Positions 1-64,000 of a stretch of 64,000 bases of DNA are shown piece by piece. Source of the stretch: Bacteroidota bacterium (GTDB lineage Bacteria > Bacteroidota > Bacteroidia > Palsa-965); the NCBI GenBank assembly GCA_016194975.1, contig JACQAM010000007.1, positions 124,001-188,000 on the forward strand. Reading direction: 5' to 3'. A program made the position numbers and the translations under genes. The notes under the pieces were generated by a model. That model ran no database searches, was not told the DNA's origin, and was given only the letters and a program-made list of their open reading frames with translations. Positions within the stretch are counted from its first letter, which is position 1, and each line of letters begins with the position of its first letter.

Positions 1-2
1 AA

Positions 3-809
3 TCATTCGACTTCTTTACCGTTTTTACTTTTACCAATAACGGAAGCAGTGTGCAGGAAAGAAAAATGGATCTTGGCGAGAATGGAACTATTTCAACTTA
101 CAGATCAGCATTCCTGTCCAATGGCGATCTCGCGCTCGGCGGATATTATTATCCGGATAAAAAAGCGGGCATGAATGTTGAAACACCGGCCGGAACATTT
201 TATGTAAAAGTGAGTGCGGTTGACGGAGGAATGCCGGTTGACAAGATCAATCCTTTCACACCGAATGCAAATATCAAAGCGCTGTATCTTCTTGCGCAAC
301 CCGACAACAGTGTGATCCTCGTTGGAGAAGATGAATACCAGAATTCGACTCCCAAACCAGGAAGCACCACTTTCGAATACGATTATGATTATGATTATTC
401 AACCATCATCGCAGTAAAAATGGGTGCAGACGGATCGAAGAGTTGGGAATATTCAATCAACCGGGAAGTAAGATCACGCGACGATGGCGCACGGTTTCTC
501 TCGTGTTACGCTTGCATGATGGGTGAAAATCTTGTGATCACTTACCAGGATTTTCTTTACCAGCATGACGGACAAAAACACACCGGCATCATCGATCCTA
601 TTTACGGAAGCTGGAGAGTGAACGTGCTTGAAAAAATAAATAAGGACGGAGGAAAGGCCGGTGAAAGTTATATCAATGACAAGCGGCTTGCCGGCCGCGA
701 CAGTGAATATGCACTGATCCCTGTTACGGGAATAAAAATCAATGATTCCACTTTATTCTTCATTGGCGCGCGAGGAATGGAATTGGTGGGAATAAAAGTT
801 GCGATGTAA
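3..809 (+). CDS. Hypothetical protein, C-terminal part (runs off the left edge)
   Basis: The reading frame is open from the first bases of the window, so the GTG at 51 is internal and the true start lies upstream. The visible 268 residues are rich in Gly, Asn, Asp and aromatic residues, with an acidic DYDYDYDY run near residue 120. Repeated stretches such as IIAVKMGADGSKSWEY resemble a beta-propeller or outer-membrane/secreted repeat protein of Bacteroidota. The last residues (ELVGIKVAM) could be a strand end. No family is recognised with confidence. The gene converges on the secreted protein at 833-1867 with a 23-nt gap. Confidence 0.6.
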   Translation, partial: SFDFFTVFTFTNNGSSVQERKMDLGENGTISTYRSAFLSNGDLALGGYYYPDKKAGMNVETPAGTFYVKVSAVDGGMPVDKINPFTPNANIKALYLLAQPDNSVILVGEDEYQNSTPKPGSTTFEYDYDYDYSTIIAVKMGADGSKSWEYSINREVRSRDDGARFLSCYACMMGENLVITYQDFLYQHDGQKHTGIIDPIYGSWRVNVLEKINKDGGKAGESYINDKRLAGRDSEYALIPVTGIKINDSTLFFIGARGMELVGIKVAM

Positions 810-832
810 AATAATTTTGAGAAAAAATTCCG

Positions 833-1867
833 TCAGGCATTTGCCGGATCTGAAACCGGGGAAATATTATTTCCGATTTTAGAGGCTGTTAAAATTTCAT
901 CCTTCTGTTTTGTTATGCGCCATTTTTGTTCATCCTTCCCTGCCCGCCCACGCACGACCCATTTTCCTTTAGCAGGCGGGGTTGCATTTCTTGGCCGTAG
1001 TCGCTCCACTATGGCCTGCAAAATGCGTCTCGATTTTTCCATCGATATTTTTCCGATGTAATACTGGTGAAATTCTTTTTGTTTTTTAAGGGGGCGGTAA
1101 TAGCCAAAAAATATTTTAGGATCTACCGGGTAAGGATAAACCTGTTTCCCTTCGCCGATGTAATGGCCATTCTGATCGTAATGATAAAAGATGGTGTCGT
1201 TTACAAATATTGAACGATTGCCTTCTCTGCGCCGTATGCTGTCGATCTGCAATTCCGTCATTCCTGAATTCTTGTATCGCTCATCTAAATAATCGGTGTA
1301 TGGAACAAGTGAATTGCCATCTTCCGAATAAACACTATCATCAAGAGGAATGAGAACAGAGTAAATTAATTTTCCATCATTGTCGAAAACATTTTTTGCA
1401 TATTCAGTCGGAGGTTGTTCGCACAGGTGGCAGGAAATATCCGTTTCTGTCAATGAAAAAGAATCGTTCCTGTCATCCACGGTAGTATTCGCAAAAGATC
1501 CCTGGCCTCCTCCCTGGTTTCCGTTGAAATTTCCGCTGCTGATATCGTAATAATCGCCGTTGATAAGTATTGCTTTTGTTAAAATGCTATCATAATTAAA
1601 AACAAAATTGCTGTCCTTGATAATGTACCAATCGTAACCAATAGTTTCATCGGTGAATGACTCTATTGTAATATCCCAATACTGTTCCATTCCTCCTGTA
1701 TGCTTTGCCGGTTGCTGATCAATTTCCACGATCGAATCAATTTCAAATGCGCGGCGTAATGAATCGGAAATGAAATAAACTTTTTTATTCTGCCCGTAGT
1801 TGAAAGGAGATTGTGCATGAATATTATTCACAGAAAATAAAAATCCGAAGAAAAATATATTTTTCAT
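833..1867 (-). CDS. Secreted protein of unknown function with a repeat-derived C-terminal tail
   Basis: A 344-residue protein with a Sec signal peptide (MKNIFFFGFLFSVNNIHAQ), so probably periplasmic or exported. It is acidic and rich in Tyr and Asp. A CHLC pair sits near residue 145 and a short Gly/Asn-rich stretch near 115. No catalytic motif is recognised. The last roughly 65 residues, from RRILQAIVERLRPRNAT onward, are encoded by a copy of a dispersed repeat (882-1032), including a 52-bp block identical to one at 29702-29753. The native protein therefore probably ended near residue 279 and has been extended by the repeat. Function unknown. Confidence 0.65.
   Translation of the reverse strand: MKNIFFFGFLFSVNNIHAQSPFNYGQNKKVYFISDSLRRAFEIDSIVEIDQQPAKHTGGMEQYWDITIESFTDETIGYDWYIIKDSNFVFNYDSILTKAILINGDYYDISSGNFNGNQGGGQGSFANTTVDDRNDSFSLTETDISCHLCEQPPTEYAKNVFDNDGKLIYSVLIPLDDSVYSEDGNSLVPYTDYLDERYKNSGMTELQIDSIRRREGNRSIFVNDTIFYHYDQNGHYIGEGKQVYPYPVDPKIFFGYYRPLKKQKEFHQYYIGKISMEKSRRILQAIVERLRPRNATPPAKGKWVVRGRAGKDEQKWRITKQKDEILTASKIGNNISPVSDPANA
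882..1032 (-). mobile_element. Truncated MITE-like element (copy A) inside a coding region
   Basis: It begins with GAGGCTGTTAAAA, one of the terminal motifs of the complete element at 29648-29777. It continues with a block like that element's other half (TTGTTATG..GCCATTTTTGTTCA), then about 45 bp not found elsewhere in the window. It ends in a 52-bp core (981-1032) that is the exact reverse complement of 29702-29753. No matching right terminal repeat is seen, so the copy is truncated. It supplies the 3' end of the overlapping gene. Confidence 0.65.
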
Positions 1868-1994
1868 TCCAGAATTATTTGCTTTAATAAAATTCGCAAA
1901 TATTCATTGGTAATCGGACCTGTTTGAACAAGTGTTGCTTCTATTGAATAAGTGAAGAGAAAATAAAATAGGAGTGCCAGGATCGGAAGTTTTT

Positions 1995-2759
1995 TTATTT
2001 CGCCGGACTAAATCCACCTTTGGAGAACCAGATGTTATAACCGATCATAAAATAAAATCCGCCCTGGTTCACTTTTCTTGGATCGCTCGTATTGGAAGGA
2101 GGAGTTGAATAAGTCCATTGCGGATCGTGGAACTGAAAAGTATATCCGAAAGAAATGGTGGCGGGTATGCAATCGAATTTGAATTTCGGCCCCCTGAGAA
2201 GTTTAGGAAGTTCAAGCATTCCGCCCACATTGATCAGCGTGCTTTTTACATTTCCATATTCGAGATAAAAAGTAGTATCTGCATTCACTATTCCTTTTCC
2301 GCTGGCTTTGGAATAGATGGTTGATTTTACAAATTGAATTCCGGCAACAGGATAAATTCCGCGAAAACCTTTCAGATTCGCTTTGCCCTGAACATTGTAA
2401 TACAGCGACGCTCCCCAATAGCCATAATCGCCACCCGAACGGACCGTGTAATTATCATAATTTCCTTTCTTCTGTTTGTTCAATGAAAAAACAAAAATGT
2501 CGGAAATTCCCATGTACGCCGAAAACAATAATTTATCCCTTCGCCCCGCTAAAAAACCTACTTCTTCTTTTATGGAAAAATCCGGCGGCTGATTTAACAG
2601 GTAACCATATTGCCGCAGATCATAAAAATTCATTTGTTGCATTCCAGCGCGCACATATCCCGCAAAAAAACTTTTATGTACAATGTGAGCTGAATCGTTT
2701 TGGGAAAAAGAAAATGTAGAAAGTGGCGCAAATAAAAATACTACAATGACTTTTTTCAT
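1995..2759 (-). CDS. Predicted outer-membrane beta-barrel protein, function unknown
   Basis: 254 residues with a clear signal peptide (MKKVIVVFLFAPLSTFSFSQ). The mature part alternates aromatic and polar residues in strand-like segments (FAGYVRAGMQQMNFY, YGYWGASLYYNVQG, TISFGYTFQFHD, GFYFMIGYNIWF), as in small outer-membrane barrels. It ends a few residues after an aromatic-rich strand, as barrel proteins often do. No enzymatic motif is visible. It lies alone between a secreted protein and a tRNA gene; no operon partner is evident. Confidence 0.6.
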   Translation of the reverse strand: MKKVIVVFLFAPLSTFSFSQNDSAHIVHKSFFAGYVRAGMQQMNFYDLRQYGYLLNQPPDFSIKEEVGFLAGRRDKLLFSAYMGISDIFVFSLNKQKKGNYDNYTVRSGGDYGYWGASLYYNVQGKANLKGFRGIYPVAGIQFVKSTIYSKASGKGIVNADTTFYLEYGNVKSTLINVGGMLELPKLLRGPKFKFDCIPATISFGYTFQFHDPQWTYSTPPSNTSDPRKVNQGGFYFMIGYNIWFSKGGFSPAK

Positions 2760-2833
2760 TGTAATAAATGTATTGAAATATTTCTGTTTTATTTGCCAGC
2801 AGAAAGTTAATTGCTGACCTTTACTAAAATTAC

Positions 2834-2915
2834 GCGGACGTGTCGTAACTGGTAGCCGAGCCAGACTTAGGATCTGGTGTCGAAAGACGTGTGGGTTCGA
2901 GTCCCCCCGTCCGCA
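2834..2915 (+). tRNA. tRNA-Leu (anticodon UAG)
   Basis: An 82-nt cloverleaf: acceptor stem GCGGACG/CGTCCGC with discriminator A, D arm GTAACTGGTAGCC, anticodon stem CCAGA/TCTGG around loop CTTAGGA (anticodon TAG), a long class II variable arm (GTC GAAA GAC), and T arm GTGGGTTCGAGTCCCCC. The long variable arm and A73 are leucine identity features. CCA is not encoded. It reads CUA and, by wobble, CUG codons. Confidence 0.95.
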
Positions 2916-2918
2916 CAG

Positions 2919-2950
2919 AAACTCCGAAGATCAATCGGAGTTTTTTTATT
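2919..2950. terminator. Intrinsic terminator after tRNA-Leu, possibly bidirectional
   Basis: A 9-bp perfect stem AAACTCCGA/TCGGAGTTT with a 7-nt loop, followed by a seven-T run. It starts 4 nt after the tRNA and lies just beyond the stop of the convergent hydrolase gene, so it may serve both. Confidence 0.85.
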
Positions 2951-2951
2951 T

Positions 2952-3827
2952 TTATTTTTCCGTGGACAGGTAAAACGGGATTATTTTCTTCGAAAACAAA
3001 TGTGGATTTTCGAATGGAAGATAATGTCCGCAATCATCGAGGAGTTCAACTTTTGAATGAATGATCTTTTGTTTTGCAATCTCCGCGATATCGGAAATTT
3101 TCATGGATGAATGAAGAATTCTATTGGGAATGAGCTGGTCATTTTTCCCATAGAGCACAAGAACCGGTTGATGAAGATGGGGAAGAAAACTCATCACGGG
3201 TTCGTTGAGCATTCCTTTCACGCAGGAAATAATTGTTTCACTGAATTGCGAAAACATTTCTTTCTGTTGTTCGAGATGTTCCTGCGCAAGCTCGCTCACC
3301 TGTTCAGCACGCGCGCCCAGCTGTGGTGCGTACATGCTCATCACGTGCGCAACATCCATAGGAGCGCGATAAAAAAATTCAGTGCCCTGCACAAGATGCA
3401 TTTTTTCTTCGGGAGAAAAAGTTTCAATTCCCGCAGGAGAAATAAGAACCAATCGCTGCACCACAGACGGCATTTGCAAAGCAGTAACGATACTGATCTG
3501 TCCGCCCATCGAATGTCCGGCGAGTGTTACATCCTGCAGGTTCAGTTTTTCAATCAACGCGCGCACAACTCCTGCAAAAAAATTCATAGAAAAATCGCCG
3601 CGGAATTTTCTTGAACAACCGTGCCCGGGAAGATCGATGGCGATGCAACGGAAATCATTCCGCAGGTATTCCACTGCATAATTCCAGAATTTTCCATTCA
3701 ATCCCAATCCATGTACAAAAACAAGAACAGGTTTATTCGCCTGCGTATCAGATTTAACAATTCCCGAATCGTAAAATGCTATTTCATCTTCAGGAGAAAT
3801 ATTAAGATAATGAGGAGTGGCCCACAT
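2952..3827 (-). CDS. Alpha/beta-fold hydrolase
   Basis: 291 residues, the usual size for a single-domain alpha/beta hydrolase. The oxyanion-hole motif HGLGLNGKFW is near residue 39, the nucleophile elbow GHSMGG (Ser nucleophile) near 107, an acid region YGKNDQLIP near 228, and the catalytic His in DDCGHYLPFENP near 268. No signal peptide, so cytoplasmic. Substrate cannot be told from sequence; haloalkane dehalogenase, enol-lactonase and esterase relatives share this pattern. It lies downstream of the PHA synthase genes on the same strand, but a terminator separates them, so a role in PHA metabolism is only possible. Confidence 0.85.
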   Translation of the reverse strand: MWATPHYLNISPEDEIAFYDSGIVKSDTQANKPVLVFVHGLGLNGKFWNYAVEYLRNDFRCIAIDLPGHGCSRKFRGDFSMNFFAGVVRALIEKLNLQDVTLAGHSMGGQISIVTALQMPSVVQRLVLISPAGIETFSPEEKMHLVQGTEFFYRAPMDVAHVMSMYAPQLGARAEQVSELAQEHLEQQKEMFSQFSETIISCVKGMLNEPVMSFLPHLHQPVLVLYGKNDQLIPNRILHSSMKISDIAEIAKQKIIHSKVELLDDCGHYLPFENPHLFSKKIIPFYLSTEK

Positions 3828-3951
3828 TGGGAAACGGATTACGAATGAACGCTAATATACGGATCGCGGATAAAAAGCTATTATTTTTTTTTGATAAAAC
3901 ACGCTCCATCCGCAATACGTTCCCCGCACGTGAGCATGCGCGCTGTAAAAT

Positions 3952-3989
3952 AAAACATCCCGACTTCATGGGTAGAACCGGGATGTTTT
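3952..3989 (-). terminator. Intrinsic terminator of the phaE-phaC operon
   Basis: An 11-bp perfect stem AAAACATCCCG/CGGGATGTTTT with a 16-nt loop; on the minus strand a TTTTATTTTA tail follows. It lies about 50 nt past the phaC stop. Confidence 0.75.
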
Positions 3990-4039
3990 CCAAACAAACA
4001 AGTAATCAAACTAAGCGGTATCCTAACTACCGCCAAGTG

Positions 4040-5086
4040 TCAGTCGCGCGAGCCGAGAAATTTAATTACGGCAGGTGCAAGTTCTTTTTGTGAGCGGGTA
4101 CCAACGAAAACGCCGATATGTCCACCCGGAAATTTATATAATTCATTGTCTTTCGTTCCGAGTTTTTCATTGAGCGGAATAGATGCCGAAGGAGGAACCA
4201 AATGATCTTCTTCGGCATAAATATTCAGAACCGGAATGGTAATATTTTTAAGTGAAATTTTTTTTCCGCCGATCACCAATTCATCTTTAAACAATTTATT
4301 TCCCTGGTAAAGATCTTTCATGAACTGGCGGAAACATTCTCCGGATTGATTCGGAGAATCGTTTATCCATTTTTCCATTCGAAGAAAATTCAGCATTTTA
4401 TTTTTGTCTTCCATGATGTCGACCATGCCCATGTATTTATTCACGCGCATCATCGGTTTCAACATCGAGAATCCGTTATTGAGAAATTCACCGGGAACAG
4501 TTCCATAAGAATCCACGAGACGATCGAAATTGATATTTTTAGACCATCGGAAAAGCAATCCTTCATTGGTAGAAAAATCGACGGGAGTAACGAGCGTAAC
4601 GAGATTTTTTATTTTCTCCGTGTGCAGCGAAGTGTAAATAAGTGAGAGGGTTCCTCCCTGGCAAATGCCCATGAGATTTACTTTCTCCACTTCATTATTC
4701 TTCCGCACAAAATCAACGATATCGTCGAGGAACCAATTCACATAATCATCAAGCGTCACATCTTTATCGGCCTGCGTAGGATATCCCCAATCGATCATGT
4801 AAATATCCAGGCCAAGATCGAGGAGATTTTTTACAAAACTTCTGTCGGGCTGAATATCGAGCATGTCATGGCGATTCACCAATGCGTACGATACGATAAC
4901 CGGCGTATTGAATTTCGCAGGAGTCTCTCGCTTGTAGCGGTACAATTTGATCTTATCGACTTTGAAAACAAGTTCTTTCGGAGTGGTAGCAACTTCCACC
5001 TTGTCGATCTTCACAAGATTATCATAACCTTTCACCAGTTTGGTTCCGGTCTCCGCGATTTGTTTTACAAGATTCTCGTTCGCCAT
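4040..5086 (-). CDS. phaC: Class III polyhydroxyalkanoate synthase, catalytic subunit
   Basis: 348 residues, the length of class III PhaC (Allochromatium type, about 355) and far shorter than class I enzymes (about 590). The lipase-like box GICQGG carries the nucleophile Cys142; Asp294 (YAEEDHLVP) and His323 (FPGGHIGVF) complete the triad, with nearly the same spacing as C149/D302/H331 of Allochromatium vinosum. It polymerises (R)-3-hydroxyacyl-CoA into storage polyester on granules. phaE lies 65 nt upstream on the same strand, and phaJ, which can make the monomer, is divergent. Confidence 0.93.
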   Translation of the reverse strand: MANENLVKQIAETGTKLVKGYDNLVKIDKVEVATTPKELVFKVDKIKLYRYKRETPAKFNTPVIVSYALVNRHDMLDIQPDRSFVKNLLDLGLDIYMIDWGYPTQADKDVTLDDYVNWFLDDIVDFVRKNNEVEKVNLMGICQGGTLSLIYTSLHTEKIKNLVTLVTPVDFSTNEGLLFRWSKNINFDRLVDSYGTVPGEFLNNGFSMLKPMMRVNKYMGMVDIMEDKNKMLNFLRMEKWINDSPNQSGECFRQFMKDLYQGNKLFKDELVIGGKKISLKNITIPVLNIYAEEDHLVPPSASIPLNEKLGTKDNELYKFPGGHIGVFVGTRSQKELAPAVIKFLGSRD

Positions 5087-5151
5087 TTCAGTTGGAAGTT
5101 GAGAGAAAAATCCGGAATATTTCCCCGGACTCCTCTCGCCGTTCTCCGGAC

Positions 5152-6546
5152 TTATACTGTCGCAGTTTTTTTCTTGGAAGATTTTACTTCTTTCGATTCT
5201 GTTTCTTCGCTGCCAGCCTGTTTCTCGAGTGCATGAACGCGTTTACGGAGTTCGTAGATCGTCGTATAAAGTTCATTGGCTTCGCTGCGCAGAACAACAG
5301 GAAGTGGTTGAAGAAGGATCTCTGCAATTTTTTCTCCGTGCTGTTTTATTTCAAGGCCGAGGTCAAGCAGTTCTCCCTGCAGTTTTGAATACTCATCACT
5401 CTTGAAAAGCGTAAGAAAAACTTCTTCATTCTTGTTTGTCCATTTACGGAAAGCTTCCTGCGAATCAGAAAGATCAGTTCCTTTTTTCACCTCTTCAAAA
5501 CTTTCGAGTGTGTAGGTTTCCCATGACTTTGCCCCGGTAGCATACATGAACTGTTGGAGTTCTGTAAGTTTTTGTCCGTACACAGTCATTTTCTCAGCAA
5601 GTGAAACGAGATCTTCATTGAGTTCAGTTTCTTTTCCCGGATTGAAAAGTTTCACGAGTGGAGTAAGCGCGCGTTGGTAAATGGAGAAAATATTGTTGTA
5701 AGGATTCTCCGGATTATTTCCGAATGCGAGATAAGGAAAAAGATTTTTGAAAGTCTCGGGAGTACTTCCTGCAAATTGACCAAAAACATGCTTGGAATAA
5801 TTGGAAGTTACTTCTGTCCAGTTCTGCCATTGCTGGAAAAGATCTTTTGTCTGCACAGGAGATATCCAGGAAATGGTTTTATCCATCAGGTCTTTGAAGG
5901 CAGAAGCATTGAATGAATTTTTCATCCATTCATTGCTGTAGGTATTGCTCATCATATTTTTATAAAGCGGTGACCAGAGTTCATAGAATTTCACAAATGA
6001 ACCGGAATAGTTCATCATGTTATTCCATGTTTCTTTCATATTCGAATCATTCAATCCGCCAGACCAGTTCTGGAACGGTGTGACCCATTGCTGCCACATC
6101 TCGGAAGATTTTTTTGTCCAGTCCTGGTTTGCATTCCACCACTGCTGGTTGAATTCAGCAGTTTTATTCAGTGTTTCGGTTGCGAACTGGTTGTTTGAAG
6201 TATAAGGTTGGGAGAATGTGCGGAAAGTATCGAACGATTTTTCGGCGATCTCTTTCTGTGCTTTCATCCAATTGGAATACGCTTCTGAAGAGTCGAATGA
6301 TTTTCCGTTTTTGAAAGCTTCCGTATTTTTTTCGAATTCGGTTTTAAAAGTTTTCGACGCATTTTCATTGGCATTCTTCGTGATCTCCATTTGCTTATTC
6401 AGCCATTCCTGATAAATGGTTGCGCCCTCTTTCATTGAAGATCCTGTTTTCACAGAATCCTGAAGTTTTTTGTTGCTTTCTGTCCAGTTGTTCATCAACT
6501 GTTTCTGGGTTTCCAACCAGGCATCGAAGAAGTTGTTGTTTTCCAT
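5152..6546 (-). CDS. phaE: Class III PHA synthase accessory subunit PhaE-like
   Basis: 464 residues, somewhat longer than Allochromatium PhaE (about 357). Very rich in Trp, Asn and Gln, with motifs typical of the family: FFDAWLETQKQLMNNWTE at the start and an ELYTTIYELRKRVHALE coiled coil near the C-terminus. The final Lys/Ser-rich tail (KEVKSSKKKTATV) is low complexity. PhaE forms the active complex with PhaC. It is the first gene of the phaE-phaC unit, with a -7 box 64 nt upstream. The middle of the protein is diverged, so the assignment rests on ends, composition and neighbour. Confidence 0.85.
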   Translation of the reverse strand: MENNNFFDAWLETQKQLMNNWTESNKKLQDSVKTGSSMKEGATIYQEWLNKQMEITKNANENASKTFKTEFEKNTEAFKNGKSFDSSEAYSNWMKAQKEIAEKSFDTFRTFSQPYTSNNQFATETLNKTAEFNQQWWNANQDWTKKSSEMWQQWVTPFQNWSGGLNDSNMKETWNNMMNYSGSFVKFYELWSPLYKNMMSNTYSNEWMKNSFNASAFKDLMDKTISWISPVQTKDLFQQWQNWTEVTSNYSKHVFGQFAGSTPETFKNLFPYLAFGNNPENPYNNIFSIYQRALTPLVKLFNPGKETELNEDLVSLAEKMTVYGQKLTELQQFMYATGAKSWETYTLESFEEVKKGTDLSDSQEAFRKWTNKNEEVFLTLFKSDEYSKLQGELLDLGLEIKQHGEKIAEILLQPLPVVLRSEANELYTTIYELRKRVHALEKQAGSEETESKEVKSSKKKTATV

Positions 6547-6609
6547 TGTTTTTGCGTTCTAATACTGTGTTTATAAATGATTTATGCTTTATTTCCGAAT
6601 TTGAGGGTG

Positions 6610-6617
6610 CAAAGGTA
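6610..6617 (-). promoter_or_regulatory. -7 promoter box for phaE-phaC
   Basis: TACCTTTG (followed by C) matches the Bacteroidota -7 consensus TAnnTTTG. No TTG is seen at the usual -33 spacing. Confidence 0.5.
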
Positions 6618-6808
6618 TGTTTTTTTATGGTCTCTTCCTATTAGTGGTCAAAATATTATTGTTGGTCGGTGAAACAGACTTGTTCGTGGATAAAACCTGC
6701 TTTTGATCCTATTCCTGATTCCGAAACAATAATCTTTTCATGATCAGAATATTTCTGTTCCGGTTGTTTTGATAAAATCTATTTTCGCATCATCAAAAAC
6801 AAAACAAG

Positions 6809-7213
6809 ATGATAGAACAGGGAACTAATTTCAATCACACCTTCCGTTTCACTCAAAAAGAAGTTGAATTATTTGCAGAAGTAACAGGTGATAAAAATCC
6901 GGTTCATCTCGATGCAGATTATGCAGCGAAAACGATGTTTAAACGTCCGATTATTCACGGATTCCTCGGCGGAAGTGTTCTTTCAAAAGTTTTCGGAACG
7001 TTATTTCCAGGTGAAGGAACGATCTATCTCAAACAATCGATGTCATTCATGCGCCCGATGTTCGTTGACACGGATTATGAAGTGCGCATGATGGTGAAAG
7101 AAGTGAACAAAGAAAAACACCGCGCAATTGTAGAAACGAATATTGCAGATCTAAAAACAAATGAACTTGTAATCAGCGGAGAAGCAACAGTGATGAACGT
7201 GAATAAAATCTGA
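6809..7213 (+). CDS. phaJ: (R)-specific enoyl-CoA hydratase (MaoC/PhaJ hotdog)
   Basis: 134 residues, the length of PhaJ. The hydratase-2 motif is intact: FAEVTGDKNPVHLD with Asp28 and His33 spaced five apart, as in Aeromonas PhaJ (D31/H36). It hydrates trans-2-enoyl-CoA from beta-oxidation to (R)-3-hydroxyacyl-CoA, the substrate of PHA synthase. It is divergent from phaE across a 262-nt spacer, so the three genes form one PHA locus. A box TATTTTCG (6780-6787) lies 21 nt upstream, one mismatch from consensus. Confidence 0.9.
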   Translation: MIEQGTNFNHTFRFTQKEVELFAEVTGDKNPVHLDADYAAKTMFKRPIIHGFLGGSVLSKVFGTLFPGEGTIYLKQSMSFMRPMFVDTDYEVRMMVKEVNKEKHRAIVETNIADLKTNELVISGEATVMNVNKI

Positions 7214-7225
7214 TCAGAAAATTTT

Positions 7226-9874
7226 TTACTTGATCAGGCTTACTCCACCAATGAGACGATACTGTTTGCCTTCTGTGTCTGTTGCAGTGATCTTGTAAAC
7301 GTAAGTGTCTTCCTGACAAAGATCGGAATGTCCCTGTACTTTTCCATCCCATCCTTTATTGATATCTGTAGTTTCAAAGAGAAGATTTCCCCATCGATCG
7401 AAAATCATCATGCGATAATGATCAGGATTGATCCAATTTGATTTAGGAAGGAACACATCATTATGTCCGTCTCCATTTGGAGTAAAAGCATTTGGTACAT
7501 ACAAAGCCGGATCGGGCATAACACAAACGTCCTGAACAGTTGTATCAATACAACCATCTGTTGTAGTTACAACGAGCATTACGTTTCGACATCCTACATA
7601 ACCAAAATCATAACTAGGATTTTGCAAAGTAGAAGTTCCGCTTGCGGTATCACCAAAGAACCATGACCAGTTGTTGATACTTCCGATTGAAAGATCGGTG
7701 AAGTACGCCGTTGGTGCTTCTTCCATGATAGGAACAGGAATCCAATCGAAATTAGCAACCGGATTCGGCTTCACAGAAATATAATTGTTTAATGTGAGTG
7801 AATCAACACAGCCGGCCGACGACCAAACTATGAGAGTCACATTGTAATTACCAGCAGAAATATAACAATGATTAGGTGCAGAAGAACTGGAAGCGCCTCC
7901 ATCACCAAATGACCAACTCCATCCGGTTAAAGAAAATGGCGGAGCAATAGAAGAAGCATCGGAAAAATTAATGCATGCCGGAACGCAATTAGCATTCGTA
8001 TCACTGGTGAATGCAACTGTAGGAGGAGGACTAACAGTAACCAGCACTGTTGATGAATTCGTACATCCATTCGCATCAACTATTGATGCAGTATAGGTAG
8101 TTGTAGCAAGAGGATTGATCGTGATCGGTGTTCCGGAAGGTAAAACACCAGGTGACCACGTTGTGGTATAAGCGGAAGTTCCTCCAGTTGTAGTTGCGGT
8201 TAATGTAACCGGAAGTCCGGAACAAGCAGCCGGCGGCGCTGCAGTGACAACAGTAGACAATGGCGCAGGTTGAGTAACGTTGATCGTTGAAGTGCCGATA
8301 CAACCATTCGCATCAGTAATGATACAAGTATAAGTTCCTGCGTTCAGATTATTGGCAGTCGATCCTGTGCCACCACTCGGTGCCCATTGATATGTGTAAC
8401 CCGGCGTCCCCCCGGAGGCGACTACGCTGGCAGTCCCGGTACTTCCGCCATTGCATAAAACACTTGTCATTGTTGCGGGTGCGGCGACAGCCGAGGGTTG
8501 CGTTATTGTAAAAGTTTGCGTGGCATTACAACCGGAAGTTGCGCTGACATTACAAGTATAAGTTCCCGCACAAAGGTTGGAAGCTGTTGCACCGGTTCCA
8601 CCTGATGGTGACCATAAATAAGTGAACGGTCCATTGGCACTTGTGACATTTATTGTTGCAGTTCCATTGCAATTATTATTACAAGTCAGATTGGTTTGCG
8701 ATGAAGTATAGGTCATGCTATTCGAAACAACGATCGTCACATCATCCGACGAGGTACACGTTCCCATGGTGCCCGTTACAGTATAGGTGGTAGTTACCGT
8801 TGGCGAAGCAACAGGATTAGCAATATTCGGATTACTCAATGCAGTAGTTGGTGACCACGACCAGGTAGTGACACTGCTCGCACTTGTCGCATTGAGTTGC
8901 ACAGGAGCACCTGGACAAATTGTATCATCAACACCAGCATTCACGATCAGACTATTCACCACAACATTTACAGTGTCATAAGCAGCGCCTGCACAACTTC
9001 CCAAGGTTGCAACATACTGTGTTGTTGTTGTCGGGCAAACAGAAACAGTAGTTCCGGTTCCGACTAATTGATTTCCGTTATACCAACTTACTGCGGTAGC
9101 AGGAGAATTTAAAATAATCGGAGCATAAGGAATCAAAGCTATTGTATAGGTGTTCGGTCCTGTTGGAGTGAACCGGTATCCTTCATTGCTTGTAGTCCAT
9201 ACTGAAGGATAATTTCTACCTGGAACTACAAATGCAGTGGTTCCTGTGGAATTCTGAATTCCATGAATAGCGTAACTTCCATTCCACGGGCAAGTATATT
9301 TATTTGCAATATGCGTTTCAATAATATTGGAGGTTTCATAAAGCAAAATACTTCCGGTGTACAAAAGATTGGTACAGGAATACATTGGAGTTGAACAATA
9401 AGAAACAACAAATATCCTGTTGGGAGCAGTGCCAATAGTTGCATAGATTTCTGTTCCGCCCGCCGGAGGAAGAAGATCTTCCCATGGGCACATAATGGAA
9501 TTCATCGGATCTGCATTAGTAGGAATAGCAGCGCTGATAGGCCACGGATCGTAAGTATTTGCAGCAGCAAGATCGAAGGTGACCATGTTATTCGAACCCA
9601 CTACGATCTGGCTATAGGTATTTCCGAAAAAAGTAAAATTAAAACCGAGAGGAATTACTCCTGAATACCAGTCGTCGCTCAATGTGAGCGCAGTACCGGT
9701 AATTCCCACAGTGGTGGAAACAGTTGCAGTTAATGTTGCACAACCAGGCGCACAGATGGTATCATCCGGCCCGGCATTGATCGTATTCTGAGCGAATAAT
9801 TTATCCGCCTTTCCTATAAACAGGAAAAATACGATTGCAAAACATTTTAGAAAAGTAGATTTCACTTTCCGCAT
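7226..9874 (-). CDS. Large secreted adhesin with SprB/PKD repeats and T9SS gliding-type C-terminal domain
   Basis: 882 residues: signal peptide (1-28); a Cys-containing beta domain to about 230 in which CPWEDLLPPAGG resembles a nidogen-like module; Ig-like/SprB-type repeats of about 75 residues (TNLTCNNNCNGTATINV; SVLCNGGSTGTASVVASGG; GTYTCIITDANGC) to about 610; PKD-like repeats (WSWSFGDGGASSS; NNWSWFFGDTASG); and a final domain beginning VPNAFTPNGDGHNDVF and ending in GGVSLIK. That last domain is the CHU_C/gliding-motility-associated C-terminal domain (type B T9SS signal). Likely exported by T9SS to the cell surface. It converges on phaJ with a 12-nt gap. Confidence 0.88.
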   Translation of the reverse strand: MRKVKSTFLKCFAIVFFLFIGKADKLFAQNTINAGPDDTICAPGCATLTATVSTTVGITGTALTLSDDWYSGVIPLGFNFTFFGNTYSQIVVGSNNMVTFDLAAANTYDPWPISAAIPTNADPMNSIMCPWEDLLPPAGGTEIYATIGTAPNRIFVVSYCSTPMYSCTNLLYTGSILLYETSNIIETHIANKYTCPWNGSYAIHGIQNSTGTTAFVVPGRNYPSVWTTSNEGYRFTPTGPNTYTIALIPYAPIILNSPATAVSWYNGNQLVGTGTTVSVCPTTTTQYVATLGSCAGAAYDTVNVVVNSLIVNAGVDDTICPGAPVQLNATSASSVTTWSWSPTTALSNPNIANPVASPTVTTTYTVTGTMGTCTSSDDVTIVVSNSMTYTSSQTNLTCNNNCNGTATINVTSANGPFTYLWSPSGGTGATASNLCAGTYTCNVSATSGCNATQTFTITQPSAVAAPATMTSVLCNGGSTGTASVVASGGTPGYTYQWAPSGGTGSTANNLNAGTYTCIITDANGCIGTSTINVTQPAPLSTVVTAAPPAACSGLPVTLTATTTGGTSAYTTTWSPGVLPSGTPITINPLATTTYTASIVDANGCTNSSTVLVTVSPPPTVAFTSDTNANCVPACINFSDASSIAPPFSLTGWSWSFGDGGASSSSAPNHCYISAGNYNVTLIVWSSAGCVDSLTLNNYISVKPNPVANFDWIPVPIMEEAPTAYFTDLSIGSINNWSWFFGDTASGTSTLQNPSYDFGYVGCRNVMLVVTTTDGCIDTTVQDVCVMPDPALYVPNAFTPNGDGHNDVFLPKSNWINPDHYRMMIFDRWGNLLFETTDINKGWDGKVQGHSDLCQEDTYVYKITATDTEGKQYRLIGGVSLIK

Positions 9875-10012
9875 GTATTTATTTTTTCAAGAAGAAGGAA
9901 TTCCAGGGTTTGGAATCTCATTTATTTGCCGAATTAAAGATAAAACAAAATTCGAAAAAACCAAGCTATATCATTGTTAATTACCCCCTCAAATACCGGG
10001 GAAACAGGTAAA

Positions 10013-10813
10013 TCAGGCGTTTTTTGCCCGGTTCCAGTATTCATCCATTTCAGCGAGTGACATCTGCCCCAGTTTTTTTCCGTCTTTTTGTGATTCCTTT
10101 TCGAGAAATTGAAATCGTTTTATGAATTTCTTATTGGTTTTTTCCAGCGCGTCTTCGGGATTAACGCCAATGAAACGCGCATAATTGATCAGTGCAAAAA
10201 GTGTATCGCCGAATTCTTCTTCTACTTTTTCCAGTGAACTTTTCTTTTCCACCTCCGTTTTCAGTTCACACAACTCCTCTTCCACTTTATTCCACACGTG
10301 TTCCGGTTTTTCCCAATCGAAACCTACCGCACGCGCCTTCTCCTGCATGCGCCACGCTTTCACGATCGCGGGCAGTGACACAGGAACACCCGCGAGCACG
10401 GAACGAAATCCATCGCCGGTCATACTGTCTTTCTCTTTCAATTTTATTTTTTCCCAGTTTTCTTTTACCTGTTGTTCATTTTCCACTTTCACATCGCCAT
10501 AAATATGCGGATGCCGGTTCACCAGTTTATCACATTCCGCATGGATCACATCAGCAATGTCAAATTCATTTGTTTCGCTGGCGATCTTGGCGTAAAAAAT
10601 AATGTGCAGTAAAACATCTCCCAGCTCTTTTTTTATTCCTGTAGTATTTTTTTCAAGGATCGCATCGGCCAGTTCATACATCTCTTCGATCGTTAGATGG
10701 CGGAGACTCTCCATGGTCTGTTTTTTATCCCACGGGCATTGTGCACGCAATTCGTCCATGATAATAAGCATCCGCTCGAATGCTGCTTTTTTTTCTTCTG
10801 TAGAACTCATCAT
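10013..10813 (-). CDS. mazG: Nucleoside triphosphate pyrophosphohydrolase MazG
   Basis: 266 residues, the usual length of two-domain MazG. The N-terminal half has CPWDKKQTMESLRHLTIEEMYELADAI, the MazG signature with the EExxE-type metal site, followed by KKELGDVLLHI. The second domain repeats the fold (WNKVEEELCELKTEVE..EEFGDTLFALINYARF). It hydrolyses NTPs and dNTPs to monophosphates, cleaning the nucleotide pool and modulating stress alarmone levels. A near-consensus -7 box TACCTTCG (10827-10834) sits 13 nt before the start. Confidence 0.95.
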   Translation of the reverse strand: MMSSTEEKKAAFERMLIIMDELRAQCPWDKKQTMESLRHLTIEEMYELADAILEKNTTGIKKELGDVLLHIIFYAKIASETNEFDIADVIHAECDKLVNRHPHIYGDVKVENEQQVKENWEKIKLKEKDSMTGDGFRSVLAGVPVSLPAIVKAWRMQEKARAVGFDWEKPEHVWNKVEEELCELKTEVEKKSSLEKVEEEFGDTLFALINYARFIGVNPEDALEKTNKKFIKRFQFLEKESQKDGKKLGQMSLAEMDEYWNRAKNA

Positions 10814-10892
10814 AAAATCATTTTAACGAAGGTACGAAGTTAACTCCCGTTGATTTGTTGCCGGCTTAATCTTAAATTTACCATCCGGAAAA

Positions 10893-12038
10893 ATGAGAAA
10901 AACAATTGCTTTATTGATGGGATTTTTTTCATTCGCATGTGCACGCGCGCAACACGATACTATTTCCGCTCCTGCAGATGTCCGCTATTTTCTCGGCGGA
11001 AGTTTTCATTATGGATTCATCTGGACGCATCACGCCGATATGGGCCTTCTCGTGAAAAAACATATTGTAGCGGGAGAGATCGATCTTTTTAAAACAACGG
11101 CGGGAAATAAAGCATGGCACGATCCTTATCATTATCCTACATGCGGATTGGCCCTGCACATCATTCCGCTTGGAAATCCGGATCAGACCGGAACTGCCAT
11201 CGGACTGTATCCGTTCGTGAATTTTCCACTGGGAAAAAGAGAACGCCGTCTGAAATTATCTATGCGCTATGGATGGGGACTTGGCTGGCTGACCAAAAAA
11301 TTTGAGCCCCTCGACAATCACAAGAATATTGTCATTGGTTCTCACTTGAATACCTGTTTCAGTTTGCGTTTGAATGGCATGTGGTGCATTGACGAAAACG
11401 ATCGAATGGAATTCGGGATCGGCCTCACGCATTTCTCCAATGGGGCAGTGACAAAACCAAATCTCGGTTTTAATATTCCTCTTCTTTCGATCGGGTATTT
11501 TCATTCCATTTGCATTCAGAAAGATTATTGCAGGAATCATAACATGGAGAATGATGTGGAAGACATGGGAGTGCCGGCGATAAAAAAAATCCTCGCCGAT
11601 CATTCGTGGCATTTGAATACACTTTTAATTCTCGGAATGAACGACGTGGATCCTCCCGGTGGAAATCGTTATGGTGTTTCAGCTTTACAGGCCTGTATGA
11701 TCAAACAAACCGGGAGAAAAACAAGATTTGGTTTCGGATTCGATCTCATGTACAGTCAGGCGATACAGAAGAGATTGGGTGATGAAGGAATTTCTGTGAA
11801 TGCAGCGGGAGCTTTGCAACCGGGAGTGAAAGGTGTGTATGAACTTGTACTCGGAAGAATTTCATGTCCGTTCGAAATCGGTACTTATATTTATTCCCGC
11901 TACAAAGGAAACGGGCCAATCTACAGCCGCTTTGGCGTACGTTATCTTGTAACGGATCACCTGGTAATTAATTTCTCTCTGAAAACACATTTTGCAGTGG
12001 CCGAATACTGGGAATTCGGGGCGGGATGGAGATTCTGA
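10893..12038 (+). CDS. Acyloxyacyl hydrolase / PagL-like lipid A 3-O-deacylase
   Basis: 381 residues with a signal peptide (MRKTIALLMGFFSFACARAQ). The segment FGIGLTHFSNGAVTKPNLGFN has the His-x-Ser-Asn..Pro-Asn-x-Gly pattern of the PagL family, whose His and Ser form the active site. The Tyr/Phe/Gly-rich strands and a final aromatic residue (EFGAGWRF) indicate an outer-membrane beta-barrel. It would remove the 3-O-linked acyl chain from lipid A in the outer membrane. At 381 residues it is longer than Pseudomonas PagL (about 170), as is common in Bacteroidota. The GIN lipoprotein gene starts 2 nt downstream. Confidence 0.8.
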   Translation: MRKTIALLMGFFSFACARAQHDTISAPADVRYFLGGSFHYGFIWTHHADMGLLVKKHIVAGEIDLFKTTAGNKAWHDPYHYPTCGLALHIIPLGNPDQTGTAIGLYPFVNFPLGKRERRLKLSMRYGWGLGWLTKKFEPLDNHKNIVIGSHLNTCFSLRLNGMWCIDENDRMEFGIGLTHFSNGAVTKPNLGFNIPLLSIGYFHSICIQKDYCRNHNMENDVEDMGVPAIKKILADHSWHLNTLLILGMNDVDPPGGNRYGVSALQACMIKQTGRKTRFGFGFDLMYSQAIQKRLGDEGISVNAAGALQPGVKGVYELVLGRISCPFEIGTYIYSRYKGNGPIYSRFGVRYLVTDHLVINFSLKTHFAVAEYWEFGAGWRF

Positions 12039-12040
12039 AA

Positions 12041-12778
12041 ATGAAAAAACAATTCGCATACCTTCTTCCTCTTTTGCTTTTCTCCTGGAATTGCAAAAAG
12101 GAGAACGACTGCGATTGTTTCAAAGGAACCGGGGAGATTGTGACCGAAGAAAGGCAACTTCCTATTTTCAAAAGCGTCTTGGTAGAGAATAACATCAATG
12201 TGATATTTCTTGAAGATACTTTTCAGCGCGTTTCGGTGGAGGCCGGCAAACACCTGATCAAACTCATAAAAACCGAAATGAACGGCGATGAACTTCACAT
12301 TACCAATGAAAATACGTGCAATTTCATGCGCCGGTATGATATTCCCATTAACGTTTATATCCATTACAAACGAAACCAGTTTTACCGATTGACTTACCGT
12401 GGAACAGGAACGATGTCGAATAGTAATCCATGCACCAATGACTCGATCGATCTTCAGTTGCAGAGTTCGGGCGACATTAATTTTGAAATGGGTTATGGAA
12501 CTGTATTCACACACCAGCACGGCGCAGGCGACATCACGCTAACGGGCGCATGCGGAGAGGTCATCATTTATTCTATCGGTACAGGATTCACGATCACAGA
12601 TGAATGCACCAATGGTTACACATGGTTGTATACTAACACAACCGGTAAGATCACCGTCGATCCTTCCGGCCTGCTGATCTCAAATATAGACGGAACCGGT
12701 AATGTCTATTATAAAGGCGCACCTTCTACTATTCAGAATTCTGAAACTTCCACCGGGCATTTACTTCCGTTGCAATGA
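12041..12778 (+). CDS. Lipoprotein with head GIN domain (DUF2807)
   Basis: Start chosen at ATG 12041, which gives a lipoprotein signal peptide (MKKQFAYLLPLLLFSWNC) with the acylated Cys at 18; the upstream in-frame ATG at 12026 would overlap the previous gene. The 245-residue protein has the GIN-domain pattern RQLPIFKSVLVENNINVIFLED followed by right-handed beta-helix repeats (LQSSGDINFEMGYG, QHGAGDITLTGACG, IDGTGNVYYKG). GIN proteins are surface or periplasmic proteins without a known reaction. Probably co-transcribed with the PagL-like gene. Confidence 0.82.
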   Translation: MKKQFAYLLPLLLFSWNCKKENDCDCFKGTGEIVTEERQLPIFKSVLVENNINVIFLEDTFQRVSVEAGKHLIKLIKTEMNGDELHITNENTCNFMRRYDIPINVYIHYKRNQFYRLTYRGTGTMSNSNPCTNDSIDLQLQSSGDINFEMGYGTVFTHQHGAGDITLTGACGEVIIYSIGTGFTITDECTNGYTWLYTNTTGKITVDPSGLLISNIDGTGNVYYKGAPSTIQNSETSTGHLLPLQ

Positions 12779-12792
12779 GGCATGGCGTTTGA

Positions 12793-12904
12793 TGTACGAT
12801 TTATGATGTGCAATTTACAATTTGAATAATCCAAAATGAAAATGCTGACCACATTCCGGAGGTACCGGATCTTAAATTGTAAATTGTACATTGTAAATTG
12901 TACA
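12793..12904. repeat. Word-repeat inverted element (GTAAATTGTACA type)
   Basis: Left arm 12793-12823 (words like TTTACAATTT and ATTTATGATGTG) and right arm 12873-12904 (AAATTGTAAATTGTACA reiterated) form an imperfect inverted repeat around a centre holding CCGGAGGTACCGG. The right arm is translated as part of the next gene's signal peptide. Confidence 0.6.
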
Positions 12905-14191
12905 TTTTCTCTGGTCGCATTTTTCATCGCCGGTACAAAAGTTTTCGCTGCCCCCGATTCTATTCCTGATTATTATTCCGATCGTACATTGCATTATGAT
13001 GACCGTGTGTATGTGAAGAATATCAAATCGGTGCAGTTGAGTCCCGATCCGCAGATCCTGGCGCCTGCTATCATTAAATTGAATACCGATGATAAACTCT
13101 ACCTGAGCTTCGATGATCTTGATGGCGATTACAAGGATTATTATTTCACTTTCATTCATTGCACTGCCAAATGGGAACCGAGTAATATTCTCGTCTCGGA
13201 ATACCTCGATGGATTTACAACAAATCCCATTCACGATTATCGTTTTTCTCGCGCAACTATACAGAGATACACGCATTATTCGCTTGCGTTCCCGGGCGAT
13301 GGTGTGAACCTGCTTAAATCAGGAAATTACATCCTGAAAGTTTTTTCTGACAATGACGAGGACAAGATCGTGATCACCTGCCGCTTCATGATCCTCGATC
13401 AGAAAGTTTCAATTGATGAAACCGTTCATGCAGCAACTATAGTTGCCGACAGAAACTTCAAACAGGAAGTAGATTTCAATATCAATTATAATTCGGCAGA
13501 AATTTCTAATCCTTACGCTGAGCTTTCACCTGTGATCCTCCAGAATTACAACTGGAGCAATGCTGTTAAAGATCTCCAACCTCAATTTGTGAAAGATCAG
13601 CAATTAGTTTATGATTATGAAGATGTCAATGTTTTCCGCGGGGGAAGTGAATTCCGCTGGTTCGACACCCGAACATTGAGATTACAGACGGAAAGGATCC
13701 AGAGCATTGAACGCGACAGCAACAACGCCTACCAGGTATGGCTTCTTCCCGACGAGCGAAGAACTTACAAACGTTATGTGAACAGCAATGACATTGATGG
13801 AAAATTCCTGATCAAAACGCAGGATGGAGGAACGAACGATGTGGATGCAGAATATTGCTACATCCATTTTTTCCTTCCTTGGGATCTCCCCGTCTCGGAT
13901 GGTAACATTTATCTTTTCGGCGCACTCACTAACTGGCAATGTAAACCGGAATCGCGGCTCACGTATAACTATACTTTAAAAGGATATGAAGCAACTTTGT
14001 ACCTGAAGCAGGGCTATTATAATTACGAATATGTTCTGCTCCGCGATAACGACCCTGTTCCAGATGAATCATTCGTGGAAGGCATGCACCAGGAAACCGA
14101 AAATGATTATACCGTGCTGGTTTATTACCGGAGGCAGGGATCTTGGATAGACGAACTCGTCGGATTAAGAACAGTGAATACCCGCATGTAG
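12836..14191 (+). CDS. Type IX secretion system plug protein (DUF5103)
   Basis: 451 residues. The mature part matches DUF5103: YYSDRTLHYDDRVYVKNIKSVQLSP at the start, then LYLSFDDLDGDYKDYYFTFIHCTAKW, LQTERIQ, and a C-terminal domain FGALTNWQ..NYEYVL resembling a carbohydrate-binding-type beta sandwich. Plug proteins cap the SprA translocon pore of T9SS at the outer membrane. The N-terminus (MKMLTTFRRYRILNCKLYIVNCTFSLVAFF..) is odd: residues 13-23 are encoded by the right arm of an intergenic word repeat, so the signal peptide was partly built from repeat DNA, or the real start differs. Confidence 0.85.
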   Translation: MKMLTTFRRYRILNCKLYIVNCTFSLVAFFIAGTKVFAAPDSIPDYYSDRTLHYDDRVYVKNIKSVQLSPDPQILAPAIIKLNTDDKLYLSFDDLDGDYKDYYFTFIHCTAKWEPSNILVSEYLDGFTTNPIHDYRFSRATIQRYTHYSLAFPGDGVNLLKSGNYILKVFSDNDEDKIVITCRFMILDQKVSIDETVHAATIVADRNFKQEVDFNINYNSAEISNPYAELSPVILQNYNWSNAVKDLQPQFVKDQQLVYDYEDVNVFRGGSEFRWFDTRTLRLQTERIQSIERDSNNAYQVWLLPDERRTYKRYVNSNDIDGKFLIKTQDGGTNDVDAEYCYIHFFLPWDLPVSDGNIYLFGALTNWQCKPESRLTYNYTLKGYEATLYLKQGYYNYEYVLLRDNDPVPDESFVEGMHQETENDYTVLVYYRRQGSWIDELVGLRTVNTRM

Positions 14192-14322
14192 ATCCGCTTT
14201 TCTTCTTCTTACTGCTCTTTTTATCAACAATTTCACTTTGTTTGTCACAATAAAGCCGCCAGTTGTAAAAGTGGTCTTGCTTTTTACAAATACCCATTAT
14301 AACATTGTGAAACCAAATCGTT

Positions 14323-14715
14323 ATGCAGATGGCAACCTGCGTCACCCACGGAATAAGAATAAGCGCTCAGAGTTCATACCAGGATTTGTATTCAAGGCCT
14401 GAGATGAATAACTATTATTTTTCCTATCGCATCCGCATAGAAAATAATAGTAATCAAACGGTGCAACTGCTGCGGCGTCATTGGTATATTTTCGATGCTA
14501 CCGCCGAAAAAAATGAAGTGGAAGGCGAAGGTGTTGTAGGACAACAACCGATTCTCAAACCCGGCGAATTTTACGAATATGAATCGGCATGCAACCTGAA
14601 TTCAGAGATTGGCAGTATGTATGGCATTTACACTTTCGTGCGCATTTCTGATGACGGGCTTTTTGAAGTGGAGATCCCGCGTTTTGAACTTGCTGTTACT
14701 CACCGGATGAATTGA
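14323..14715 (+). CDS. apaG: ApaG-family protein (Co2+/Mg2+ efflux associated)
   Basis: 130 residues, the usual length. Typical ApaG sequence: ISAQSSYQDLYSRPEMNNYYFSYRIRIENNS, LLRRHWYIFDA, VEGEGVVGQQPILKPGEFYEYESAC, MYGIYTFV. It is an immunoglobulin-like/fibronectin type III fold; the biochemical role is uncertain, with links to metal resistance and Ap4A metabolism in enterobacteria. ATG 14323 and ATG 14329 are both plausible starts. Confidence 0.93.
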   Translation: MQMATCVTHGIRISAQSSYQDLYSRPEMNNYYFSYRIRIENNSNQTVQLLRRHWYIFDATAEKNEVEGEGVVGQQPILKPGEFYEYESACNLNSEIGSMYGIYTFVRISDDGLFEVEIPRFELAVTHRMN

Positions 14716-14795
14716 GTCCCGGATTCATTAACAGAAATTACCATTCCTTATTCATTTTATTTTATCGCTTCCAATTTTAATGGTTGATGACTACC

Positions 14796-14803
14796 TATTT
14801 TTG
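14796..14803 (+). promoter_or_regulatory. -7 promoter box of the outer-membrane receptor gene
   Basis: TATTTTTG followed by C, a perfect TAnnTTTG. It ends 8 nt before the ATG at 14812, leaving a 5' UTR of only a few nucleotides. Confidence 0.6.
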
Positions 14804-14811
14804 CAGGCGTC

Positions 14812-17250
14812 ATGCATTATTTCCGGAATATTCTTTTCCTTGCTTTCATTTATTTTATTCCATTGCAGAATGAGATCAGTGCCCAGAATATTATTCATGG
14901 AAAAGTAAGCGGCACCCTAACCGACAGTTCCGGATCAGATCATTTACAATTTGTAACCGTGGTGTTGCTCCGGGTAAAAGATTCAACTGCAAAAGCGGGC
15001 GGAAGTTCCGATGTGAATGGAAATTTTCTTTTTGAAAATATTGAGGAAGGAAAATATTTTCTGCGATGTGATCTCTCCGGTTACACCGAATTCAATTCAC
15101 ACTCTTTTTCCGTTACCGGCGATTCTTCCTCCGTTGACCTCGGGAAGATCAAACTCACTGCTGATAAAAAGATGATGAGTACGGTGGTCATCTCCGACGA
15201 AAAATCGGATTACTCGAGTGATGCTGACAAAAAAGTATATGAAGTGGGCAAGAATCTCACGGCTACCGGGGGAACAGCAACAGATGTTCTGCAGAATGTT
15301 CCATCAGTCACTGTGGACAACGATGGCAACATCAGTCTGCACGGCTCCGCCAATGTCACTGTTCTCATCGACGGAAAACCATCAGGAATAACAGGCGAGG
15401 ACAGGCAGGCGGCTTTGCAACAGATACCGGCCAACATGATCGAACGCATCGAAGTGATCACGAATCCTTCTTCGAAATACGATGCGCAGGGAATGGGGGG
15501 CATCATCAACATCGTTACAAAAAAAGGAAGTGGAAAAGGATGGAATGGAAATGCAACTGCCGGGGCCGGAACGAACAATAAATACAATGGAAGTGTGGCA
15601 GTAAGTGACCGTACCGATAAAATTAATTTTTATGCGAATTATAATTACCGTTACGAGGAGAAATGGGGAAAGAGTTATGGATCGCAGCACACCTTCACTT
15701 CAGACACCGATTATTTTTATCAATACAATGGCGGCAGCATGAACCGGTCTGCATTTCACAACGGGAAGATCGGCGCCGATTTTTATTTGAATGAAAATAA
15801 TACGCTCAGCATTTCCGGCGCATACACCATGAAGACGGAAAAAAAGAATGACAGCACGATGTATTCCTTCATGGATAAAAATCAGCAACCCTTCTCCGGT
15901 TTTCAACGCAACACATGGACGAATGAAAAAACAGGAACAGCAGATGCAAGCGCAGATTACAAACACATTTTCAAAGGGAAAAAACAAACGCTGAATGTAC
16001 TCGGAAGTTTTTCTTCCAATGAAAAACAACAGTCCGGCGCTTTCCAGAATGATTTTTACGGATTTGAAAATCCGCCGTACGAGAAAAATAACGGAACAAC
16101 AGATTTTATTTCTTCCATTGCACAGGCCGATTATTCCAACGCCATCAACGACAGCGTTCATCTCGACGCAGGCTTGAAATATTCGCTCCGGCGAAACAAT
16201 TCCCTGCAGGAAGGAGATCTTTACGATTTCGGAAATAATATTTACAACCTCGATCCGCGCTTCTCCGATCATTTTATTTTCGACGAGAGCGTGTACGCCG
16301 CGTACGCTCAATACACGGAGCGCGTGCACCGCATCACGTACCAGGCAGGTGCGCGCACGGAATACACCGATTTGCATGGCGCTTCTGAAAGCACTGGAAT
16401 TAATTTTCATAATCCTTATCTCTCCTTTTTCCCCAGTGCAAATATTGTTTTTGATATTAAAACCGGCGAACAATTCCGTGTCTCGTACAGCAGAAGATTG
16501 AATCGCCCGAATAACCAGCAGATCAATCCCTATATTGATTACAGCGATTCCATTATGGTGCGAACCGGAAATCCGTACCTGAAACCTGAATTCATTCATT
16601 CAGTAGAAACAGAATTTTCAAAATCATGGGAAATTTTTTCTGTGAGCGCCACGGGTTATTACCGGCACACGGATAACATGATCTCCTGGTCGAGAATATT
16701 CGACACACTCACGGGAAAAGGAGAAGTGAAACCAAGAAATTTCAGCAGTTCAGACAATGTAGGCATGGACCTCGTGATCCGTTCTTCGATCGGTAAAAAA
16801 ATTAATGCGATGCTTTCTGCCAGCGGATATGAAAGCCACATTAACGGAGAAAATATTGAAGCAGGATTACAAACCGCCTATTTCGGATGGAACGGAAAAA
16901 TTTCTTTGTCGTGGAAGATCACAAAGGATATGGCGGCGCAGTTAAACGGAAATTACGGATCGCCCATGAAACAACCGCTGGGTTCATTCCAGATGCCGGG
17001 CGGAATTGATCTCGGAATGCGCCAGGATTTTTTCAAAGGAAGAATGTCCATAACACTGAACGTGGCCGATATTTTCAACACCAAAAGAATGAACATAAAA
17101 AGTTATAACACCGGCTATGATTTCACCGGGTGGAAACAAAAAGAATCGCGGATCGGAATGTTTACGCTCTCGTGGATTTTCGGGCAGGGAAATGATCAGT
17201 TGAAAAAGAAAGCGATCATACAGCAGGAAGAGAACAGCGGAGGGGAATAA
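14812..17250 (+). CDS. Outer-membrane TonB-type beta-barrel protein with carboxypeptidase-regulatory domain
   Basis: 812 residues: signal peptide (1-25), carboxypeptidase D regulatory-like beta sandwich (about 30-105, VSGTLTDSSGSDHLQFVTVVLLRVKDST), plug domain (about 125-225, VLQNVPSVTVDNDGNISLHGSANVTVLIDGKPSG, IERIEVITNPSSKYDAQGMGGIINIVTKKG), then a barrel of the OMP_b-brl_3 type to the C-terminus. These proteins resemble TonB-dependent receptors but often lack a clear TonB box; none is seen here. The ligand is unknown. Gene ends 27 nt before a convergent STAS-like gene. Confidence 0.9.
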   Translation: MHYFRNILFLAFIYFIPLQNEISAQNIIHGKVSGTLTDSSGSDHLQFVTVVLLRVKDSTAKAGGSSDVNGNFLFENIEEGKYFLRCDLSGYTEFNSHSFSVTGDSSSVDLGKIKLTADKKMMSTVVISDEKSDYSSDADKKVYEVGKNLTATGGTATDVLQNVPSVTVDNDGNISLHGSANVTVLIDGKPSGITGEDRQAALQQIPANMIERIEVITNPSSKYDAQGMGGIINIVTKKGSGKGWNGNATAGAGTNNKYNGSVAVSDRTDKINFYANYNYRYEEKWGKSYGSQHTFTSDTDYFYQYNGGSMNRSAFHNGKIGADFYLNENNTLSISGAYTMKTEKKNDSTMYSFMDKNQQPFSGFQRNTWTNEKTGTADASADYKHIFKGKKQTLNVLGSFSSNEKQQSGAFQNDFYGFENPPYEKNNGTTDFISSIAQADYSNAINDSVHLDAGLKYSLRRNNSLQEGDLYDFGNNIYNLDPRFSDHFIFDESVYAAYAQYTERVHRITYQAGARTEYTDLHGASESTGINFHNPYLSFFPSANIVFDIKTGEQFRVSYSRRLNRPNNQQINPYIDYSDSIMVRTGNPYLKPEFIHSVETEFSKSWEIFSVSATGYYRHTDNMISWSRIFDTLTGKGEVKPRNFSSSDNVGMDLVIRSSIGKKINAMLSASGYESHINGENIEAGLQTAYFGWNGKISLSWKITKDMAAQLNGNYGSPMKQPLGSFQMPGGIDLGMRQDFFKGRMSITLNVADIFNTKRMNIKSYNTGYDFTGWKQKESRIGMFTLSWIFGQGNDQLKKKAIIQQEENSGGE

Positions 17251-17277
17251 TCTCAAATTTCAAATCTGAAATAGTCT

Positions 17278-17709
17278 CTATTTCTTACTCATCATTTCTT
17301 TAAGCCATTGAATGGCTTCCGCTTCATCCGAAAATTGTTTTACCGGGTAAGAAGGTTTGAACATGCTCACGTAAGCATTCGAAAGCATACGGACAACTGG
17401 ATTCGTAATCAAAACTGCTGTTGCGATTCGGAATGAAGAATTTGTGGCAATATATTCCTGCGCATCTTTTTCCCAAGTGTAATTTGTCCTTGCATCAATC
17501 AATACCGGGAATTTTTTTTTCTCAGCGAGCCGCATCATACTTTCATTCATCAGCTTCGACTGCCGCAGATCGATCACTGAATTCTCATGAATTTTCATAC
17601 GCAGAATTCCGTCCTCTCCGTAAGTGAGCAGCATCGATTGCAATAAAATTTCTTTCGCCATCAGCATTGGATCTTTCAAAGGGGAGAAGATCCTTCTATT
17701 AAAACGCAA
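17278..17709 (-). CDS. STAS/SpoIIAA-like domain protein
   Basis: 143 residues, or 127 if translation begins at ATG 17661. Sequence resembles small Bacteroidota proteins with a SpoIIAA/STAS-type alpha-beta fold: LLTYGEDGILRMKIHENSVIDLRQSKLMNESM, FPVLIDARTNYTW, ATAVLITNPVVRMLSNAY, FSDEAEAIQWLKEMM. Function is unknown; STAS-like proteins commonly act as binding or regulatory modules. No partner kinase is nearby. Confidence 0.6.
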   Translation of the reverse strand: MRFNRRIFSPLKDPMLMAKEILLQSMLLTYGEDGILRMKIHENSVIDLRQSKLMNESMMRLAEKKKFPVLIDARTNYTWEKDAQEYIATNSSFRIATAVLITNPVVRMLSNAYVSMFKPSYPVKQFSDEAEAIQWLKEMMSKK

Positions 17710-17831
17710 ATTTAGTGCGCATCGCCCCCGCGCCTTATTTCATTGCACAACAGGAACAGTGGAAACGCTAAGTGGTCGCATTCATCCTTCAATTGGTATT
17801 TTGTCAAACCTGCTTCACTATTGAAAATAAC

Positions 17832-17839
17832 TATCTTTG
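17832..17839 (+). promoter_or_regulatory. -7 promoter box of tig
   Basis: TATCTTTG followed by C is a perfect TAnnTTTG, 47 nt upstream of the tig start. Confidence 0.6.
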
Positions 17840-17886
17840 CATCCCTTTCAATTATCCTATTAATAAATCATTCTCATTCCTGAACA

Positions 17887-19230
17887 ATGGATATTACCAA
17901 AGAACTCATCGATGACCTTAATGCGGTTGTAAAAGTCAAACTCGGCCCTGCAGATTACAGCGAGAAAGTGGACAAGGCATTGAAAACTTACCAGAAACGC
18001 GCGAACGTTCCGGGATTCCGTCCGGGAAAAGTTCCTGCATCACTCGTAAAAAAAATGTACGGCAAATCGGTTCTCGCTGAAGAACTGAATCGTATTCTTT
18101 CCGATTCTCTTTACAAATACATTAAAGAAAACCAGATCGAAGTTTTGGGAAACCCTTTGCCGAAAGAAGAGAACGATCATATCGACATCGAGCACCAGCA
18201 GGAATTTGAATTTCGTTTTGATATGGCGCTTGCTCCTCAATTCAATCTTGAACTGAATTCATCCCTCACGTTCAACGAACCGGTGGTGAAGATTGATGAT
18301 AAACTGGTGGATGGATATGTGAGTGATATGGCCCGGCGTTACGGAAAAATTGAACCTGCAGAAATTGTTGGTGAAGGAGACCTGATGTATGGCGATGCAG
18401 TGGAACTCGACAGCAACGGAGAAATTCTCGCAGGAGGAATTTTCAAATCGATCACCTTATTCCTCGACAAACCCGCAAAGCCGGCACATCAGCAGATCAT
18501 CGGTGCAAAAGCAGAAGATAAATTCGATCTCGAAGCGAAAGATCTTTCCGACAACCCGAAAGATCTTGCATCAAAACTCGGTATCGAACAGCAAAAAGCC
18601 GAAGGACTTTCATCTATGTTCCGCTTCACGGTGAAAACGATCAGTCATCTTGTTCCTGCAGAACTCAACGCGGAATTATTCGACAAATTATATGGGCCTG
18701 GAGAAGTTACAAGCACGGAACAATTCCGCGATAAGATCCGTGTTGAACTCAGCCACATGTTTTCACGCGATTGCGAACAACGTTTGCTGAATGAGATCAC
18801 CAATGAATTGCTCAACAAAACAAATCTCACACTGCCGGATGCTTTTCTCAAGCGCTGGCTCATTGCCGCCAATGAAAAACCGGTGACTGCCGATCAGGTG
18901 GATCATGAATATCCTGTTTACGCACGTCAACTTCGCTGGCAACTCATCGAGAATAAACTGATCAAAGAAAATAATATCGGCGTCACTGCTGAAGAAGCAA
19001 CTGAACACGTAAAAAATATTTTGCGTGCCAATTATGCGAAGTACGGGCGCAAACCGGAAGAAGTGTCGGACGAAGAATTAAATGATACGGCAAAACGTGT
19101 GCTGTCGAAAGAAGACGAAGCAAAAAAAATCTTCGAGGAATTATATGCGCAGAAACTGATGCTGCTCTACCGCACTAAATGCACGATCAATAAAAAAGAA
19201 ATGGCATACGAAGAATTTCTTGGCAAATAA
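17887..19230 (+). CDS. tig: Trigger factor, ribosome-associated chaperone
   Basis: 447 residues, normal length. The ribosome-binding signature is present as GFRPGKVPASLVKKMYGKSVLAEELNRIL (about 42-70). The central PPIase region is degenerate, as is usual in Bacteroidota, and is followed by a long helical C-terminal chaperone domain (DAFLKRWLIAANEKPVT..YAQKLMLLYRTKCTI). It shields nascent chains at the exit tunnel. Upstream of clpP and clpX, the widespread tig-clpP-clpX arrangement. Confidence 0.96.
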   Translation: MDITKELIDDLNAVVKVKLGPADYSEKVDKALKTYQKRANVPGFRPGKVPASLVKKMYGKSVLAEELNRILSDSLYKYIKENQIEVLGNPLPKEENDHIDIEHQQEFEFRFDMALAPQFNLELNSSLTFNEPVVKIDDKLVDGYVSDMARRYGKIEPAEIVGEGDLMYGDAVELDSNGEILAGGIFKSITLFLDKPAKPAHQQIIGAKAEDKFDLEAKDLSDNPKDLASKLGIEQQKAEGLSSMFRFTVKTISHLVPAELNAELFDKLYGPGEVTSTEQFRDKIRVELSHMFSRDCEQRLLNEITNELLNKTNLTLPDAFLKRWLIAANEKPVTADQVDHEYPVYARQLRWQLIENKLIKENNIGVTAEEATEHVKNILRANYAKYGRKPEEVSDEELNDTAKRVLSKEDEAKKIFEELYAQKLMLLYRTKCTINKKEMAYEEFLGK

Positions 19231-19264
19231 TGCCAGACTGTCACTAAATTCACAGTGGCATTTT
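19231..19264 (+). terminator. Possible terminator between tig and clpP
   Basis: An interrupted hairpin TGCC-AG-ACTGT/ACAGT-GGCA followed by TTTT, directly after the tig stop. The two-nt bulge and short T run make it weak, so read-through to clpP is likely. Confidence 0.45.
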
Positions 19265-19300
19265 AATTGACAGAATAAATTCATAACCAAAAATAATTTT

Positions 19301-19984
19301 ATGTTCGACCAGAATGAATTCCGAAAATATGCTGTGAAGCATCAGGGCATCAACAGCCTTACACTGGATCAATATACTTCCGCTATCGGCACAAGAATGT
19401 CAGTCACGCCTTACATCATTGAGGAACGTCAGTTGAATGTTGCGCAGATGGACGTCTTCTCCCGTTTGATGATGGACCGCATCATCTTTCTCGGCACAGG
19501 CATTAATGACCAGGTAGCAAATATTGTTCAGGCGCAACTGCTCTTTCTCGAATCAGTAGATGCGAAGAAAGATATTCAGATTTATCTCAATTCACCGGGA
19601 GGATCCGTTTATGCAGGACTTGGAATCTATGACACGATGCAGATCGTTCAACCTGATGTTGCAACTATTTGCACGGGCATGGCCGCATCTATGGGCGCAG
19701 TGCTCATGTGCGCGGGTGAAAAAGGAAAACGTACTGCGCTCACACACGCGCGCGTTATGATCCATCAGCCGCTTGGTGGTGCAGAAGGACAAGCTTCCGA
19801 CATCGAGATCACTGCGCGCGAGATCATGAAACTGAAAAAAGAATTGTACGAGATCATTGCCAAACACAGCGGACAGACGTACGACAAAGTGTGGGCCGAC
19901 AGTGACCGCGATTACTGGATGACCGCTCAGGAATCAAAAGAGTACGGTATGATCGACGAGATCCTTGTTCGCAAGGACAAGTAA
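19301..19984 (+). CDS. clpP: ATP-dependent Clp protease proteolytic subunit
   Basis: 227 residues, Bacteroidota length with a slightly extended N-terminus. Catalytic Ser130 (TGMAASMGAVLMCAG), His155 (RVMIHQPLGG) and probably Asp204 (DSDRDYWMTAQE) are present. Forms the double-heptamer protease chamber fed by ClpX, whose gene follows 80 nt downstream. Confidence 0.97.
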   Translation: MFDQNEFRKYAVKHQGINSLTLDQYTSAIGTRMSVTPYIIEERQLNVAQMDVFSRLMMDRIIFLGTGINDQVANIVQAQLLFLESVDAKKDIQIYLNSPGGSVYAGLGIYDTMQIVQPDVATICTGMAASMGAVLMCAGEKGKRTALTHARVMIHQPLGGAEGQASDIEITAREIMKLKKELYEIIAKHSGQTYDKVWADSDRDYWMTAQESKEYGMIDEILVRKDK

Positions 19985-20006
19985 GAAAAGAGACCATTCA
20001 ATTTCG

Positions 20007-20014
20007 TAACTTTG
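20007..20014 (+). promoter_or_regulatory. -7 promoter box of clpX
   Basis: TAACTTTG is a perfect TAnnTTTG, 50 nt upstream of the clpX ATG. It abuts a hairpin (20015-20045), so the transcript would start inside the hairpin's left arm. Confidence 0.5.
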
Positions 20015-20045
20015 AAAAGCATCCATGATCATAACGGGTGCTTTT
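20015..20045 (+). terminator. Hairpin between clpP and clpX, possible weak terminator
   Basis: A 10-bp stem AAAAGCATCC/GGGTGCTTTT with one G-T pair and an 11-nt loop; its right arm ends in TTTT. It could attenuate clpP transcription before clpX. Confidence 0.5.
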
Positions 20046-20064
20046 CACATTAAGCAATTACCCA

Positions 20065-21312
20065 ATGGCCAATAAAGAATCACAGATACATTGTTCCTTC
20101 TGCGGAAGAGATAAACAGGATACGCTCGTGCTGATCGCAGGAATACAAGGGCATATTTGCGATCAGTGCATTCACCAGGCTTACAAAATTGTGAAGGAAG
20201 AACAGGATTCGAGAAAAACGCAGGCCATTTCTTCCGCACTCACTTTGTTGAAACCGATCGAGATCAAACGTCAGTTGGATGATTATGTGATCGGGCAGGA
20301 ACAGGCGAAGAAAGTTTTGTCTGTTGCAGTTTACAATCATTACAAACGCATTGCGCAAAAACCGGGAAAGAAAAATACCGAAGAGATCGATATAGAAAAA
20401 TCAAATATTGTTCTGGTCGGAGAAACAGGAACAGGAAAAACTTTACTCGCGCGCACGATCGCGAAATTGCTCAACGTTCCATTCTGCATTGCTGATGCAA
20501 CGGTGCTTACTGAAGCCGGTTATGTAGGAGAAGATGTGGAAAGCATCCTCGTTCGTTTATTGCAGGCTGCCGATTACGACGTGAATGCTGCAGAACGCGG
20601 AATAGTTTTCATTGATGAGATCGATAAGATCGCACGTAAGAGTGATAATCCTTCCATTACCCGCGATGTTTCCGGTGAAGGTGTGCAGCAGGCATTATTG
20701 AAAATGCTCGAAGGAAGCGTGGTGAATGTTCCACCACAAGGCGGAAGAAAACATCCCGAGCAGAAAATGATACAGGTGAATACGAGAAATATTCTTTTCA
20801 TCTGCGGTGGCGCATTCGACGGCATCGATAAAAAGATCGCGAGAAGAATTCAAACGCAAACCATCGGCTACGCTTCGGGCGAAGAACGCCAGCAGGTGGA
20901 TAAAGATAATTTATTGCAATACATTGTTCCGCAGGATCTGAAATCTTTCGGACTCATTCCTGAATTGATCGGCCGGCTTCCCGTACTCACTCACCTCGAT
21001 CCGCTCGACCAGGATGCGTTGCGCAGAATTCTTACTGAACCGAAAAATGCGCTGACCAAACAATACATCCGTTTGTTCGAAATGGATAATGTGAAACTTT
21101 CCTTCGACGATGATGTGTTTGATCACATCGTTGAGAAAGCAATGGAATACAAACTCGGTGCAAGAGGATTGCGTTCTATTTGTGAAGCAGTGATGATCGA
21201 TGCGATGTATGATATTCCTTCTGATCCCGGAACAAAACGTTTGCACATCACACTTTCCTACGCAAAAGAAAAACTGAGCAAAGCGCGGATCGAAAAACTG
21301 AGAGTTGCTTAG
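20065..21312 (+). CDS. clpX: ATP-dependent Clp protease ATP-binding subunit ClpX
   Basis: Start chosen at ATG 20065 ([16 protein letters not shown]), which places the N-terminal zinc-binding domain (CSFC..CDQC) correctly; the alternative at 20038 adds nine residues absent from the family. 415 residues. Walker A GETGTGKT, Walker [12 protein letters not shown], pore loop GYVGEDVE and sensor [12 protein letters not shown] are all present. Unfolds substrates and feeds them to ClpP. Confidence 0.97.
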
Positions 21313-21319
21313 TTTTTTC

Positions 21320-21805
21320 ATGAAGGAGGTTTCCTGTGATATCAAAACCAAAACGATCATCAGCGTGATCCTACTGACCATCGTAGGCATTTGTATGCTG
21401 GTGGCTCCGCTCTTCTTTCATTTTAATTCGCATTTCTATTTACTCCTTCTCGGAATGAAAATTGCCGGTTGGTTCTTTGTCGTTGTTGGCGGATTATCCA
21501 TTCTTATTTTTAAAAAAGTAACTCTGCACCAGAATGGGATCCGCGTGGAATATTACATGGGCAGAACCATCAATTATTCTTTCAACGATATCATCGACAT
21601 CACGGCGAATATGAACATGACCCCGATCACCATTTCCGGCAGGCTGAGTGGGGAAGCGAGGCACCAGATCGTACTCACACCTGCCGGAGGAAAAATGCGC
21701 ATCATTCTCCATGCGGCGAGTTCCACCAATTTCATGGAAATGTACCATTCACTTCTTTTTGTTTTCAGGGAACGCGTTCGTGTGAATGACAAGGGGATGC
21801 GGTAA
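21320..21805 (+). CDS. Small membrane protein with PH-like C-terminal domain, unknown
   Basis: Start chosen at ATG 21320, which avoids overlap with the clpX stop; 161 residues. Two predicted membrane helices (TIISVILLTIVGICMLVAPLFF and MKIAGWFFVVVGGLSILIF) precede a beta-rich domain (LHQNGIRVEYYMGRTINYSFNDIIDI) that resembles PH-like domains of bacterial membrane proteins. Function unknown; the adjacency to clpX may be incidental. Confidence 0.6.
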   Translation: MKEVSCDIKTKTIISVILLTIVGICMLVAPLFFHFNSHFYLLLLGMKIAGWFFVVVGGLSILIFKKVTLHQNGIRVEYYMGRTINYSFNDIIDITANMNMTPITISGRLSGEARHQIVLTPAGGKMRIILHAASSTNFMEMYHSLLFVFRERVRVNDKGMR

Positions 21806-21840
21806 AAAATTCGAAGTTCAGGATTCAAATAATTATTTTT

Positions 21841-21870
21841 TTGCAATTACGGTTTCCTTTTCTACTTTAG
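21841..21870 (+). promoter_or_regulatory. Promoter of the 119-residue hypothetical gene
   Basis: TTG at 21841-21843, then 19 nt, then TACTTTAG (one mismatch from TAnnTTTG). The spacing is ideal for the Bacteroidota -33/-7 promoter; the ATG follows 21 nt later. Confidence 0.6.
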
Positions 21871-21891
21871 TCTAAATCTAATCCTACAACT

Positions 21892-22251
21892 ATGGCTAAT
21901 CATACTCTTGTGAATTTCCAGGAAGCTAATGGAAAACACTATTTCACTTATGGAACCACTACTCCTGAAAAAGTGGCGCAGTCCTTTTCTGCTTATATGG
22001 CGGCACACGGTTATCGCCTCGAAAAAGGCGATGTCTATCGCGGAACTTATGGAGTGGGCAACCAGGTGATGCGTGTACTCTTTGGTGCATTTGTAAAACG
22101 CTACACCTTCGATTTTGCCTTGCAGCCGAGCGGGGAAAATGTGGTGATCGAATGGTCAAAAGCCGGAAGCGGATGGACCGGAGGGGTGATCGGTATAGCA
22201 AAAACGAATTCTGAATTCACCAAGCATTCGACCAACCTGAGACAGTTGTAA
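21892..22251 (+). CDS. Hypothetical soluble protein, 119 residues
   Basis: No family recognised. It has no signal peptide or membrane helix, and begins MANHTLVNFQEANGKHYFTYGTTTPEKVAQSFSAYM. It has alternating strands and a Gly-rich C-terminal half (GSGWTGGVIGIAKTNSEF). It stands alone between its own promoter and a strong terminator, which supports it as a real gene. Confidence 0.6.
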   Translation: MANHTLVNFQEANGKHYFTYGTTTPEKVAQSFSAYMAAHGYRLEKGDVYRGTYGVGNQVMRVLFGAFVKRYTFDFALQPSGENVVIEWSKAGSGWTGGVIGIAKTNSEFTKHSTNLRQL

Positions 22252-22271
22252 TAAAACACAACCTCGGGAAT

Positions 22272-22319
22272 AAAAAAATCCTCCCTTGCCGGTTCGAACG
22301 ACAAGGGAGGATTTCTTTT
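22272..22319. terminator. Bidirectional intrinsic terminator
   Basis: A 13-bp perfect stem AAATCCTCCCTTG/CAAGGGAGGATTT with a 13-nt loop; T-rich tail on the plus strand and a seven-A run on the other side, so it can end both the upstream plus gene and the convergent minus gene. Confidence 0.9.
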
Positions 22320-22332
22320 CCCCCGGGATGGA

Positions 22333-22863
22333 TCACATCTTTTTCCGGATCTTGATGTGTTTATCTACTGAATCTTTTTTACAGGACGCGCTATCGCCTT
22401 TACAACTTCCACCATTGCAATTCATCATCATCATCCTGCAGCAACAGCAGCAGCAGCCATTCATCATCTGCATTCCGCATCCACCGTCCTTATCCATTTT
22501 ACAATTTCCGTTTCCCCCGCCCTGGCAATCCGGACGGACGGGCATAGGGCAGGAATTCCCTTTCATGCTGCATCCTCCGTTGTCTTTATCGCATGAATTT
22601 CCGCCGTTCATCATCGGGCATCCGTCATCATCATCACCCACAATGATGCGCACTTCTTTGTGAATATTCCCGTTTGAATCGCACGTTTCGGTAACGATCT
22701 GCCGGCAGTGGTCATTATCGCCGCATTTTCCATCTTTCATTTCCATCTGGCAATTATTTTTCCAGCGACAGCATTTTCCATTGCATGGAATGAGCCAGAG
22801 GATAACAATGAATCCAATGAGTGCGATGAATACCGCAGCAGAAGTGATGGCTAATTTTTTCAT
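22333..22863 (-). CDS. Membrane-anchored Cys/Met-rich protein, candidate metal binder
   Basis: 176 residues with one N-terminal membrane helix (AITSAAVFIALIGFIVILWLIP), then a hydrophilic tail with 23 cysteines and about 16 methionines. The tail includes a run of six Cys followed by RMMMM, and repeated motifs of the form GNSCPM, GGCSMKG and GGCGMQMM. Such density of thiol and thioether ligands suggests binding of copper(I) or another soft metal outside the membrane; no known domain is recognised. The DNA here is rich in TGC and ATG triplet repeats, so part of the composition could come from microsatellite expansion. Confidence 0.65.
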   Translation of the reverse strand: MKKLAITSAAVFIALIGFIVILWLIPCNGKCCRWKNNCQMEMKDGKCGDNDHCRQIVTETCDSNGNIHKEVRIIVGDDDDGCPMMNGGNSCDKDNGGCSMKGNSCPMPVRPDCQGGGNGNCKMDKDGGCGMQMMNGCCCCCCRMMMMNCNGGSCKGDSASCKKDSVDKHIKIRKKM

Positions 22864-22898
22864 TTCAATTTATTTTTTGTTACCCGAAGATACTCAAC

Positions 22899-23405
22899 TT
22901 ACCGTTTTCTTTCATAGCGGATGAATGTGTAATCCCAGGCATGTTTTTCATCGGCCTTTTTTTCTTCTCTCCAGGTTTCTTTCCATTGCGAAAAGTCGAG
23001 CGCGGGAATGAACGTGTGCGCATCAGGGAATGTGTGATGCACGCGCGTAAGCCATATCACATCTGTAAGCGGCAGCGCGTGCTTGTAAATTTCTCCTCCG
23101 CCAATGACAAAAAGTTCGGTCTCATGAAGCGTATTTGCTTTTGCAACGGCTTCTTCGAATGAATGAACGACCACAGCGCCGGGTGCAGAATATTTTTCCG
23201 ATCGGGTGACAACGATATTCGTGCGGCCGGGAAGCGGGCGGAAATTACCGGGAATGGATTCATAATTTTTTCTGCCGGTGACCACGCAATGCCCGGTGGT
23301 TTTCTCTTTGAAAAATTTCATGTCGAATGGCAAACGCCAGATAAGACGGTTGTCTTTGCCGATGGCATTGTCTTCAGAAGCGGCTACAATGATTGAGATT
23401 TTCAA
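22899..23405 (-). CDS. folA: Dihydrofolate reductase
   Basis: 168 residues with hallmark motifs: ISIIVAASEDNAIGKDNRLIWRLPFDMKFFKEKT, VVTGRKNYESIP and ELFVIGGGEIYKHALP, ending in DYTFIRYERK. It reduces dihydrofolate made by thymidylate synthase, whose gene is just upstream on the same strand. The start codon is TTG (23405-23403); the family's conserved N-terminus begins exactly there and no in-frame ATG or GTG is close, so a rare start is likely. Confidence 0.95.
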   Translation of the reverse strand: MKISIIVAASEDNAIGKDNRLIWRLPFDMKFFKEKTTGHCVVTGRKNYESIPGNFRPLPGRTNIVVTRSEKYSAPGAVVVHSFEEAVAKANTLHETELFVIGGGEIYKHALPLTDVIWLTRVHHTFPDAHTFIPALDFSQWKETWREEKKADEKHAWDYTFIRYERKR

Positions 23406-23549
23406 AGTGACTTTGATGTGATGAAGAAATTATTTAGCCCTGATGTGGCGCCTGCTCCGTCAGCGCCGCAGCAGGAGCAAAGATTATTTGAAGTGATGCT
23501 GTTGCGCTCCCAGTCCTCGTTAAAACTACGCGGGCATGCAAAATATTTA

Positions 23550-24344
23550 TTACACTGCAACCGCAGCTTTTATATGCGGATGGGGATCGTATCCTTCAAT
23601 GATAAAATCTTCGTATTTGAAATCGAAAATATTTTTCACTGCAGGATTTATTTTCATTTGCGGTAATGAACGAAGATCGCGCGACAGTTGAAGATTGGCC
23701 TGTTCAATGTGATTGGAATACAAATGCGCATCACCCAGCGTGTGCACAAAATCGCCGGGCTGCAGGCCGCACACCTGCGCGATCATGAGCGTGAGCAACG
23801 CGTAGGATGCGATGTTGAATGGAACGCCGAGAAAAATATCTGCGCTGCGCTGGTACAACTGGCAGCTTAATTTTTTATCAGCAACATAGAACTGGAAGAA
23901 CGCATGACATGGCGGCAATTTCATTTTCTCAATTTCACCCACATTCCACGCGCTAACGATCAGTCTTCTGGAGTCAGGATTTTTTCTGATCTGATCGATC
24001 ACATGGGTGACCTGGTCAATATGTTTTCCATCGGAAGTTGGCCACGAACGCCATTGCGAACCATAGACCGGACCGAGATTTCCATTCTCATCCGCCCATT
24101 CGTCCCAGATAGAAACGCCATTGTCTTTTAAATATTTTATGTTCGTTTCTCCTTTGAGGAACCAGAGCAATTCGTGAATGATGGAACGGGTGTGAACTTT
24201 TTTAGTGGTGAGCAGCGGAAATCCTTCTGCGAGATCGAAACGCATCTGGTAACCGAACACGCTTAAAGTTCCGGTGCCCGTTCGGTCTGTTTTTTTTGCG
24301 CCGTGTGCAAGTACGTGGCGCATGAGATCGTGGTATTGTTTCAT
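23550..24344 (-). CDS. thyA: Thymidylate synthase
   Basis: Start chosen at ATG 24344 ([15 protein letters not shown]), giving 264 residues, the exact length of E. coli ThyA. The catalytic Cys lies in [12 protein letters not shown], with [39 protein letters not shown] and GDAHLYSNH. Converts dUMP to dTMP using methylene-tetrahydrofolate. folA lies 144 nt downstream on the same strand; together they form the dTMP cycle. Confidence 0.97.
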
Positions 24345-24359
24345 TGGTAAATTCAGTCG

Positions 24360-24367
24360 CAAAAATA
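24360..24367 (-). promoter_or_regulatory. -7 promoter box of thyA
   Basis: TATTTTTG on the minus strand, followed by C, a perfect TAnnTTTG, ending 15 nt before the thyA ATG. This supports the ATG at 24344 as the start. Confidence 0.6.
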
Positions 24368-24441
24368 CTTCACCCGGAGGAAATCCTCCCGGAATAATTT
24401 CCCATCTTTTACAAAAAATATTAACCGAAAGAGAATTTCCA

Positions 24442-24449
24442 TACTTTAG
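24442..24449 (+). promoter_or_regulatory. Candidate -7 box of the tyrosine leader transcript
   Basis: TACTTTAG differs from TAnnTTTG by one base, as does the box of the gene at 21892. It ends 4 nt before the leader ATG, which predicts a leaderless or nearly leaderless leader mRNA. No -33 TTG at ideal spacing is seen. Confidence 0.4.
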
Positions 24450-24453
24450 CGCC

Positions 24454-24516
24454 ATGAATTTCAACAAACAATACTATTACTACTATCAGGAGTCTTCCCG
24501 GCCGGAGAAGTGGTAA
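24454..24516 (+). CDS. Tyrosine-rich leader peptide of phenylalanine hydroxylase
   Basis: A 20-codon ORF reading [20 protein letters not shown] with five consecutive Tyr codons (TAC TAT TAC TAC TAT, 24472-24486). It ends at a TAA 24 nt before a strong intrinsic terminator and 206 nt before phhA, whose enzyme makes Tyr from Phe. This is the arrangement of ribosome-mediated attenuation: stalling at Tyr codons during Tyr shortage would alter RNA folding downstream. The ORF is too short to be judged by coding statistics. The case rests on the Tyr run, the terminator and the function of the gene behind it. Confidence 0.75.
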
Positions 24517-24530
24517 TGGACATTGTCCAT
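24493..24530 (+). promoter_or_regulatory. Attenuator control region: candidate antiterminator segment and stop-codon hairpin
   Basis: CCGGCCGG (24498-24505), inside the leader ORF just after the Tyr codons, can pair with the terminator's left arm (GCCGG, 24543-24547: 5-6 bp). A ribosome that finishes the leader would cover it; a ribosome stalled on Tyr would leave it free. A second hairpin ATGGAC-ATT-GTCCAT (24516-24530) begins at the stop codon. The antiterminator pairing is short, so this part is a hypothesis. Confidence 0.4.
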
Positions 24531-24540
24531 AAAATAACAC

Positions 24541-24567
24541 AAGCCGGTTCAGTTGAACCGGTTTTTT
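24541..24567 (+). terminator. Intrinsic terminator of the phhA attenuator
   Basis: Stem AAGCCGGTTC/GAACCGGTTT (10 bp, one G-T pair) closed by the tetraloop AGTT and followed by a T run. It lies 24 nt after the leader stop and 155 nt before phhA, so it terminates transcription before the structural gene. Confidence 0.88.
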
Positions 24568-24578
24568 ATTTGGGAAAG

Positions 24579-24694
24579 ATTACAGATAGTACAAATTACC
24601 AAAGCCCTCCCACAGGATTGCTTCTCCCGAATAAATTCGGGATTGCAATGACCAACGCACAATCTGTATATCTGTACTACCTGTAATCTGTATT
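24579..24694. repeat. Word-repeat inverted element (CTGTAATCTGTA type)
   Basis: Left arm 24579-24599 (TTACAGATAGTACAAATTAC) and right arm 24662-24694 (reiterated AATCTGTATATCTGTAC words) are imperfect inverted repeats. Between them lie a CCCGAATAAATTCGGG hairpin and the phrase TGACCAACGCAC, also found at 36189-36200. It occupies the space between the attenuator and phhA. Confidence 0.5.
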
Positions 24695-24722
24695 CTCAGT
24701 AAATATCCGTAATCCTCCCTTT

Positions 24723-25496
24723 ATGAAACAAGAATGGAACAAGTATACGATCGAAGATCACGAAGTATGGAAATTACTTTTTGAGCGGCAGGTAAAAAAT
24801 CTGCAGAACAAAGCATGGAGCGAATACCTGCGCTGCATTCCTCTCGCAGGATTGAAAGCAGATACGGTTCCTGATTTCGGGATCGTTGAACATTATCTCG
24901 CAAAAAAAACAAAATGGGAAATTGAAGTCGTGAAAGGAATTATTCCTGTGCAGGAATTTCTTGAACTGCTCGCGAAGAAAAAATTCTGCTCCTCAACATG
25001 GTTGCGGAAACGTCACCAGCTCGATTACCTCGAGGAACCGGATATGTTTCATGATACCTTCGGCCACCTGCCTTTGCTTGCGAATGAAAAGTATGCGAAG
25101 TTCGTGCAGGATTTTGCCGTGATGGGATTGAAATTCTGCAGCAATGAAAAGGCGGTGATGCTGCTCGAGCGCCTGTATTGGTTCACTATAGAATTCGGAT
25201 TGATGAAGGACAATAGTCAGTTGAGAATTTACGGCGCGGGAATTCTTTCTTCATTCGGCGAAAGCAAACATATTTACAGCGACAAAGTGGAATTAAAAAA
25301 ATTCTCTATCCGTGATGTGTTGCTGCAACCCTTTCACAATAACGAGGTCCAGAATTTATATTTCGTAGTGGAAGACATGAATGATCTGTGGAATTGTATT
25401 CCTGAAACGGAAAAAATGCTGAGTGATTTTGTGAATAGAAAAATTCCGGAAGAACAATTTCACTTCGGAGAACAACTGGGAAGCGCTAATGTATAA
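24723..25496 (+). CDS. phhA: Phenylalanine 4-hydroxylase (biopterin-dependent aromatic amino acid hydroxylase)
   Basis: 257 residues, the size of single-domain bacterial phenylalanine hydroxylases. Iron ligands are His110 and His115 (MFHDTFGHLPLL) and Glu157 (YWFTIEFGL). Converts L-Phe to L-Tyr with O2 and a tetrahydropterin. The Tyr-rich leader and terminator upstream imply that expression rises when charged tRNA-Tyr is scarce, so the enzyme would here serve Tyr synthesis and not only Phe breakdown. No pterin dehydratase or regeneration gene is adjacent. The ATG is directly preceded by the weak purine-poor sequence usual in this genome. Confidence 0.94.
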   Translation: MKQEWNKYTIEDHEVWKLLFERQVKNLQNKAWSEYLRCIPLAGLKADTVPDFGIVEHYLAKKTKWEIEVVKGIIPVQEFLELLAKKKFCSSTWLRKRHQLDYLEEPDMFHDTFGHLPLLANEKYAKFVQDFAVMGLKFCSNEKAVMLLERLYWFTIEFGLMKDNSQLRIYGAGILSSFGESKHIYSDKVELKKFSIRDVLLQPFHNNEVQNLYFVVEDMNDLWNCIPETEKMLSDFVNRKIPEEQFHFGEQLGSANV

Positions 25497-25585
25497 TGAA
25501 TAATGGATAATGAATAGTGGATAATGGATAATATAAGATAGTTTCGTCCGATAAAACTCTATTTGCAATTATGCATTATTCATTA
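25494..25585. repeat. Word-repeat inverted element (AATAATGGATAATG type)
   Basis: Left arm 25494-25533 begins at the phhA stop codon (TAATGAATAATGGATAATG..); right arm 25567-25585 (ATTATGCATTATTCATTA) runs into the stop of the convergent transporter gene. It fills the space between two convergent genes. Confidence 0.6.
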
Positions 25586-26953
25586 GTGTTTGACATCGGC
25601 TACTGCATCCGGATCGTGTTTGTGGCGGAAGAACAGCATGAATAAAATTGCAACGACGAGCGCGTAGAGGGCGAACGTCAACCAGATCGGACTCCATTCT
25701 TTAATCACTACATCATTCCTAAAAGTACCATTTCTTAAAACTTCATTGTGAAACAATAGATTCTTGACAGCAGGATTATTGGCGTCTGTTTTAAGAAATC
25801 TCAAGAGGCTATCAATCGTTGTGAATTTGAGCGTGAAATATTTTGCGATGATCAATCCGCTGGTTACACTGCCGATCACAGCTCCAAAACCATTGGTCAT
25901 CATCATGAAAAGTCCCTGGGCACTCGAACGAATCTTATGATCTGCATTTATTTCGACGAATAGCGAACCGGAAATATTGAAAAAATCAAACGCCATTCCG
26001 TACACAATGCAGGACATGAAGATCATCCATAATCCGCTTCCCGGATCGCCGTAAGCGAATAATCCGAAACGCAGCACCCATGCAAGCATACTGATCACCA
26101 TCACTTTTTTGATACCGAATTTTTTCAGGAAGAATGGAATAGCAAGAATGAACAGTGTTTCAGAAACCTGAGAAATAGACATGATGATGGTTGAATATTT
26201 TTCAACGAACGAATCCGTATACCGGGGAACATTCTTGAAATCAGAAAGGAAAACATCTCCGTACATGTTCGTCAATTGTAAGGCAGCTCCAAGAAGCATC
26301 GAAAAGAGGAAGAACATTGCCATTTTTCTATCGGTGAATAAACGGAACGCATTCAACCCGAACATTTCCAATAATGATTTCTTTCTTTCCGGATTTGTCT
26401 GTGGCGGACAAACTGGAAGTGTGAAAGAATAAATTCCAAGAACGAAAGCCGCGATCGCCGAAATGTAAAATTGATTGGCTGTTGCTTTATTTCCCGAGAG
26501 ATTCGTTGTCCACATGGCCGCGATGAATCCTATTGTTCCCCAAACGCGGATGGGAGGAAAAACTTTTATTACATCGAACGAATTTGATTTGAGAATATGA
26601 TACGCCACTGAATTGGAAAGCGAGATCGTCGGCATATAACAGATCATCGCCGCAAAGATCACCCAGAAAAAATCGTGCGGATCATTGACAAATGGAATAC
26701 AACACATAATTGCTCCGCCAAGAATGTGCAACACGCCATACAATCTTTCCGCATTGATGAAACGGTCGGCAAGAATTCCAATGATCGCCGGCATGAAGAG
26801 AGAAGAAAATCCCAGTGTAGAAAAGATCGCACCGAACGCTTCGGGTTGCCAGTGTTTTGTTCCGAACCAATAATTAGAAATGGTAATGAGCCACGCTCCC
26901 CATACATAAAACTGCAGGAAGCTCATAACAGTAAGGCGGAATTTTATTCCCAT
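25583..26953 (-). CDS. Nucleoside:H+ symporter, MFS (NupG/XapB family)
   Basis: 456 residues with about 12 hydrophobic helices. The N-terminus IKFRLTVMSFLQFYVWGAWLITISNYW and the next helix LGFSSLFMPAIIGILADRFINAERLYGVLHILGG match the nucleoside-H+ symporter family (Nuc_H_symport). Inner-membrane uptake of nucleosides is the likely role; exact substrate unknown. Bacteroidota members are often near nucleoside-salvage genes, but none is adjacent here. Confidence 0.85.
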   Translation of the reverse strand: MGIKFRLTVMSFLQFYVWGAWLITISNYWFGTKHWQPEAFGAIFSTLGFSSLFMPAIIGILADRFINAERLYGVLHILGGAIMCCIPFVNDPHDFFWVIFAAMICYMPTISLSNSVAYHILKSNSFDVIKVFPPIRVWGTIGFIAAMWTTNLSGNKATANQFYISAIAAFVLGIYSFTLPVCPPQTNPERKKSLLEMFGLNAFRLFTDRKMAMFFLFSMLLGAALQLTNMYGDVFLSDFKNVPRYTDSFVEKYSTIIMSISQVSETLFILAIPFFLKKFGIKKVMVISMLAWVLRFGLFAYGDPGSGLWMIFMSCIVYGMAFDFFNISGSLFVEINADHKIRSSAQGLFMMMTNGFGAVIGSVTSGLIIAKYFTLKFTTIDSLLRFLKTDANNPAVKNLLFHNEVLRNGTFRNDVVIKEWSPIWLTFALYALVVAILFMLFFRHKHDPDAVADVKH

Positions 26954-26992
26954 TCAGTCCAGGATAAATTCTGAGAAAAATAAATCAGGAAA

Positions 26993-27610
26993 TTATTTTG
27001 ACTTGCGCTTTTTCAATTCGTCGCGTATGCGTGACGCGCGCTCGTAATTTTCATCTTCGAGCGCTTTGCGCAACATCTCTTCTAATTCTTTAACGGTTTT
27101 CCTTCCGAACTCAGGCCCGCCCGCTGCAGCAGCAACAATCTCCTCACCTTCTTCTTCGCCTGCCTTTTTTTCTTTTTCTTCTTCTGCAGGAGTTTTTTCG
27201 TCTTCAAGAACAATTCCTGCCTGTGAGAGAATGAATTCGTAAGTGTAGATCGGGCAATTAAAACGAACTGCAAGCGCTATTGCATCAGAAGTACGCGCAT
27301 CTACTTCTGTTTCTTCCGTTCCGTTAGAGCAGATAAGTTTTGCAAAAAATATTCCTTCAACAAGATTATAGATGAGCACTTCCTGCACACGAATATGAAA
27401 TGCTTCGGCAAAACTTTTGAAAAGATCATGAGTAAGCGGCCGGCTCGGTGTCATTTTTTCAAGCTCGATCGCGATCGCCTGCGCTTCAAATCCTCCAATG
27501 ATAATTGGCAATCTCCGCTGGCCTTTTGCTTCCCCGAGCACGAGTGCGTATGCGCCTGACTGCGTCTGGCTGTACGACAGGCCGACGATCTCAAGCTTCA
27601 TTTTTTTCAT
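26993..27610 (-). CDS. Bifunctional nuclease family protein (DUF151) with UVR motif
   Basis: Start chosen at 27610 (MKKMKLEIVGLSYSQTQSGAYALVLGE), 205 residues; the longer frame to 27748 adds 46 residues that do not fit the family. The DUF151 core runs to about 135 (RRLPIIIGGFEAQAIAIELE, RPLTHDLF, EVDARTSDAIALAVRF). A Glu/Ala-rich linker with a Lys run follows, then a C-terminal UVR-type helix pair (LEEMLRKALEDENYERASRIRDEL). Plant and bacterial relatives have been reported to have RNase and DNase activity. Confidence 0.88.
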   Translation of the reverse strand: MKKMKLEIVGLSYSQTQSGAYALVLGEAKGQRRLPIIIGGFEAQAIAIELEKMTPSRPLTHDLFKSFAEAFHIRVQEVLIYNLVEGIFFAKLICSNGTEETEVDARTSDAIALAVRFNCPIYTYEFILSQAGIVLEDEKTPAEEEKEKKAGEEEGEEIVAAAAGGPEFGRKTVKELEEMLRKALEDENYERASRIRDELKKRKSK

Positions 27611-27671
27611 GCCGCTGCTCACTGAATGGGAGACGAATGTTGGAATATTAAAGATAACAAATGCCTGTGAA

Positions 27672-28655
27672 TTAATGCTGCGCCGCTTTGAACTTTTTGA
27701 CTGCTTCAGTAAGGCGCGGAACAACTTCAAATGCATCACCGACCACACCGTAATCTGCTGCTTTGAAAAATGGCGCTTCTTTATCGGTATTGATCACCAC
27801 CATTGTTTTACTTCCGTTCACTCCTGCGAGATGTTGTATAGCGCCGGAAATTCCAATAGCAATGTAAAGATTCGGTCGAATGGCCAAACCGGTTTGTCCT
27901 ACATGTTCATGATGCGGGCGCCAATTCATATCTGCAACAGGACGCGAACATGCAGTGGCGGCACCCAACGCTTTTGCAAGATCTTCTATGATGCCCCAGT
28001 TCTTCGGATCTTTCATTCCACGGCCGCCTGATACAACGAGATCTGCTTCGGGAAGAGGAACAGTTGTAGATGATTCCTTCTTCACTTCTTTAACAGTGAC
28101 CCTGTTGGTGAATGAAGACAGGTCGGGTTTGAAAGAAGAAATTTCTGCAGTGGAATCTGTGAGCTTTACAGGAATTGAATTAGGAAGAACAGTTATAATT
28201 TTTTTTGCAGAATTCATTGTATAAACTGCCGTGGCTTTTCCGGAGTAAGAAGTTTTTCGCACCGTAAATTTTCCGCCATCTGTTTTTGGAATTTCAACTG
28301 CACCTGCTACTACTCCTGCTTTCATTCTTGCTGCTAATCTTGGTGCTATATCTCTTCCGGGAAGATTGTGAGAAAAAATAATCACCTCGCAGGATTCTGC
28401 ATTTGCAATTTGCTCCAGCGTTATCGCCCACGCACGCGCGATGCCGGCGCCGATCTTCTCATCGGAAACTGTCAGCACTTTTTTCGCTCCTGCTTTTCCC
28501 AGTTGCGCGAGCGCTTCTTGCGGCGTGTTACCATCGATCACGGCGACAACGCTTGTGCCCATTGCATTCGCTATAGCTGCTGCATAATTTGTCACTTCTA
28601 ATGAATCCTTGCGGATCTTTCCATTGTTGGATTCGGTGTAAACTAAAACTGACAT
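27672..28655 (-). CDS. etfA: Electron transfer flavoprotein alpha subunit
   Basis: 327 residues, normal length. The C-terminal FAD-binding signature is clear: LVVSGGRGMKDPKNWGIIEDLAKALGAATACSRPVADMNWRPHHEHVGQTG, then LYIAIGISGAIQHLAGVNGSKTMVVINTDKEAPFF. Carries electrons from acyl-CoA dehydrogenases to the ETF-quinone oxidoreductase. Downstream of etfB with a 43-nt gap; the link to fatty-acid oxidation fits the PHA locus in the same region. Confidence 0.97.
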   Translation of the reverse strand: MSVLVYTESNNGKIRKDSLEVTNYAAAIANAMGTSVVAVIDGNTPQEALAQLGKAGAKKVLTVSDEKIGAGIARAWAITLEQIANAESCEVIIFSHNLPGRDIAPRLAARMKAGVVAGAVEIPKTDGGKFTVRKTSYSGKATAVYTMNSAKKIITVLPNSIPVKLTDSTAEISSFKPDLSSFTNRVTVKEVKKESSTTVPLPEADLVVSGGRGMKDPKNWGIIEDLAKALGAATACSRPVADMNWRPHHEHVGQTGLAIRPNLYIAIGISGAIQHLAGVNGSKTMVVINTDKEAPFFKAADYGVVGDAFEVVPRLTEAVKKFKAAQH

Positions 28656-28698
28656 TTTGAATTACGATTTAAAATTTACGATTTAAAAATTTTTTGCG

Positions 28699-29469
28699 CT
28701 AAATTACTTTCGCTTCGGTATGCAGGAGATTCACAAGTTCATCCATATTATTTGGATCGATCATCTTCACTGCTTTTCTTCCTTCTGCTGGTGTATAATT
28801 TTCTACTGACGTAAGCACAGAAGGATTCGCCGCCGGAATAACGTTGAGTGGTTTTGTTCTCGCTGCCATGATGCCGCGCATATTCGGAATTCTTGCTTCG
28901 GCCATTCCTTTCTGGCAGGAGATCACCGCAGGCGTTTCGAATTCGAGTACTACTGTTCCTCCGTCAATGTCTTTTTCTACAGTGATCATTTTCCCCCGTC
29001 CGAATGGCTCGGCCGGGCGGGCATTCACATCAAGCTTTGAAGTGAGTGAGCAGAATGGAACAGATAACATTTCACCGAGCATTCCGCCGACCATCGAACT
29101 ATTCGTGTCAATGGTTTCTTTCCCGGTGAGAATGAGGTCGAAATTTTTGTCTTTCGCATACGCTGCGATCTGCTCTGCTACAAAATAAGCATCACACGGA
29201 TCAGCGTCAATACGAACTGCATCGTCGGCACCAATGGCAAGTCCTTTGCGGATGATCGCTTCGTTCTCGACTGGCCCAACATGAATGAGTGTAACTGTTC
29301 CTGCTCCCAATGCTTCTTTGATCTCGAGCGCACGCACGAGTGCATACCACTCATCATACGGATTGATGATGAACTGCACGCCGGTTTTATTCAGCGACTT
29401 CCCATCGGGAGTGAAAGCGATCTTCGTTGTTGTGTCAGGAACATTGCTGATGCAGACTAATATTTTCAT
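28699..29469 (-). CDS. etfB: Electron transfer flavoprotein beta subunit
   Basis: Start chosen at ATG 29469 (MKILVCISNVPDTTTKIAF), 256 residues; seven residues further upstream are not part of the family. AMP-binding region GPVENEAIIRKGLAIGADDAVRI and the recognition-loop stretch DLILTGKETIDTNSSMVGGMLGEML are present. Forms a heterodimer with EtfA and is the first gene of etfBA. Confidence 0.97.
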   Translation of the reverse strand: MKILVCISNVPDTTTKIAFTPDGKSLNKTGVQFIINPYDEWYALVRALEIKEALGAGTVTLIHVGPVENEAIIRKGLAIGADDAVRIDADPCDAYFVAEQIAAYAKDKNFDLILTGKETIDTNSSMVGGMLGEMLSVPFCSLTSKLDVNARPAEPFGRGKMITVEKDIDGGTVVLEFETPAVISCQKGMAEARIPNMRGIMAARTKPLNVIPAANPSVLTSVENYTPAEGRKAVKMIDPNNMDELVNLLHTEAKVI

Positions 29470-29487
29470 GAAGCAAATTTTGGGTAC

Positions 29488-29517
29488 CAAAAGTAATGTA
29501 CAATTTACGATTTACAA
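29488..29517 (-). promoter_or_regulatory. Promoter of etfBA
   Basis: Minus strand: TTG (29517-29515), 19 nt, then TACTTTTG (29495-29488), a perfect -33/-7 pair, 18 nt before the etfB ATG. The -33 TTG lies inside the left arm of a word-repeat element. Confidence 0.75.
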
Positions 29518-29640
29518 TGGACGATTTTGGAGTTCATGACAACCGGATTATTACCTGCAACTTATCTATCCTCACGTCAGTCAACGACACGGTGTGAGAA
29601 TCACGCCCTAATTGTAAATCATAAATTGTAAATCGTAAAT
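29497..29640. repeat. Word-repeat inverted element (TTTACGATTTACAATGG type)
   Basis: Left arm 29497-29526 (TGTACAATTTACGATTTACAATGG) and right arm 29611-29640 (AATTGTAAATCATAAATTGTAAATCGTAAAT) form a long imperfect inverted repeat around about 85 nt. Same word family as the element at 12793. Confidence 0.65.
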
Positions 29641-29647
29641 GCACTAA

Positions 29648-29777
29648 GAGGCTGTCTAAAATTCATTTTTTGGAATTGTTATGATGCCATTTTTGTTCAG
29701 CCGAGACGCATTTTGCAGGCCATAGTGGAGCGACTACGGCCAAGAAATGCAACGAAGGATGAAATTTAGACAGCCTC
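29648..29777. mobile_element. Complete 130-bp MITE (copy B) with 13-bp inverted ends
   Basis: The ends are GAGGCTGTCTAAA (29648-29660) and TTTAGACAGCCTC (29765-29777), perfect 13-bp inverted repeats. Both ends are flanked by TAA (29645-29647 and 29778-29780), a likely 3-bp target duplication. No transposase is encoded. The internal 52-bp core (29702-29753) is identical to 981-1032. The insertion lies at the stop codon of the ferredoxin reductase gene but preserves a TAG stop. Confidence 0.8.
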
Positions 29778-30856
29778 TAAGGTTCATCATAATTCACCAC
29801 CACTCTTTCGCTTGCAGGATGTGATTGACACGTGAGAATATATCCTTGCGCTACTTCATCATCCGTCAGCGCGAAATTCTGATCCATCGTCACTTTTCCT
29901 TCCATCAGTTTCGCGCGGCACGTGCAACACACTGCGCCCTTGCACGCATACGGAACATCAAGATCGGCGTCGAGCGCAGCATCGAGAATGGCCTGCCCGT
30001 TCGAAGGAAGATCGATATTCACTTTCTGCCCATCCATAATGATCGTCACCTTACTCGTGATCACATTTCCATTGGCAGATGAAGCTTCTGCAGCTTTCAC
30101 CGCATCAGCCACCGCTGTGAAATATTCGATGTGAATTCTCTTTGCATCGGCTTTCATTTCCGTCAGCGCATTCTTCACATTGTCCATCATTGGCCCGGGC
30201 CCGCAGATAAAATATTCGTTGTTGCCGGAGATCACTGCATGTTTCTCAAGAATGGAATTCACTTTTTCTTTTGTGAGCAATCCTTTCTGAATAAATTCAT
30301 TTTCCGTCTCCGTATGCTCGAGTACATGAATGATCTTCAGCCGTCCGTTGCTTTCTGCAACAATTTTTTCCAATTGTTTTCTGAAAATAATACTTTGCTC
30401 ATCGCGGTTTCCGTAAACAAGCGTCACTTTACTTTTTGATTCGGAATGCAGAACCGTTTTGAGAATCGAAAACATCGGCGTGATGCCGCTTCCTCCTGCG
30501 AAAAGAAAATAATTTATTTCGTTTGATGCATCGATCGGTGAATGAAAATTTCCAAGCGGAGTCATCACTTCCACTTCATCACCTGCTTTCATTTCATCAT
30601 TCACAAATTTCGATCCGCGGCCATCTTTCACTTTCTTTATTGCGATCCTATATTCCGTATCCGCAACAGGGCTTGAGCAAAGTGAATAAGACCGGCGCAA
30701 TTCTTCACCATTGACATGCAATTTCAGCGTGAGGTATTGCCCCTGCACATACGCAAATTCACTGCGCAGATTTTCAGGCACATCGAACACTACAGAAACC
30801 GTGTCGGGAGTTTCGTGCGTGATTTCTTTAATTCTGAGTTTGTGAAAGCGGGCCAT
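29777..30856 (-). CDS. PaaE-like 2Fe-2S ferredoxin--NAD(P)H reductase
   Basis: 359 residues, the size of PaaE/PaaK: FAD domain (RSYSLCSSPVADTEYRIAIKKV), NAD(P)-binding domain (YFLFAGGSGITPMFSILKTVL, EYFICGPGPMMDNV), and a C-terminal plant-type 2Fe-2S domain with YACKGAVCCTCRAKL (Cys-x4-Cys-x2-Cys) and a distant fourth Cys (LTCQSHP). Supplies electrons to an oxygenase; no oxygenase genes are adjacent, so the partner is unknown. Its TAG stop is formed at the end of the inserted MITE, and the pre-insertion sequence would also have read TAG. Confidence 0.9.
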   Translation of the reverse strand: MARFHKLRIKEITHETPDTVSVVFDVPENLRSEFAYVQGQYLTLKLHVNGEELRRSYSLCSSPVADTEYRIAIKKVKDGRGSKFVNDEMKAGDEVEVMTPLGNFHSPIDASNEINYFLFAGGSGITPMFSILKTVLHSESKSKVTLVYGNRDEQSIIFRKQLEKIVAESNGRLKIIHVLEHTETENEFIQKGLLTKEKVNSILEKHAVISGNNEYFICGPGPMMDNVKNALTEMKADAKRIHIEYFTAVADAVKAAEASSANGNVITSKVTIIMDGQKVNIDLPSNGQAILDAALDADLDVPYACKGAVCCTCRAKLMEGKVTMDQNFALTDDEVAQGYILTCQSHPASERVVVNYDEP

Positions 30857-30875
30857 GAATGATCAAATCAAGGCG

Positions 30876-30883
30876 CAAAAGTA
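30876..30883 (-). promoter_or_regulatory. -7 box of the ferredoxin reductase gene
   Basis: TACTTTTG on the minus strand, followed by C, a perfect TAnnTTTG, 19 nt before the start codon. Confidence 0.6.
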
Positions 30884-30915
30884 AAAAAAAAGGAAGCGCA
30901 CAGGGAGATTACCGC

Positions 30916-31395
30916 TCAATCAAAATCCCGTATCGGATTTTTGTGTTTTGCCACACTGTCGGCCACATGCGTGCTGTCTTCTTTCGAAAGATGAAAAGGT
31001 GTTTCCGGTTTTAATTTCTGCGCATTATCCGCACTATCCTTAGTGAATTGCTGACGTTGTGCCTTAGCCGCAGAATCGCTGATCGCCACATCGCCTACCA
31101 CGTGGCCGGGACCGTTATTATCACCACGGCAGGAAAAAAGTCCGAATGAAAAAACAAAAAGCAGTGCAGCAAAGAATTTCGCTTGTCGTTTTTTCGGTTT
31201 GAAAAATAATTTCTCCCGCTGAATTCTTCCGCATACGCGCAAACCATTTTTATTCTTCACATATTCCACGATCTCTTCATCGGAGAAATCCGAAAAATCA
31301 ACGACCGTCTTACAACACTTTTCACAGGAGCGTCCACCGGTTTCCGGCGACATGTTTTCCCACTTTTCAGGACAAGGGTTTTTTATTTCGATCAT
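30916..31395 (-). CDS. Cys-rich membrane protein, paralogue 1 of 3
   Basis: 159 residues. The N-terminal cytoplasmic module has IKNPCPEKWENMSPETGGRS, then CEKCCKTVVDFSDFSDEEIVEYVK and the CGRIQRE element. This pattern (P-C-x2-W..M-x-P..R-x-C-x2-C-C-K-x-V-V-D-F..C-G-R) suggests a small metal-binding or disulphide fold. A membrane helix (FFAALLFVFSFGLFSC) follows, then a Ser/Lys/Ala-rich tail. Last of a tandem array on the minus strand with two similar genes. Similar N-terminal modules occur in other Bacteroidota membrane proteins; function unknown. Confidence 0.65.
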   Translation of the reverse strand: MIEIKNPCPEKWENMSPETGGRSCEKCCKTVVDFSDFSDEEIVEYVKNKNGLRVCGRIQREKLFFKPKKRQAKFFAALLFVFSFGLFSCRGDNNGPGHVVGDVAISDSAAKAQRQQFTKDSADNAQKLKPETPFHLSKEDSTHVADSVAKHKNPIRDFD

Positions 31396-31473
31396 GAGCT
31401 AATGTAATAAAAACCCAAAATCCAAATTCCAACTAAGAAAATGAACTGCTTACTGCCTACCGCCTACTTCCTT

Positions 31474-31983
31474 CTACTTCGGAACATACTGCACTTTTCC
31501 CATTATCTCTTCTTTCGTCGTATCTGTTTTCGGCGGATGCGTGCAAATAACTTCTCCCTTCGGATGGTTATCTTTTTGTGGCGTATCGAGAACCGGTTTC
31601 GGAATGAAATTATTCTGAATTGAATCGGGAGTATGCGGATCGACCATGATGCCCATCACTTCTTTTTCTTTATGATGAGGAAATATTTTACAGCCGTTGA
31701 ATAATGTTGCACCGAAAACAAAAACCAGCGCCGCGAGAAATAATTTTATTCTGCCCGTATAACTTTTGTTCTTCTCCGGAAATTCCGGAACAGAAACCTG
31801 ATCGGAACGGAATCGCCCGCAGATCTTCTGATCTTTTCTTTCACTGATGTAGTCGACCACTTTTTCCGTTGGCATCAACGTAAAATCCACAACGACTTTG
31901 CAACAGACGGAGCAATGCCGGCCTCTTTCTTCGGGCGACATTTGTCCCCAATCTTCATGACAAGGTTTTGGAATGGAAAGCAT
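31474..31983 (-). CDS. Cys-rich membrane protein, paralogue 2 of 3
   Basis: 169 residues. Same module as its neighbours: IPKPCHEDWGQMSPEERGRH, CSVCCKVVVDFTLMPTEKVVDYI, ICGRFRSDQ, then one membrane helix (LFLAALVFVFGATLFNGC) and a tail. The tail carries the motif EVMGIMVDP and ends EEIMGKVQYVPK; the related phrases EVMGKVTVQ and HEIMGDVAYFP occur in paralogue 3, so the tail is a repeated element as well. It ends 78 nt before paralogue 1. Function unknown. Confidence 0.65.
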   Translation of the reverse strand: MLSIPKPCHEDWGQMSPEERGRHCSVCCKVVVDFTLMPTEKVVDYISERKDQKICGRFRSDQVSVPEFPEKNKSYTGRIKLFLAALVFVFGATLFNGCKIFPHHKEKEVMGIMVDPHTPDSIQNNFIPKPVLDTPQKDNHPKGEVICTHPPKTDTTKEEIMGKVQYVPK

Positions 31984-31990
31984 GGAAGTA

Positions 31991-32476
31991 TTATTTTAAA
32001 GTATCAGGAAAATAAGCAACATCGCCCATGATCTCATGCGGTTCATTCACCACCTTGTTGCATTTTTTATGTTTTGCATTTTTCTTCGTCACAGAATCAG
32101 TACGCAAGGTATCACCTGCGGGGCCAAAATTATTCTGACCTGAATTCTGCACCGTAACTTTTCCCATTACTTCTTCATTTCTTCCGCTGTGACAGGAAGT
32201 GAAAAGCAAACTTCCGAAAACAAATAAAACGGCAGCAGCAAAAATTTTATAACGCGGCATCCGCGGTTTTACAAAAGTGGGAACGGTAATCTCCGTTGCT
32301 TTGAATCGCCCGCAGACCTTTGACTCGGAATTCTTCTGCAGAAAGTTCACGATTTCATTCGTGGTTTTCTTTGTAAAATCTACAACAACTTTACAGCATT
32401 TATCGCAAAGACGGCCCTTTGCTTCGGGCGTCATCTCGTTCCAGTTTTCAGAACAAGGTTTGGGAATAGTGATCAT
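31991..32476 (-). CDS. Cys-rich membrane protein, paralogue 3 of 3
   Basis: Start chosen at 32476 (MITIPKPCSENWNEMTPEAKGR), which aligns with its two paralogues; the 18 residues upstream have no counterpart. 161 residues: Cys module (LCDKCCKVVVDFTKKTTNEIVNFL, VCGRFKATE), membrane helix (IFAAAVLFVFGSLLFTSC) and a tail with two xEVMGKV/HEIMGDV phrases. First gene of the array, only 7 nt before paralogue 2, so the genes are probably co-transcribed. Function unknown. Confidence 0.65.
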   Translation of the reverse strand: MITIPKPCSENWNEMTPEAKGRLCDKCCKVVVDFTKKTTNEIVNFLQKNSESKVCGRFKATEITVPTFVKPRMPRYKIFAAAVLFVFGSLLFTSCHSGRNEEVMGKVTVQNSGQNNFGPAGDTLRTDSVTKKNAKHKKCNKVVNEPHEIMGDVAYFPDTLK

Positions 32477-32585
32477 GGTTTTAGCGGTTTTGATAGTAGG
32501 ATGCAGGGAAAACCTGGATTCCATAAACAAAATTTATTTTTTTTGAAATAGCGTGAGTTCAAGTGGTGAATCATTTTGATAAATT

Positions 32586-32657
32586 CTTCGCGCCTTAGCG
32601 ACTTGACGGTTAAATAAAAAAATAATTTAAGAACCGCGAAGGCACAAAGGCGCTAAG
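32586..32657. repeat. Word-repeat inverted element (CGCCTTAGCG/CGCGAAGGC type)
   Basis: Left arm 32586-32611 (CTTCGCGCCTTAGCGACTTGACGGTT) and right arm 32632-32657 (AACCGCGAAGGCACAAAGGCGCTAAG) are imperfect inverted copies of one GC-rich phrase around an A/T spacer. Located between paralogue 3 and the divergent pbpC. Confidence 0.6.
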
Positions 32658-32712
32658 TTGAACTGCAAAAGAACAAGCATCTTTCATTTAATAACGACCG
32701 GTTCAGAAATAA

Positions 32713-35256
32713 ATGGCTCCTGGAAAACAACACTTACCCTCTTTTCCCACACCTGTTCAAATAAAACCACACTTATCAGGAATGCCCTGCCTGACTCATG
32801 ATCACGGACTATCTTTGTTATGGGTGAAAAAATTCATTGCCATAACGAAGAAAATTTTTCCTGCTGCATGGAAACAAGCAAAAGGAATTCCTTCCCGCTA
32901 TGCACAAACGTGGAAAACACGCAGAGGCCGATGGGCCAACTATATTTCAGCTCTTCTTCTCACTTATGCATTCTGTCTTCCGTCAAAACTTTTTACAGAT
33001 CCTACCTGCACTGTCATTCTTGATAAAGACGGAAAATTGCTCGGCGCAAAAATTGCGAGCGATGGCCAATGGAGATTTCCCGATCGGAAAAAAGCTCCTT
33101 ACAAATTTGCGCAGTGCCTCATCCAGTATGAGGACCGGCAATTTTATTCTCATCCCGGCGTAAATCCTGCCGCACTTTTCCGCGCCGTAAAACAGGATCT
33201 CTCCAATGCAAAAGTGGTTTCAGGAGGAAGCACACTCACCATGCAACTCGTGCGCATCTCAAGAAAAAATCCGCCGAGAAATGTGTGGCAGAAATGTGTG
33301 GAGATCGTTCTCGCAACACGCGTCGAACTCGATTACAGCAAAGAAGAAATTCTTGCACTGTATGCCTCACACGCACCGTTCGGAAGTAATGTCGTTGGCA
33401 TCGACGCTGCTTCGTGGAGATATTTCGGAAGAGATCCGGATAATCTTTCCTGGGCCGAATCGGCAACGCTTGCTGTTCTCCCGAATTCTCCTTCGCTCAT
33501 TTATCCGGGAAAAAATCAATTGCGCCTCAAAGAAAAACGCGATCGTTTACTCGACCGGTTGAAAGATGCAGGAATCATCGATTGCAAAACGCGTGATCTC
33601 GCCAAGGAAGAACCTTTGCCGGGAGCGCCGCATCAGCTTCCCCGCATTGCTCCTCACCTGCTCGATCGCGTAGCGAAGGAAGGAATGGAAGGACAAATTG
33701 TGAAAACAACAATTGATATCGATCTCCAGGAAAAAGTAAATGGAATAATCGCGCTGCATCACGCAGAATTAAAAGGAAATCAAATCAATAATGCCGCAGC
33801 AATTGTGCTCGATGTGGAAACAGGAAATGTTCTTGCGTATTGCGGAAATACAAATGATGATGCAGCAGAAAATAATGGCGATGATGTGGATGTGATCATG
33901 GCGCCACGTAGCACCGGAAGTATTTTAAAACCATTTCTCTATGCGGGAATGCTCACCGACGGACAACTTCTTCCGAACACACTTGTCGCTGATATTCCAA
34001 CGGATCTTTCCGGTTACAATCCGCAGAATTTCAATCGTACGTATGATGGCGCTGTTCCCGCACGTCGCGCACTCGCACGTTCGCTCAATGTGCCTGCCGT
34101 GCGCATGCTCCAGCAGTACCGCGTAGAAAAATTTCATTCGCTGTTGCAGAAAATTGGATTGACAACCATCAATCAGCCGCCCGATCATTATGGACTTTCA
34201 CTTATTCTCGGTGGCGCCGAAGGAAAATTGTGGGATCTCGCAGGTGCATACGCATCCATGGCGCGCACGCTCAATCATTACAACACAAATAATATTTATG
34301 ACAAAAAAGATTTTCATGCGCCCACCTATCTTCCTCTTCCGAATGAAAAACACGATGCGCCCATTGGAGAACATTCGTATTACGATGCATCCGCAATCTG
34401 GTTTACGTTCGATGCGATGACCGAAGTCGTGCGTCCCGATGAAGAAGTAAACTGGACCGCATTTCTTTCTTCGAATAAAATTGCGTGGAAAACAGGAACG
34501 AGTTTTGGCTTTCGCGATGGATGGGCCATTGGTGTAACGCCGAAATATGTGGTGGCGGTGTGGGTGGGAAATGCAGACGGAGAAGGAAGGCCGGGACTCA
34601 TAGGCGTTCAAACTGCGGCGCCCATTCTCTTCGATATTTTTTCCGATCTCCGTTCACCGGGTTGGTTCAAACGCCCCGACAACGATATGGTGAAAGTGAA
34701 TATCTGCAAAGAGAGTGGTTATCGCGCCGGTGATCTTTGTGATGCAGAAGAACAATGGATCCCGAAAAGCGGATTGAAGAGCGGCCCCTGTCCATACCAC
34801 CGCATGATACATCTCGATGCAAGCGGAAAATTTCAGGTGACGAGCGACTGCGAAGAAGTTTCAAAAATGCAACACGCTCCGTGGTTCGTGCTTCCGCCTG
34901 CAATGGAATATTATTACAAAACAAAAAATCCTTCTTACAAAACTTTACCTCCGTTCAAAGATGGTTGCGGTGGCGTCACTGTGAATTCCATGGATTTCGT
35001 TTACCCGCGCCAGGAAACACAACTTTATATTCCCACAGAATTAGATGGCCGCCCCGGAAAAGTTGTTTTTGAAATTGCACATCGCAAATCAGGAATGACC
35101 GTGTACTGGCATCTCGACGATCAATACATGGGAATGACAAAAGACATTCACCAGTTCGCAATGAATCCCGATCCGGGCGCGCATACGGTTACGTGCGTAG
35201 ATGAGAATGGAGAAAGTATTTCTATGAAGTTTGAGGTGGTGAGTAAAAAAAAATAG
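32713..35256 (+). CDS. pbpC: Penicillin-binding protein 1C
   Basis: 847 residues. The glycosyltransferase-51 domain has the catalytic Glu in YEDRQFYSHPGVNP and GGSTLTMQLVRISR. The transpeptidase domain has SILK (active Ser, in RSTGSILKPFLYAG), SLN (RSLNVPAVRML) and KTG (WKTGTSFGFRDGW). The C-terminal 130 residues (YPRQETQLYIPTELDGRPGKVVFEIAHRK) are the BiPBP_C beta domain. Polymerises and crosslinks peptidoglycan in the inner membrane/periplasm. The first 45 residues are uncertain: the native start may be a GTG at 32822 (VKKFIAITKKIFP). Confidence 0.93.
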   Translation: MAPGKQHLPSFPTPVQIKPHLSGMPCLTHDHGLSLLWVKKFIAITKKIFPAAWKQAKGIPSRYAQTWKTRRGRWANYISALLLTYAFCLPSKLFTDPTCTVILDKDGKLLGAKIASDGQWRFPDRKKAPYKFAQCLIQYEDRQFYSHPGVNPAALFRAVKQDLSNAKVVSGGSTLTMQLVRISRKNPPRNVWQKCVEIVLATRVELDYSKEEILALYASHAPFGSNVVGIDAASWRYFGRDPDNLSWAESATLAVLPNSPSLIYPGKNQLRLKEKRDRLLDRLKDAGIIDCKTRDLAKEEPLPGAPHQLPRIAPHLLDRVAKEGMEGQIVKTTIDIDLQEKVNGIIALHHAELKGNQINNAAAIVLDVETGNVLAYCGNTNDDAAENNGDDVDVIMAPRSTGSILKPFLYAGMLTDGQLLPNTLVADIPTDLSGYNPQNFNRTYDGAVPARRALARSLNVPAVRMLQQYRVEKFHSLLQKIGLTTINQPPDHYGLSLILGGAEGKLWDLAGAYASMARTLNHYNTNNIYDKKDFHAPTYLPLPNEKHDAPIGEHSYYDASAIWFTFDAMTEVVRPDEEVNWTAFLSSNKIAWKTGTSFGFRDGWAIGVTPKYVVAVWVGNADGEGRPGLIGVQTAAPILFDIFSDLRSPGWFKRPDNDMVKVNICKESGYRAGDLCDAEEQWIPKSGLKSGPCPYHRMIHLDASGKFQVTSDCEEVSKMQHAPWFVLPPAMEYYYKTKNPSYKTLPPFKDGCGGVTVNSMDFVYPRQETQLYIPTELDGRPGKVVFEIAHRKSGMTVYWHLDDQYMGMTKDIHQFAMNPDPGAHTVTCVDENGESISMKFEVVSKKK

Positions 35257-35315
35257 GGGTACGAATTACGAATGGGTGCGAATAGGTGAATTGCTGATTT
35301 GCTGATGAAGTTGGA

Positions 35316-36104
35316 TTGAGAATGCAAGAATTTGAGAATAGAAGAATGAAATATTTTGCAGTGAAAATTTTTGGGCGTGCCGGTGAAGTAGGCGCTTCGC
35401 TTTACTTCACCGTCGGGCTATCCGCGCTGCATGGCAGCTTGCTTCTATCCCTCACGCAGAAAAATTATTTGCTGCTTTGCGGGAGAAATGCAAACTATGT
35501 TGCAAAAACATATAGAGGCTGTCTAAATTTTATCCTTCTGTTTCTGATTTTGTTCAGTACAAATATTCCCGCGCAGGATCTCTGCAATGAAAAAACTGCC
35601 GGTGCGGAACAAGGATTATGCGGAAAAATAAACGGGCAGAATATTTATTATGAAGTGTGGTTGGAATTCGATGCAGGTGGATTCCGGAAAAATGTTTTGT
35701 TCTTAAGAACCGACACGATTGACATCAGCGATTCCGTTTCTTTTTGTGTCGATAATATTTTTGGTGGCAATGAAGAACATGGCGACAGCATTGGTGTTTC
35801 AATGACGGTGAACGATACAGCTAAAGAATTTTACACAATGAATGCAAATGATATTCCAACGGTAGTTCAGATTCTCGATTTTCATTATGGGAATGAGGAA
35901 TACGGTGGTTTCAATCAGGGTGGGTCAGGATATTCAATTAAAATAAAAGGAAAAAAACTTTACCTCACCACTCTTTCTTCTTCTTCTAAATACGACGCGA
36001 CGTTTGAAGTAAAAAGAAAATACAAATACAGGAATGGAATTTTTGTACCGGCAAGAACGAGATACAGGAAAATTTCGGATGGATATACGCTAACAGGAGA
36101 ATAA
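35316..36104 (+). CDS. Secreted protein of unknown function with repeat-built N-terminus
   Basis: 262 residues from ATG 35316. The recognisable native part begins near residue 70 with a signal-peptide-like stretch LNFILLFLILFSTNIPAQDLC, followed by a Tyr/Asp-rich beta protein (NIYYEVWLEFDAGGFRKNVLFLRTDTIDISDSV, FEVKRKYKYRNGIFVPARTRYRKI) of no known family. There is no in-frame ATG near the signal peptide. Upstream codons come from a REP-like element (35373-35452) and a MITE end (35515). The original start has probably been displaced, so expression is doubtful or uses a fused N-terminus. Confidence 0.5.
   Translation: MRMQEFENRRMKYFAVKIFGRAGEVGASLYFTVGLSALHGSLLLSLTQKNYLLLCGRNANYVAKTYRGCLNFILLFLILFSTNIPAQDLCNEKTAGAEQGLCGKINGQNIYYEVWLEFDAGGFRKNVLFLRTDTIDISDSVSFCVDNIFGGNEEHGDSIGVSMTVNDTAKEFYTMNANDIPTVVQILDFHYGNEEYGGFNQGGSGYSIKIKGKKLYLTTLSSSSKYDATFEVKRKYKYRNGIFVPARTRYRKISDGYTLTGE
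35373..35452. repeat. REP-like palindromic repeat
   Basis: Stem CGGTGAAGTA/TACTTCACCG (35381-35390 and 35403-35412) preceded by GGGCGTGC and followed by TCGGGCTATCCGC..CTTCTATCCCTC. This arrangement recalls a dispersed Bacteroidota repeat with GGGCGTGCC and GGGCTATCCGC blocks. It lies within the N-terminal codons of the gene at 35316. Confidence 0.5.
35515..35545 (+). mobile_element. MITE end fragment (copy C)
   Basis: GAGGCTGTCTAAATTTTATCCTTCTG matches the start of copy A (882) and the end of copy B. No other part of the element is seen; either only the end remains or the rest is diverged. Confidence 0.5.
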
Positions 36105-36275
36105 TATTTTCTTCTTGTTACCAAACCAGGAAGTCATTGTAATCTTTCCAGACACGCCCGCCCGCAAGACTCCTTCACTGCGCTCGGAGTGACCAACGCA
36201 CTTTTACAATAGAGTTTATTCCGAATAAGATACTAAATGCGAAACAGGAAACTTTTTGACATTCAAATGAATCAG

Positions 36276-36313
36276 ACTGAGCATCGGGAATACCTTGCAA
36301 ATGCTCAGTTTTT
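36276..36313 (+). terminator. Intrinsic terminator downstream of the 35316 gene
   Basis: Perfect 9-bp stem ACTGAGCAT/ATGCTCAGT with a 16-nt loop, followed by five T's on the plus strand, 170 nt after the gene's stop. Confidence 0.6.
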
Positions 36314-36374
36314 AATAATGGAGCGCTTGCAATCATTGTTATGCAAATCTTAATCGATATAAACTCTAATGAAT

Positions 36375-37283
36375 TCAGAATAAGATCTGGCACGAAGGCA
36401 GCAACGCCTGCAGGCATTCTACCTCGTAAGGATCAATTGGATTTCCACGCAGATCGAGTACGGTGAGATTTTGCAAAAAACAGATCGTACTCGGAATGTG
36501 CTGAATTTTATTTCCACGCAACGAGAGAATAGAAAGATCCTGCATGAGTGAAATATTTCTCGGCAGCACAGAAATATTATTACTGTCGAGCCACAACTCT
36601 TTAAGTGCGGGCATGTGCTTCACAGGCGCGGGAAAATAAGTAAGCCCACATTTGTAGAAAACAACTTTCTGCAGTTTAAACATGTTATTCATGTCGTGCG
36701 GCAGGGTATCGAGGATCGTGTTGTAAATGCGCAGTTCTGTAAGCGAATAACCCAGCGCAGAAAATTCTTTCGGAATGTACAAGGTGTCTTTGTTGTGATC
36801 GATCGTAAGTGAAGTGAGCCGCGTGAGCCCGGCAAGGCCAATGGGTAGCGTATCGAAATTCGTTCCGGAAAATTCCAGGTAACGCAGGTTGCCCAGCATC
36901 CCAATCGAATCACTGAGACCGGTAAGCGGGTTTCCGAATGAACCGAAATATTGCAGCGACGAAAGCGAAAGAAATTCAGAAGGAATTTCCGTGAGTCCAT
37001 TGTTGCCGGTCTTAAGCGCCATCACATTGGTGAGCTTCGGGATTTTCGGCAATAATTTTTTGTCGAGCGTGAAATTCTCATTGGTAAGATCGAGACGATA
37101 ACAAACTGCCGCTTCTTTGTAAGCAGTTTTTATATCCGTGTAAACATTCGATCCGGGAGGAGCAACAAAATCAAAAGGAGATTCTGCCTGGGAATGGAGA
37201 TTAGTCGCAACGAATATTACCGCGAAAAAATATTTTGCCTTTCCTGACGAAAAATATTGCCGCAGATTCACACAGATTTTCAC
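36375..37283 (-). CDS. Leucine-rich repeat protein, secreted
   Basis: 302 residues. From about residue 80 to the end there are LRRs of about 23 residues (LTEIPSEFLSLSSLQYFGSFGNPL, LRYLEFSGTNFDTLPIGLAGLTRL, LKELWLDSNNISVLPRNISLMQDL, LSILSLRGNKIQHIPSTICFLQNL), of the bacterial IPxx type. A signal-peptide-like stretch (YFFAVIFVATNLHSQAE) precedes them. The first dozen codons (KICVNLRQYF) read through the common phrase AATCTGTGTGAATCTGCGG, so the native start is likely nearer residue 15. Probably a protein-protein or ligand-binding surface protein. Confidence 0.8.
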   Translation of the reverse strand: MKICVNLRQYFSSGKAKYFFAVIFVATNLHSQAESPFDFVAPPGSNVYTDIKTAYKEAAVCYRLDLTNENFTLDKKLLPKIPKLTNVMALKTGNNGLTEIPSEFLSLSSLQYFGSFGNPLTGLSDSIGMLGNLRYLEFSGTNFDTLPIGLAGLTRLTSLTIDHNKDTLYIPKEFSALGYSLTELRIYNTILDTLPHDMNNMFKLQKVVFYKCGLTYFPAPVKHMPALKELWLDSNNISVLPRNISLMQDLSILSLRGNKIQHIPSTICFLQNLTVLDLRGNPIDPYEVECLQALLPSCQILF

Positions 37284-37301
37284 AGATTGCTTTTGGGATT
37301 T

Positions 37302-40295
37302 TCAATGCCGTATCAACTCCATCGTCTTCGAGAATTTCTCTGAATGCAGTGTTGCAAAATACGTGCCCGCGGCAAACAAAGAAAGATCGAGCGGCAAAAT
37401 TGCACTTCCTCCATTCACGATCTTCACGTCAGAGGAAAAAATAACTCTTCCCGAAATATCTGTGATGTCGATCGTCCCGCTGAATTCATTCGCAGCATTT
37501 ACATCGAGATAAAAAATACCGGAAGACGGATTCGGATAAATATTGCAGTTCACATTTTCCCCGGCGAAAATTCCCGTTGAAAGCATGGCCACTTGCCCAT
37601 CGCTCTGCACATGCACAGAAGTGAGTAACGCATTATTCGTTGCGCGCACGGAAAAATAATACCACTGCCCTGCCGTCAATGAAACCGGGGTGGTAACAGA
37701 AATAAGATTTCCATTGTTCGTCCACATCACCACATCGGAGTCTCCGGAAGTTGTTCCTACAGCGAAATCGTAATTCATTACACCGGAATTTGTGTCTGCT
37801 GCGGCCGCCCAGTTCGCCTGCAGTTGCGCGAGGTTGAACGTCGTGTCAATATCTGCAGCAGTTCCATCAAGAATAATTCCCGGCATGACCGGCGCTGTCC
37901 AGTCCACATTCACATCCTGTTGCGCGATCGTAGAAATATTATGTGCGTTATCATTATTAATGGAACGGATCCTTCCGCCCGGCGTTGCAGGATCCACATT
38001 CTCATTCTGCATATCGCAGGAAGCGCAATTTCCAACCGTAATTAAAGTTTGAGTATTTGAATAACGCGAACGATACACCTGGAAATTATCGACCTGCCAG
38101 TTGCAATTTCCACTTCGGAAAGAAATGTAATCTCCTGTTGCTATCGGAGAAGGATCGGTCCAACTGCCAATGAAAACATCATCCTGGTAAACTGTAATTT
38201 CTCCCGTGATCCGGTCATAGGTTACTTTCCAGTCGTACCACTGTCCTGCATTCACCGTCATCGGCACGGTGTACATCAAACTGAAAACATCGTTCGTTGT
38301 TTTATAAAACTGCAATTGCGACTGATCGACACGGAACCAAACGAAATAATTATTTCCGCGGTTAGGAAGCGTTGGATTATCGCAGAAGAAATGCAATCCC
38401 GCACGACGATTATTTCCGGTACCGCTTATCATTCCCTGCCAGTGATACAAATAACGATTGGAAAGATTTTCAGTGAGCGGCGCATAAATATTCGTGTTGG
38501 AATTTGTTTCATCACTCTGCTCGAGTTGTCCCGTTGCATTCGCATTCCATATTCCTGTTACACCCGTCCATTGTGGATTTATTGTTTGCTGATCGAAATC
38601 GTCATTGAAAAATCCTGCTGCATCATTCGAGCGCCATTCCGTTCCATTGTAGCCACACACCTGGTAAAAACTTTTATCGAGGCCGCTTCCTCCCGAATTA
38701 TCAGCGTCGTTGAACGTCGCGTTGAAATCCTGCGTGATCCATCCCGGTGGAGTAACAATCTGCGTGGTCGGAGAAATATTATCAGCAATGCAATTCCAGA
38801 TCGCAGTGAATCCCGGGCGATTAGTATTGTTATCCGATTTAAATCTCAATGTGAGCGATGGGCCGGTTGATGTAACTGTTCCCGGGGAATTCGTTCCCGT
38901 GTAGGCGCCAATGAGCGGAGAAATTGTGGATGGCCCGTCGTAAAGAAAAAGAGAATCGTAATTCAATTCCACATCAAATTGTGAAAACGCCAATGAAACA
39001 GAAGATGCGCCGGTCGGAGAAATTGTTGTTGTATAATTTTCTGCGTCATAATAATTTCTCGTTGGCCCGCCCATATCCCACAATGTATCACTGCAGGGAA
39101 TCGTTGCGCAATCAGAAAATTTATCGCGGATGGCATCCCAGAAATCAGAATAGCCATCATCGTAACCGAGTGCCCATATCCCTATTCCTCCAATGCCATA
39201 TTGATTCACTACATCGAATCTTCTGCGCATGCTCCACGAATTATCGCACCAGCATTGACGATCGTTACCCAGATAAACGTAAGGATAAAACGGAGAAAAA
39301 CTGTTCGCTTCCCATTGGGAATTTGAATAATATCCATTCACATTTGCTTTCACCACATTGAAAGTTTTTGTCGCCGTGTACGCGCCCGTGGTCGCGGAAG
39401 GCGCAGTCAATCCTGTTGTTTCCCATTCGCGGCCGTAATAAGGAAGCCCCAATAATAATTTTGCTGCGGGAACACCCTGCTTCCGATAATACGTGATGGA
39501 TTTTGAAAGTGTGTAGTTGTAAGTCGTCTGAAAATTGTACAGCGGATCTTCGGGGCCGGCAGTTGTACTTCCTCCGTAATAATAATCATATCCCATGATC
39601 ACGAAGAGATCGACATACGGAGTAAGATTCGGAATATCGAAAACTCCGCTCCAGTCCACTGAATAAAGTGCAACAGAAACTTCCGATCCTGGAATGGCAG
39701 CGTGCAGTTGATTCGAAAGATTCTGCATGAACGCAGTGAAGCCCGCTGTGTTCGACGAACCCATTCCTTCGAAATCAATATTCACTCCATGCCCGCCGCG
39801 CGATTGAAGCAAAGAAATAATATTCGTGATGAAAGTCTGTTGTGCAGAAGAGCTGGCAAAAAAAGTAGAATGACTGCTGAACATGGTTGCGCAGATATCG
39901 GCATTCACCCCGTTACTGATCGCTGCAGTAACCGCCGCACTTGTACTCCATGCGAAAGAACCGTTTGTATTATTTCCCGTATTCGGGCTCACCGTGTAAT
40001 CGAAATAACAGAGATCAGAAAGTAAATTCCATTGGTAATTCGAGTACACGCTTCCCACCCAATAAGGATGCCATCCGAAAACACGTTTGTTGAGATTGCA
40101 AACCGATTGCGGGGAAACATTCTGATTTGTTGTAACGGGAGCGCCTTCGCTGTAACGAAGCTGATCCCAATATTGATCATCGTGCACACCGAGCGAAGAA
40201 TAATGTTGCGACTGTTCCTGTATCACGGAAATATTCTGCGCGAAGGAATTGCCAATGAGAAATACAGCGGAAGCGGAGAGTAAGATTTTTTTCAT
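37302..40295 (-). CDS. Secreted GH18-family protein with CUB, LamG-like and T9SS domains
   Basis: Start chosen at ATG 40295, giving a clean signal peptide (MKKILLSASAVFLIGNSFAQ); 997 residues. GH18 TIM barrel about 70-395 with catalytic motif GVNIDFEG (Asp174, Glu176) and YDYYYGG, LLLGLPYYGREW. A CUB domain (about 400-502), a concanavalin-like domain (LYHWQGMISGTGNNRRAGLHFF..), Ser/Thr-rich linkers, and a C-terminal T9SS type A sorting domain (IYPNPSSGIFYLDV..) follow. Likely hydrolyses chitin or a related N-acetylhexosamine polymer at the cell surface or in the medium. Confidence 0.88.
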   Translation of the reverse strand: MKKILLSASAVFLIGNSFAQNISVIQEQSQHYSSLGVHDDQYWDQLRYSEGAPVTTNQNVSPQSVCNLNKRVFGWHPYWVGSVYSNYQWNLLSDLCYFDYTVSPNTGNNTNGSFAWSTSAAVTAAISNGVNADICATMFSSHSTFFASSSAQQTFITNIISLLQSRGGHGVNIDFEGMGSSNTAGFTAFMQNLSNQLHAAIPGSEVSVALYSVDWSGVFDIPNLTPYVDLFVIMGYDYYYGGSTTAGPEDPLYNFQTTYNYTLSKSITYYRKQGVPAAKLLLGLPYYGREWETTGLTAPSATTGAYTATKTFNVVKANVNGYYSNSQWEANSFSPFYPYVYLGNDRQCWCDNSWSMRRRFDVVNQYGIGGIGIWALGYDDGYSDFWDAIRDKFSDCATIPCSDTLWDMGGPTRNYYDAENYTTTISPTGASSVSLAFSQFDVELNYDSLFLYDGPSTISPLIGAYTGTNSPGTVTSTGPSLTLRFKSDNNTNRPGFTAIWNCIADNISPTTQIVTPPGWITQDFNATFNDADNSGGSGLDKSFYQVCGYNGTEWRSNDAAGFFNDDFDQQTINPQWTGVTGIWNANATGQLEQSDETNSNTNIYAPLTENLSNRYLYHWQGMISGTGNNRRAGLHFFCDNPTLPNRGNNYFVWFRVDQSQLQFYKTTNDVFSLMYTVPMTVNAGQWYDWKVTYDRITGEITVYQDDVFIGSWTDPSPIATGDYISFRSGNCNWQVDNFQVYRSRYSNTQTLITVGNCASCDMQNENVDPATPGGRIRSINNDNAHNISTIAQQDVNVDWTAPVMPGIILDGTAADIDTTFNLAQLQANWAAAADTNSGVMNYDFAVGTTSGDSDVVMWTNNGNLISVTTPVSLTAGQWYYFSVRATNNALLTSVHVQSDGQVAMLSTGIFAGENVNCNIYPNPSSGIFYLDVNAANEFSGTIDITDISGRVIFSSDVKIVNGGSAILPLDLSLFAAGTYFATLHSEKFSKTMELIRH

Positions 40296-40450
40296 GGGTG
40301 AGAAAGCGAGTACGCAAGTTAGGAAAAATGTCAATGGTCGCTGGTAATGAGTTATGGGTTTTGAGTTTCGAATTCAGCGTTGTGGAAATCGTTCAGAAAA
40401 AAAATTATTTTGATTGACTGCTGCTACCGCTCATCAACTGCCGCTCCCTT

Positions 40451-40474
40451 GTCACATCGAGCATAGTCGAGATG
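40451..40474. repeat. Short dispersed palindromic phrase (CATCGAGC..AGTCGAGATG)
   Basis: GTCACATCGAGCATAGTCGAGATG resembles a phrase that recurs in many bacterial intergenic regions. It lies downstream of the amidase stop. Confidence 0.4.
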
Positions 40475-40478
40475 CCGC

Positions 40479-41864
40479 TTACTTATTTTTTGCCCATTGC
40501 AGAATCGCCTCTTCATACGCATTCGTGACATCTTCGAGACGCTGATTGTAAATAATTGGATTCGGAAAATCCTGGATATATAATTCACATTCAGAAGAAA
40601 GCTCTAAACATTCCATGTAATTATCCTGGTACAAGGTTTCTCCGTAGATGATGGTTCCTTCCACTGTTCTTGTCAATGAAAGATCGCGGCAGAAAACTCC
40701 GGGCTGGTTGGTAGCAATGCAACTTTCCTGCAAATAATTTGCATCGTTGATCGTTGCCAGCGGAACTTTCAGGTAGTTCTGAAATGCGTGAGTTGCGTAA
40801 CCGGAAGCGCGAATGCTGTTCGGAAGATCGTCAGTGAGAATGAGCCGGAGAAAATCAAATCTTCTCAGCGAATCAGAAAGTTCATCCGGTAAAAAACTTC
40901 CGCCGACAAAGGCCATGCAGAAATCTTTACCGGACGGTTTGGTCCAGTCTTTATTTTTTTCATCCACGTTGAAGTGAATGATCACGGTGAGATCGGGTTG
41001 AAATGAATTGATGATCTCGGCGCGTTTTTTCATTTCCACATTGAAGAAAACAAAACGGAAAATAAAACGATCATCTTTACGGATTCCTTTTTTAAGTTTC
41101 AATAAATTTTTGTCTGCCGGATTTACTTTCAGCAATGAGTCGAGTGTTCGCTGGTAGTCGTCTTTTTTCCATTGCTCAAAAGTTTTCCCGAACGCGCTCA
41201 CGCCCGGCGCGTGTGTGATCATCACGATCGCGCCCTCGCCCCTGAGCCGGCGTGCGAGATCCTGCGCTACGATTTCCGTGAGCATTCCTTCTGCGAGATG
41301 AATTTCTACACTGTCGCCCACCTGGTGAATTTTACAAAGATCGGTATCGAGTCCGGGCGGAATGTATTTCACTTTGAAATTAATGAAACGTTCTTCCACT
41401 CTCCCGAATGCAGTGTCGCCGGCAATATGTCCGGGATCGATGGCGATACGAATTCCATTCAGCGGTTTGGAAGCTGTTTCGGATGGGGTTAAAATTTCCG
41501 GCGGTAAAGCACGATCGGAAAAATTTTTTCCTCCCTTTTGCAACATGATCTTCAGCGCCGCATCTTTCGGCTCTCTCGCCATTACCTCTTTGTACATTCC
41601 TATTTCATTCCACGCCACAAAATATTCGGGATTATTTTTTTTCTTCTGAACACTGTCTTTGTAAATGAAAATTCCGGCATCATTTAAATTATAATACTGC
41701 TGCAACTTATGATCGTGATCGAGATAGGTATTGATCCGCGCGGCATAAAATGATTTTACGGTATCAGAACGTTGCGCGAAGAATGACTTTGCAGTATCAG
41801 GACGTTGCGCGAACACAGAGGATGCAAGGAGCATAAAAACCAGGAGAAAATATTTTTTAAACAT
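40479..41864 (-). CDS. N-acetylmuramoyl-L-alanine amidase (Amidase_3), secreted
   Basis: Start chosen at ATG 41864 (MFKKYFLLVFMLLASSVFAQ signal peptide), 461 residues. Zinc-amidase pattern: IRIAIDPGHIAGD (His ligand), AEGMLTEIVAQDLARRLRGEGA (Glu), VIIHFNVDE (His), and the catalytic Glu in RTVEGTIIYGE. Cleaves the amide between MurNAc and L-Ala in peptidoglycan. The catalytic region carries a large insertion between the Glu and second His. An imperfect tandem duplication encodes AQRPDTAKSFFAQRSDTVKSFY near the N-terminus. It overlaps the upstream gene by 8 nt, so the two are translationally coupled. Confidence 0.85.
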   Translation of the reverse strand: MFKKYFLLVFMLLASSVFAQRPDTAKSFFAQRSDTVKSFYAARINTYLDHDHKLQQYYNLNDAGIFIYKDSVQKKKNNPEYFVAWNEIGMYKEVMAREPKDAALKIMLQKGGKNFSDRALPPEILTPSETASKPLNGIRIAIDPGHIAGDTAFGRVEERFINFKVKYIPPGLDTDLCKIHQVGDSVEIHLAEGMLTEIVAQDLARRLRGEGAIVMITHAPGVSAFGKTFEQWKKDDYQRTLDSLLKVNPADKNLLKLKKGIRKDDRFIFRFVFFNVEMKKRAEIINSFQPDLTVIIHFNVDEKNKDWTKPSGKDFCMAFVGGSFLPDELSDSLRRFDFLRLILTDDLPNSIRASGYATHAFQNYLKVPLATINDANYLQESCIATNQPGVFCRDLSLTRTVEGTIIYGETLYQDNYMECLELSSECELYIQDFPNPIIYNQRLEDVTNAYEEAILQWAKNK

Positions 41865-42303
41865 GGAATGCTCTCCTCCTTCTTCGTTTTTCAATGTGAA
41901 TAAAAACCGCTTTCCCATTCTCATATTCAATCGTGTGATTCCTCCTCTTATCGCACCAGGTTTCCTCGAAGTGAACACGATTCCCGTCTTTATCATAATC
42001 GATCTGCTGGTAATAAATTTCATAACAATGTTTCCCGCTCATCCCGTTCTTAGTGATGCGCTCGGTATGTTTTATCCTCTTACCGGTAATGGAATCAAAT
42101 TCCGTGCAAATGACCGTTGTCTTTTTATAAAAATTAAAAAGATCAACATAAAGATTGGTGGTCACTTTGGTTTTGGTGATGGTCTTCGTATTCCCGTTTG
42201 CATATTTTTCTCTCACCACGTGCCTGCGCGTACGCGTTTGTGCCTGCATTCCTGCGCAAAAAAGAAAGACAGTAACCAGGATTAAGGTTCCTCCGCGTAT
42301 CAT
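41857..42303 (-). CDS. Small secreted protein of unknown function, coupled to the amidase
   Basis: Start chosen at ATG 42303, which gives a signal peptide (MIRGGTLILVTVFLFCAGMQAQ); 148 residues. The mature protein is basic and ends in a KRRRRRAFHV run; ITKTKVTTNLYVDLFNFYKKTTVICTEFDSITGKRIKHTERI contains MORN-like or YD-type phrases (DYDKDGNRVHFEETW, HTIEYENGKAVF). The stop overlaps the amidase start by 8 nt. Function unknown; coupling suggests a cell-wall role. Confidence 0.6.
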   Translation of the reverse strand: MIRGGTLILVTVFLFCAGMQAQTRTRRHVVREKYANGNTKTITKTKVTTNLYVDLFNFYKKTTVICTEFDSITGKRIKHTERITKNGMSGKHCYEIYYQQIDYDKDGNRVHFEETWCDKRRNHTIEYENGKAVFIHIEKRRRRRAFHV

Positions 42304-42411
42304 ATTCCATCTAAAAATACGAATTGTACTGAGTATTAAGTTTTGAGAATTGGCAGGTAAGAAATATTCTGTTTCCATTATGCCTCAACCCATAACCCAT
42401 AACTTTACAGC

Positions 42412-42819
42412 ATGAACATCCGCGAATTGAATCTGGTCTGCGAAGCAACAATGAAAGCAACGCGTTCGGGCGGTGCAGGCGGACAGCATGTGAATAAAGT
42501 TTCTTCGCGCATGGAACTTTATTTTGATGTGCGGAATTCGAAACTGCTTTCTGAAGAACAGAAAAATATTCTACTGGAAAAACTTGCTTCGAGATTGACG
42601 GAGGAAGGAATACTGCGTCTCACCGAAGATGGTTCCCGTTCGCAATTTGAGAATAAAGAAAATCTCATTGGTAAATTTTATTCATTACTTGAAAATGCGC
42701 TGAAACCGGTGAAGAAGAGGAAGAAGACAAAGCTCCCGAAAAGTGTGAAGGAAAAAAGATTACAATCGAAAAAGAAAAAATCGGAGAAGAAAAAACTGCG
42801 CCGGAATAAATTCGATTAA
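42412..42819 (+). CDS. arfB: Alternative ribosome-rescue peptidyl-tRNA hydrolase ArfB
   Basis: 135 residues, the size of ArfB/YaeJ. The GGQ motif is in RSGGAGGQHVNKVSSRMELYFDV, and the C-terminus is a long Lys/Arg-rich tail (KKRKKTKLPKSVKEKRLQSKKKKSEKKKLRRNKFD) that enters the mRNA channel of stalled ribosomes. Releases nascent chains from non-stop complexes. Confidence 0.95.
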   Translation: MNIRELNLVCEATMKATRSGGAGGQHVNKVSSRMELYFDVRNSKLLSEEQKNILLEKLASRLTEEGILRLTEDGSRSQFENKENLIGKFYSLLENALKPVKKRKKTKLPKSVKEKRLQSKKKKSEKKKLRRNKFD

Positions 42820-42902
42820 TAATGAATAATGTATAATTGGACAATGCAAGATTAGAAAACCCTCCCCATTATACATTATGCATTATGCATTATTCATTAT
42901 TA
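42819..42902. repeat. Word-repeat inverted element (TAATGTATAATG type)
   Basis: Left arm 42819-42840 directly follows the arfB stop (AATAATGAATAATGTATAATTG); right arm 42869-42902 (ATTATACATTATGCATTATGCATTATTCATTATT) overlaps the miaA stop, so the last residues of MiaA (IMNNA) are repeat-encoded. It lies between convergent genes. Confidence 0.65.
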
Positions 42903-43785
42903 ATTCTTTTATTAAGGAAATATCATTCGCAGAGAACCAAATCACACCAGGAAAATTCCGCCACCACGTTAATTGCCGCTTCGCATAATTCCTTGAATGT
43001 TGTTGGATGAGTTCAACCGCTTTTTCTTTTGTTGTTTTTCCTTCGAAGAAATCGAAAAGTTCTTTGTAGCCGACTGTTGATAAAGTCGGAATATTTTTAA
43101 ATGGCAAAACTTTTTTCGCTTCTTCCTCCAAACCATTCTTCATCATCACGTCCACGCGTGTGTTTATGCGCGCATACAATTCTTCCCTCGGCAGATCGAT
43201 GCAGCAAAGTAATACCCGGAAATCATTTTCCTGTTTTCCTCCCTTACGCAACTCCGAATATTTTTTCCCTGAAGCGCGACAGATTTCAATCGCACGCATC
43301 AGGCGCACGTGATTGCGCGTATCCATCTGCGCGTAATGTTCCGGGTCGAGTTGCTGCAATTCATCCCGGAGCGATTCCAAACCCGACTCCTCGAATTTTT
43401 TTCTCACTTCAAAACGTATTTCATCCGGGACGACAGGCAGTTCATCAAATCCATTCACAAGCGCATCAATGTAAAGTCCGCTGCCGCCACAGAGGATAAG
43501 AATATTATTTTCCCTGAATTCTTCCTGCACGAGTGCGCGCGCTTCCATCGCATACGCGCCTGCATCAAGCGGTTCGCGAATGCTTCGATCTCCAATGAAA
43601 AAATGCGGAACAAGTTTTAATTCTTCAGCAGAAGGTTGCGCTGTCCCAATGGGAATTTCACGATAGAATTGCCGCGAATCGGCAGAAATTATTTTTGTTT
43701 TAAAATGAAGAGCGAGTTTTAAAGCAATTTCAGACTTACCGACACCGGTCGGGCCTGTGATCAGCACCAATAAATTTTTGCTCAT
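42883..43785 (-). CDS. miaA: tRNA dimethylallyltransferase
   Basis: 300 residues. P-loop ITGPTGVGKSEIALKLA near the N-terminus; then IISADSRQFYREIPIGTAQPS, PHFFIGDRSIREPLDAGAYA, LCGGSGLYIDALVNGFD, and C-terminal VGYKELFDFFEGK and HSRNYAKRQLTWWRN. Isopentenylates A37 of tRNAs reading UNN codons. Its ATGA start overlaps the stop of the upstream gene, so the two are co-translated. The last four residues derive from the adjacent repeat. Confidence 0.97.
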   Translation of the reverse strand: MSKNLLVLITGPTGVGKSEIALKLALHFKTKIISADSRQFYREIPIGTAQPSAEELKLVPHFFIGDRSIREPLDAGAYAMEARALVQEEFRENNILILCGGSGLYIDALVNGFDELPVVPDEIRFEVRKKFEESGLESLRDELQQLDPEHYAQMDTRNHVRLMRAIEICRASGKKYSELRKGGKQENDFRVLLCCIDLPREELYARINTRVDVMMKNGLEEEAKKVLPFKNIPTLSTVGYKELFDFFEGKTTKEKAVELIQQHSRNYAKRQLTWWRNFPGVIWFSANDISLIKELIMNNA

Positions 43786-44477
43786 CAGAAATCATCTCCT
43801 TCGGCTCCGAGTGAACCGGGATCAAAATCTTCGCCGGCTTCCTCTTCACTTTCTTCCGCATCCTCTCCATTTTCCGAAGCAGTTTCACTTTCCTCTTCAT
43901 TGTGATGCGAATCCTCCCCTTCTTCATTGCCGGGATGTTCCGAGTGATCGAATTGCTCTACAGCAGTGAATGCAAGATTTTTTCTCTTTTTATCTTCTTC
44001 ATCATCTTCCACCTCTTCATCTTCCACCGGGGGAGCAACGGTCTGTTTGTATTGTTTGGGTGCAGCGCCGGAAGTTTTTGTGGTCTTCGGATAATTCACT
44101 TTAGGATCGTCCGGAATAATGCGCACCAGTTCCATCAGCAAGGTCCAGTTCGCTCCGGGATCAAAAACATAAACAAATCGCTGGTGAGGATCATCAATAT
44201 GATCGGCGATCCTTTCGCCCGACATTTTTTTTGGTTTCTTTTTCCTGGGGGGAAGATCATCGTCGTCGTCATGGCCGGAAACATTCAGCGCCAGTTCCTC
44301 TCCTTTTCTCCAGAGATCATCACTGATGAAAAAGGAAGCGTTCTTTGAATTATCGAAACCGATCGCTTCCTGTATTGCACGGTGCAACTCTTCGTAATTC
44401 TGCTTTCCCAGAATATCTATTTCGCGCAAAACATCCTCGTGTTCTTCGAATGTGATCCTGAAGCGGTAAACTGCCAT
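43785..44477 (-). CDS. pRiA4b ORF-3-like domain protein with acidic tail
   Basis: 230 residues. The N-terminal half matches the plasmid pRiA4b ORF-3-like fold (YRFRITFEEHEDVLREIDILGKQNYEELHRAIQEAIGFDNSKNASFFISDDLWRKG; QRFVYVFDPGANWTLLMELVRI). The C-terminal half is strongly acidic (EEESETASENGEDAEESEEEAGEDFD) and probably disordered. Such proteins sometimes accompany transposons, but in Bacteroidota are often chromosomal as here. Function unknown. Its stop overlaps the miaA start (ATGA). A -7 box ends 4 nt before its start. Confidence 0.8.
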   Translation of the reverse strand: MAVYRFRITFEEHEDVLREIDILGKQNYEELHRAIQEAIGFDNSKNASFFISDDLWRKGEELALNVSGHDDDDDLPPRKKKPKKMSGERIADHIDDPHQRFVYVFDPGANWTLLMELVRIIPDDPKVNYPKTTKTSGAAPKQYKQTVAPPVEDEEVEDDEEDKKRKNLAFTAVEQFDHSEHPGNEEGEDSHHNEEESETASENGEDAEESEEEAGEDFDPGSLGAEGDDF

Positions 44478-44481
44478 GGCT

Positions 44482-44489
44482 CAAATTTA
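44482..44489 (-). promoter_or_regulatory. -7 box 4 nt before the pRiA4b-like gene start
   Basis: TAAATTTG (perfect TAnnTTTG) on the minus strand, followed by AGCC and then the ATG. This spacing predicts a transcript beginning at or within 1-2 nt of the start codon. Confidence 0.55.
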
Positions 44490-44603
44490 CCGAATAGGAA
44501 TGAAATGAAAAAAAGAAAAAACAGATTCATAAATCCCAAATAACAAATCCCAAAACAAAATAATTACCCGACGCCCGGAGTTTGTAAATTGGAATTTTCT
44601 GCT

Positions 44604-44636
44604 TTGAATTTGGTACTTTTCTTCCTCGTACTTTTG
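44604..44636 (+). promoter_or_regulatory. Promoter of ribD
   Basis: TTG at 44604-44606, 22 nt, then TACTTTTG (44629-44636). The box ends 4 nt before the GTG at 44641, which predicts a leaderless GTG start; ATG 44662 would give a 20-nt leader but cuts off a conserved segment of RibD. Confidence 0.6.
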
Positions 44637-44640
44637 ACGC

Positions 44641-45702
44641 GTGAAGAATCACCAGGAATTCATGCGGCAATGTTTTTTTCTCGCGGAAAAGGGCGCAGGA
44701 AATACAGCGCCGAATCCGCTCGTGGGATGTGTGATCGTACACAATGGGAATATCATCGGGCAGGGCTATCATCGTTTTTTCGGCGGGCCTCACGCAGAGG
44801 TGGACGCCATTACGCATACGGGTGATGCGCGTTTACTGAACGAATCTACTTTGTATGTGAATCTCGAACCCTGTTCTCATCACGGAAAAACTCCTCCGTG
44901 CGCTGATCTCATCATTGAAAAAAAAATTCCTTACGTCGTTATCGGTTGCCTCGATCCGAATCCATTGGTGAAAGGAAAAGGAATTCAGAAACTCATTGCA
45001 GCGGGGATCGATGTGAAAGTGGGATTGCTCGAAGCAGAAGCAAAATTTTTGAATCGCAGATTTTTCACCTGGGTGGAAAAGAAAAGGCCGCACATCATTC
45101 TCAAATGGGCGCAGTCGGCCGACGGATTCATCGATCATGACCGCGAAGAAAATAATAACGAACGGGCCATTATCAGTTCGCCCGAAGCGCATTTGCTCGT
45201 TCACCAATGGAGATCGGAAGAAGCTGCTATACTCGTAGGTACGAATACAGTGCTTACTGATGATCCTCAACTCACCGTGCGCCTCGCAGATGCAACGGGT
45301 ACATTAATGCAGAAAAAAAATCCGGTGCGTCTCACGTTCGACCGCCGTGGAAGAATTCCGATGCATGCAAGAATACTCGACGGAACATCACCCACTGTTG
45401 TTTTTCATTCGGGCGCGCATTACCAGGCCGCACATGCGGAATATGTTCCGGTCGATTTCGGGAATGATCCGATCACGCAGGTGATGAATTTTCTTTACAA
45501 CCGGGAATTGCAATCGGTATTGGTGGAAGGGGGCGCGGCCCTGTTGAATAAATTTCTTGAAAAAAATTTGTGGGATGAAGCGCGCGTTTTTGTTTCGAAA
45601 AAAAATATCGGCAAAGGTGTGAAAGCACCGGCATTCAATAAGACTCCCGTTAAAGAGGAAATGGCCGGCCCTGATAAACTTTATTTTTATCAGAATAAGT
45701 GA
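44641..45702 (+). CDS. ribD: Bifunctional riboflavin biosynthesis deaminase/reductase
   Basis: 353 residues from GTG 44641. The deaminase domain has GGPHAEVDAI (zinc His and catalytic Glu) and LEPCSHHGKTPPCADLI; PNPLVGCVIVHNGNIIGQGYH precedes them. The reductase domain has HIILKWAQSADGFID and LLVHQWRSEEAAILVGTNTVLTDDPQLTVR. Catalyses the second and third steps from the GTP branch of riboflavin synthesis. Homologues begin a few residues before the QEFMRQCF segment, which favours GTG over the internal ATG 44662. Confidence 0.95.
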   Translation: MKNHQEFMRQCFFLAEKGAGNTAPNPLVGCVIVHNGNIIGQGYHRFFGGPHAEVDAITHTGDARLLNESTLYVNLEPCSHHGKTPPCADLIIEKKIPYVVIGCLDPNPLVKGKGIQKLIAAGIDVKVGLLEAEAKFLNRRFFTWVEKKRPHIILKWAQSADGFIDHDREENNNERAIISSPEAHLLVHQWRSEEAAILVGTNTVLTDDPQLTVRLADATGTLMQKKNPVRLTFDRRGRIPMHARILDGTSPTVVFHSGAHYQAAHAEYVPVDFGNDPITQVMNFLYNRELQSVLVEGGAALLNKFLEKNLWDEARVFVSKKNIGKGVKAPAFNKTPVKEEMAGPDKLYFYQNK

Positions 45703-45752
45703 GCAGCTTTTTTTTTATTTCTACATGATCGAAAATGAAAAATCAAAAATAA

Positions 45753-46613
45753 ATGTACTGGCTACTGCTCAGTATTTTTACGAACTCGGCATTATTGCTC
45801 ATCCTGAAATCATTCACAAAATTCAGGATCGATACGCTGCAGGGCATCGTGGTGAATTATTTCACTGCGGGATTTATAGGCATTCTCATTGGGAGAATTC
45901 CACTTTCTGCAGGGGAGATCGCGCACCAGCCCTGGGCGTGGATGCCGCTTGCCCTTGGTTCATTGTTCATTTCTATTTTTCTTCTCCTCGCGAGAACTGC
46001 GCAAACGATGGGCGTTTCAGTTGCCACTGTTGCAAATAAAATGTCAGTGGCCATTCCTGTTGTTGCAGCTATTCTTCTCTATGGAGAAGCGGTTACGTTC
46101 AAAAAGATCACCGGCCTTGCGCTCGCGCTTACCGCTGTTTATCTCACTTCCTTGTCGAAGGAAAAAAGCGGCAGTGGAAATTTAAAACGATTATGGATGC
46201 CGGCTCTTGTTTTTGCCGGAAGCGGTATCATCGATGCGCTCATCAATCATTCGCAGAAAATGGTTTCAGAAGTTTACAATTCTTTTTTCATTTCACTTTG
46301 TTTTCTTACCGCCGGTATTTTCGGAATTCTCATTGTCGGTTACAAAGTAGCCATGAAAAAAACGAAGATTGATTATCGGAATATCATCGCAGGGATCATT
46401 CTCGGAATTCCGAATTATTTTTCCATTTACGGGATCACACACGCGCTCAACAGCCACATCATGGAAAGTTCGGTGCTTTACCCGGTGAATAATATGGGCA
46501 TCGTGGCACTTTCTGCTATGGGCGCGTTGCTGTTGTTCCATGAAAAATTATCGCTCATCAATTGGGCAGGGCTTATTTTATCGCTCTGTTCCATTGCACT
46601 TATCGCTTTCTGA
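45753..46613 (+). CDS. EamA-type (DMT) transporter
   Basis: 286 residues with ten predicted hydrophobic helices in two EamA-like halves (MYWLLLSIFTNSALLLILKSFTKF, LGSLFISIFLLLARTAQTMGVSVATVANKMSVAIPVVAAILLYGE; second half ending SLINWAGLILSLCSIALIAF). The ATVANKMSVAIP phrase and conserved Glu in YGEAVTFKK are typical of drug/metabolite transporters. Substrate unknown. The next gene begins 6 nt after its stop. Confidence 0.8.
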   Translation: MYWLLLSIFTNSALLLILKSFTKFRIDTLQGIVVNYFTAGFIGILIGRIPLSAGEIAHQPWAWMPLALGSLFISIFLLLARTAQTMGVSVATVANKMSVAIPVVAAILLYGEAVTFKKITGLALALTAVYLTSLSKEKSGSGNLKRLWMPALVFAGSGIIDALINHSQKMVSEVYNSFFISLCFLTAGIFGILIVGYKVAMKKTKIDYRNIIAGIILGIPNYFSIYGITHALNSHIMESSVLYPVNNMGIVALSAMGALLLFHEKLSLINWAGLILSLCSIALIAF

Positions 46614-46619
46614 AAAATA

Positions 46620-47231
46620 ATGTTCGACGACAATTACAAAACGATCGCATCAACAGCCGAAGGAATTTTCAAAGACCGCGGAAGTAAGTTTCTTGCTTAT
46701 GCTTTCCCTGCGGCAAACGAACAGGAAGTAAAAGAGCAACTCGCTTCATTGAGAAAAGAACATCACAGTGCGCGTCATCATTGTTATGCATTCCGCCTTG
46801 GCGCCGACAAACAATTTTTTCGTGCGAATGATGATGGCGAACCATCGGGCACTGGAGGAAAACCAATTCTCGGGCAGATCCAGTCGCATGGCCTGACGAA
46901 TGTGCTCATTGTGGTGGTGCGTTATTTCGGCGGAACACTGCTTGGTGTGAGCGGGCTCATCCATGCTTATCGTTCGGCGGCGGCTGATGCATTGGCGAAA
47001 GCATCGATCATGGAAAAACAGATCATGGAAATTTATGAACTTCATTTTCCCTATGCTACAATGAATGATGTGATGAAAATTCTAAAAGATGAAGAACTCC
47101 GCCAATGGGAACAGGATTTTCAGCTGGAATGTAAACTGAAATTTGCAGTGAGAAAGAGGGATGCCGATAAAATTGTTGCGGAATTACGGAATATGGAAGG
47201 CGTTCAGATCAGTTACCACTCGACCAGTTAG
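46620..47231 (+). CDS. YigZ/IMPACT-family protein
   Basis: 203 residues. The IMPACT-like N-terminal domain has GSKFLAYAFPAANEQEVKEQLASLRKEHHSARHHCYAFRLG, DDGEPSGTGGKPILGQIQSHGLTNVLIVVVRYFGGTLLGVSGLIHAYRSAA; a small alpha/beta domain (DUF1949 type) follows. Members may regulate translation or proteolysis; the reaction is not known. Probably in an operon with the transporter 6 nt upstream. Confidence 0.9.
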   Translation: MFDDNYKTIASTAEGIFKDRGSKFLAYAFPAANEQEVKEQLASLRKEHHSARHHCYAFRLGADKQFFRANDDGEPSGTGGKPILGQIQSHGLTNVLIVVVRYFGGTLLGVSGLIHAYRSAAADALAKASIMEKQIMEIYELHFPYATMNDVMKILKDEELRQWEQDFQLECKLKFAVRKRDADKIVAELRNMEGVQISYHSTS

Positions 47232-47273
47232 TGCAGTGTCAATGATCATTGGTTCGATTCGGAAAAAGTGAAC

Positions 47274-47678
47274 TTAAAAATATTTGCTGATTGCATTAAT
47301 GAATTCCTGCGGCGCGTTCCTTGGTTTTTTCGTTTTCGCGTCAATGAACACCAATGTAGTTTCTCCTTCGTTGATCTTTTCTCCTTTTGAATTATACATT
47401 TCATATTCAAAACGCAATCGCGTTGATGGCAATTCCACAACCGATGTTTTCAAAGAGAGCAGATCATCATAAAAAGCAGGGCGGAAATATTTTATGCTGA
47501 ACGTGTAAACCGGCAGGAGAATTCCCCCGTCTTCCATGTCTTTATAATTCCATCCCAATGCGCGCAACGCCTCTACGCGGCCAACTTCATAGTATTCCGC
47601 ATAATTTCCATAATAGGAATAACCCATACGGTCGGTCTCGCCATAACGCACACGAATAGTTGTCTCTGATATAAACAT
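47274..47678 (-). CDS. Acyl-CoA thioesterase, YbgC/FadM hotdog family
   Basis: 134 residues. The N-terminal motif RVRYGETDRMGYSYYGNYAEYYEVGRVEALRALG contains the catalytic-Asp-equivalent region (TDRMGYSYYGNY) of 4-hydroxybenzoyl-CoA-type thioesterases; RLRFEYEMYNSKGEKINEGETTLVFID follows. Hydrolyses acyl-CoA or acyl-ACP in the cytoplasm. Convergent with the IMPACT-family gene and divergent from the nucleotidase gene. Confidence 0.9.
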   Translation of the reverse strand: MFISETTIRVRYGETDRMGYSYYGNYAEYYEVGRVEALRALGWNYKDMEDGGILLPVYTFSIKYFRPAFYDDLLSLKTSVVELPSTRLRFEYEMYNSKGEKINEGETTLVFIDAKTKKPRNAPQEFINAISKYF

Positions 47679-47679
47679 A

Positions 47680-47808
47680 GTACGAAATACGAAAATACTA
47701 CTAAAAGTTACGCAATACGAAAGTGCAGATGATCGCGGAATTCGTTTCCACTATTTCATTTTTCGTAATCTTTCGTACTTCGTATTTCGTGAATTTCGTA
47801 ATTCGTAC
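47680..47808. repeat. Word-repeat inverted element (TTCGTATTTCGTA type)
   Basis: Left arm 47680-47721 (AGTACGAAATACGAAAATAC..CAATACGAAAG) and right arm 47759-47808 (CGTAATCTTTCGTACTTCGTATTTCGTGAATTTCGTAATTCGTAC). It occupies the spacer between a divergent gene pair and runs to within 7 nt of a -7 box. Confidence 0.65.
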
Positions 47809-47814
47809 AATAAT

Positions 47815-47822
47815 TATATTTG
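47815..47822 (+). promoter_or_regulatory. -7 box of the 5'-nucleotidase pair
   Basis: TATATTTG followed by C, a perfect TAnnTTTG, 62 nt upstream of ATG 47885. Confidence 0.6.
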
Positions 47823-47884
47823 CGCCCGAATTATTCGTAACTTACATTCCCGAAATAAAAAAATCGGTTTTTTCATTGGTAAAA

Positions 47885-48667
47885 ATGCGCGGCGGTAAAA
47901 AAATAATCTTTGTTGTTCTTTCCGGAATTCTCCTTGCGGGCGCGTGCCATCACCCCGCGCAGGTAACTGGCGTGAACGTGGAGTATGTGGAGATGAATGG
48001 CAAAAGTGATGTTCACGATACTGCCACAGAAAACATCATTGGCCCTTACAAAAAATCGCTCGACCAGGAAATGAATGCGGTGATCTGTTATTCAGACACG
48101 GCGATGAATAAGGAACGCGGCGGACTCGAATCTTTACTGGGAAATTTCACAGCGGATGTTGTACTCGGTAAAACGAACGAACGCTATACGCTCGATGATC
48201 CTTCAAAATATTATGATGCGCAGATCTGTTTGCTGAATACCGGCGGCCTTCGCAATTCATTACCGAAAGGAAATATCACGAAAGGAAATATTTTCGAACT
48301 CATGCCGTTCGACAATGAGATCGTGGTGGTAACTATTAGCGGAAAAAATATGTGGGAACTTCTCCGCTACATTGCAGCAACAGGAGGACAACCTGTTTCG
48401 GGAATAAAAATGGGACTACGGAATGATAAAACGCCGGGAAAAGTTCTGATCGATGGAATTCCACTCGACACGACAAAAACTTATAAAGTGGCGACGTCGG
48501 ATTATCTTGCGAATGGAGGAGATAAAATGACTTTCCTTATGAATCCTGTGAAATTGGAAACGACTGGCTACAAAATACGCGATGCACTGCTCGACTATTG
48601 TTATGATCAGCAGCGAATGGGAAAACACCTGCATCCGCAACTCGACGGGAGGATCTATTATGAATAA
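47885..48667 (+). CDS. Lipoprotein with 5'-nucleotidase C-terminal domain
   Basis: Start chosen at ATG 47885, which gives a lipoprotein signal (IIFVVLSGILLAGAC); 260 residues. The sequence LESLLGNFTADVVLGKTNERYTLDDPSKYYDAQICLLNTGGLRNSLPKGNITKGNIFELMPFDNEIVVVTISGKNMWELLRYIA is the substrate-binding C-terminal domain of UshA-type 5'-nucleotidases. It lacks the metallophosphoesterase domain, which is encoded by the next gene, overlapping by 8 nt. The two together would form a split enzyme acting in the periplasm. Confidence 0.88.
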   Translation: MRGGKKIIFVVLSGILLAGACHHPAQVTGVNVEYVEMNGKSDVHDTATENIIGPYKKSLDQEMNAVICYSDTAMNKERGGLESLLGNFTADVVLGKTNERYTLDDPSKYYDAQICLLNTGGLRNSLPKGNITKGNIFELMPFDNEIVVVTISGKNMWELLRYIAATGGQPVSGIKMGLRNDKTPGKVLIDGIPLDTTKTYKVATSDYLANGGDKMTFLMNPVKLETTGYKIRDALLDYCYDQQRMGKHLHPQLDGRIYYE

Positions 48668-49607
48668 CAGCAGGAGAGATTTCATTCGCATGATGGCGAG
48701 CGCCGGTTCTTTACTTGGACTCGGCATGCTCACTTCTTCTTTCAGGAAAGATGAAGAGCAGGATGATAAGCACGTGCGCATTGTCATTCTTCATACCAAT
48801 GATGTTCACTCGCACATCGATCCTTTTCCCGATAATGATCCGAAGTATCCGGGACTTGGCGGAGTGGAGCGCAGAGCAACACTCATCAATGAGATACGTG
48901 CGCAGGAACCGAACATCATTCTTATTGACGCCGGCGATATTTTCCAGGGCACACCTTATTTCAATATGTACGGAGGAGAAGTGGAAATGAAACTGATGAC
49001 AAAGATGGGTTACGAAGCTTCTGCGATTGGCAATCATGATTTCGATGGTGGGCTCGATAATCTTGCGAAACAACTCGAACATGCATCATTCCCGCTCCTG
49101 TGTGCCAATTATGATTTCACAGGTACACCCATGGAAGGAAAAACGCAGGACTATAAAATTTTCGAACGTGAAGGAGTGAAGGTCGGTGTGTTCGGACTTG
49201 GAATAGAACTCGCCGGGCTTGTGGACAGCCGTCTTTATGGAAAAACAATTTATCTCGACCCTATTGTGAAATCGGCAGAGATGGTGAAGACACTGAAAGA
49301 CGACAAGAAGTGTGATATTGTAATTTGTTTGTCACATTTAGGATACAAATACGAGAATGATAAGGTGAGTGATGTGAAACTTGCGAAGGAATCGCGCGAC
49401 ATTGATGTCATCATTGGCGGTCACACCCATACTTTCCTCGACAAACCCGTTGTAATCACCAACCGGAAAGGAAAAGAGGTTCATGTTGCGCAGGTTGGAT
49501 GGGCCGGAATCAGGTTAGGAAAAATAATTATCACCACCAATAAAAAATCAAGAAAAAAATCGCTGGAGAGCGCATCTGTTTTAATTACTGAAAAGTCAAG
49601 TGTCTGA
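48660..49607 (+). CDS. Tat-exported metallophosphatase, 5'-nucleotidase N-terminal domain
   Basis: Start chosen at ATG 48660, 8 nt before the end of the previous gene; 315 residues. A twin-arginine signal NNSRRDFIRMMASAGSLLGLG is followed by the dimetal phosphoesterase motifs HTNDVHSHIDPF, DAGDIFQGTPYFN, GNHDFDGG, LSHLGYKYE and GGHTHTFLDKP. Hydrolyses nucleotides or related phosphoesters. The C-terminal domain of typical fused enzymes is supplied by the upstream gene. Confidence 0.92.
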   Translation: MNNSRRDFIRMMASAGSLLGLGMLTSSFRKDEEQDDKHVRIVILHTNDVHSHIDPFPDNDPKYPGLGGVERRATLINEIRAQEPNIILIDAGDIFQGTPYFNMYGGEVEMKLMTKMGYEASAIGNHDFDGGLDNLAKQLEHASFPLLCANYDFTGTPMEGKTQDYKIFEREGVKVGVFGLGIELAGLVDSRLYGKTIYLDPIVKSAEMVKTLKDDKKCDIVICLSHLGYKYENDKVSDVKLAKESRDIDVIIGGHTHTFLDKPVVITNRKGKEVHVAQVGWAGIRLGKIIITTNKKSRKKSLESASVLITEKSSV

Positions 49608-49643
49608 CAAAAATATTTTAAAAATTATTTTTTTGATAAATGT

Positions 49644-49672
49644 TTGATGGTAACGATGAAATTATAATTTTG
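49644..49672 (+). promoter_or_regulatory. Promoter of dnaA
   Basis: TTG at 49644-49646 (in TTTG), 18 nt, then TAATTTTG (49665-49672), both perfect matches to the Bacteroidota -33/-7 consensus; 55 nt upstream of dnaA. Confidence 0.75.
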
Positions 49673-49727
49673 GGACACGATTGAGGCGAACCCATAACAT
49701 CATCATAATACGCAGGAGATTTTACGA

Positions 49728-51158
49728 ATGGAGAAAACACACGAAAAGGTCTGGTCAAGTTGTCTCAACATAATCCGGGACAATGTTAGTTCACAAAGTT
49801 TCAAAACATGGTTCGAACCGATAAAGCCGCTCAAACTTTCGGCGAGTGTTCTTACCATTCAGGTTCCGAGCCAGTTCTTTTATGAATGGCTGGAGGAACA
49901 TTACATCACGCTATTGAAGAAAACCATTAAGAAGGAACTCGGCATCGAAGGAAAGCTCGAGTATTCCATCATTATGGAGAATGCATTCAACAATACAAAA
50001 CCGTACACGGTAAAAATTCCTACTTCCAATCGCCGTGAAGTGAAAAATCCTTCGGTGGCTATGCCCATCGATCTCAACAAGAATACGATCAGAAATCCAT
50101 TCATCATTCCCGGCCTCAAGAAAGTGAATGTTGAATCGCAACTCAATCCGAATTATTCATTCGAGAATTTTGTAGAAGGAGATTGCAACCGGCTTGCACG
50201 TTCTGCAGGATGGGCTGTTGCAGACAAACCCGGCGGAACCGCTTTCAATCCACTCCTTATATATGGCGGAGTTGGTTTGGGAAAAACACATCTCGCACAC
50301 GCGATAGGATTACAGATCAAATACAAGCATCCCGGAAAAACTGTATTGTATGTTTCTTCGGAAAAATTCACGCACCAGTTCATTGATGCAGTGAAGAACA
50401 ATAACCAGAACGACTTCATTCATTTTTACCAGATGATAGACGTGCTCATCATTGACGATGTGCAGTTCTTCGCCGGTAAAGACAAAACACAGGATGTGTT
50501 CTTCCATATTTTCAATCACCTTCATCAGACCGGGAAACAATTGGTGCTCACTGCCGATAAAGCGCCGGTAGAAATGCAGGGAATGGAACAACGCCTGCTT
50601 TCCCGTTTCAAATGGGGACTCTCTGCCGATCTGCAGATACCCGGACTTGAAACACGCATTGCTATTCTTGAGAAAAAACTTTACATCGACGGAATTGAAC
50701 TTCCGCGCGAAGTGATCGAATATCTTGCTTACAGCATTACCACCAATATCCGCGAACTCGAAGGTGCTTACATCTCCCTGCTTGCACAGGCGTCGCTCAA
50801 TAAAAAAGCGATCACGCTTGAACTTGCAAAACAGATGATCGACAAATTCGTGAAGAATACTGCGCGCGAAGTTTCTATCGATTACATTCAGAAAGTGGTT
50901 TGCGATTACTTCGATCTTCCTATTGAACTGCTCAAATCCAAAACACGCAAGCGCGAAGTGGTACAGGCAAGACAGATTGCAATGTATTTCGCGAAGAGCA
51001 TGACCAAATCTTCACTTGCTACTATTGGAATGCACTGCGGAGGAAAAGATCACGCTACTGTTCTTCATGCATGCCGCACAGTGAACAATCTCATGGATAC
51101 CGATAAACGTTTCCGCGCCTACATCGAAGAACTCGAAAAGAAACTGAGCATCCAGTAA
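49728..51158 (+). CDS. dnaA: Chromosomal replication initiator protein DnaA
   Basis: 476 residues. Domain I (HEKVWSSCLNIIRDNVSSQSFKTWFEPI), the Asn-rich linker, AAA+ core with Walker A (YGGVGLGKTHLAHAIG) and Walker B (MIDVLIIDDVQFFAGKDKTQ), sensor motif LSRFKWGL, and domain IV DNA-binding helix (HCGGKDHATVLHACRTV). Binds DnaA boxes and unwinds oriC. No cluster of TTATNCACA boxes is visible next to the gene, so the origin may be elsewhere. Confidence 0.98.
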   Translation: MEKTHEKVWSSCLNIIRDNVSSQSFKTWFEPIKPLKLSASVLTIQVPSQFFYEWLEEHYITLLKKTIKKELGIEGKLEYSIIMENAFNNTKPYTVKIPTSNRREVKNPSVAMPIDLNKNTIRNPFIIPGLKKVNVESQLNPNYSFENFVEGDCNRLARSAGWAVADKPGGTAFNPLLIYGGVGLGKTHLAHAIGLQIKYKHPGKTVLYVSSEKFTHQFIDAVKNNNQNDFIHFYQMIDVLIIDDVQFFAGKDKTQDVFFHIFNHLHQTGKQLVLTADKAPVEMQGMEQRLLSRFKWGLSADLQIPGLETRIAILEKKLYIDGIELPREVIEYLAYSITTNIRELEGAYISLLAQASLNKKAITLELAKQMIDKFVKNTAREVSIDYIQKVVCDYFDLPIELLKSKTRKREVVQARQIAMYFAKSMTKSSLATIGMHCGGKDHATVLHACRTVNNLMDTDKRFRAYIEELEKKLSIQ

Positions 51159-51179
51159 AAAAATCTTGTTTCCCTCAGG

Positions 51180-51212
51180 AAGGCCTTCATAAGAAATTGT
51201 GAGGGCCTTTTT
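51180..51212 (+). terminator. Intrinsic terminator of dnaA
   Basis: Stem AAGGCCTTCA/TGAGGGCCTT (10 bp, one G-T pair) with a 10-nt loop and a T-rich tail, 22 nt after the dnaA stop. Confidence 0.85.
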
Positions 51213-51220
51213 GTTTAGAG

Positions 51221-51252
51221 TACGAAATCCCGAATTAATTCGGGATTTCGTA
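51221..51252. repeat. Perfect 32-bp palindrome (TACGAAATCCCGAATT core)
   Basis: The 16-nt TACGAAATCCCGAATT is followed by its own reverse complement with no spacer. It lies between the dnaA terminator and the 3' end of the convergent kinase gene, and its words are those of the TTCGTA repeat family. A second phrase TTTCGTACCCC follows. Confidence 0.7.
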
Positions 51253-51263
51253 TTTCGTACCCC

Positions 51264-54200
51264 TCAGAATCTATCCTTCACATTTTCCGAAAACTCAATT
51301 ATGTATTTCGTTCCTTTTTCGTTATCCAATTCCACTTTTGCATTGATCTGCCCGCTGAGCATATTGATGAGCTGCATTCCGAGCGAGTCGGCGGTTTTGA
51401 AATTTATTCCATCCGGAATTCCCTTTCCATCATCAGAAACGATGAGCAGGAATTTGTTGGTTTCTTTCTTATGAAGCGAAACAAAAAGATTTCCTTCATT
51501 CTTATCCGCAAACGCATACTTGAGCGAATTGGAAATGATCTCGTTCAGGATAAGCCCGAGCGGAACTATAGTATCAATACGGAACGGATGATCTTCGATA
51601 TCCGTCTTCAGATGGATGGCTTTATTGGAATCATACGCATCAATGAGCGAACCGATGAGTTCGTCGATATAATTCCCGATATCAATATTCACCAGGTTTT
51701 TACTCTGGTACATTTTTTCATGAATGAGCGCCATGGAATTCACACGATGACGAAGATCCTCGAACAAGGCAAGCACATGTTTATCGCTGATCCCTTCTGC
51801 CTGCAGGTTGAGTAAACTGGAAATGACCTGGAGATTATTTTTTACACGATGATGAATTTCTTTCAGCATCAGCGTTTTTTCTTCATTCTGTTTTGAAATC
51901 TCCAGTGTGCGCTCATGCACCTCATGCTCGAGTAATTCTTTCTGATGAACGATCCTCCTGTTCCTTCCCACGGAAATGTAATAGAGCGAACCGCCGGTAA
52001 GCGCTAAAGCGAAAAGGATAAACCACCATCTCGCATAGAATGGTGGAGGAGCAGGAAGAATAATGATGGGACAGGAAACAGCTTCGGGAACATTCCATCC
52101 TGTTCCGTTATTCGCTGCTTTCACATGAAAAGTATAATTGCCCGGAGGAAGATTGGCGTACGTGATCTCTGTAGCTGTTGTGACCGGCTGCCACGTGGAA
52201 TCAAAACCAGTGAGCATGAAAATATATTTCGTGCTTTGTGGATTCTGAAGATTAACGGCCTGGTATAAAAAAGTAAGATGGTTCTGTTCATAGCTGAGAG
52301 AAAGTTTATCAGGCAAATGATAAAATCCTTTTTCTTCCACACCGGTCCATCCCCAATCTGTTGTTTCGAGAAACAAACGGATAGCGCCCAAATGAACAAT
52401 GGGCTGAATATTTTCCTTCTCTTCTTTCGATGGATTGTATTTGATAACGCCTTTCACTGTTCCGAACCAGAGACAACCATCTTTCGAAACACAAACAGCT
52501 CTTGAATTACATTCTATTCCACGAAAACCTTCATTGCGCGAATAATTTTTTACAGAATGAAATTTCCCTGCTGCATCCACTTTCACACGATCTATTCCCT
52601 TGTTCGTTCCCACCCATAAATTACTGTCGTTGTCAAATGCAAGAAGATAAAATGTATTGGAAGCCAAACCATTTTCATCCGTGTAAGAAGTGAAAACATT
52701 TCCATCAAAACGCATAATACACTCATCTGTATGAAACCAGATATTTCCCCAGGGATCTTCCACTAACGAACCCACATAAGCATTGCACAGGCCATCACCC
52801 GCTCCATACGAACGAAATGTTTTTCCATCGGTGCGGCAAAGTCCCCCGCCCGTTCCGATCCACATAATTCCGTTTTTATCCTGGCAGAAAGTGTGTACGT
52901 AATCATTCGGCAACTCTTTCGTTTCCATATTGTGCGGCACGAGATTTTTTCCATCGTACACATACAATCCTTTTCCCCACGTACCGATCCAGAGGTTTCC
53001 ATCGCGATCACAATACACAGAACGAACACGTATTCCTTCGAGAATTGTTTTTGTCACATGTCCGTTTTCCACGCACGACAATCCATCATAATGGCCGATC
53101 CAAATCCGCTTGTCGTGATCTTCCGCGCAGGTCACCGGTTGTTTGAATTGTTTTCCGTTATTGAGAACAGCCACAGAATTTTTTCCATCGTAACAATAAA
53201 CACCGTCCTGGTTGGAACCTACCCAGATTCTCCCGGAATGATCTTCATAAATGCGGAAGACCGTTCCGCTTTCCATTCCAGGAAGATTTCCATAATAAGT
53301 AAAAGTTTCACTTCTTAATTTCAAAAGACTCTGCTCCCGCGTTGCAAACCACATGTGATGCGAGTTGTCTTCAACGATCATGAAAATTCCTTCGGCGGTC
53401 AATCCATTACTGCTCTCGAAAGTTTTGAAAGTACCATCGCGCGCGAGTGACACAACGAGATTGTTCAGCGTGCTTGCCCACATGGTACCGTTATGATCGC
53501 AGTAGATGTAATGAACTGTTTTTCCATTGAGAAGATCAGCAAGTCCATTGCGCGAAACTGTACTTGAAGAAGGACGATAAATGAGCATACCATCGCTGAG
53601 CCCGATGTAAATGAGTCCGTGCTTATCGCTGCAGAGCGAATAAATACTTCCGGAATAACCTGCGGGCAATTTCAGGTCAACAGAATCGCAACGGTATCCT
53701 GAGAATCTGAAAAGTGTTTTTTCACTGCCGGCCCAGATCGTTCCGTTCTCATCAGCGCACATGTACCGTACACGTTTCCCGGTGAGAATGCGATGAATTG
53801 TTTTTTTATTGCAATCGTATTCACAGATCCCTCCCGTTCCCGCAATCCACATTTTATTTCCATGCTTCACCATTGATAAGATCTCATCATACCCGAGTTG
53901 CTGATTATTGAAATTGAAAAAAGTTTTTCCGTCATACATACTTGCTCCCAACTGCGTTCCGAACCAGAGATCGGAAAGCGAATCTTCCGCAATGCAATTC
54001 ACGACTTGTCCGGCGAGTCCGTTCTTTTTTCCATACTCTTTGAAAGTCGTGCCGTCAAAACTGCAAACACCTCCGCCGGTTGTACCCACCCACATATAAC
54101 CGCGACTGTCCTGGTAAATACACTGAACTTCTGATTGGGAAAGCCCTTCTTCTACACCATACGAGATAAAATCACAGGTTTGCGCGGACAGGAAGCTGAC

Positions 54201-54278
54201 GCGGAAAAAAGTTGCGCAGAAAAAAATCAGGAAAGATATTCCGGACATCCCGGGGAAAAAGGCTTGCCGCTTACACAT
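51264..54278 (-). CDS. Hybrid ligand-sensing histidine kinase (Reg_prop/Y_Y_Y/HisKA_2)
   Basis: 1004 residues: signal peptide (to about 33); about 14 Reg_prop propeller repeats with WxGT/WxAT phrases (GYMWVGTTGGGVCSFDG, NLWIGTWGKGLYVYDG); a Y_Y_Y domain (YIFMLTGFDSTWQPVTTATEITYANLPPGNYTFHVKAAN); one membrane helix (WWFILFALALTGGSLYYISV); HisKA_2 with phosphoacceptor His in LKEIHHRVKNNLQ; ATPase with N box LNEIISNSLKYAF and G box DDGKGIPDG. No response-regulator receiver or HTH domain follows, so it must signal to a separate regulator. The kinase core is like those of LytS/phytochrome-related HWE kinases. Confidence 0.92.
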   Translation of the reverse strand: MCKRQAFFPGMSGISFLIFFCATFFRVSFLSAQTCDFISYGVEEGLSQSEVQCIYQDSRGYMWVGTTGGGVCSFDGTTFKEYGKKNGLAGQVVNCIAEDSLSDLWFGTQLGASMYDGKTFFNFNNQQLGYDEILSMVKHGNKMWIAGTGGICEYDCNKKTIHRILTGKRVRYMCADENGTIWAGSEKTLFRFSGYRCDSVDLKLPAGYSGSIYSLCSDKHGLIYIGLSDGMLIYRPSSSTVSRNGLADLLNGKTVHYIYCDHNGTMWASTLNNLVVSLARDGTFKTFESSNGLTAEGIFMIVEDNSHHMWFATREQSLLKLRSETFTYYGNLPGMESGTVFRIYEDHSGRIWVGSNQDGVYCYDGKNSVAVLNNGKQFKQPVTCAEDHDKRIWIGHYDGLSCVENGHVTKTILEGIRVRSVYCDRDGNLWIGTWGKGLYVYDGKNLVPHNMETKELPNDYVHTFCQDKNGIMWIGTGGGLCRTDGKTFRSYGAGDGLCNAYVGSLVEDPWGNIWFHTDECIMRFDGNVFTSYTDENGLASNTFYLLAFDNDSNLWVGTNKGIDRVKVDAAGKFHSVKNYSRNEGFRGIECNSRAVCVSKDGCLWFGTVKGVIKYNPSKEEKENIQPIVHLGAIRLFLETTDWGWTGVEEKGFYHLPDKLSLSYEQNHLTFLYQAVNLQNPQSTKYIFMLTGFDSTWQPVTTATEITYANLPPGNYTFHVKAANNGTGWNVPEAVSCPIIILPAPPPFYARWWFILFALALTGGSLYYISVGRNRRIVHQKELLEHEVHERTLEISKQNEEKTLMLKEIHHRVKNNLQVISSLLNLQAEGISDKHVLALFEDLRHRVNSMALIHEKMYQSKNLVNIDIGNYIDELIGSLIDAYDSNKAIHLKTDIEDHPFRIDTIVPLGLILNEIISNSLKYAFADKNEGNLFVSLHKKETNKFLLIVSDDGKGIPDGINFKTADSLGMQLINMLSGQINAKVELDNEKGTKYIIEFSENVKDRF

Positions 54279-54323
54279 ATTTCCTGAAAATTACCATTTT
54301 ATTTTTAATAAACCTTTGTCGAT

Positions 54324-54331
54324 TAACTTTG
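54324..54331 (+). promoter_or_regulatory. -7 box of the LMW phosphatase gene
   Basis: TAACTTTG, a perfect TAnnTTTG, ending 11 nt before ATG 54343; it favours that ATG over the TTG at 54316. Confidence 0.55.
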
Positions 54332-54342
54332 GGTTTTACCTT

Positions 54343-54813
54343 ATGAAGAAAATCCTGATGGTTTGTATGGGAAACATCTGCAGATCCCCAATTGCGGAAG
54401 GTATCCTGCGGCATAAACTTCATACATCCGGAATAAAAAACATCCTCGTTGATTCTGCAGGAACTTATTCGGGGCACAAAGGTGAACATCCTGATGCGCG
54501 CGCGATCGCAAATGCACGCAGTCACGACATTGATATTTCCCGGCTTGTTGCGCGCCCGTTTCATAAAAAAGATCTCGATGAATTCGATCACATTTTCGTG
54601 ATGGACGCAACGAATTTCCGTGAGGTGACGAGCCATGCTGAAAAAGAAGAACAGCGTGCGAAAGTGGAATTTCTTCTGAATATTAAATGGCCGGGAAAAA
54701 ATATCGCCGTGCCCGATCCGTATTACGGAGGTGAGGATGGATTTGAAAAAGTTTTTCAGTTGGTTTCGCAGGCGTGTGATGTGCTGGTGGAAAATTTTAA
54801 AAATGAAAAATAA
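54343..54813 (+). CDS. Low molecular weight protein-tyrosine phosphatase
   Basis: Start chosen at ATG 54343 (MKKILMVCMGNICRSPIAEGIL), 156 residues. The CMGNICRSP loop holds the nucleophile Cys and Arg; the general-acid Asp is in VPDPYYGG. Dephosphorylates protein tyrosines, or arginine in some relatives. The next gene's ATG follows the stop directly, suggesting an operon. Confidence 0.95.
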   Translation: MKKILMVCMGNICRSPIAEGILRHKLHTSGIKNILVDSAGTYSGHKGEHPDARAIANARSHDIDISRLVARPFHKKDLDEFDHIFVMDATNFREVTSHAEKEEQRAKVEFLLNIKWPGKNIAVPDPYYGGEDGFEKVFQLVSQACDVLVENFKNEK

Positions 54814-55527
54814 ATGAAACCCGGAAAACTTTTTCTCATACCGGTTACGCTCGGCGAAGAAAGCAAACCGACTCATGTTCTTTCTGCTGAAACGCTGAAT
54901 ATCATTCACGGGTTGAATGAATTCATCGTGGAGAATGAAAGATCGGCGCGTCAATTCCTGAAACAAAGTGGAACTCCGGTTGCAATGCAGCAACTTGTTC
55001 TTCACCCGATAGGAAAACATGTGAAAGAAAATGATAGGATTACTTACCTGTCATCACTTCTCGCCGGAAAAAATATCGGTTTGCTTTCCGAAGCAGGTTG
55101 TCCCGGGGTTGCTGATCCCGGCGCTGAGATCGTGAAACTTGCTCACGAGAAAAAAATTCCTGTTGTTCCGCTTGTCGGGCCTTCTTCGCTGCTGATGGCG
55201 CTCATGGCTTCCGGTTTGAACGGGCAACATTTCCAGTTTCACGGTTATCTTCCCATTGACAAAAATGAACGTGCCCGTTTCCTGAAAAATATTGAAAAAA
55301 ATATCCGTCAATTTCACGCTACACATTTATTCATTGAAACTCCTTTTCGCAACCAGCAACTATTCGAAGATATTCTGAGGATTGCTGATGCATCCCTGCG
55401 CCTGTGCATTGCGTGCGACATCACGCTCGCAGGCGAGTACATACGTACGATGAGAATTTCGGAATGGAAGAAATTTCCTGCGCCTGATCTGCACAAACGG
55501 CCGGCTGTTTTTTTGCTGGGGGAATAA
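54814..55527 (+). CDS. RsmI-like SAM-dependent methyltransferase
   Basis: 237 residues. The SAM-fold signature LLSEAGCPGVADPGAEIVKLAHEKKIPVVPLVGPSSLLMALMASGLNGQHFQFHGYLP matches RsmI and other tetrapyrrole-methylase-fold enzymes; FIETPFRNQQLFEDIL follows. RsmI 2'-O-methylates C1402 of 16S rRNA; Bacteroidota homologues are shorter and diverged, so the substrate is inferred. Its ATG directly follows the phosphatase stop. Confidence 0.88.
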   Translation: MKPGKLFLIPVTLGEESKPTHVLSAETLNIIHGLNEFIVENERSARQFLKQSGTPVAMQQLVLHPIGKHVKENDRITYLSSLLAGKNIGLLSEAGCPGVADPGAEIVKLAHEKKIPVVPLVGPSSLLMALMASGLNGQHFQFHGYLPIDKNERARFLKNIEKNIRQFHATHLFIETPFRNQQLFEDILRIADASLRLCIACDITLAGEYIRTMRISEWKKFPAPDLHKRPAVFLLGE

Positions 55528-55529
55528 TT

Positions 55530-55563
55530 GGCAGAGACACGATGCCTCGCGTCTCTGCCAAAA
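55530..55563. repeat. Palindromic repeat GGCAGAGAC..GTCTCTGCC
   Basis: Arms GGCAGAGAC (55532-55540) and GTCTCTGCC (55553-55561) with a 12-nt loop; resembles a phrase common in intergenic DNA of Bacteroidota and cyanobacteria. It directly follows the RsmI-like gene. Confidence 0.5.
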
Positions 55564-55599
55564 AAGACCGGGAAAAACGCTACTAAAACCCGGTCTTCG
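55562..55599 (-). terminator. Intrinsic terminator of the DUF4476 gene
   Basis: 9-bp perfect stem AAGACCGGG/CCCGGTCTT with a 16-nt loop; on the minus strand it ends in a T run. About 75 nt past the gene's stop. Confidence 0.75.
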
Positions 55600-55673
55600 G
55601 TTCCGCGACGCTTATCAATTTCTTCCGGGTGGAAGGAGCGGCTGATGAAGCTGTGCGCGGTTGTATTTTAACA

Positions 55674-56465
55674 CTACCCGTGATAACTGTTGATGTATGC
55701 TGCTAATTCATCAATGCTGGAGCTGAAAGTGAACGCATTATTCACGAGGTAATAATTTCCACGGTCTGCCGTTCTGCCGTAAGCATATTCGGCAAATGCC
55801 AGTTTTGTACTTTCGAAACTGAAGAGTTTTGCCAGCTCTTCCGCCTGGGCCGATGAAATATTATTCGAAGCAACAACCTGCTCAGCGATCGTGAGTTTTG
55901 TTTCGTCAAATGATTGTGCACTCACGGTTGCTTTCAGTGCATCGAATTGCTGCTGATTCATTCCATAGTTGCCCGGATAATTATTCCATCCATTGTATCC
56001 TGATGAGTTGCCATTGTTATTTCCATATCCGTAACCTGAATTATTTCCATAAGGATCATAACCGTTTCCACCTGCATTACCATAACCATAAGTGTAGCCG
56101 GGATCGGAATCATATAACTGTACAAGTGGAACACTGCTCACAATATTGAACTGGTCGATGCCACTAGCGTATGCGGTGATGGAATAATTTCCTGGGAAAT
56201 TCACAAATCCATCATACAACAATTGAGGCATTCCGCAATTTCCATAGGAAGAAGTTACATTGCGCAACATTCTTATATGATGGCGGCCCGGCGCAATGTC
56301 GGTGACATTATAAGTGTTTGATGGAGTGGAAAAAAAAGCATTGTCGAAATACATTACAAATTTCGCGTTATCGTAATTGGTGAGGCTGAGCATGGAATTA
56401 AGATTTGCGAGTGCCGGCATCGTAACAGATCCTGCGAGCACTTGTAGAATGATGACCTTTTTCAT
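55674..56465 (-). CDS. DUF4476 domain protein, secreted
   Basis: 263 residues. Signal-peptide-like start (MKKVIILQVLAGSVTMPALA), an N-terminal beta domain (KFVMYFDNAFFSTPSNTYNVTDIAPGRHHIRML), a Gly/Tyr/Asn-rich low-complexity linker (YGYGNAGGNGYDPYGNNSGYG..), and the C-terminal DUF4476 helix bundle from about 170 (MNQQQFDALKATVSAQSFDETKLTIAEQVVASNNISSAQAEELAKLFSFESTKLAFAEYAY). Common in Bacteroidota; function not known. Confidence 0.88.
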   Translation of the reverse strand: MKKVIILQVLAGSVTMPALANLNSMLSLTNYDNAKFVMYFDNAFFSTPSNTYNVTDIAPGRHHIRMLRNVTSSYGNCGMPQLLYDGFVNFPGNYSITAYASGIDQFNIVSSVPLVQLYDSDPGYTYGYGNAGGNGYDPYGNNSGYGYGNNNGNSSGYNGWNNYPGNYGMNQQQFDALKATVSAQSFDETKLTIAEQVVASNNISSAQAEELAKLFSFESTKLAFAEYAYGRTADRGNYYLVNNAFTFSSSIDELAAYINSYHG

Positions 56466-56690
56466 AGTTGAACTCCTTCCGGGAATTTAGCTTCCCTGTA
56501 AAAGATATTTCAACTTGCGTGCCAAATAAAGCCGGGAGAATGGAGGGAGGAGTACGGGCTGTTTTTTTTAATAACAAGTGCGCACGTTATTCTGACAAGT
56601 GGTTTGCATGAAACAAACGCCGGTAACAATAACGAAACCGGGTTTGCTGATATTTTTTTCTTTCTAAACTCAAAACTCCGAACTCCTGCC

Positions 56691-56698
56691 TATTTTTA
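56691..56698 (+). promoter_or_regulatory. Candidate -7 box of the holin-like gene
   Basis: TATTTTTA, one mismatch from TAnnTTTG, ending 4 nt before ATG 56703. Confidence 0.4.
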
Positions 56699-56702
56699 CG
56701 AA

Positions 56703-57065
56703 ATGAATTTTATCATCAAAGTCATTATCTCTACACTGGCGGTTCTCGTCACGTCCTATTTATTACCGAAGACGATGGTGCATGTGGATGGATTTGTAAC
56801 GGCGCTTATTGTCGCGATCGTACTTGCGTTCCTGAATGCAATTGTAAAACCGATCATGATCCTGCTTACAATTCCTGCAACCATTTTTTCGCTCGGACTT
56901 TTTCTGCTCGTGATCAACGCGGTCATTATTCTCATTGCCGATTATTTTATTGATGGTTTTAAAGTGTACGGATTCTGGTCGGCACTCATCTTTTCAATTG
57001 TGCTTACGATCGTGAACAGTATTTTTGAAGCGATCAGGAGGAATGATGAACAACGGGATTCATAA
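56703..57065 (+). CDS. Phage holin family (PF04020) membrane protein
   Basis: Start chosen at ATG 56703 (MNFIIKVIISTLAVLVTSYLLPKTMVHVDGFVTALIVAIVLAFLNAIVKPIM), 120 residues. Four hydrophobic helices and NAIVKPI, IFSLGLFLLVINAVII, ADYFIDGF match this small membrane family, which is chromosomal in many bacteria despite the name. No phage genes are near. Function unknown. Confidence 0.9.
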   Translation: MNFIIKVIISTLAVLVTSYLLPKTMVHVDGFVTALIVAIVLAFLNAIVKPIMILLTIPATIFSLGLFLLVINAVIILIADYFIDGFKVYGFWSALIFSIVLTIVNSIFEAIRRNDEQRDS

Positions 57066-57155
57066 TGTATAATTGATAATGGAAATATTGTTTCAGATCA
57101 AGAGATGTTTCCACACCTTAATCTCTCATTATCAATTATACATTATCAATTATAC
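57064..57155. repeat. Word-repeat inverted element (TAATGTATAATTGATAATG type)
   Basis: Left arm 57064-57081 begins at the stop of the holin-like gene; right arm 57128-57155 (CATTATCAATTATACATTATCAATTATA) ends 3 nt before the dgt ATG. Confidence 0.65.
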
Positions 57156-57158
57156 CTT

Positions 57159-58520
57159 ATGAACTGGGCGACTCTTTTTTCCGAAGCACGATTAGGCGAT
57201 AAACATTTCAAACGTCTCGCCTCTCCGGAGCGTACAAATTTTGAACGTGATTTTGACCGTGTTGTTTTTTCTTCGGCATTCCGTCGTTTGCAGGATAAGA
57301 CGCAGGTCATTCCCCTTCCCGAAAGCGATTTTGTGCACACGCGCCTTACGCACTCGCTCGAGGTTTCGTGCGTGGCCCGCTCATTAGGAAAAACGATCGG
57401 CAAAATAATCATTGACCGGCACAAACTTTCCGATATTCATTCTTCCGATTTCGGAGCGATCTGTGCAACGGCTGCATTGGCTCATGATATCGGCAATCCT
57501 CCTTTCGGCCATAGCGGTGAATCTTCGATCAGCAATTATTTTAAAAACGGGAACGGAAAAATATTTTCCGGGAAGATGAATGATAATGAATGGAGTGATC
57601 TCGTGAACTTCGAAGGCAACGCGAATGGTTTCAAATTGCTCACGAATTACAATGATTCTTCAGGTGGAAATATCGGCCTTACTTTTTCCACGCTTGCGGC
57701 TTTCACAAAATATCCGACGCGGTCGAATAAATTGAAAAAGCACGAAGAAATTTTCAAAGGAAAAGTTTCGCAGAAGAAATATGGTTATTTCCAGAGTGAA
57801 AAAAATATTTTCGAAACGATTTTCTCTCATCTCGAAATCGATCGTCTTACGGAATATGCGTGGCGTCGTCACCCACTGGCTTATCTCGTGGAAGCAGCCG
57901 ACGATATCTGTTACCGGATCATTGATTTTGAAGACGGCATACGCATAGGACTCATCCCATTCTCAACCGGCGAAGAATTGCTGAAAGAAGTAACAGGAAA
58001 GGATTTCGATTCAAAAAAATATTCCGCCATTACCGATCAGCGGGAGAAGATCTCGTACCTGCGCGCGAAGGCGATCAACACGCTCGTGAATAACGTGACT
58101 GAAATTTTTCTTGCGAAAGAAAAAAATATCCTGAATGGAAAGTTCGACCGTTCGCTGGTGGATGTGATGAAAGGGAATATTGCCCAACCGCTGAATGAAC
58201 TTTTGAATATCTCTATTGACAATGTTTACCGGAGTAAAAATGTGCTGCAAATAGAAATTGCCGGATTCAATGTGGTGGCGGAGTTACTCGATATTTTTAT
58301 TTCGGCGGTGAATGATCATCACGCTTACGGAAAAGAATTGCGGAAACAAAAGCCGCACAGCGATAAGGTGATCCGCCTTTTCCCGAAGCAATTCCTGCAG
58401 AACACCAATGAAAATGTGTATTTACAATTGTTGCGCGTGTGCGAGTTTGTAGCCGGAATGACGGATACTTATGCGGTGAGTTTGTACAGAAGATTAAAGG
58501 GAATTGAATTGCCGAAATAA
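57159..58520 (+). CDS. dgt: Deoxyguanosinetriphosphate triphosphohydrolase-like protein
   Basis: Start chosen at ATG 57159 (MNWATLFSEARLGDKHFKRLASPERTNFERDFDRVVFSSAFRRLQDKTQV); 453 residues. The HD-domain signature is intact: TRLTHSLEVSCVARSLG, ATAALAHDIGNPPFGHSGE (His-Asp) and the later LVEAADDICYRIIDFEDGIRIG. Hydrolyses dNTPs to nucleosides and triphosphate. The start was placed after a word repeat in the 5' region. Confidence 0.94.
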   Translation: MNWATLFSEARLGDKHFKRLASPERTNFERDFDRVVFSSAFRRLQDKTQVIPLPESDFVHTRLTHSLEVSCVARSLGKTIGKIIIDRHKLSDIHSSDFGAICATAALAHDIGNPPFGHSGESSISNYFKNGNGKIFSGKMNDNEWSDLVNFEGNANGFKLLTNYNDSSGGNIGLTFSTLAAFTKYPTRSNKLKKHEEIFKGKVSQKKYGYFQSEKNIFETIFSHLEIDRLTEYAWRRHPLAYLVEAADDICYRIIDFEDGIRIGLIPFSTGEELLKEVTGKDFDSKKYSAITDQREKISYLRAKAINTLVNNVTEIFLAKEKNILNGKFDRSLVDVMKGNIAQPLNELLNISIDNVYRSKNVLQIEIAGFNVVAELLDIFISAVNDHHAYGKELRKQKPHSDKVIRLFPKQFLQNTNENVYLQLLRVCEFVAGMTDTYAVSLYRRLKGIELPK

Positions 58521-58590
58521 AATTCAAGATTGAAAATTCAATATCAACATAGAGTACCCCAAATTTTGAATCTTGAATCTTGAATTTTTA
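58520..58590. repeat. Word-repeat inverted element (TTCAAGATTCAAGATTGAAAATTCAA type)
   Basis: Left arm 58520-58541 (AAATTCAAGATTGAAAATTCAA) starts at the dgt stop; right arm 58563-58590 (ATTTTGAATCTTGAATCTTGAATTTTTA). It lies between convergent genes; the last residues of the downstream minus gene (NSIIQ) are encoded by the same repeat words. Confidence 0.65.
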
Positions 58591-58591
58591 A

Positions 58592-60073
58592 TTATTGAAT
58601 TATTGAATTTTCCAGCACTTCCAGTATCCTCACCATTCCCAGCGTATCAAGTTCAATATATTCCTGGAGATTTGTTTTTGCTTCAGCCAATGCAAAAAGA
58701 TCATTCATCGAATCTAATTTTTCATAGATCGACATCGCATGAATTCCATTCTGGATAGCGATATTTTCATAATGCAATTCAGGAACAAGCGCAGGCAAAA
58801 CATTTTTAAGTGATACCGATCCGCTCATGGCGGGATGATAATACCAACCTTCCGCAAAAGGTTGTTTGAGATCGAGAATACGATTCAGCCGCTGTTCGAT
58901 CTCCTTTGTTTTAGAAGTGAATTTTCTTTTCAGGAGATTGAGTGCATTTTTTTCTGCCGAACTGTCGTAGGAGAGAATAATGGAATCGCCTTCGGTTTCA
59001 GAAAGAAATTTTTCCAGGAATTCTTCTCTCGGATCAGGCCCGGGTTCGGCCATGAAGGAATGAAAGGAAATTTCTCCGGCAGCATTCCGTTTGTGAATGG
59101 AAAATGCGAATGGCAGAGCGAGAAAAGGCCAGGTGCCTTCGTATTTCGGAATGGCGGGCTGAAAATTTTCGATGTCCAGAAAAATAATTTCTGATGTAAG
59201 ATGAGACAGCCATTCACGGATCCGCTCTTTCACGATGAGCGTTTCTTTCGTCATGCGCACATGCGCCTGTAGGCGTGCGAGCACAGGAAGCGGTTCTGAA
59301 TCGGGGATCTGCTCCGGAAAAATAAATCCCTGTGAAAAATATTTCTGCGCGTCGCTTCTGGAAATGCCGGTGAGTTCGAATACATTTCCAGCCGGAATAT
59401 TTTTCCAGCATTGTCCGCGGAAATCACATTCGTAAGGATAAAAGCAATGATCACCGATGGAAATTTCGGGTGCCTGTTTCATCTTCAGAATATTTTTCTG
59501 AGCGGCGATCTTTTTTTCAATGGATTCTGAATTTTCTTCGGCAGATTGCATCACGGAAACAAAACGGAATAATTTTTTCAGATCGAGTTCACCATTCCGC
59601 ACATAATCGCCGTTCAAATGCACGAGCGAAAAATCCTTCACATTCAATCCCGATTTTTTCAGCACATAAAACTGCAACTCTGCATCACGGAAATAAGAAT
59701 GACTCAGCCGCAGCGAACTTTTCACTTCATACGCTCTCCATCCATCACCATCACGAACAAGAATATCAACAAGAACCAGAACCTGGTCGCCGACAAAAGC
59801 CGCTTCGTAAATAATATTTTCTCCTGCAGCAATAAGTTCCGCAGTACGTTCCACCGATTTCTTTGATTTTGGCCCCGCTTTTTCCGTCGCATCTTTTCCA
59901 CCGGGAAATAATTGCCGAGCAAGAAAACCTACTTCATGTCCGCGATTGAAAGTTGCCTGTCGCGAAGGGGAAACAGGATCGCGGAACTGCGGATAATGCC
60001 GATAGAAAAAAAGAGCTTTCGGACACTGAAGCCCTTTGATGTAAGAAGATTTACTGAGGAGGTAGTGAGACAA
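58592..60073 (-). CDS. DUF2779 protein: Cas4-like PD-(D/E)XK nuclease fused to a DEDD exonuclease-like domain
   Basis: 493 residues. The N-terminal domain has LSKSSYIKGLQCPKALFFYRH (first Cys), VLVDILVRDGDGWRAYEVKSS (Asp and Glu-x-Lys metal site) and HCFYPYECDFRGQCW (Cys-x5-Cys-x5-Cys). The four Cys match the Fe-S pattern of Cas4/AddB-type nucleases. The C-terminal half carries EIIFLDIENFQPAIPKYEG and LSYDSSAEKNAL, like an RNase H-fold exonuclease. The start is TTG (60073-60071), with the conserved N-terminus beginning there. Divergent from hipBA with a 120-nt spacer; a nuclease of unknown role. Confidence 0.8.
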   Translation of the reverse strand: MSHYLLSKSSYIKGLQCPKALFFYRHYPQFRDPVSPSRQATFNRGHEVGFLARQLFPGGKDATEKAGPKSKKSVERTAELIAAGENIIYEAAFVGDQVLVLVDILVRDGDGWRAYEVKSSLRLSHSYFRDAELQFYVLKKSGLNVKDFSLVHLNGDYVRNGELDLKKLFRFVSVMQSAEENSESIEKKIAAQKNILKMKQAPEISIGDHCFYPYECDFRGQCWKNIPAGNVFELTGISRSDAQKYFSQGFIFPEQIPDSEPLPVLARLQAHVRMTKETLIVKERIREWLSHLTSEIIFLDIENFQPAIPKYEGTWPFLALPFAFSIHKRNAAGEISFHSFMAEPGPDPREEFLEKFLSETEGDSIILSYDSSAEKNALNLLKRKFTSKTKEIEQRLNRILDLKQPFAEGWYYHPAMSGSVSLKNVLPALVPELHYENIAIQNGIHAMSIYEKLDSMNDLFALAEAKTNLQEYIELDTLGMVRILEVLENSIIQ

Positions 60074-60136
60074 ATCGGGTAAAGATAGGGAACGGAAATA
60101 AGACTCCGGACGCTCACGCAGAGTCTGATTATCTAC

Positions 60137-60144
60137 TAATTTTG
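60137..60144 (+). promoter_or_regulatory. -7 box of hipBA
   Basis: TAATTTTG, a perfect TAnnTTTG, overlapping the left arm of the large inverted repeat; transcription would start near 60150. Confidence 0.5.
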
Positions 60145-60195
60145 TTGCTTATTATCTACATAATGTAGATATTTGTAGATAATAAGCAACAAAAT
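60139..60195. promoter_or_regulatory. hipBA operator: 22-bp perfect inverted repeat overlapping the hipB start codon
   Basis: Arms 60139-60160 and 60174-60195 (TTTTGTTGCTTATTATCTACA and its complement, extended by one A-T pair) are perfectly complementary around a 13-nt centre. They contain TATCTACA..TGTAGATA half-sites, including the 19-bp TATCTACATAATGTAGATA. HipB binds TATCC..GGATA-type palindromes in E. coli, so this is the likely autoregulatory site. The right arm includes the first two bases of the hipB ATG, so the RNA could also fold. Confidence 0.75.
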
Positions 60196-60490
60196 GAAAT
60201 CAAGGAAGAAAGCCCTTTTCCCAAAGCATATACAGATCCTTGTAAAGCTCGGCGAAAACATCCGGCTTGCGCGTAAACGCAGGAAACTGAAGACAACAGA
60301 AGTGGCTGAGCGTGCCGGAATAGATCGCAGTACGTTGTACAAAGTTGAACTCGGCTCTCCTTCTGTTTCTATTGGTGCTTATTTCAATGTACTGCGTGCA
60401 CTGGGGCTACAGAATGATCTTCTGAAACTGGCAGTCGATGATGCGATGGGTCGCGATCTGCAGGACGCGGAATTACTGAACAGAAAATAA
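60194..60490 (+). CDS. hipB: HipB-like antitoxin, XRE-family DNA-binding protein
   Basis: 98 residues. A helix-turn-helix of the XRE type: ILVKLGENIRLARKRRKLKTTEVAERAGIDRSTLYKVELGSPSVSIGAYFNVLRALGL. Represses its own operon by binding the palindrome at its start, and restrains HipA. The stop and hipA start are 1 nt apart, so the genes are co-translated. Confidence 0.9.
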   Translation: MKSRKKALFPKHIQILVKLGENIRLARKRRKLKTTEVAERAGIDRSTLYKVELGSPSVSIGAYFNVLRALGLQNDLLKLAVDDAMGRDLQDAELLNRK

Positions 60491-60491
60491 A

Positions 60492-61742
60492 ATGACGACG
60501 GCGCAAAAAGAAATATTCGTTCATGCAGGCTGGACAGATGCAAAAAGTCCGGCGCTGATCGGTGTGCTTTCTGCTCAACAGGGAAAAGGCAGAAGGTCGT
60601 TCGATTTTGAATTCGATCATCAATGGCTAAAGGAACAGAAACCATTCCTGCTCGATCACGATCTTACCTGGCATAGTGGAAAACAATTTCCGAATGGAAA
60701 AACTATTTTCGGAATGTTCTACGATGCCATACCCGATACATGGGGGCGCGTGCTCATGCGCAGGCGCGAGTCCGTTCTTGCGCGTGAAGAAAAACGTACG
60801 GTGCGCACGCTGCACGAATTGGATTTTCTTCTCGGCGTGAATGATGAAAGCAGGATGGGAGGATTGCGTTTCAAAACAGAACAGAATGGAAATTTCATCA
60901 ATGCAGATGGGACGCATCCGATTCCAATGTTGTCAACGATCCGGGAACTGCAACATGGAATTTCTCTTATCGAATCCGAAAAAGAAAATAATGAAGTCCG
61001 CAAATGGCTTAAAATTCTTCTCGCACCCGGATCTTCGCTCGGTGGTGCACGACCAAAAACGAATGTGATGAACGAGCGCGGAGATTTGTGGATCGCGAAA
61101 TTTTCTTCGAAGGATGATACGATCGACAAAGGAGCATGGGAATTTCTCGCTTACCAACTCGCGCTGAAAGCTGGAATAAAAATGTCGGAATGCAGATTAG
61201 AAAAGATCGCCGGGCGACATCATACTTTTTTCACAAAAAGATTCGACCGTGTAAAACAAAAGCGAATTCATTTCGCTTCAGCAATGGCAATGACAGGAAA
61301 TGACGAAAGTTTGATAAAAGAAAATCGCCCATCTTATCTTGATATCGCCGAATTCATCCAGTTCAATGAAACAAACAATAAAAAAGAATTGCATGAACTC
61401 TGGCGGCGAATGGTTTTCAATATCGCCATTTCCAATACAGATGACCATCTGCGCAATCACGGATTTCTATTGCACGAAAACGGCTGGCAACTCTCTCCAG
61501 CTTTTGATATCAATCCTTCCGTTGACAAAGAAACACTCGCCCTGAACATTGATACGGATTCCGGCGAACTTGATTTTGCTCTCGCAAAAAGTGTTGGTGA
61601 ATATTTTCAACTGAACAAAGCTTCGATGGAAAAAATTATGAGTGAAGTTGACAAAGCTGTGCGCGGATGGAAAACTGTTGCAACAAAGATCGGAATCTCC
61701 CGCGCGGAACAGGAATTGATGGTGGCGGCGTTTCGGGTTTGA
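60492..61742 (+). CDS. hipA: HipA-family serine/threonine kinase toxin
   Basis: 416 residues, full length (E. coli HipA is 440). N-terminal domain (IFVHAGWTDAKSPALIGVLSAQQGKGRRSFDFEFDHQWL) and the P-loop-like GSSLGGARPKTNV (180-192), where E. coli HipA has its autophosphorylated Ser; catalytic NTDDHLRNHG (Asp317, Asn322) and the metal-binding DFxxP-like AFDINP (Asp339). Phosphorylates target proteins such as aminoacyl-tRNA synthetases, arresting growth. Toxin motifs appear intact, so the module is probably active. Confidence 0.93.
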   Translation: MTTAQKEIFVHAGWTDAKSPALIGVLSAQQGKGRRSFDFEFDHQWLKEQKPFLLDHDLTWHSGKQFPNGKTIFGMFYDAIPDTWGRVLMRRRESVLAREEKRTVRTLHELDFLLGVNDESRMGGLRFKTEQNGNFINADGTHPIPMLSTIRELQHGISLIESEKENNEVRKWLKILLAPGSSLGGARPKTNVMNERGDLWIAKFSSKDDTIDKGAWEFLAYQLALKAGIKMSECRLEKIAGRHHTFFTKRFDRVKQKRIHFASAMAMTGNDESLIKENRPSYLDIAEFIQFNETNNKKELHELWRRMVFNIAISNTDDHLRNHGFLLHENGWQLSPAFDINPSVDKETLALNIDTDSGELDFALAKSVGEYFQLNKASMEKIMSEVDKAVRGWKTVATKIGISRAEQELMVAAFRV

Positions 61743-61775
61743 TTCATAATAGTGGGTGTGCTTCCTGATAATTAA

Positions 61776-61800
61776 GAGGCTGTTTAAAATTCATTTTCGA
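61776..61800 (+). mobile_element. MITE end fragment (copy D)
   Basis: GAGGCTGTTTAAAATTCATTTT matches the left end of the complete element (29648) with one mismatch, 34 nt after the hipA stop. No other element sequence is seen. Confidence 0.5.
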
Positions 61801-61821
61801 TTTCGTCACTTATCAGAAATT

Positions 61822-61855
61822 AAAAAAAACCGCCGGCCTTACGGGGCCAACGGTT
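61822..61855 (-). terminator. Intrinsic terminator of the 67-residue gene
   Basis: Stem AACCG(CC)GGCC/GGCC(AA)CGGTT with a 2-nt internal mismatch and 6-nt loop; on the minus strand an eight-T run follows. Confidence 0.75.
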
Positions 61856-61897
61856 CATCTTCACATCGACCGAGCGAGCGGTGCCGGTCTTTCTTCT

Positions 61898-62101
61898 TTA
61901 GTTCGTCACATGTTCGATCGTTCCGATCGTTGCCGATCTTTTGATCTCGAGCGACCTGGAGAATCTGAGCAGAGCATCTATGACATGCTGCCTTGGTTCT
62001 TGCGGTCCTGAGCTTGTCGAAGGATCCTCATTAGCGTAACGAAGAAGGTCTTCGCTGTCGATTCCGAGGTTCATAATTTCAGTAGTAGTAGTTTTTATCA
62101 T
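61898..62101 (-). CDS. Small hypothetical protein with an inserted dispersed repeat
   Basis: 67 residues: KTTTTEIMNLGIDSEDLLRYANE, then a segment DPSTSSGPQEP that is encoded by a dispersed palindromic phrase (62006-62024), then RQHVIDALLRFSRSLEIKRSATIGTIEHVTN. A strong terminator after it and a clear ATG support expression. It is probably cytoplasmic; no family recognised. It lies downstream of the sigma-factor gene on the same strand, beyond that gene's own terminator. Confidence 0.55.
   Translation of the reverse strand: MIKTTTTEIMNLGIDSEDLLRYANEDPSTSSGPQEPRQHVIDALLRFSRSLEIKRSATIGTIEHVTN
62006..62024. repeat. Dispersed palindromic phrase TCCTTCGACAAGCTCAGGA
   Basis: The plus strand reads TCCTGAGCTTGTCGAAGGA. 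This phrase recurs widely in bacterial genomes; here it interrupts the small gene in frame and adds a DPSTSSG-type peptide. Confidence 0.55.
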
Positions 62102-62163
62102 TCAGGAGAGTGTTGGTTTTGATGTATAACGGGAGGGTATTTACGATTATTGTGTTCAATTCC

Positions 62164-62256
62164 TTTTTTGTTGGTCGTTTTAAGGTTGGTCGTTGGTGGT
62201 GGCTACATCAATTACAACGACAACCAACCACCAACGAAACGACGACCAACGAAAAA
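62164..62256. repeat. Word-repeat inverted element (TTGGTCGTTGGT type)
   Basis: Left arm 62164-62202 (TTTTTGTTGGTCGTTTTAAGGTTGGTCGTTGGTGGT) and right arm 62222-62256 (ACCAACCACCAACGAAACGACGACCAACGAAAAA) are inverted copies of reiterated TTGGTCG words. It lies immediately beyond the sigma-factor terminator. Confidence 0.65.
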
Positions 62257-62281
62257 GGGCCCATCCTCGCGGACAAGCCCT
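62252..62281 (-). terminator. Intrinsic terminator of the sigma-factor gene
   Basis: Minus strand: an 11-bp stem AGGGCTTGTCC/GGATGGGCCCT including G-T pairs, closed by a GCGA tetraloop, followed by TTTTT. It lies about 30 nt past the stop. Confidence 0.8.
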
Positions 62282-62311
62282 AATTTACCGATGTTGATAC
62301 CACTTTCCCTG

Positions 62312-62896
62312 TTACGCAGAGAGAGCGATCTTTTGTGGCTCGAGCGCCTTGCGCATATTGATGAGCGCATAACGCATACGGCCGAGGGCAGTATTGATGC
62401 TGACGTTGGTGGTGTCGGCAATTTCTTTGAAACTCATATCGAGATAGTGACGCATAACGAGTACTTCCCTTTGTTCGGATGGAAGATTTTCGATGGCCTT
62501 GCGGATGTCACTTCTCATTTGTGATTTTACAATGCGGTCTTCCACATTTCCCTGGCGAAGTGTGATGACATCGAAAATATCGAAGTCTTCTCCTCCGTCA
62601 ACGATCGGCATTCGCTTGAGCCGGCGGAAATGGTCGATCACAAGATTATGCGCAATGCGTAAAACCCACGGAAGAAATTTTCCTTCGTCGTTGTAGGTAC
62701 CGCGCTTCAGTGTGTGAATGACCTTGATAAATGTATCCTGAAAAACATCTTCTGCAAGATGGCGGTCGCGCACAACCATCATAATGTACGAGAAGACTCT
62801 CTTCTTGTGGCGGGTGATCAATACTTCGAGGCAGGATTCTTTACCGGCGATGTACAGGTCGACCAGTTCCTGGTCTTGCAATTGGTCGTAACGCAT
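62312..62896 (-). CDS. ECF-type RNA polymerase sigma factor
   Basis: 194 residues. Region 2 (ARHKKRVFSYIMMVVRDRHLAEDVFQDTFIKVIHTL..FLPWVLRIAHNLVIDHFRR) and region 4 (IRKAIENLPSEQREVLVMRHYLDMSFKEIADTTNVSINTALGRMRYALINMRKAL) are intact. No anti-sigma factor is adjacent, so how it is controlled cannot be told. An unusual strong Shine-Dalgarno sequence precedes the start. Confidence 0.94.
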   Translation of the reverse strand: MRYDQLQDQELVDLYIAGKESCLEVLITRHKKRVFSYIMMVVRDRHLAEDVFQDTFIKVIHTLKRGTYNDEGKFLPWVLRIAHNLVIDHFRRLKRMPIVDGGEDFDIFDVITLRQGNVEDRIVKSQMRSDIRKAIENLPSEQREVLVMRHYLDMSFKEIADTTNVSINTALGRMRYALINMRKALEPQKIALSA

Positions 62897-62900
62897 AATA

Positions 62901-62907
62901 ACCTCCT
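62901..62907 (-). promoter_or_regulatory. Strong Shine-Dalgarno site of the sigma-factor gene
   Basis: AGGAGGT on the minus strand, 4 nt before the ATG (GGAGG is 5 nt from it). Such sites are rare in Bacteroidota, where most genes lack them; other genes in this window show none. Confidence 0.75.
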
Positions 62908-63149
62908 TTTTGGTTTTTCGTCAGTTGGTCTGGTAGAAAAAGTAGAGGTGTACGCGATAGGACTCCTGTTTTTAGTGGCCTAAAAATAAATCGGCCGGTT
63001 AGTGCAATAATATTTGGTGTTACGAGGACAAACGCTGAGCGGTTTCATTTATTGTGCGGAATTATGAAAAAATTCCAAGCAACGACCTTTGTTTGTAAAC
63101 GTCTTAAACAAATATAGCAGTAATAATGGAATAGTCAAATGCTATGCCG

Positions 63150-63157
63150 TAATTTTG
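63150..63157 (+). promoter_or_regulatory. -7 box of uvrA
   Basis: TAATTTTG followed by C, a perfect TAnnTTTG, 30 nt upstream of ATG 63188. Confidence 0.6.
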
Positions 63158-63187
63158 CCGCCTTCTAAAAAGGGGTTATTCCCGGGA

Positions 63188-64000
63188 ATGATGGCCGAAA
63201 CAACGGAACTATACGATCCAAAGAAATTCATTGTCATTAAAGGAGCGAGGATGCACAATCTCAAAAATGTGGATCTCGCCATTCCGCGCAATCGTTTTGT
63301 AGTCATTACCGGGCTTTCCGGATCAGGAAAATCTTCGCTTGCTTTCGATACACTTTTTGCAGAAGGACAACGCCGCTATGTGGAAAGTCTTTCTTCCTAC
63401 GCGCGACAGTTTCTCGGGAAAATTGAAAAACCGCAAGTCGATTATATCAAGGGAATTTCTCCCGCTGTTGCCATCGAGCAGAAAGTGAATACCAGAAATC
63501 CGCGTTCTACAGTAGGAACTTCCACTGAGATTTATGATTATCTCAAATTACTTTTCGCAAGGATCGGAAAAACATTTTCTCCTGTTTCCGGTGAATTGGT
63601 AAAAAGACATACGGTTTCCAATGTGGTTGATGCGGTAATGAATTTCCCTTCCGGGACAAAAATTTTCCTGCTCGCTCCTGTACATCAGAACAGAGAAAAA
63701 ACGCTCAAAGAACAAGTCGGGCTTTTATTACAGCAGGGTTTCACCAGAATTTTGTACGATGGAGAAATGGTTCGGTTGAATGAGATTAATGTTTCTAAAC
63801 TCTCACCGAAAAAAGAGATCATGATCGTCATTGATCGTTTTGCTGTTAATGCTAATGATGAAGAACTTTCATCGAGAATAGCCGATTCCGTTCAGACTGC
63901 ATTTTTTGAAGGAGAAGGGGATTGCGTGGTGGAAATTATTCCGGAAGAAGTAGAAGCGGACTATAAAAAAAACACATCAGCAGAAAGCGGCAGCAATCAG
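63188..64000 (+). CDS. uvrA: Excinuclease ABC subunit A, N-terminal part (runs off the right edge)
   Basis: 271 residues visible, no stop before the window end. IKGARMHNLKNVDLAIPRNRFVVITGLSGSGKSSLAFDTLFAEGQRRYVESLSSYARQFLGKIEKPQVDYIKGISPAVAIEQK is the UvrA first ATPase domain (Walker A GLSGSGKSS). It then reads RSTVGTSTEIYDYLKLLFARIG. Recognises DNA damage with UvrB. ATG 63188 (MMAETT) or 63191 start. Confidence 0.95.
   Translation, partial: MMAETTELYDPKKFIVIKGARMHNLKNVDLAIPRNRFVVITGLSGSGKSSLAFDTLFAEGQRRYVESLSSYARQFLGKIEKPQVDYIKGISPAVAIEQKVNTRNPRSTVGTSTEIYDYLKLLFARIGKTFSPVSGELVKRHTVSNVVDAVMNFPSGTKIFLLAPVHQNREKTLKEQVGLLLQQGFTRILYDGEMVRLNEINVSKLSPKKEIMIVIDRFAVNANDEELSSRIADSVQTAFFEGEGDCVVEIIPEEVEADYKKNTSAESGSNQ

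Follow-up and report, generated by a model that had tools for sequence, protein, structure and literature searches.

The his, trp, phe (pheA, pheST), thr, ilv and leu attenuators of Proteobacteria use a short ORF with a run of codons for the end product of the pathway, followed by a terminator and a competing antiterminator that lies just past the ribosome footprint. Tyrosine is sensed by the tyrosine T-box of tyrS and related genes in Firmicutes, which responds to the charging of Tyr-tRNA and controls a terminator, and which binds the tRNA directly, without a leader ORF. The aroF operon of Corynebacterium glutamicum is preceded by the aroR leader, which has Phe-Tyr-Phe codons; the operon answers phenylalanine limitation and reportedly not tyrosine limitation (PMC11802643). 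For F. psychrophilum, the main text of a transcription start site study describes strong clues for leader-peptide attenuation upstream of amino acid operons (PMC9723704), and the Bacteroid-trp motif RF01692 is listed as cis-regulatory in the main text of another paper (PMC2864571). Neither main text names tyrosine or phenylalanine hydroxylase for such attenuators.

The region studied here lies in a 64,000-nucleotide stretch of DNA from a Bacteroidota genome (the window). It is likewise composed of a short ORF with a codon run, a terminator and a competing antiterminator, and like aroR it stands before an aromatic-pathway gene, phhA. Sequence comparison makes it very probable that transcription of phhA is controlled here by a ribosome-mediated attenuator that responds to tyrosyl-tRNA. 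An earlier note had proposed Tyr-tRNA attenuation of phhA from the letters of the window, and the proposal is supported by conservation at no fewer than 36 loci, by coevolution of antiterminator and terminator, and by the missing tyrA.

Leader, terminator and spacer in the window

The leader ORF occupies 24454–24516 on the plus strand, from the ATG at 24454 to the TAA at 24514–24516, and has 20 codons plus a stop; leaders of this general layout stand at 36 phhA loci. Five consecutive Tyr codons (TAC TAT TAC TAC TAT) are read from the sequence at 24472–24486 on the same strand and are the putative sensing codons. This ORF and its five Tyr codons had been given correctly, base for base, in the earlier note, and the hairpin described there at the leader stop codon is also present: in the window fold, ATGGAC-ATT-GTCCAT forms a small hairpin directly 3′ of the stop, at about 24516–24530 (plus strand). 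It makes the antiterminator loop shorter in the window and was not found as a general feature among the relatives. Runs of the type TAY4 occur at 20 sites in the genome, and the window site alone consists of a short ORF, then a terminator and then a biosynthetic gene.

The intrinsic terminator hairpin (segments 3 and 4), AAGCCGGTTC-AGTT-GAACCGGTTT, lies at 24541–24564 on the plus strand and is followed by TTTATTT, with the U-tract at 24562–24571. Its stem energy is about −13.9 kcal/mol, and the intrinsic terminator that the earlier note had described upstream of phhA is confirmed. No plus-strand gene upstream needs this terminator, because the upstream genes lie on the minus strand. The distance from terminator to phhA has a median of 25 nt in the 36 leader loci and is 158 nt in the window, where the gap is long because a dispersed genomic repeat (24572–24718, plus strand; 44 matches in the same genome) is inserted between them. 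The repeat has inverted ends, GATTACAGATAGTAC...GTACTACCTGTAATC, resembles a MITE or a palindromic intergenic element, and stands outside the mechanism.

Conservation upstream of phhA

The comparison covered 116 loci, almost all of them with a phhA-like gene; some of the relatives are metagenome assemblies. At least 36 Bacteroidota phhA loci, the window included, show in this order a leader ORF containing a Tyr cluster, a terminator and phhA, so that the Tyr run and terminator, for which the earlier note had suggested a search in relatives, are indeed conserved. The 36 leader loci come from several Bacteroidota orders. Their leader ORFs are 17–28 codons long (median 20), most have a TYYYY-like core, and the distance from leader stop to terminator is 20–41 nt in all of them. 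Short upstream ORFs contain YYY at 30 of 84 Bacteroidota-type phhA genes versus 0 of 594 other genes on the same contigs (Fisher p 3e-30, with genes treated as independent; the loci are partly related, which affects exact p-values and leaves the direction unaffected). The corresponding counts for YYYY are 15/84 and 0/594. TAC and TAT are mixed within the Tyr codons in 24 of the 36 leaders, which argues for selection on the amino acid and not on a DNA repeat. Mixed codons, conservation and the controls together rule out chance or a DNA-repeat origin of the Tyr run.

A terminator was detected at 36/36 leader loci versus 12/48 other loci, and three of these 12 have variant Tyr leaders. Across 29 loci the stem shows two-sided changes at 10 of 10 pairs, with 97.2% of cells paired, and none of 500 shuffles did as well. 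At the Cyclobacteriaceae-type loci L101, L111 and L175, phhA has a variant leader, MNPTPRTFVHHSYHHSQ-like, that is rich in His, contains one or two Tyr and precedes a terminator.

About half of the collected phhA relatives have no detectable leader. Leader presence changes state about 12 times across the PhhA tree, compared with 29 in shuffles, and leader-bearing genes are found throughout. This distribution is consistent with an old element that would have been lost repeatedly, with counts that leave the direction of change free.

Pairing of the post-Tyr segment with the terminator

The predicted antiterminator partner of the terminator 5′ arm is segment 2 (CCGGCCGG, 24498–24505, plus strand). 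The earlier note had held that this segment is freed to pair with the left arm of the terminator. Coevolution and the fold with a ribosome at the Tyr codons bear this out, and the exact pairing is corrected: in the window fold, GGCCGG at 24500–24505 pairs with CCGGTT of the terminator arm in 6 bp, two of them G-U, or alternatively CCGGC pairs with GCCGG in 5 bp. At 5–6 bp, the window antiterminator is among the shorter ones.

Post-Tyr segments pair with their own terminator arms with a mean energy of −12.4 kcal/mol versus −9.5 kcal/mol for swapped partners (z −7.3), and 0 of 20000 permutations were as good as the own-arm pairing. Control regions, namely the stretch upstream of the leader, the Tyr run, the stretch just before the terminator and the shuffled post-Tyr segment, gave z from −0.2 to 1.5; with controls near 0, shared base composition is ruled out as the source of the signal. 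When a 14-nt window is slid along the leaders, the signal appears at offsets of 6–18 nt from the last Tyr codon and is strongest at 12, and the coevolving segment is centred about 12–26 nt past that codon. The peak at 12 nt fits a stalled ribosome that covers the first ~9–12 nt with its A site on the last Tyr codon. Matched changes are seen in individual loci: AGGATTAGG with CCTAATCCT in L113, GGAACCGG with CCGGTTCC in L006, GGAGC with GCTCC in L083, GAATCG with CGATTC in L066, and GGCTTCG with CGAAGCC in L115.

To model the ribosome states, we folded the transcript as far as the terminator loop, taking the ribosome to cover the RNA for 12 nt from the first base of the A-site codon; these folds are thermodynamic, not kinetic. 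The antiterminator formed at 36/36 loci with the ribosome at the last Tyr codon and at 6/36 with the ribosome at the stop codon. It also formed at 27/36 loci when the ribosome was left out, which suggests that an untranslated leader might read through instead of terminating. In the window, the antiterminator forms with a ribosome at the Tyr codons and is absent both with a ribosome at the stop and without a ribosome. The ribosome-free window leader is predicted to fold on itself, freeing the terminator arm, as might be expected of an anti-antiterminator (1:2) hairpin just past the sensing codons, but at the 27 loci named above the antiterminator persists in that state. For the window, the co-folding that the earlier note had suggested gives an antiterminator with a ribosome at the Tyr codons and none without. 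According to these models, the antiterminator excludes the terminator and would stay free when a ribosome stalls at the Tyr codons.

Promoter and transcript start

A putative sigma-A −7 box, TACTTTAG (consensus TAnnTTTG), lies at 24442–24449 on the plus strand, a 5/6 match that is not significant alone. A perfect TAnnTTTG is found in the 60 nt that precede the leader ATG at 24 of the 36 loci, with 0.03 expected per 60 nt (binomial against AT-rich background, 3e-28), and in 17 of these 24 the box ends 4–9 nt before the ATG. In the main text of the F. psychrophilum start site mapping, the −7 box stands at −12 to −5 (PMC9723704), which places the predicted start anywhere from about five bases upstream of the leader ATG to the ATG itself. 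The window box has a four-base gap to the ATG; if it occupies −12 to −5, then +1 is the A of the leader ATG at 24454. By this analogy we infer that the leader mRNA of the relatives would be leaderless or nearly so; in F. psychrophilum, 5.5% of the mRNAs examined are leaderless according to the same main text (PMC9723704).

The earlier note had also considered a promoter between terminator and phhA that would bypass the terminator. It finds no support among the relatives: no perfect −7 box occurs in the last 60 nt before phhA at any of the 36 loci, and at most of these loci the stretch from terminator to phhA, with its median of 25 nt, leaves no room for a promoter. A weak bypass promoter could in principle lie within the 158-nt spacer and inserted repeat of the window.

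Tyrosine supply

The gene after the terminator, phhA (24723–25496, plus strand), encodes a phenylalanine 4-hydroxylase of 257 aa with the HDTFGH metal-ligand motif; its match to Biopterin_H PF00351 (E 1.5e-46) agrees with the name that the earlier note had given it. The predicted hydroxylase would make the amino acid that is sensed, in a genome with neither tyrA nor pheA. Prephenate dehydrogenase PF02153 (tyrA) was found in 0/12 genomes from the family, of which seven have a completeness of 90% or more, and in 14/14 control genomes. Prephenate dehydratase PF00800 (pheA) was not found in the window's genome, which is 99.8% complete. The check for tyrA suggested in the earlier note therefore shows by Pfam that the genome is without it, and pheA is missing too. 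As neither gene is recognisable, phhA is the only recognised route to tyrosine, and phenylalanine probably comes from outside. The organism is probably a phenylalanine auxotroph, predicted from its gene content, that makes tyrosine from phenylalanine, and an unrelated enzyme may stand in place of tyrA or pheA. Divergent from phhA, folA-like (dihydrofolate reductase) and thyA-like genes, named from their translations, lie at 22899–24467 on the minus strand; beside the pterin-dependent phhA they form a pterin-related neighbourhood, possibly by coincidence.

Among the relatives, tyrA is present in 5/27 genomes with a leader versus 17/22 without one (Fisher p 5e-5, a raw association); on the tree the link comes down to 3–5 independent pairs, with which a sign test is unable to reach significance. 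These genome counts suggest that leaders tend to occur where tyrA is missing. In some defined media the hydroxylase affects the fitness of Echinicola vietnamensis, and a biosynthetic role has been proposed (PMC7311316), and Echinicola pacifica (L113) has the phhA leader.

Leaders of the same build before other genes

We made a covariance model from 29 leaders, among them the one in the window. It finds the window leader at E 2e-9 for the genome, and the next matches there reach at most 33 bits with E 0.03 or worse. Elsewhere in Bacteroidota, the model picks up similarly built leaders with a terminator, whose codon runs are of His before hisG (L158, L160, L161, L164, L166), Thr/Ile before the aspartokinase gene (thrA-like; L150, L151, L154, L156, L173), Ile before ilvN (L162, L167, L168) and Phe/Tyr before pheA (L159, L163, L171). 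Since the leader amino acid fits the pathway at these other genes, they give separate support to the reading of such elements as attenuators. These matches suggest a phylum-wide set of putative attenuators in Bacteroidota. The model search also found Tyr-run leaders with a terminator before tyrA at L155, L165 and L169. Despite these three, Tyr leaders are rare before tyrA and no general trait of that gene: of 33 tyrA loci, for the most part those with the best scores, none carries one.

Proposed mechanism and alternatives

From these patterns we infer where transcription starts, that it terminates in vivo, that ribosomes stall and that the system responds to tyrosine; these steps would fit together as follows. 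Transcription would start at the leader ATG or a few bases before it. With plentiful Tyr-tRNA, the ribosome would pass the Tyr codons and reach the stop, masking the post-Tyr segment or letting it refold, so that the terminator at 24541–24564 would form and phhA would be off. With scarce Tyr-tRNA, the ribosome would stall on the Tyr run with its footprint ending just before segment 2 (24498–24505). The free segment would then pair with the terminator 5′ arm, RNA polymerase would enter phhA, and tyrosine would be made from phenylalanine.

The leader and terminator might instead make a stand-alone short RNA or peptide with a function of its own, with phhA transcribed from a separate promoter in 24572–24722. 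In favour of this, the window's 158-nt spacer contains three stretches that match the box at 5 of 6 positions, among them TATATCTG at 24667, about 21 nt downstream of a TTG. Matches of this quality often arise by chance (0.38 per 60 nt), however, the spacer is a dispersed repeat, and in the relatives the gap between terminator and phhA has a median of 25 nt, with perfect boxes in the 60 nt before phhA at 0/36 loci. A stand-alone RNA or peptide also leaves the Tyr run and the coevolving antiterminator unexplained, and we regard this arrangement as very improbable. Action through translation or transcript stability, by coupling or reinitiation and not by termination, is just as hard to credit. 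Short ORFs near genes have been proposed to raise translation through reinitiation (PMC4833913), but here at least about 66 nt separate the leader stop codon from the start of phhA at 36/36 loci (206 nt in the window), a strong terminator with its U-tract lies between the two, and the post-Tyr segment pairs with the terminator arm.

A further alternative keeps the attenuator and changes what it senses, which would mainly be a general slow-down of translation or another tRNA of the queuosine-anticodon class (His, Asn). The composition of the leaders (Tyr 20.6%, Asn 10.1%, Thr 8.9%, His 4.1%) and the FVHHSYHHS of the Cyclobacteriaceae variant leader speak for it. Against it, only Tyr forms runs in an appreciable share of loci (30/84), the next being Leu at 5/84 versus 17/594 before other genes; Asn is found mainly at the A-rich leader start, and it is the Tyr run that fixes the antiterminator register. 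Queuosine-codon (Asn/His/Tyr) sensing is disfavoured by these Tyr runs and the Tyr-set register, and we give the whole alternative very little credence. Attenuation of phhA by tyrosyl-tRNA may also be one case of a phylum-wide design in which the leader transcript is essentially leaderless, ribosomes load on a bare 5′ end without a Shine-Dalgarno signal, and the element tends to persist where phhA is the sole source of tyrosine and to be lost where tyrA is present. This wider picture is tentative, and we lean somewhat against it as a whole.

Comparison with known systems

In 22000–27000, no T-box family, whose marks are a specifier loop and a T-box bulge, matched at E up to 1. Rfam covariance models gave just two matches there, both sub-threshold and neither overlapping the leader, and a known Rfam element is ruled out as the identity of the phhA leader. 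In a literature search, which reached few subscription journals, neither a tyrosine attenuator nor a hydroxylase controlled by attenuation turned up. The kind of mechanism, classical ribosome-mediated attenuation, is known; its use to sense tyrosine and to control a hydroxylase is apparently undescribed, without a claim to proven priority. If the proposal is true, tyrosine joins the amino acids sensed by ribosome stalling. A Tyr attenuator before the hydroxylase would mark the Tyr-making enzyme across a large part of Bacteroidota, a signature of its role that can be read from sequence alone. In the window's genome, the leader points to an organism that imports phenylalanine and makes tyrosine only from it. 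The phhA leader could also serve as a test bed for attenuation in a phylum without Shine-Dalgarno signals.

With the tyrosine T-box, the phhA leader shares terminator control and the predicted sensing of Tyr-tRNA, and it differs by its leader ORF. Unlike the attenuators of Proteobacteria, it would sense tyrosine alone, and its target is a hydroxylase acting on phenylalanine, not an enzyme of the chorismate branch. It also belongs to another phylum, and its leader start codon lies only a few bases from the predicted transcript start.
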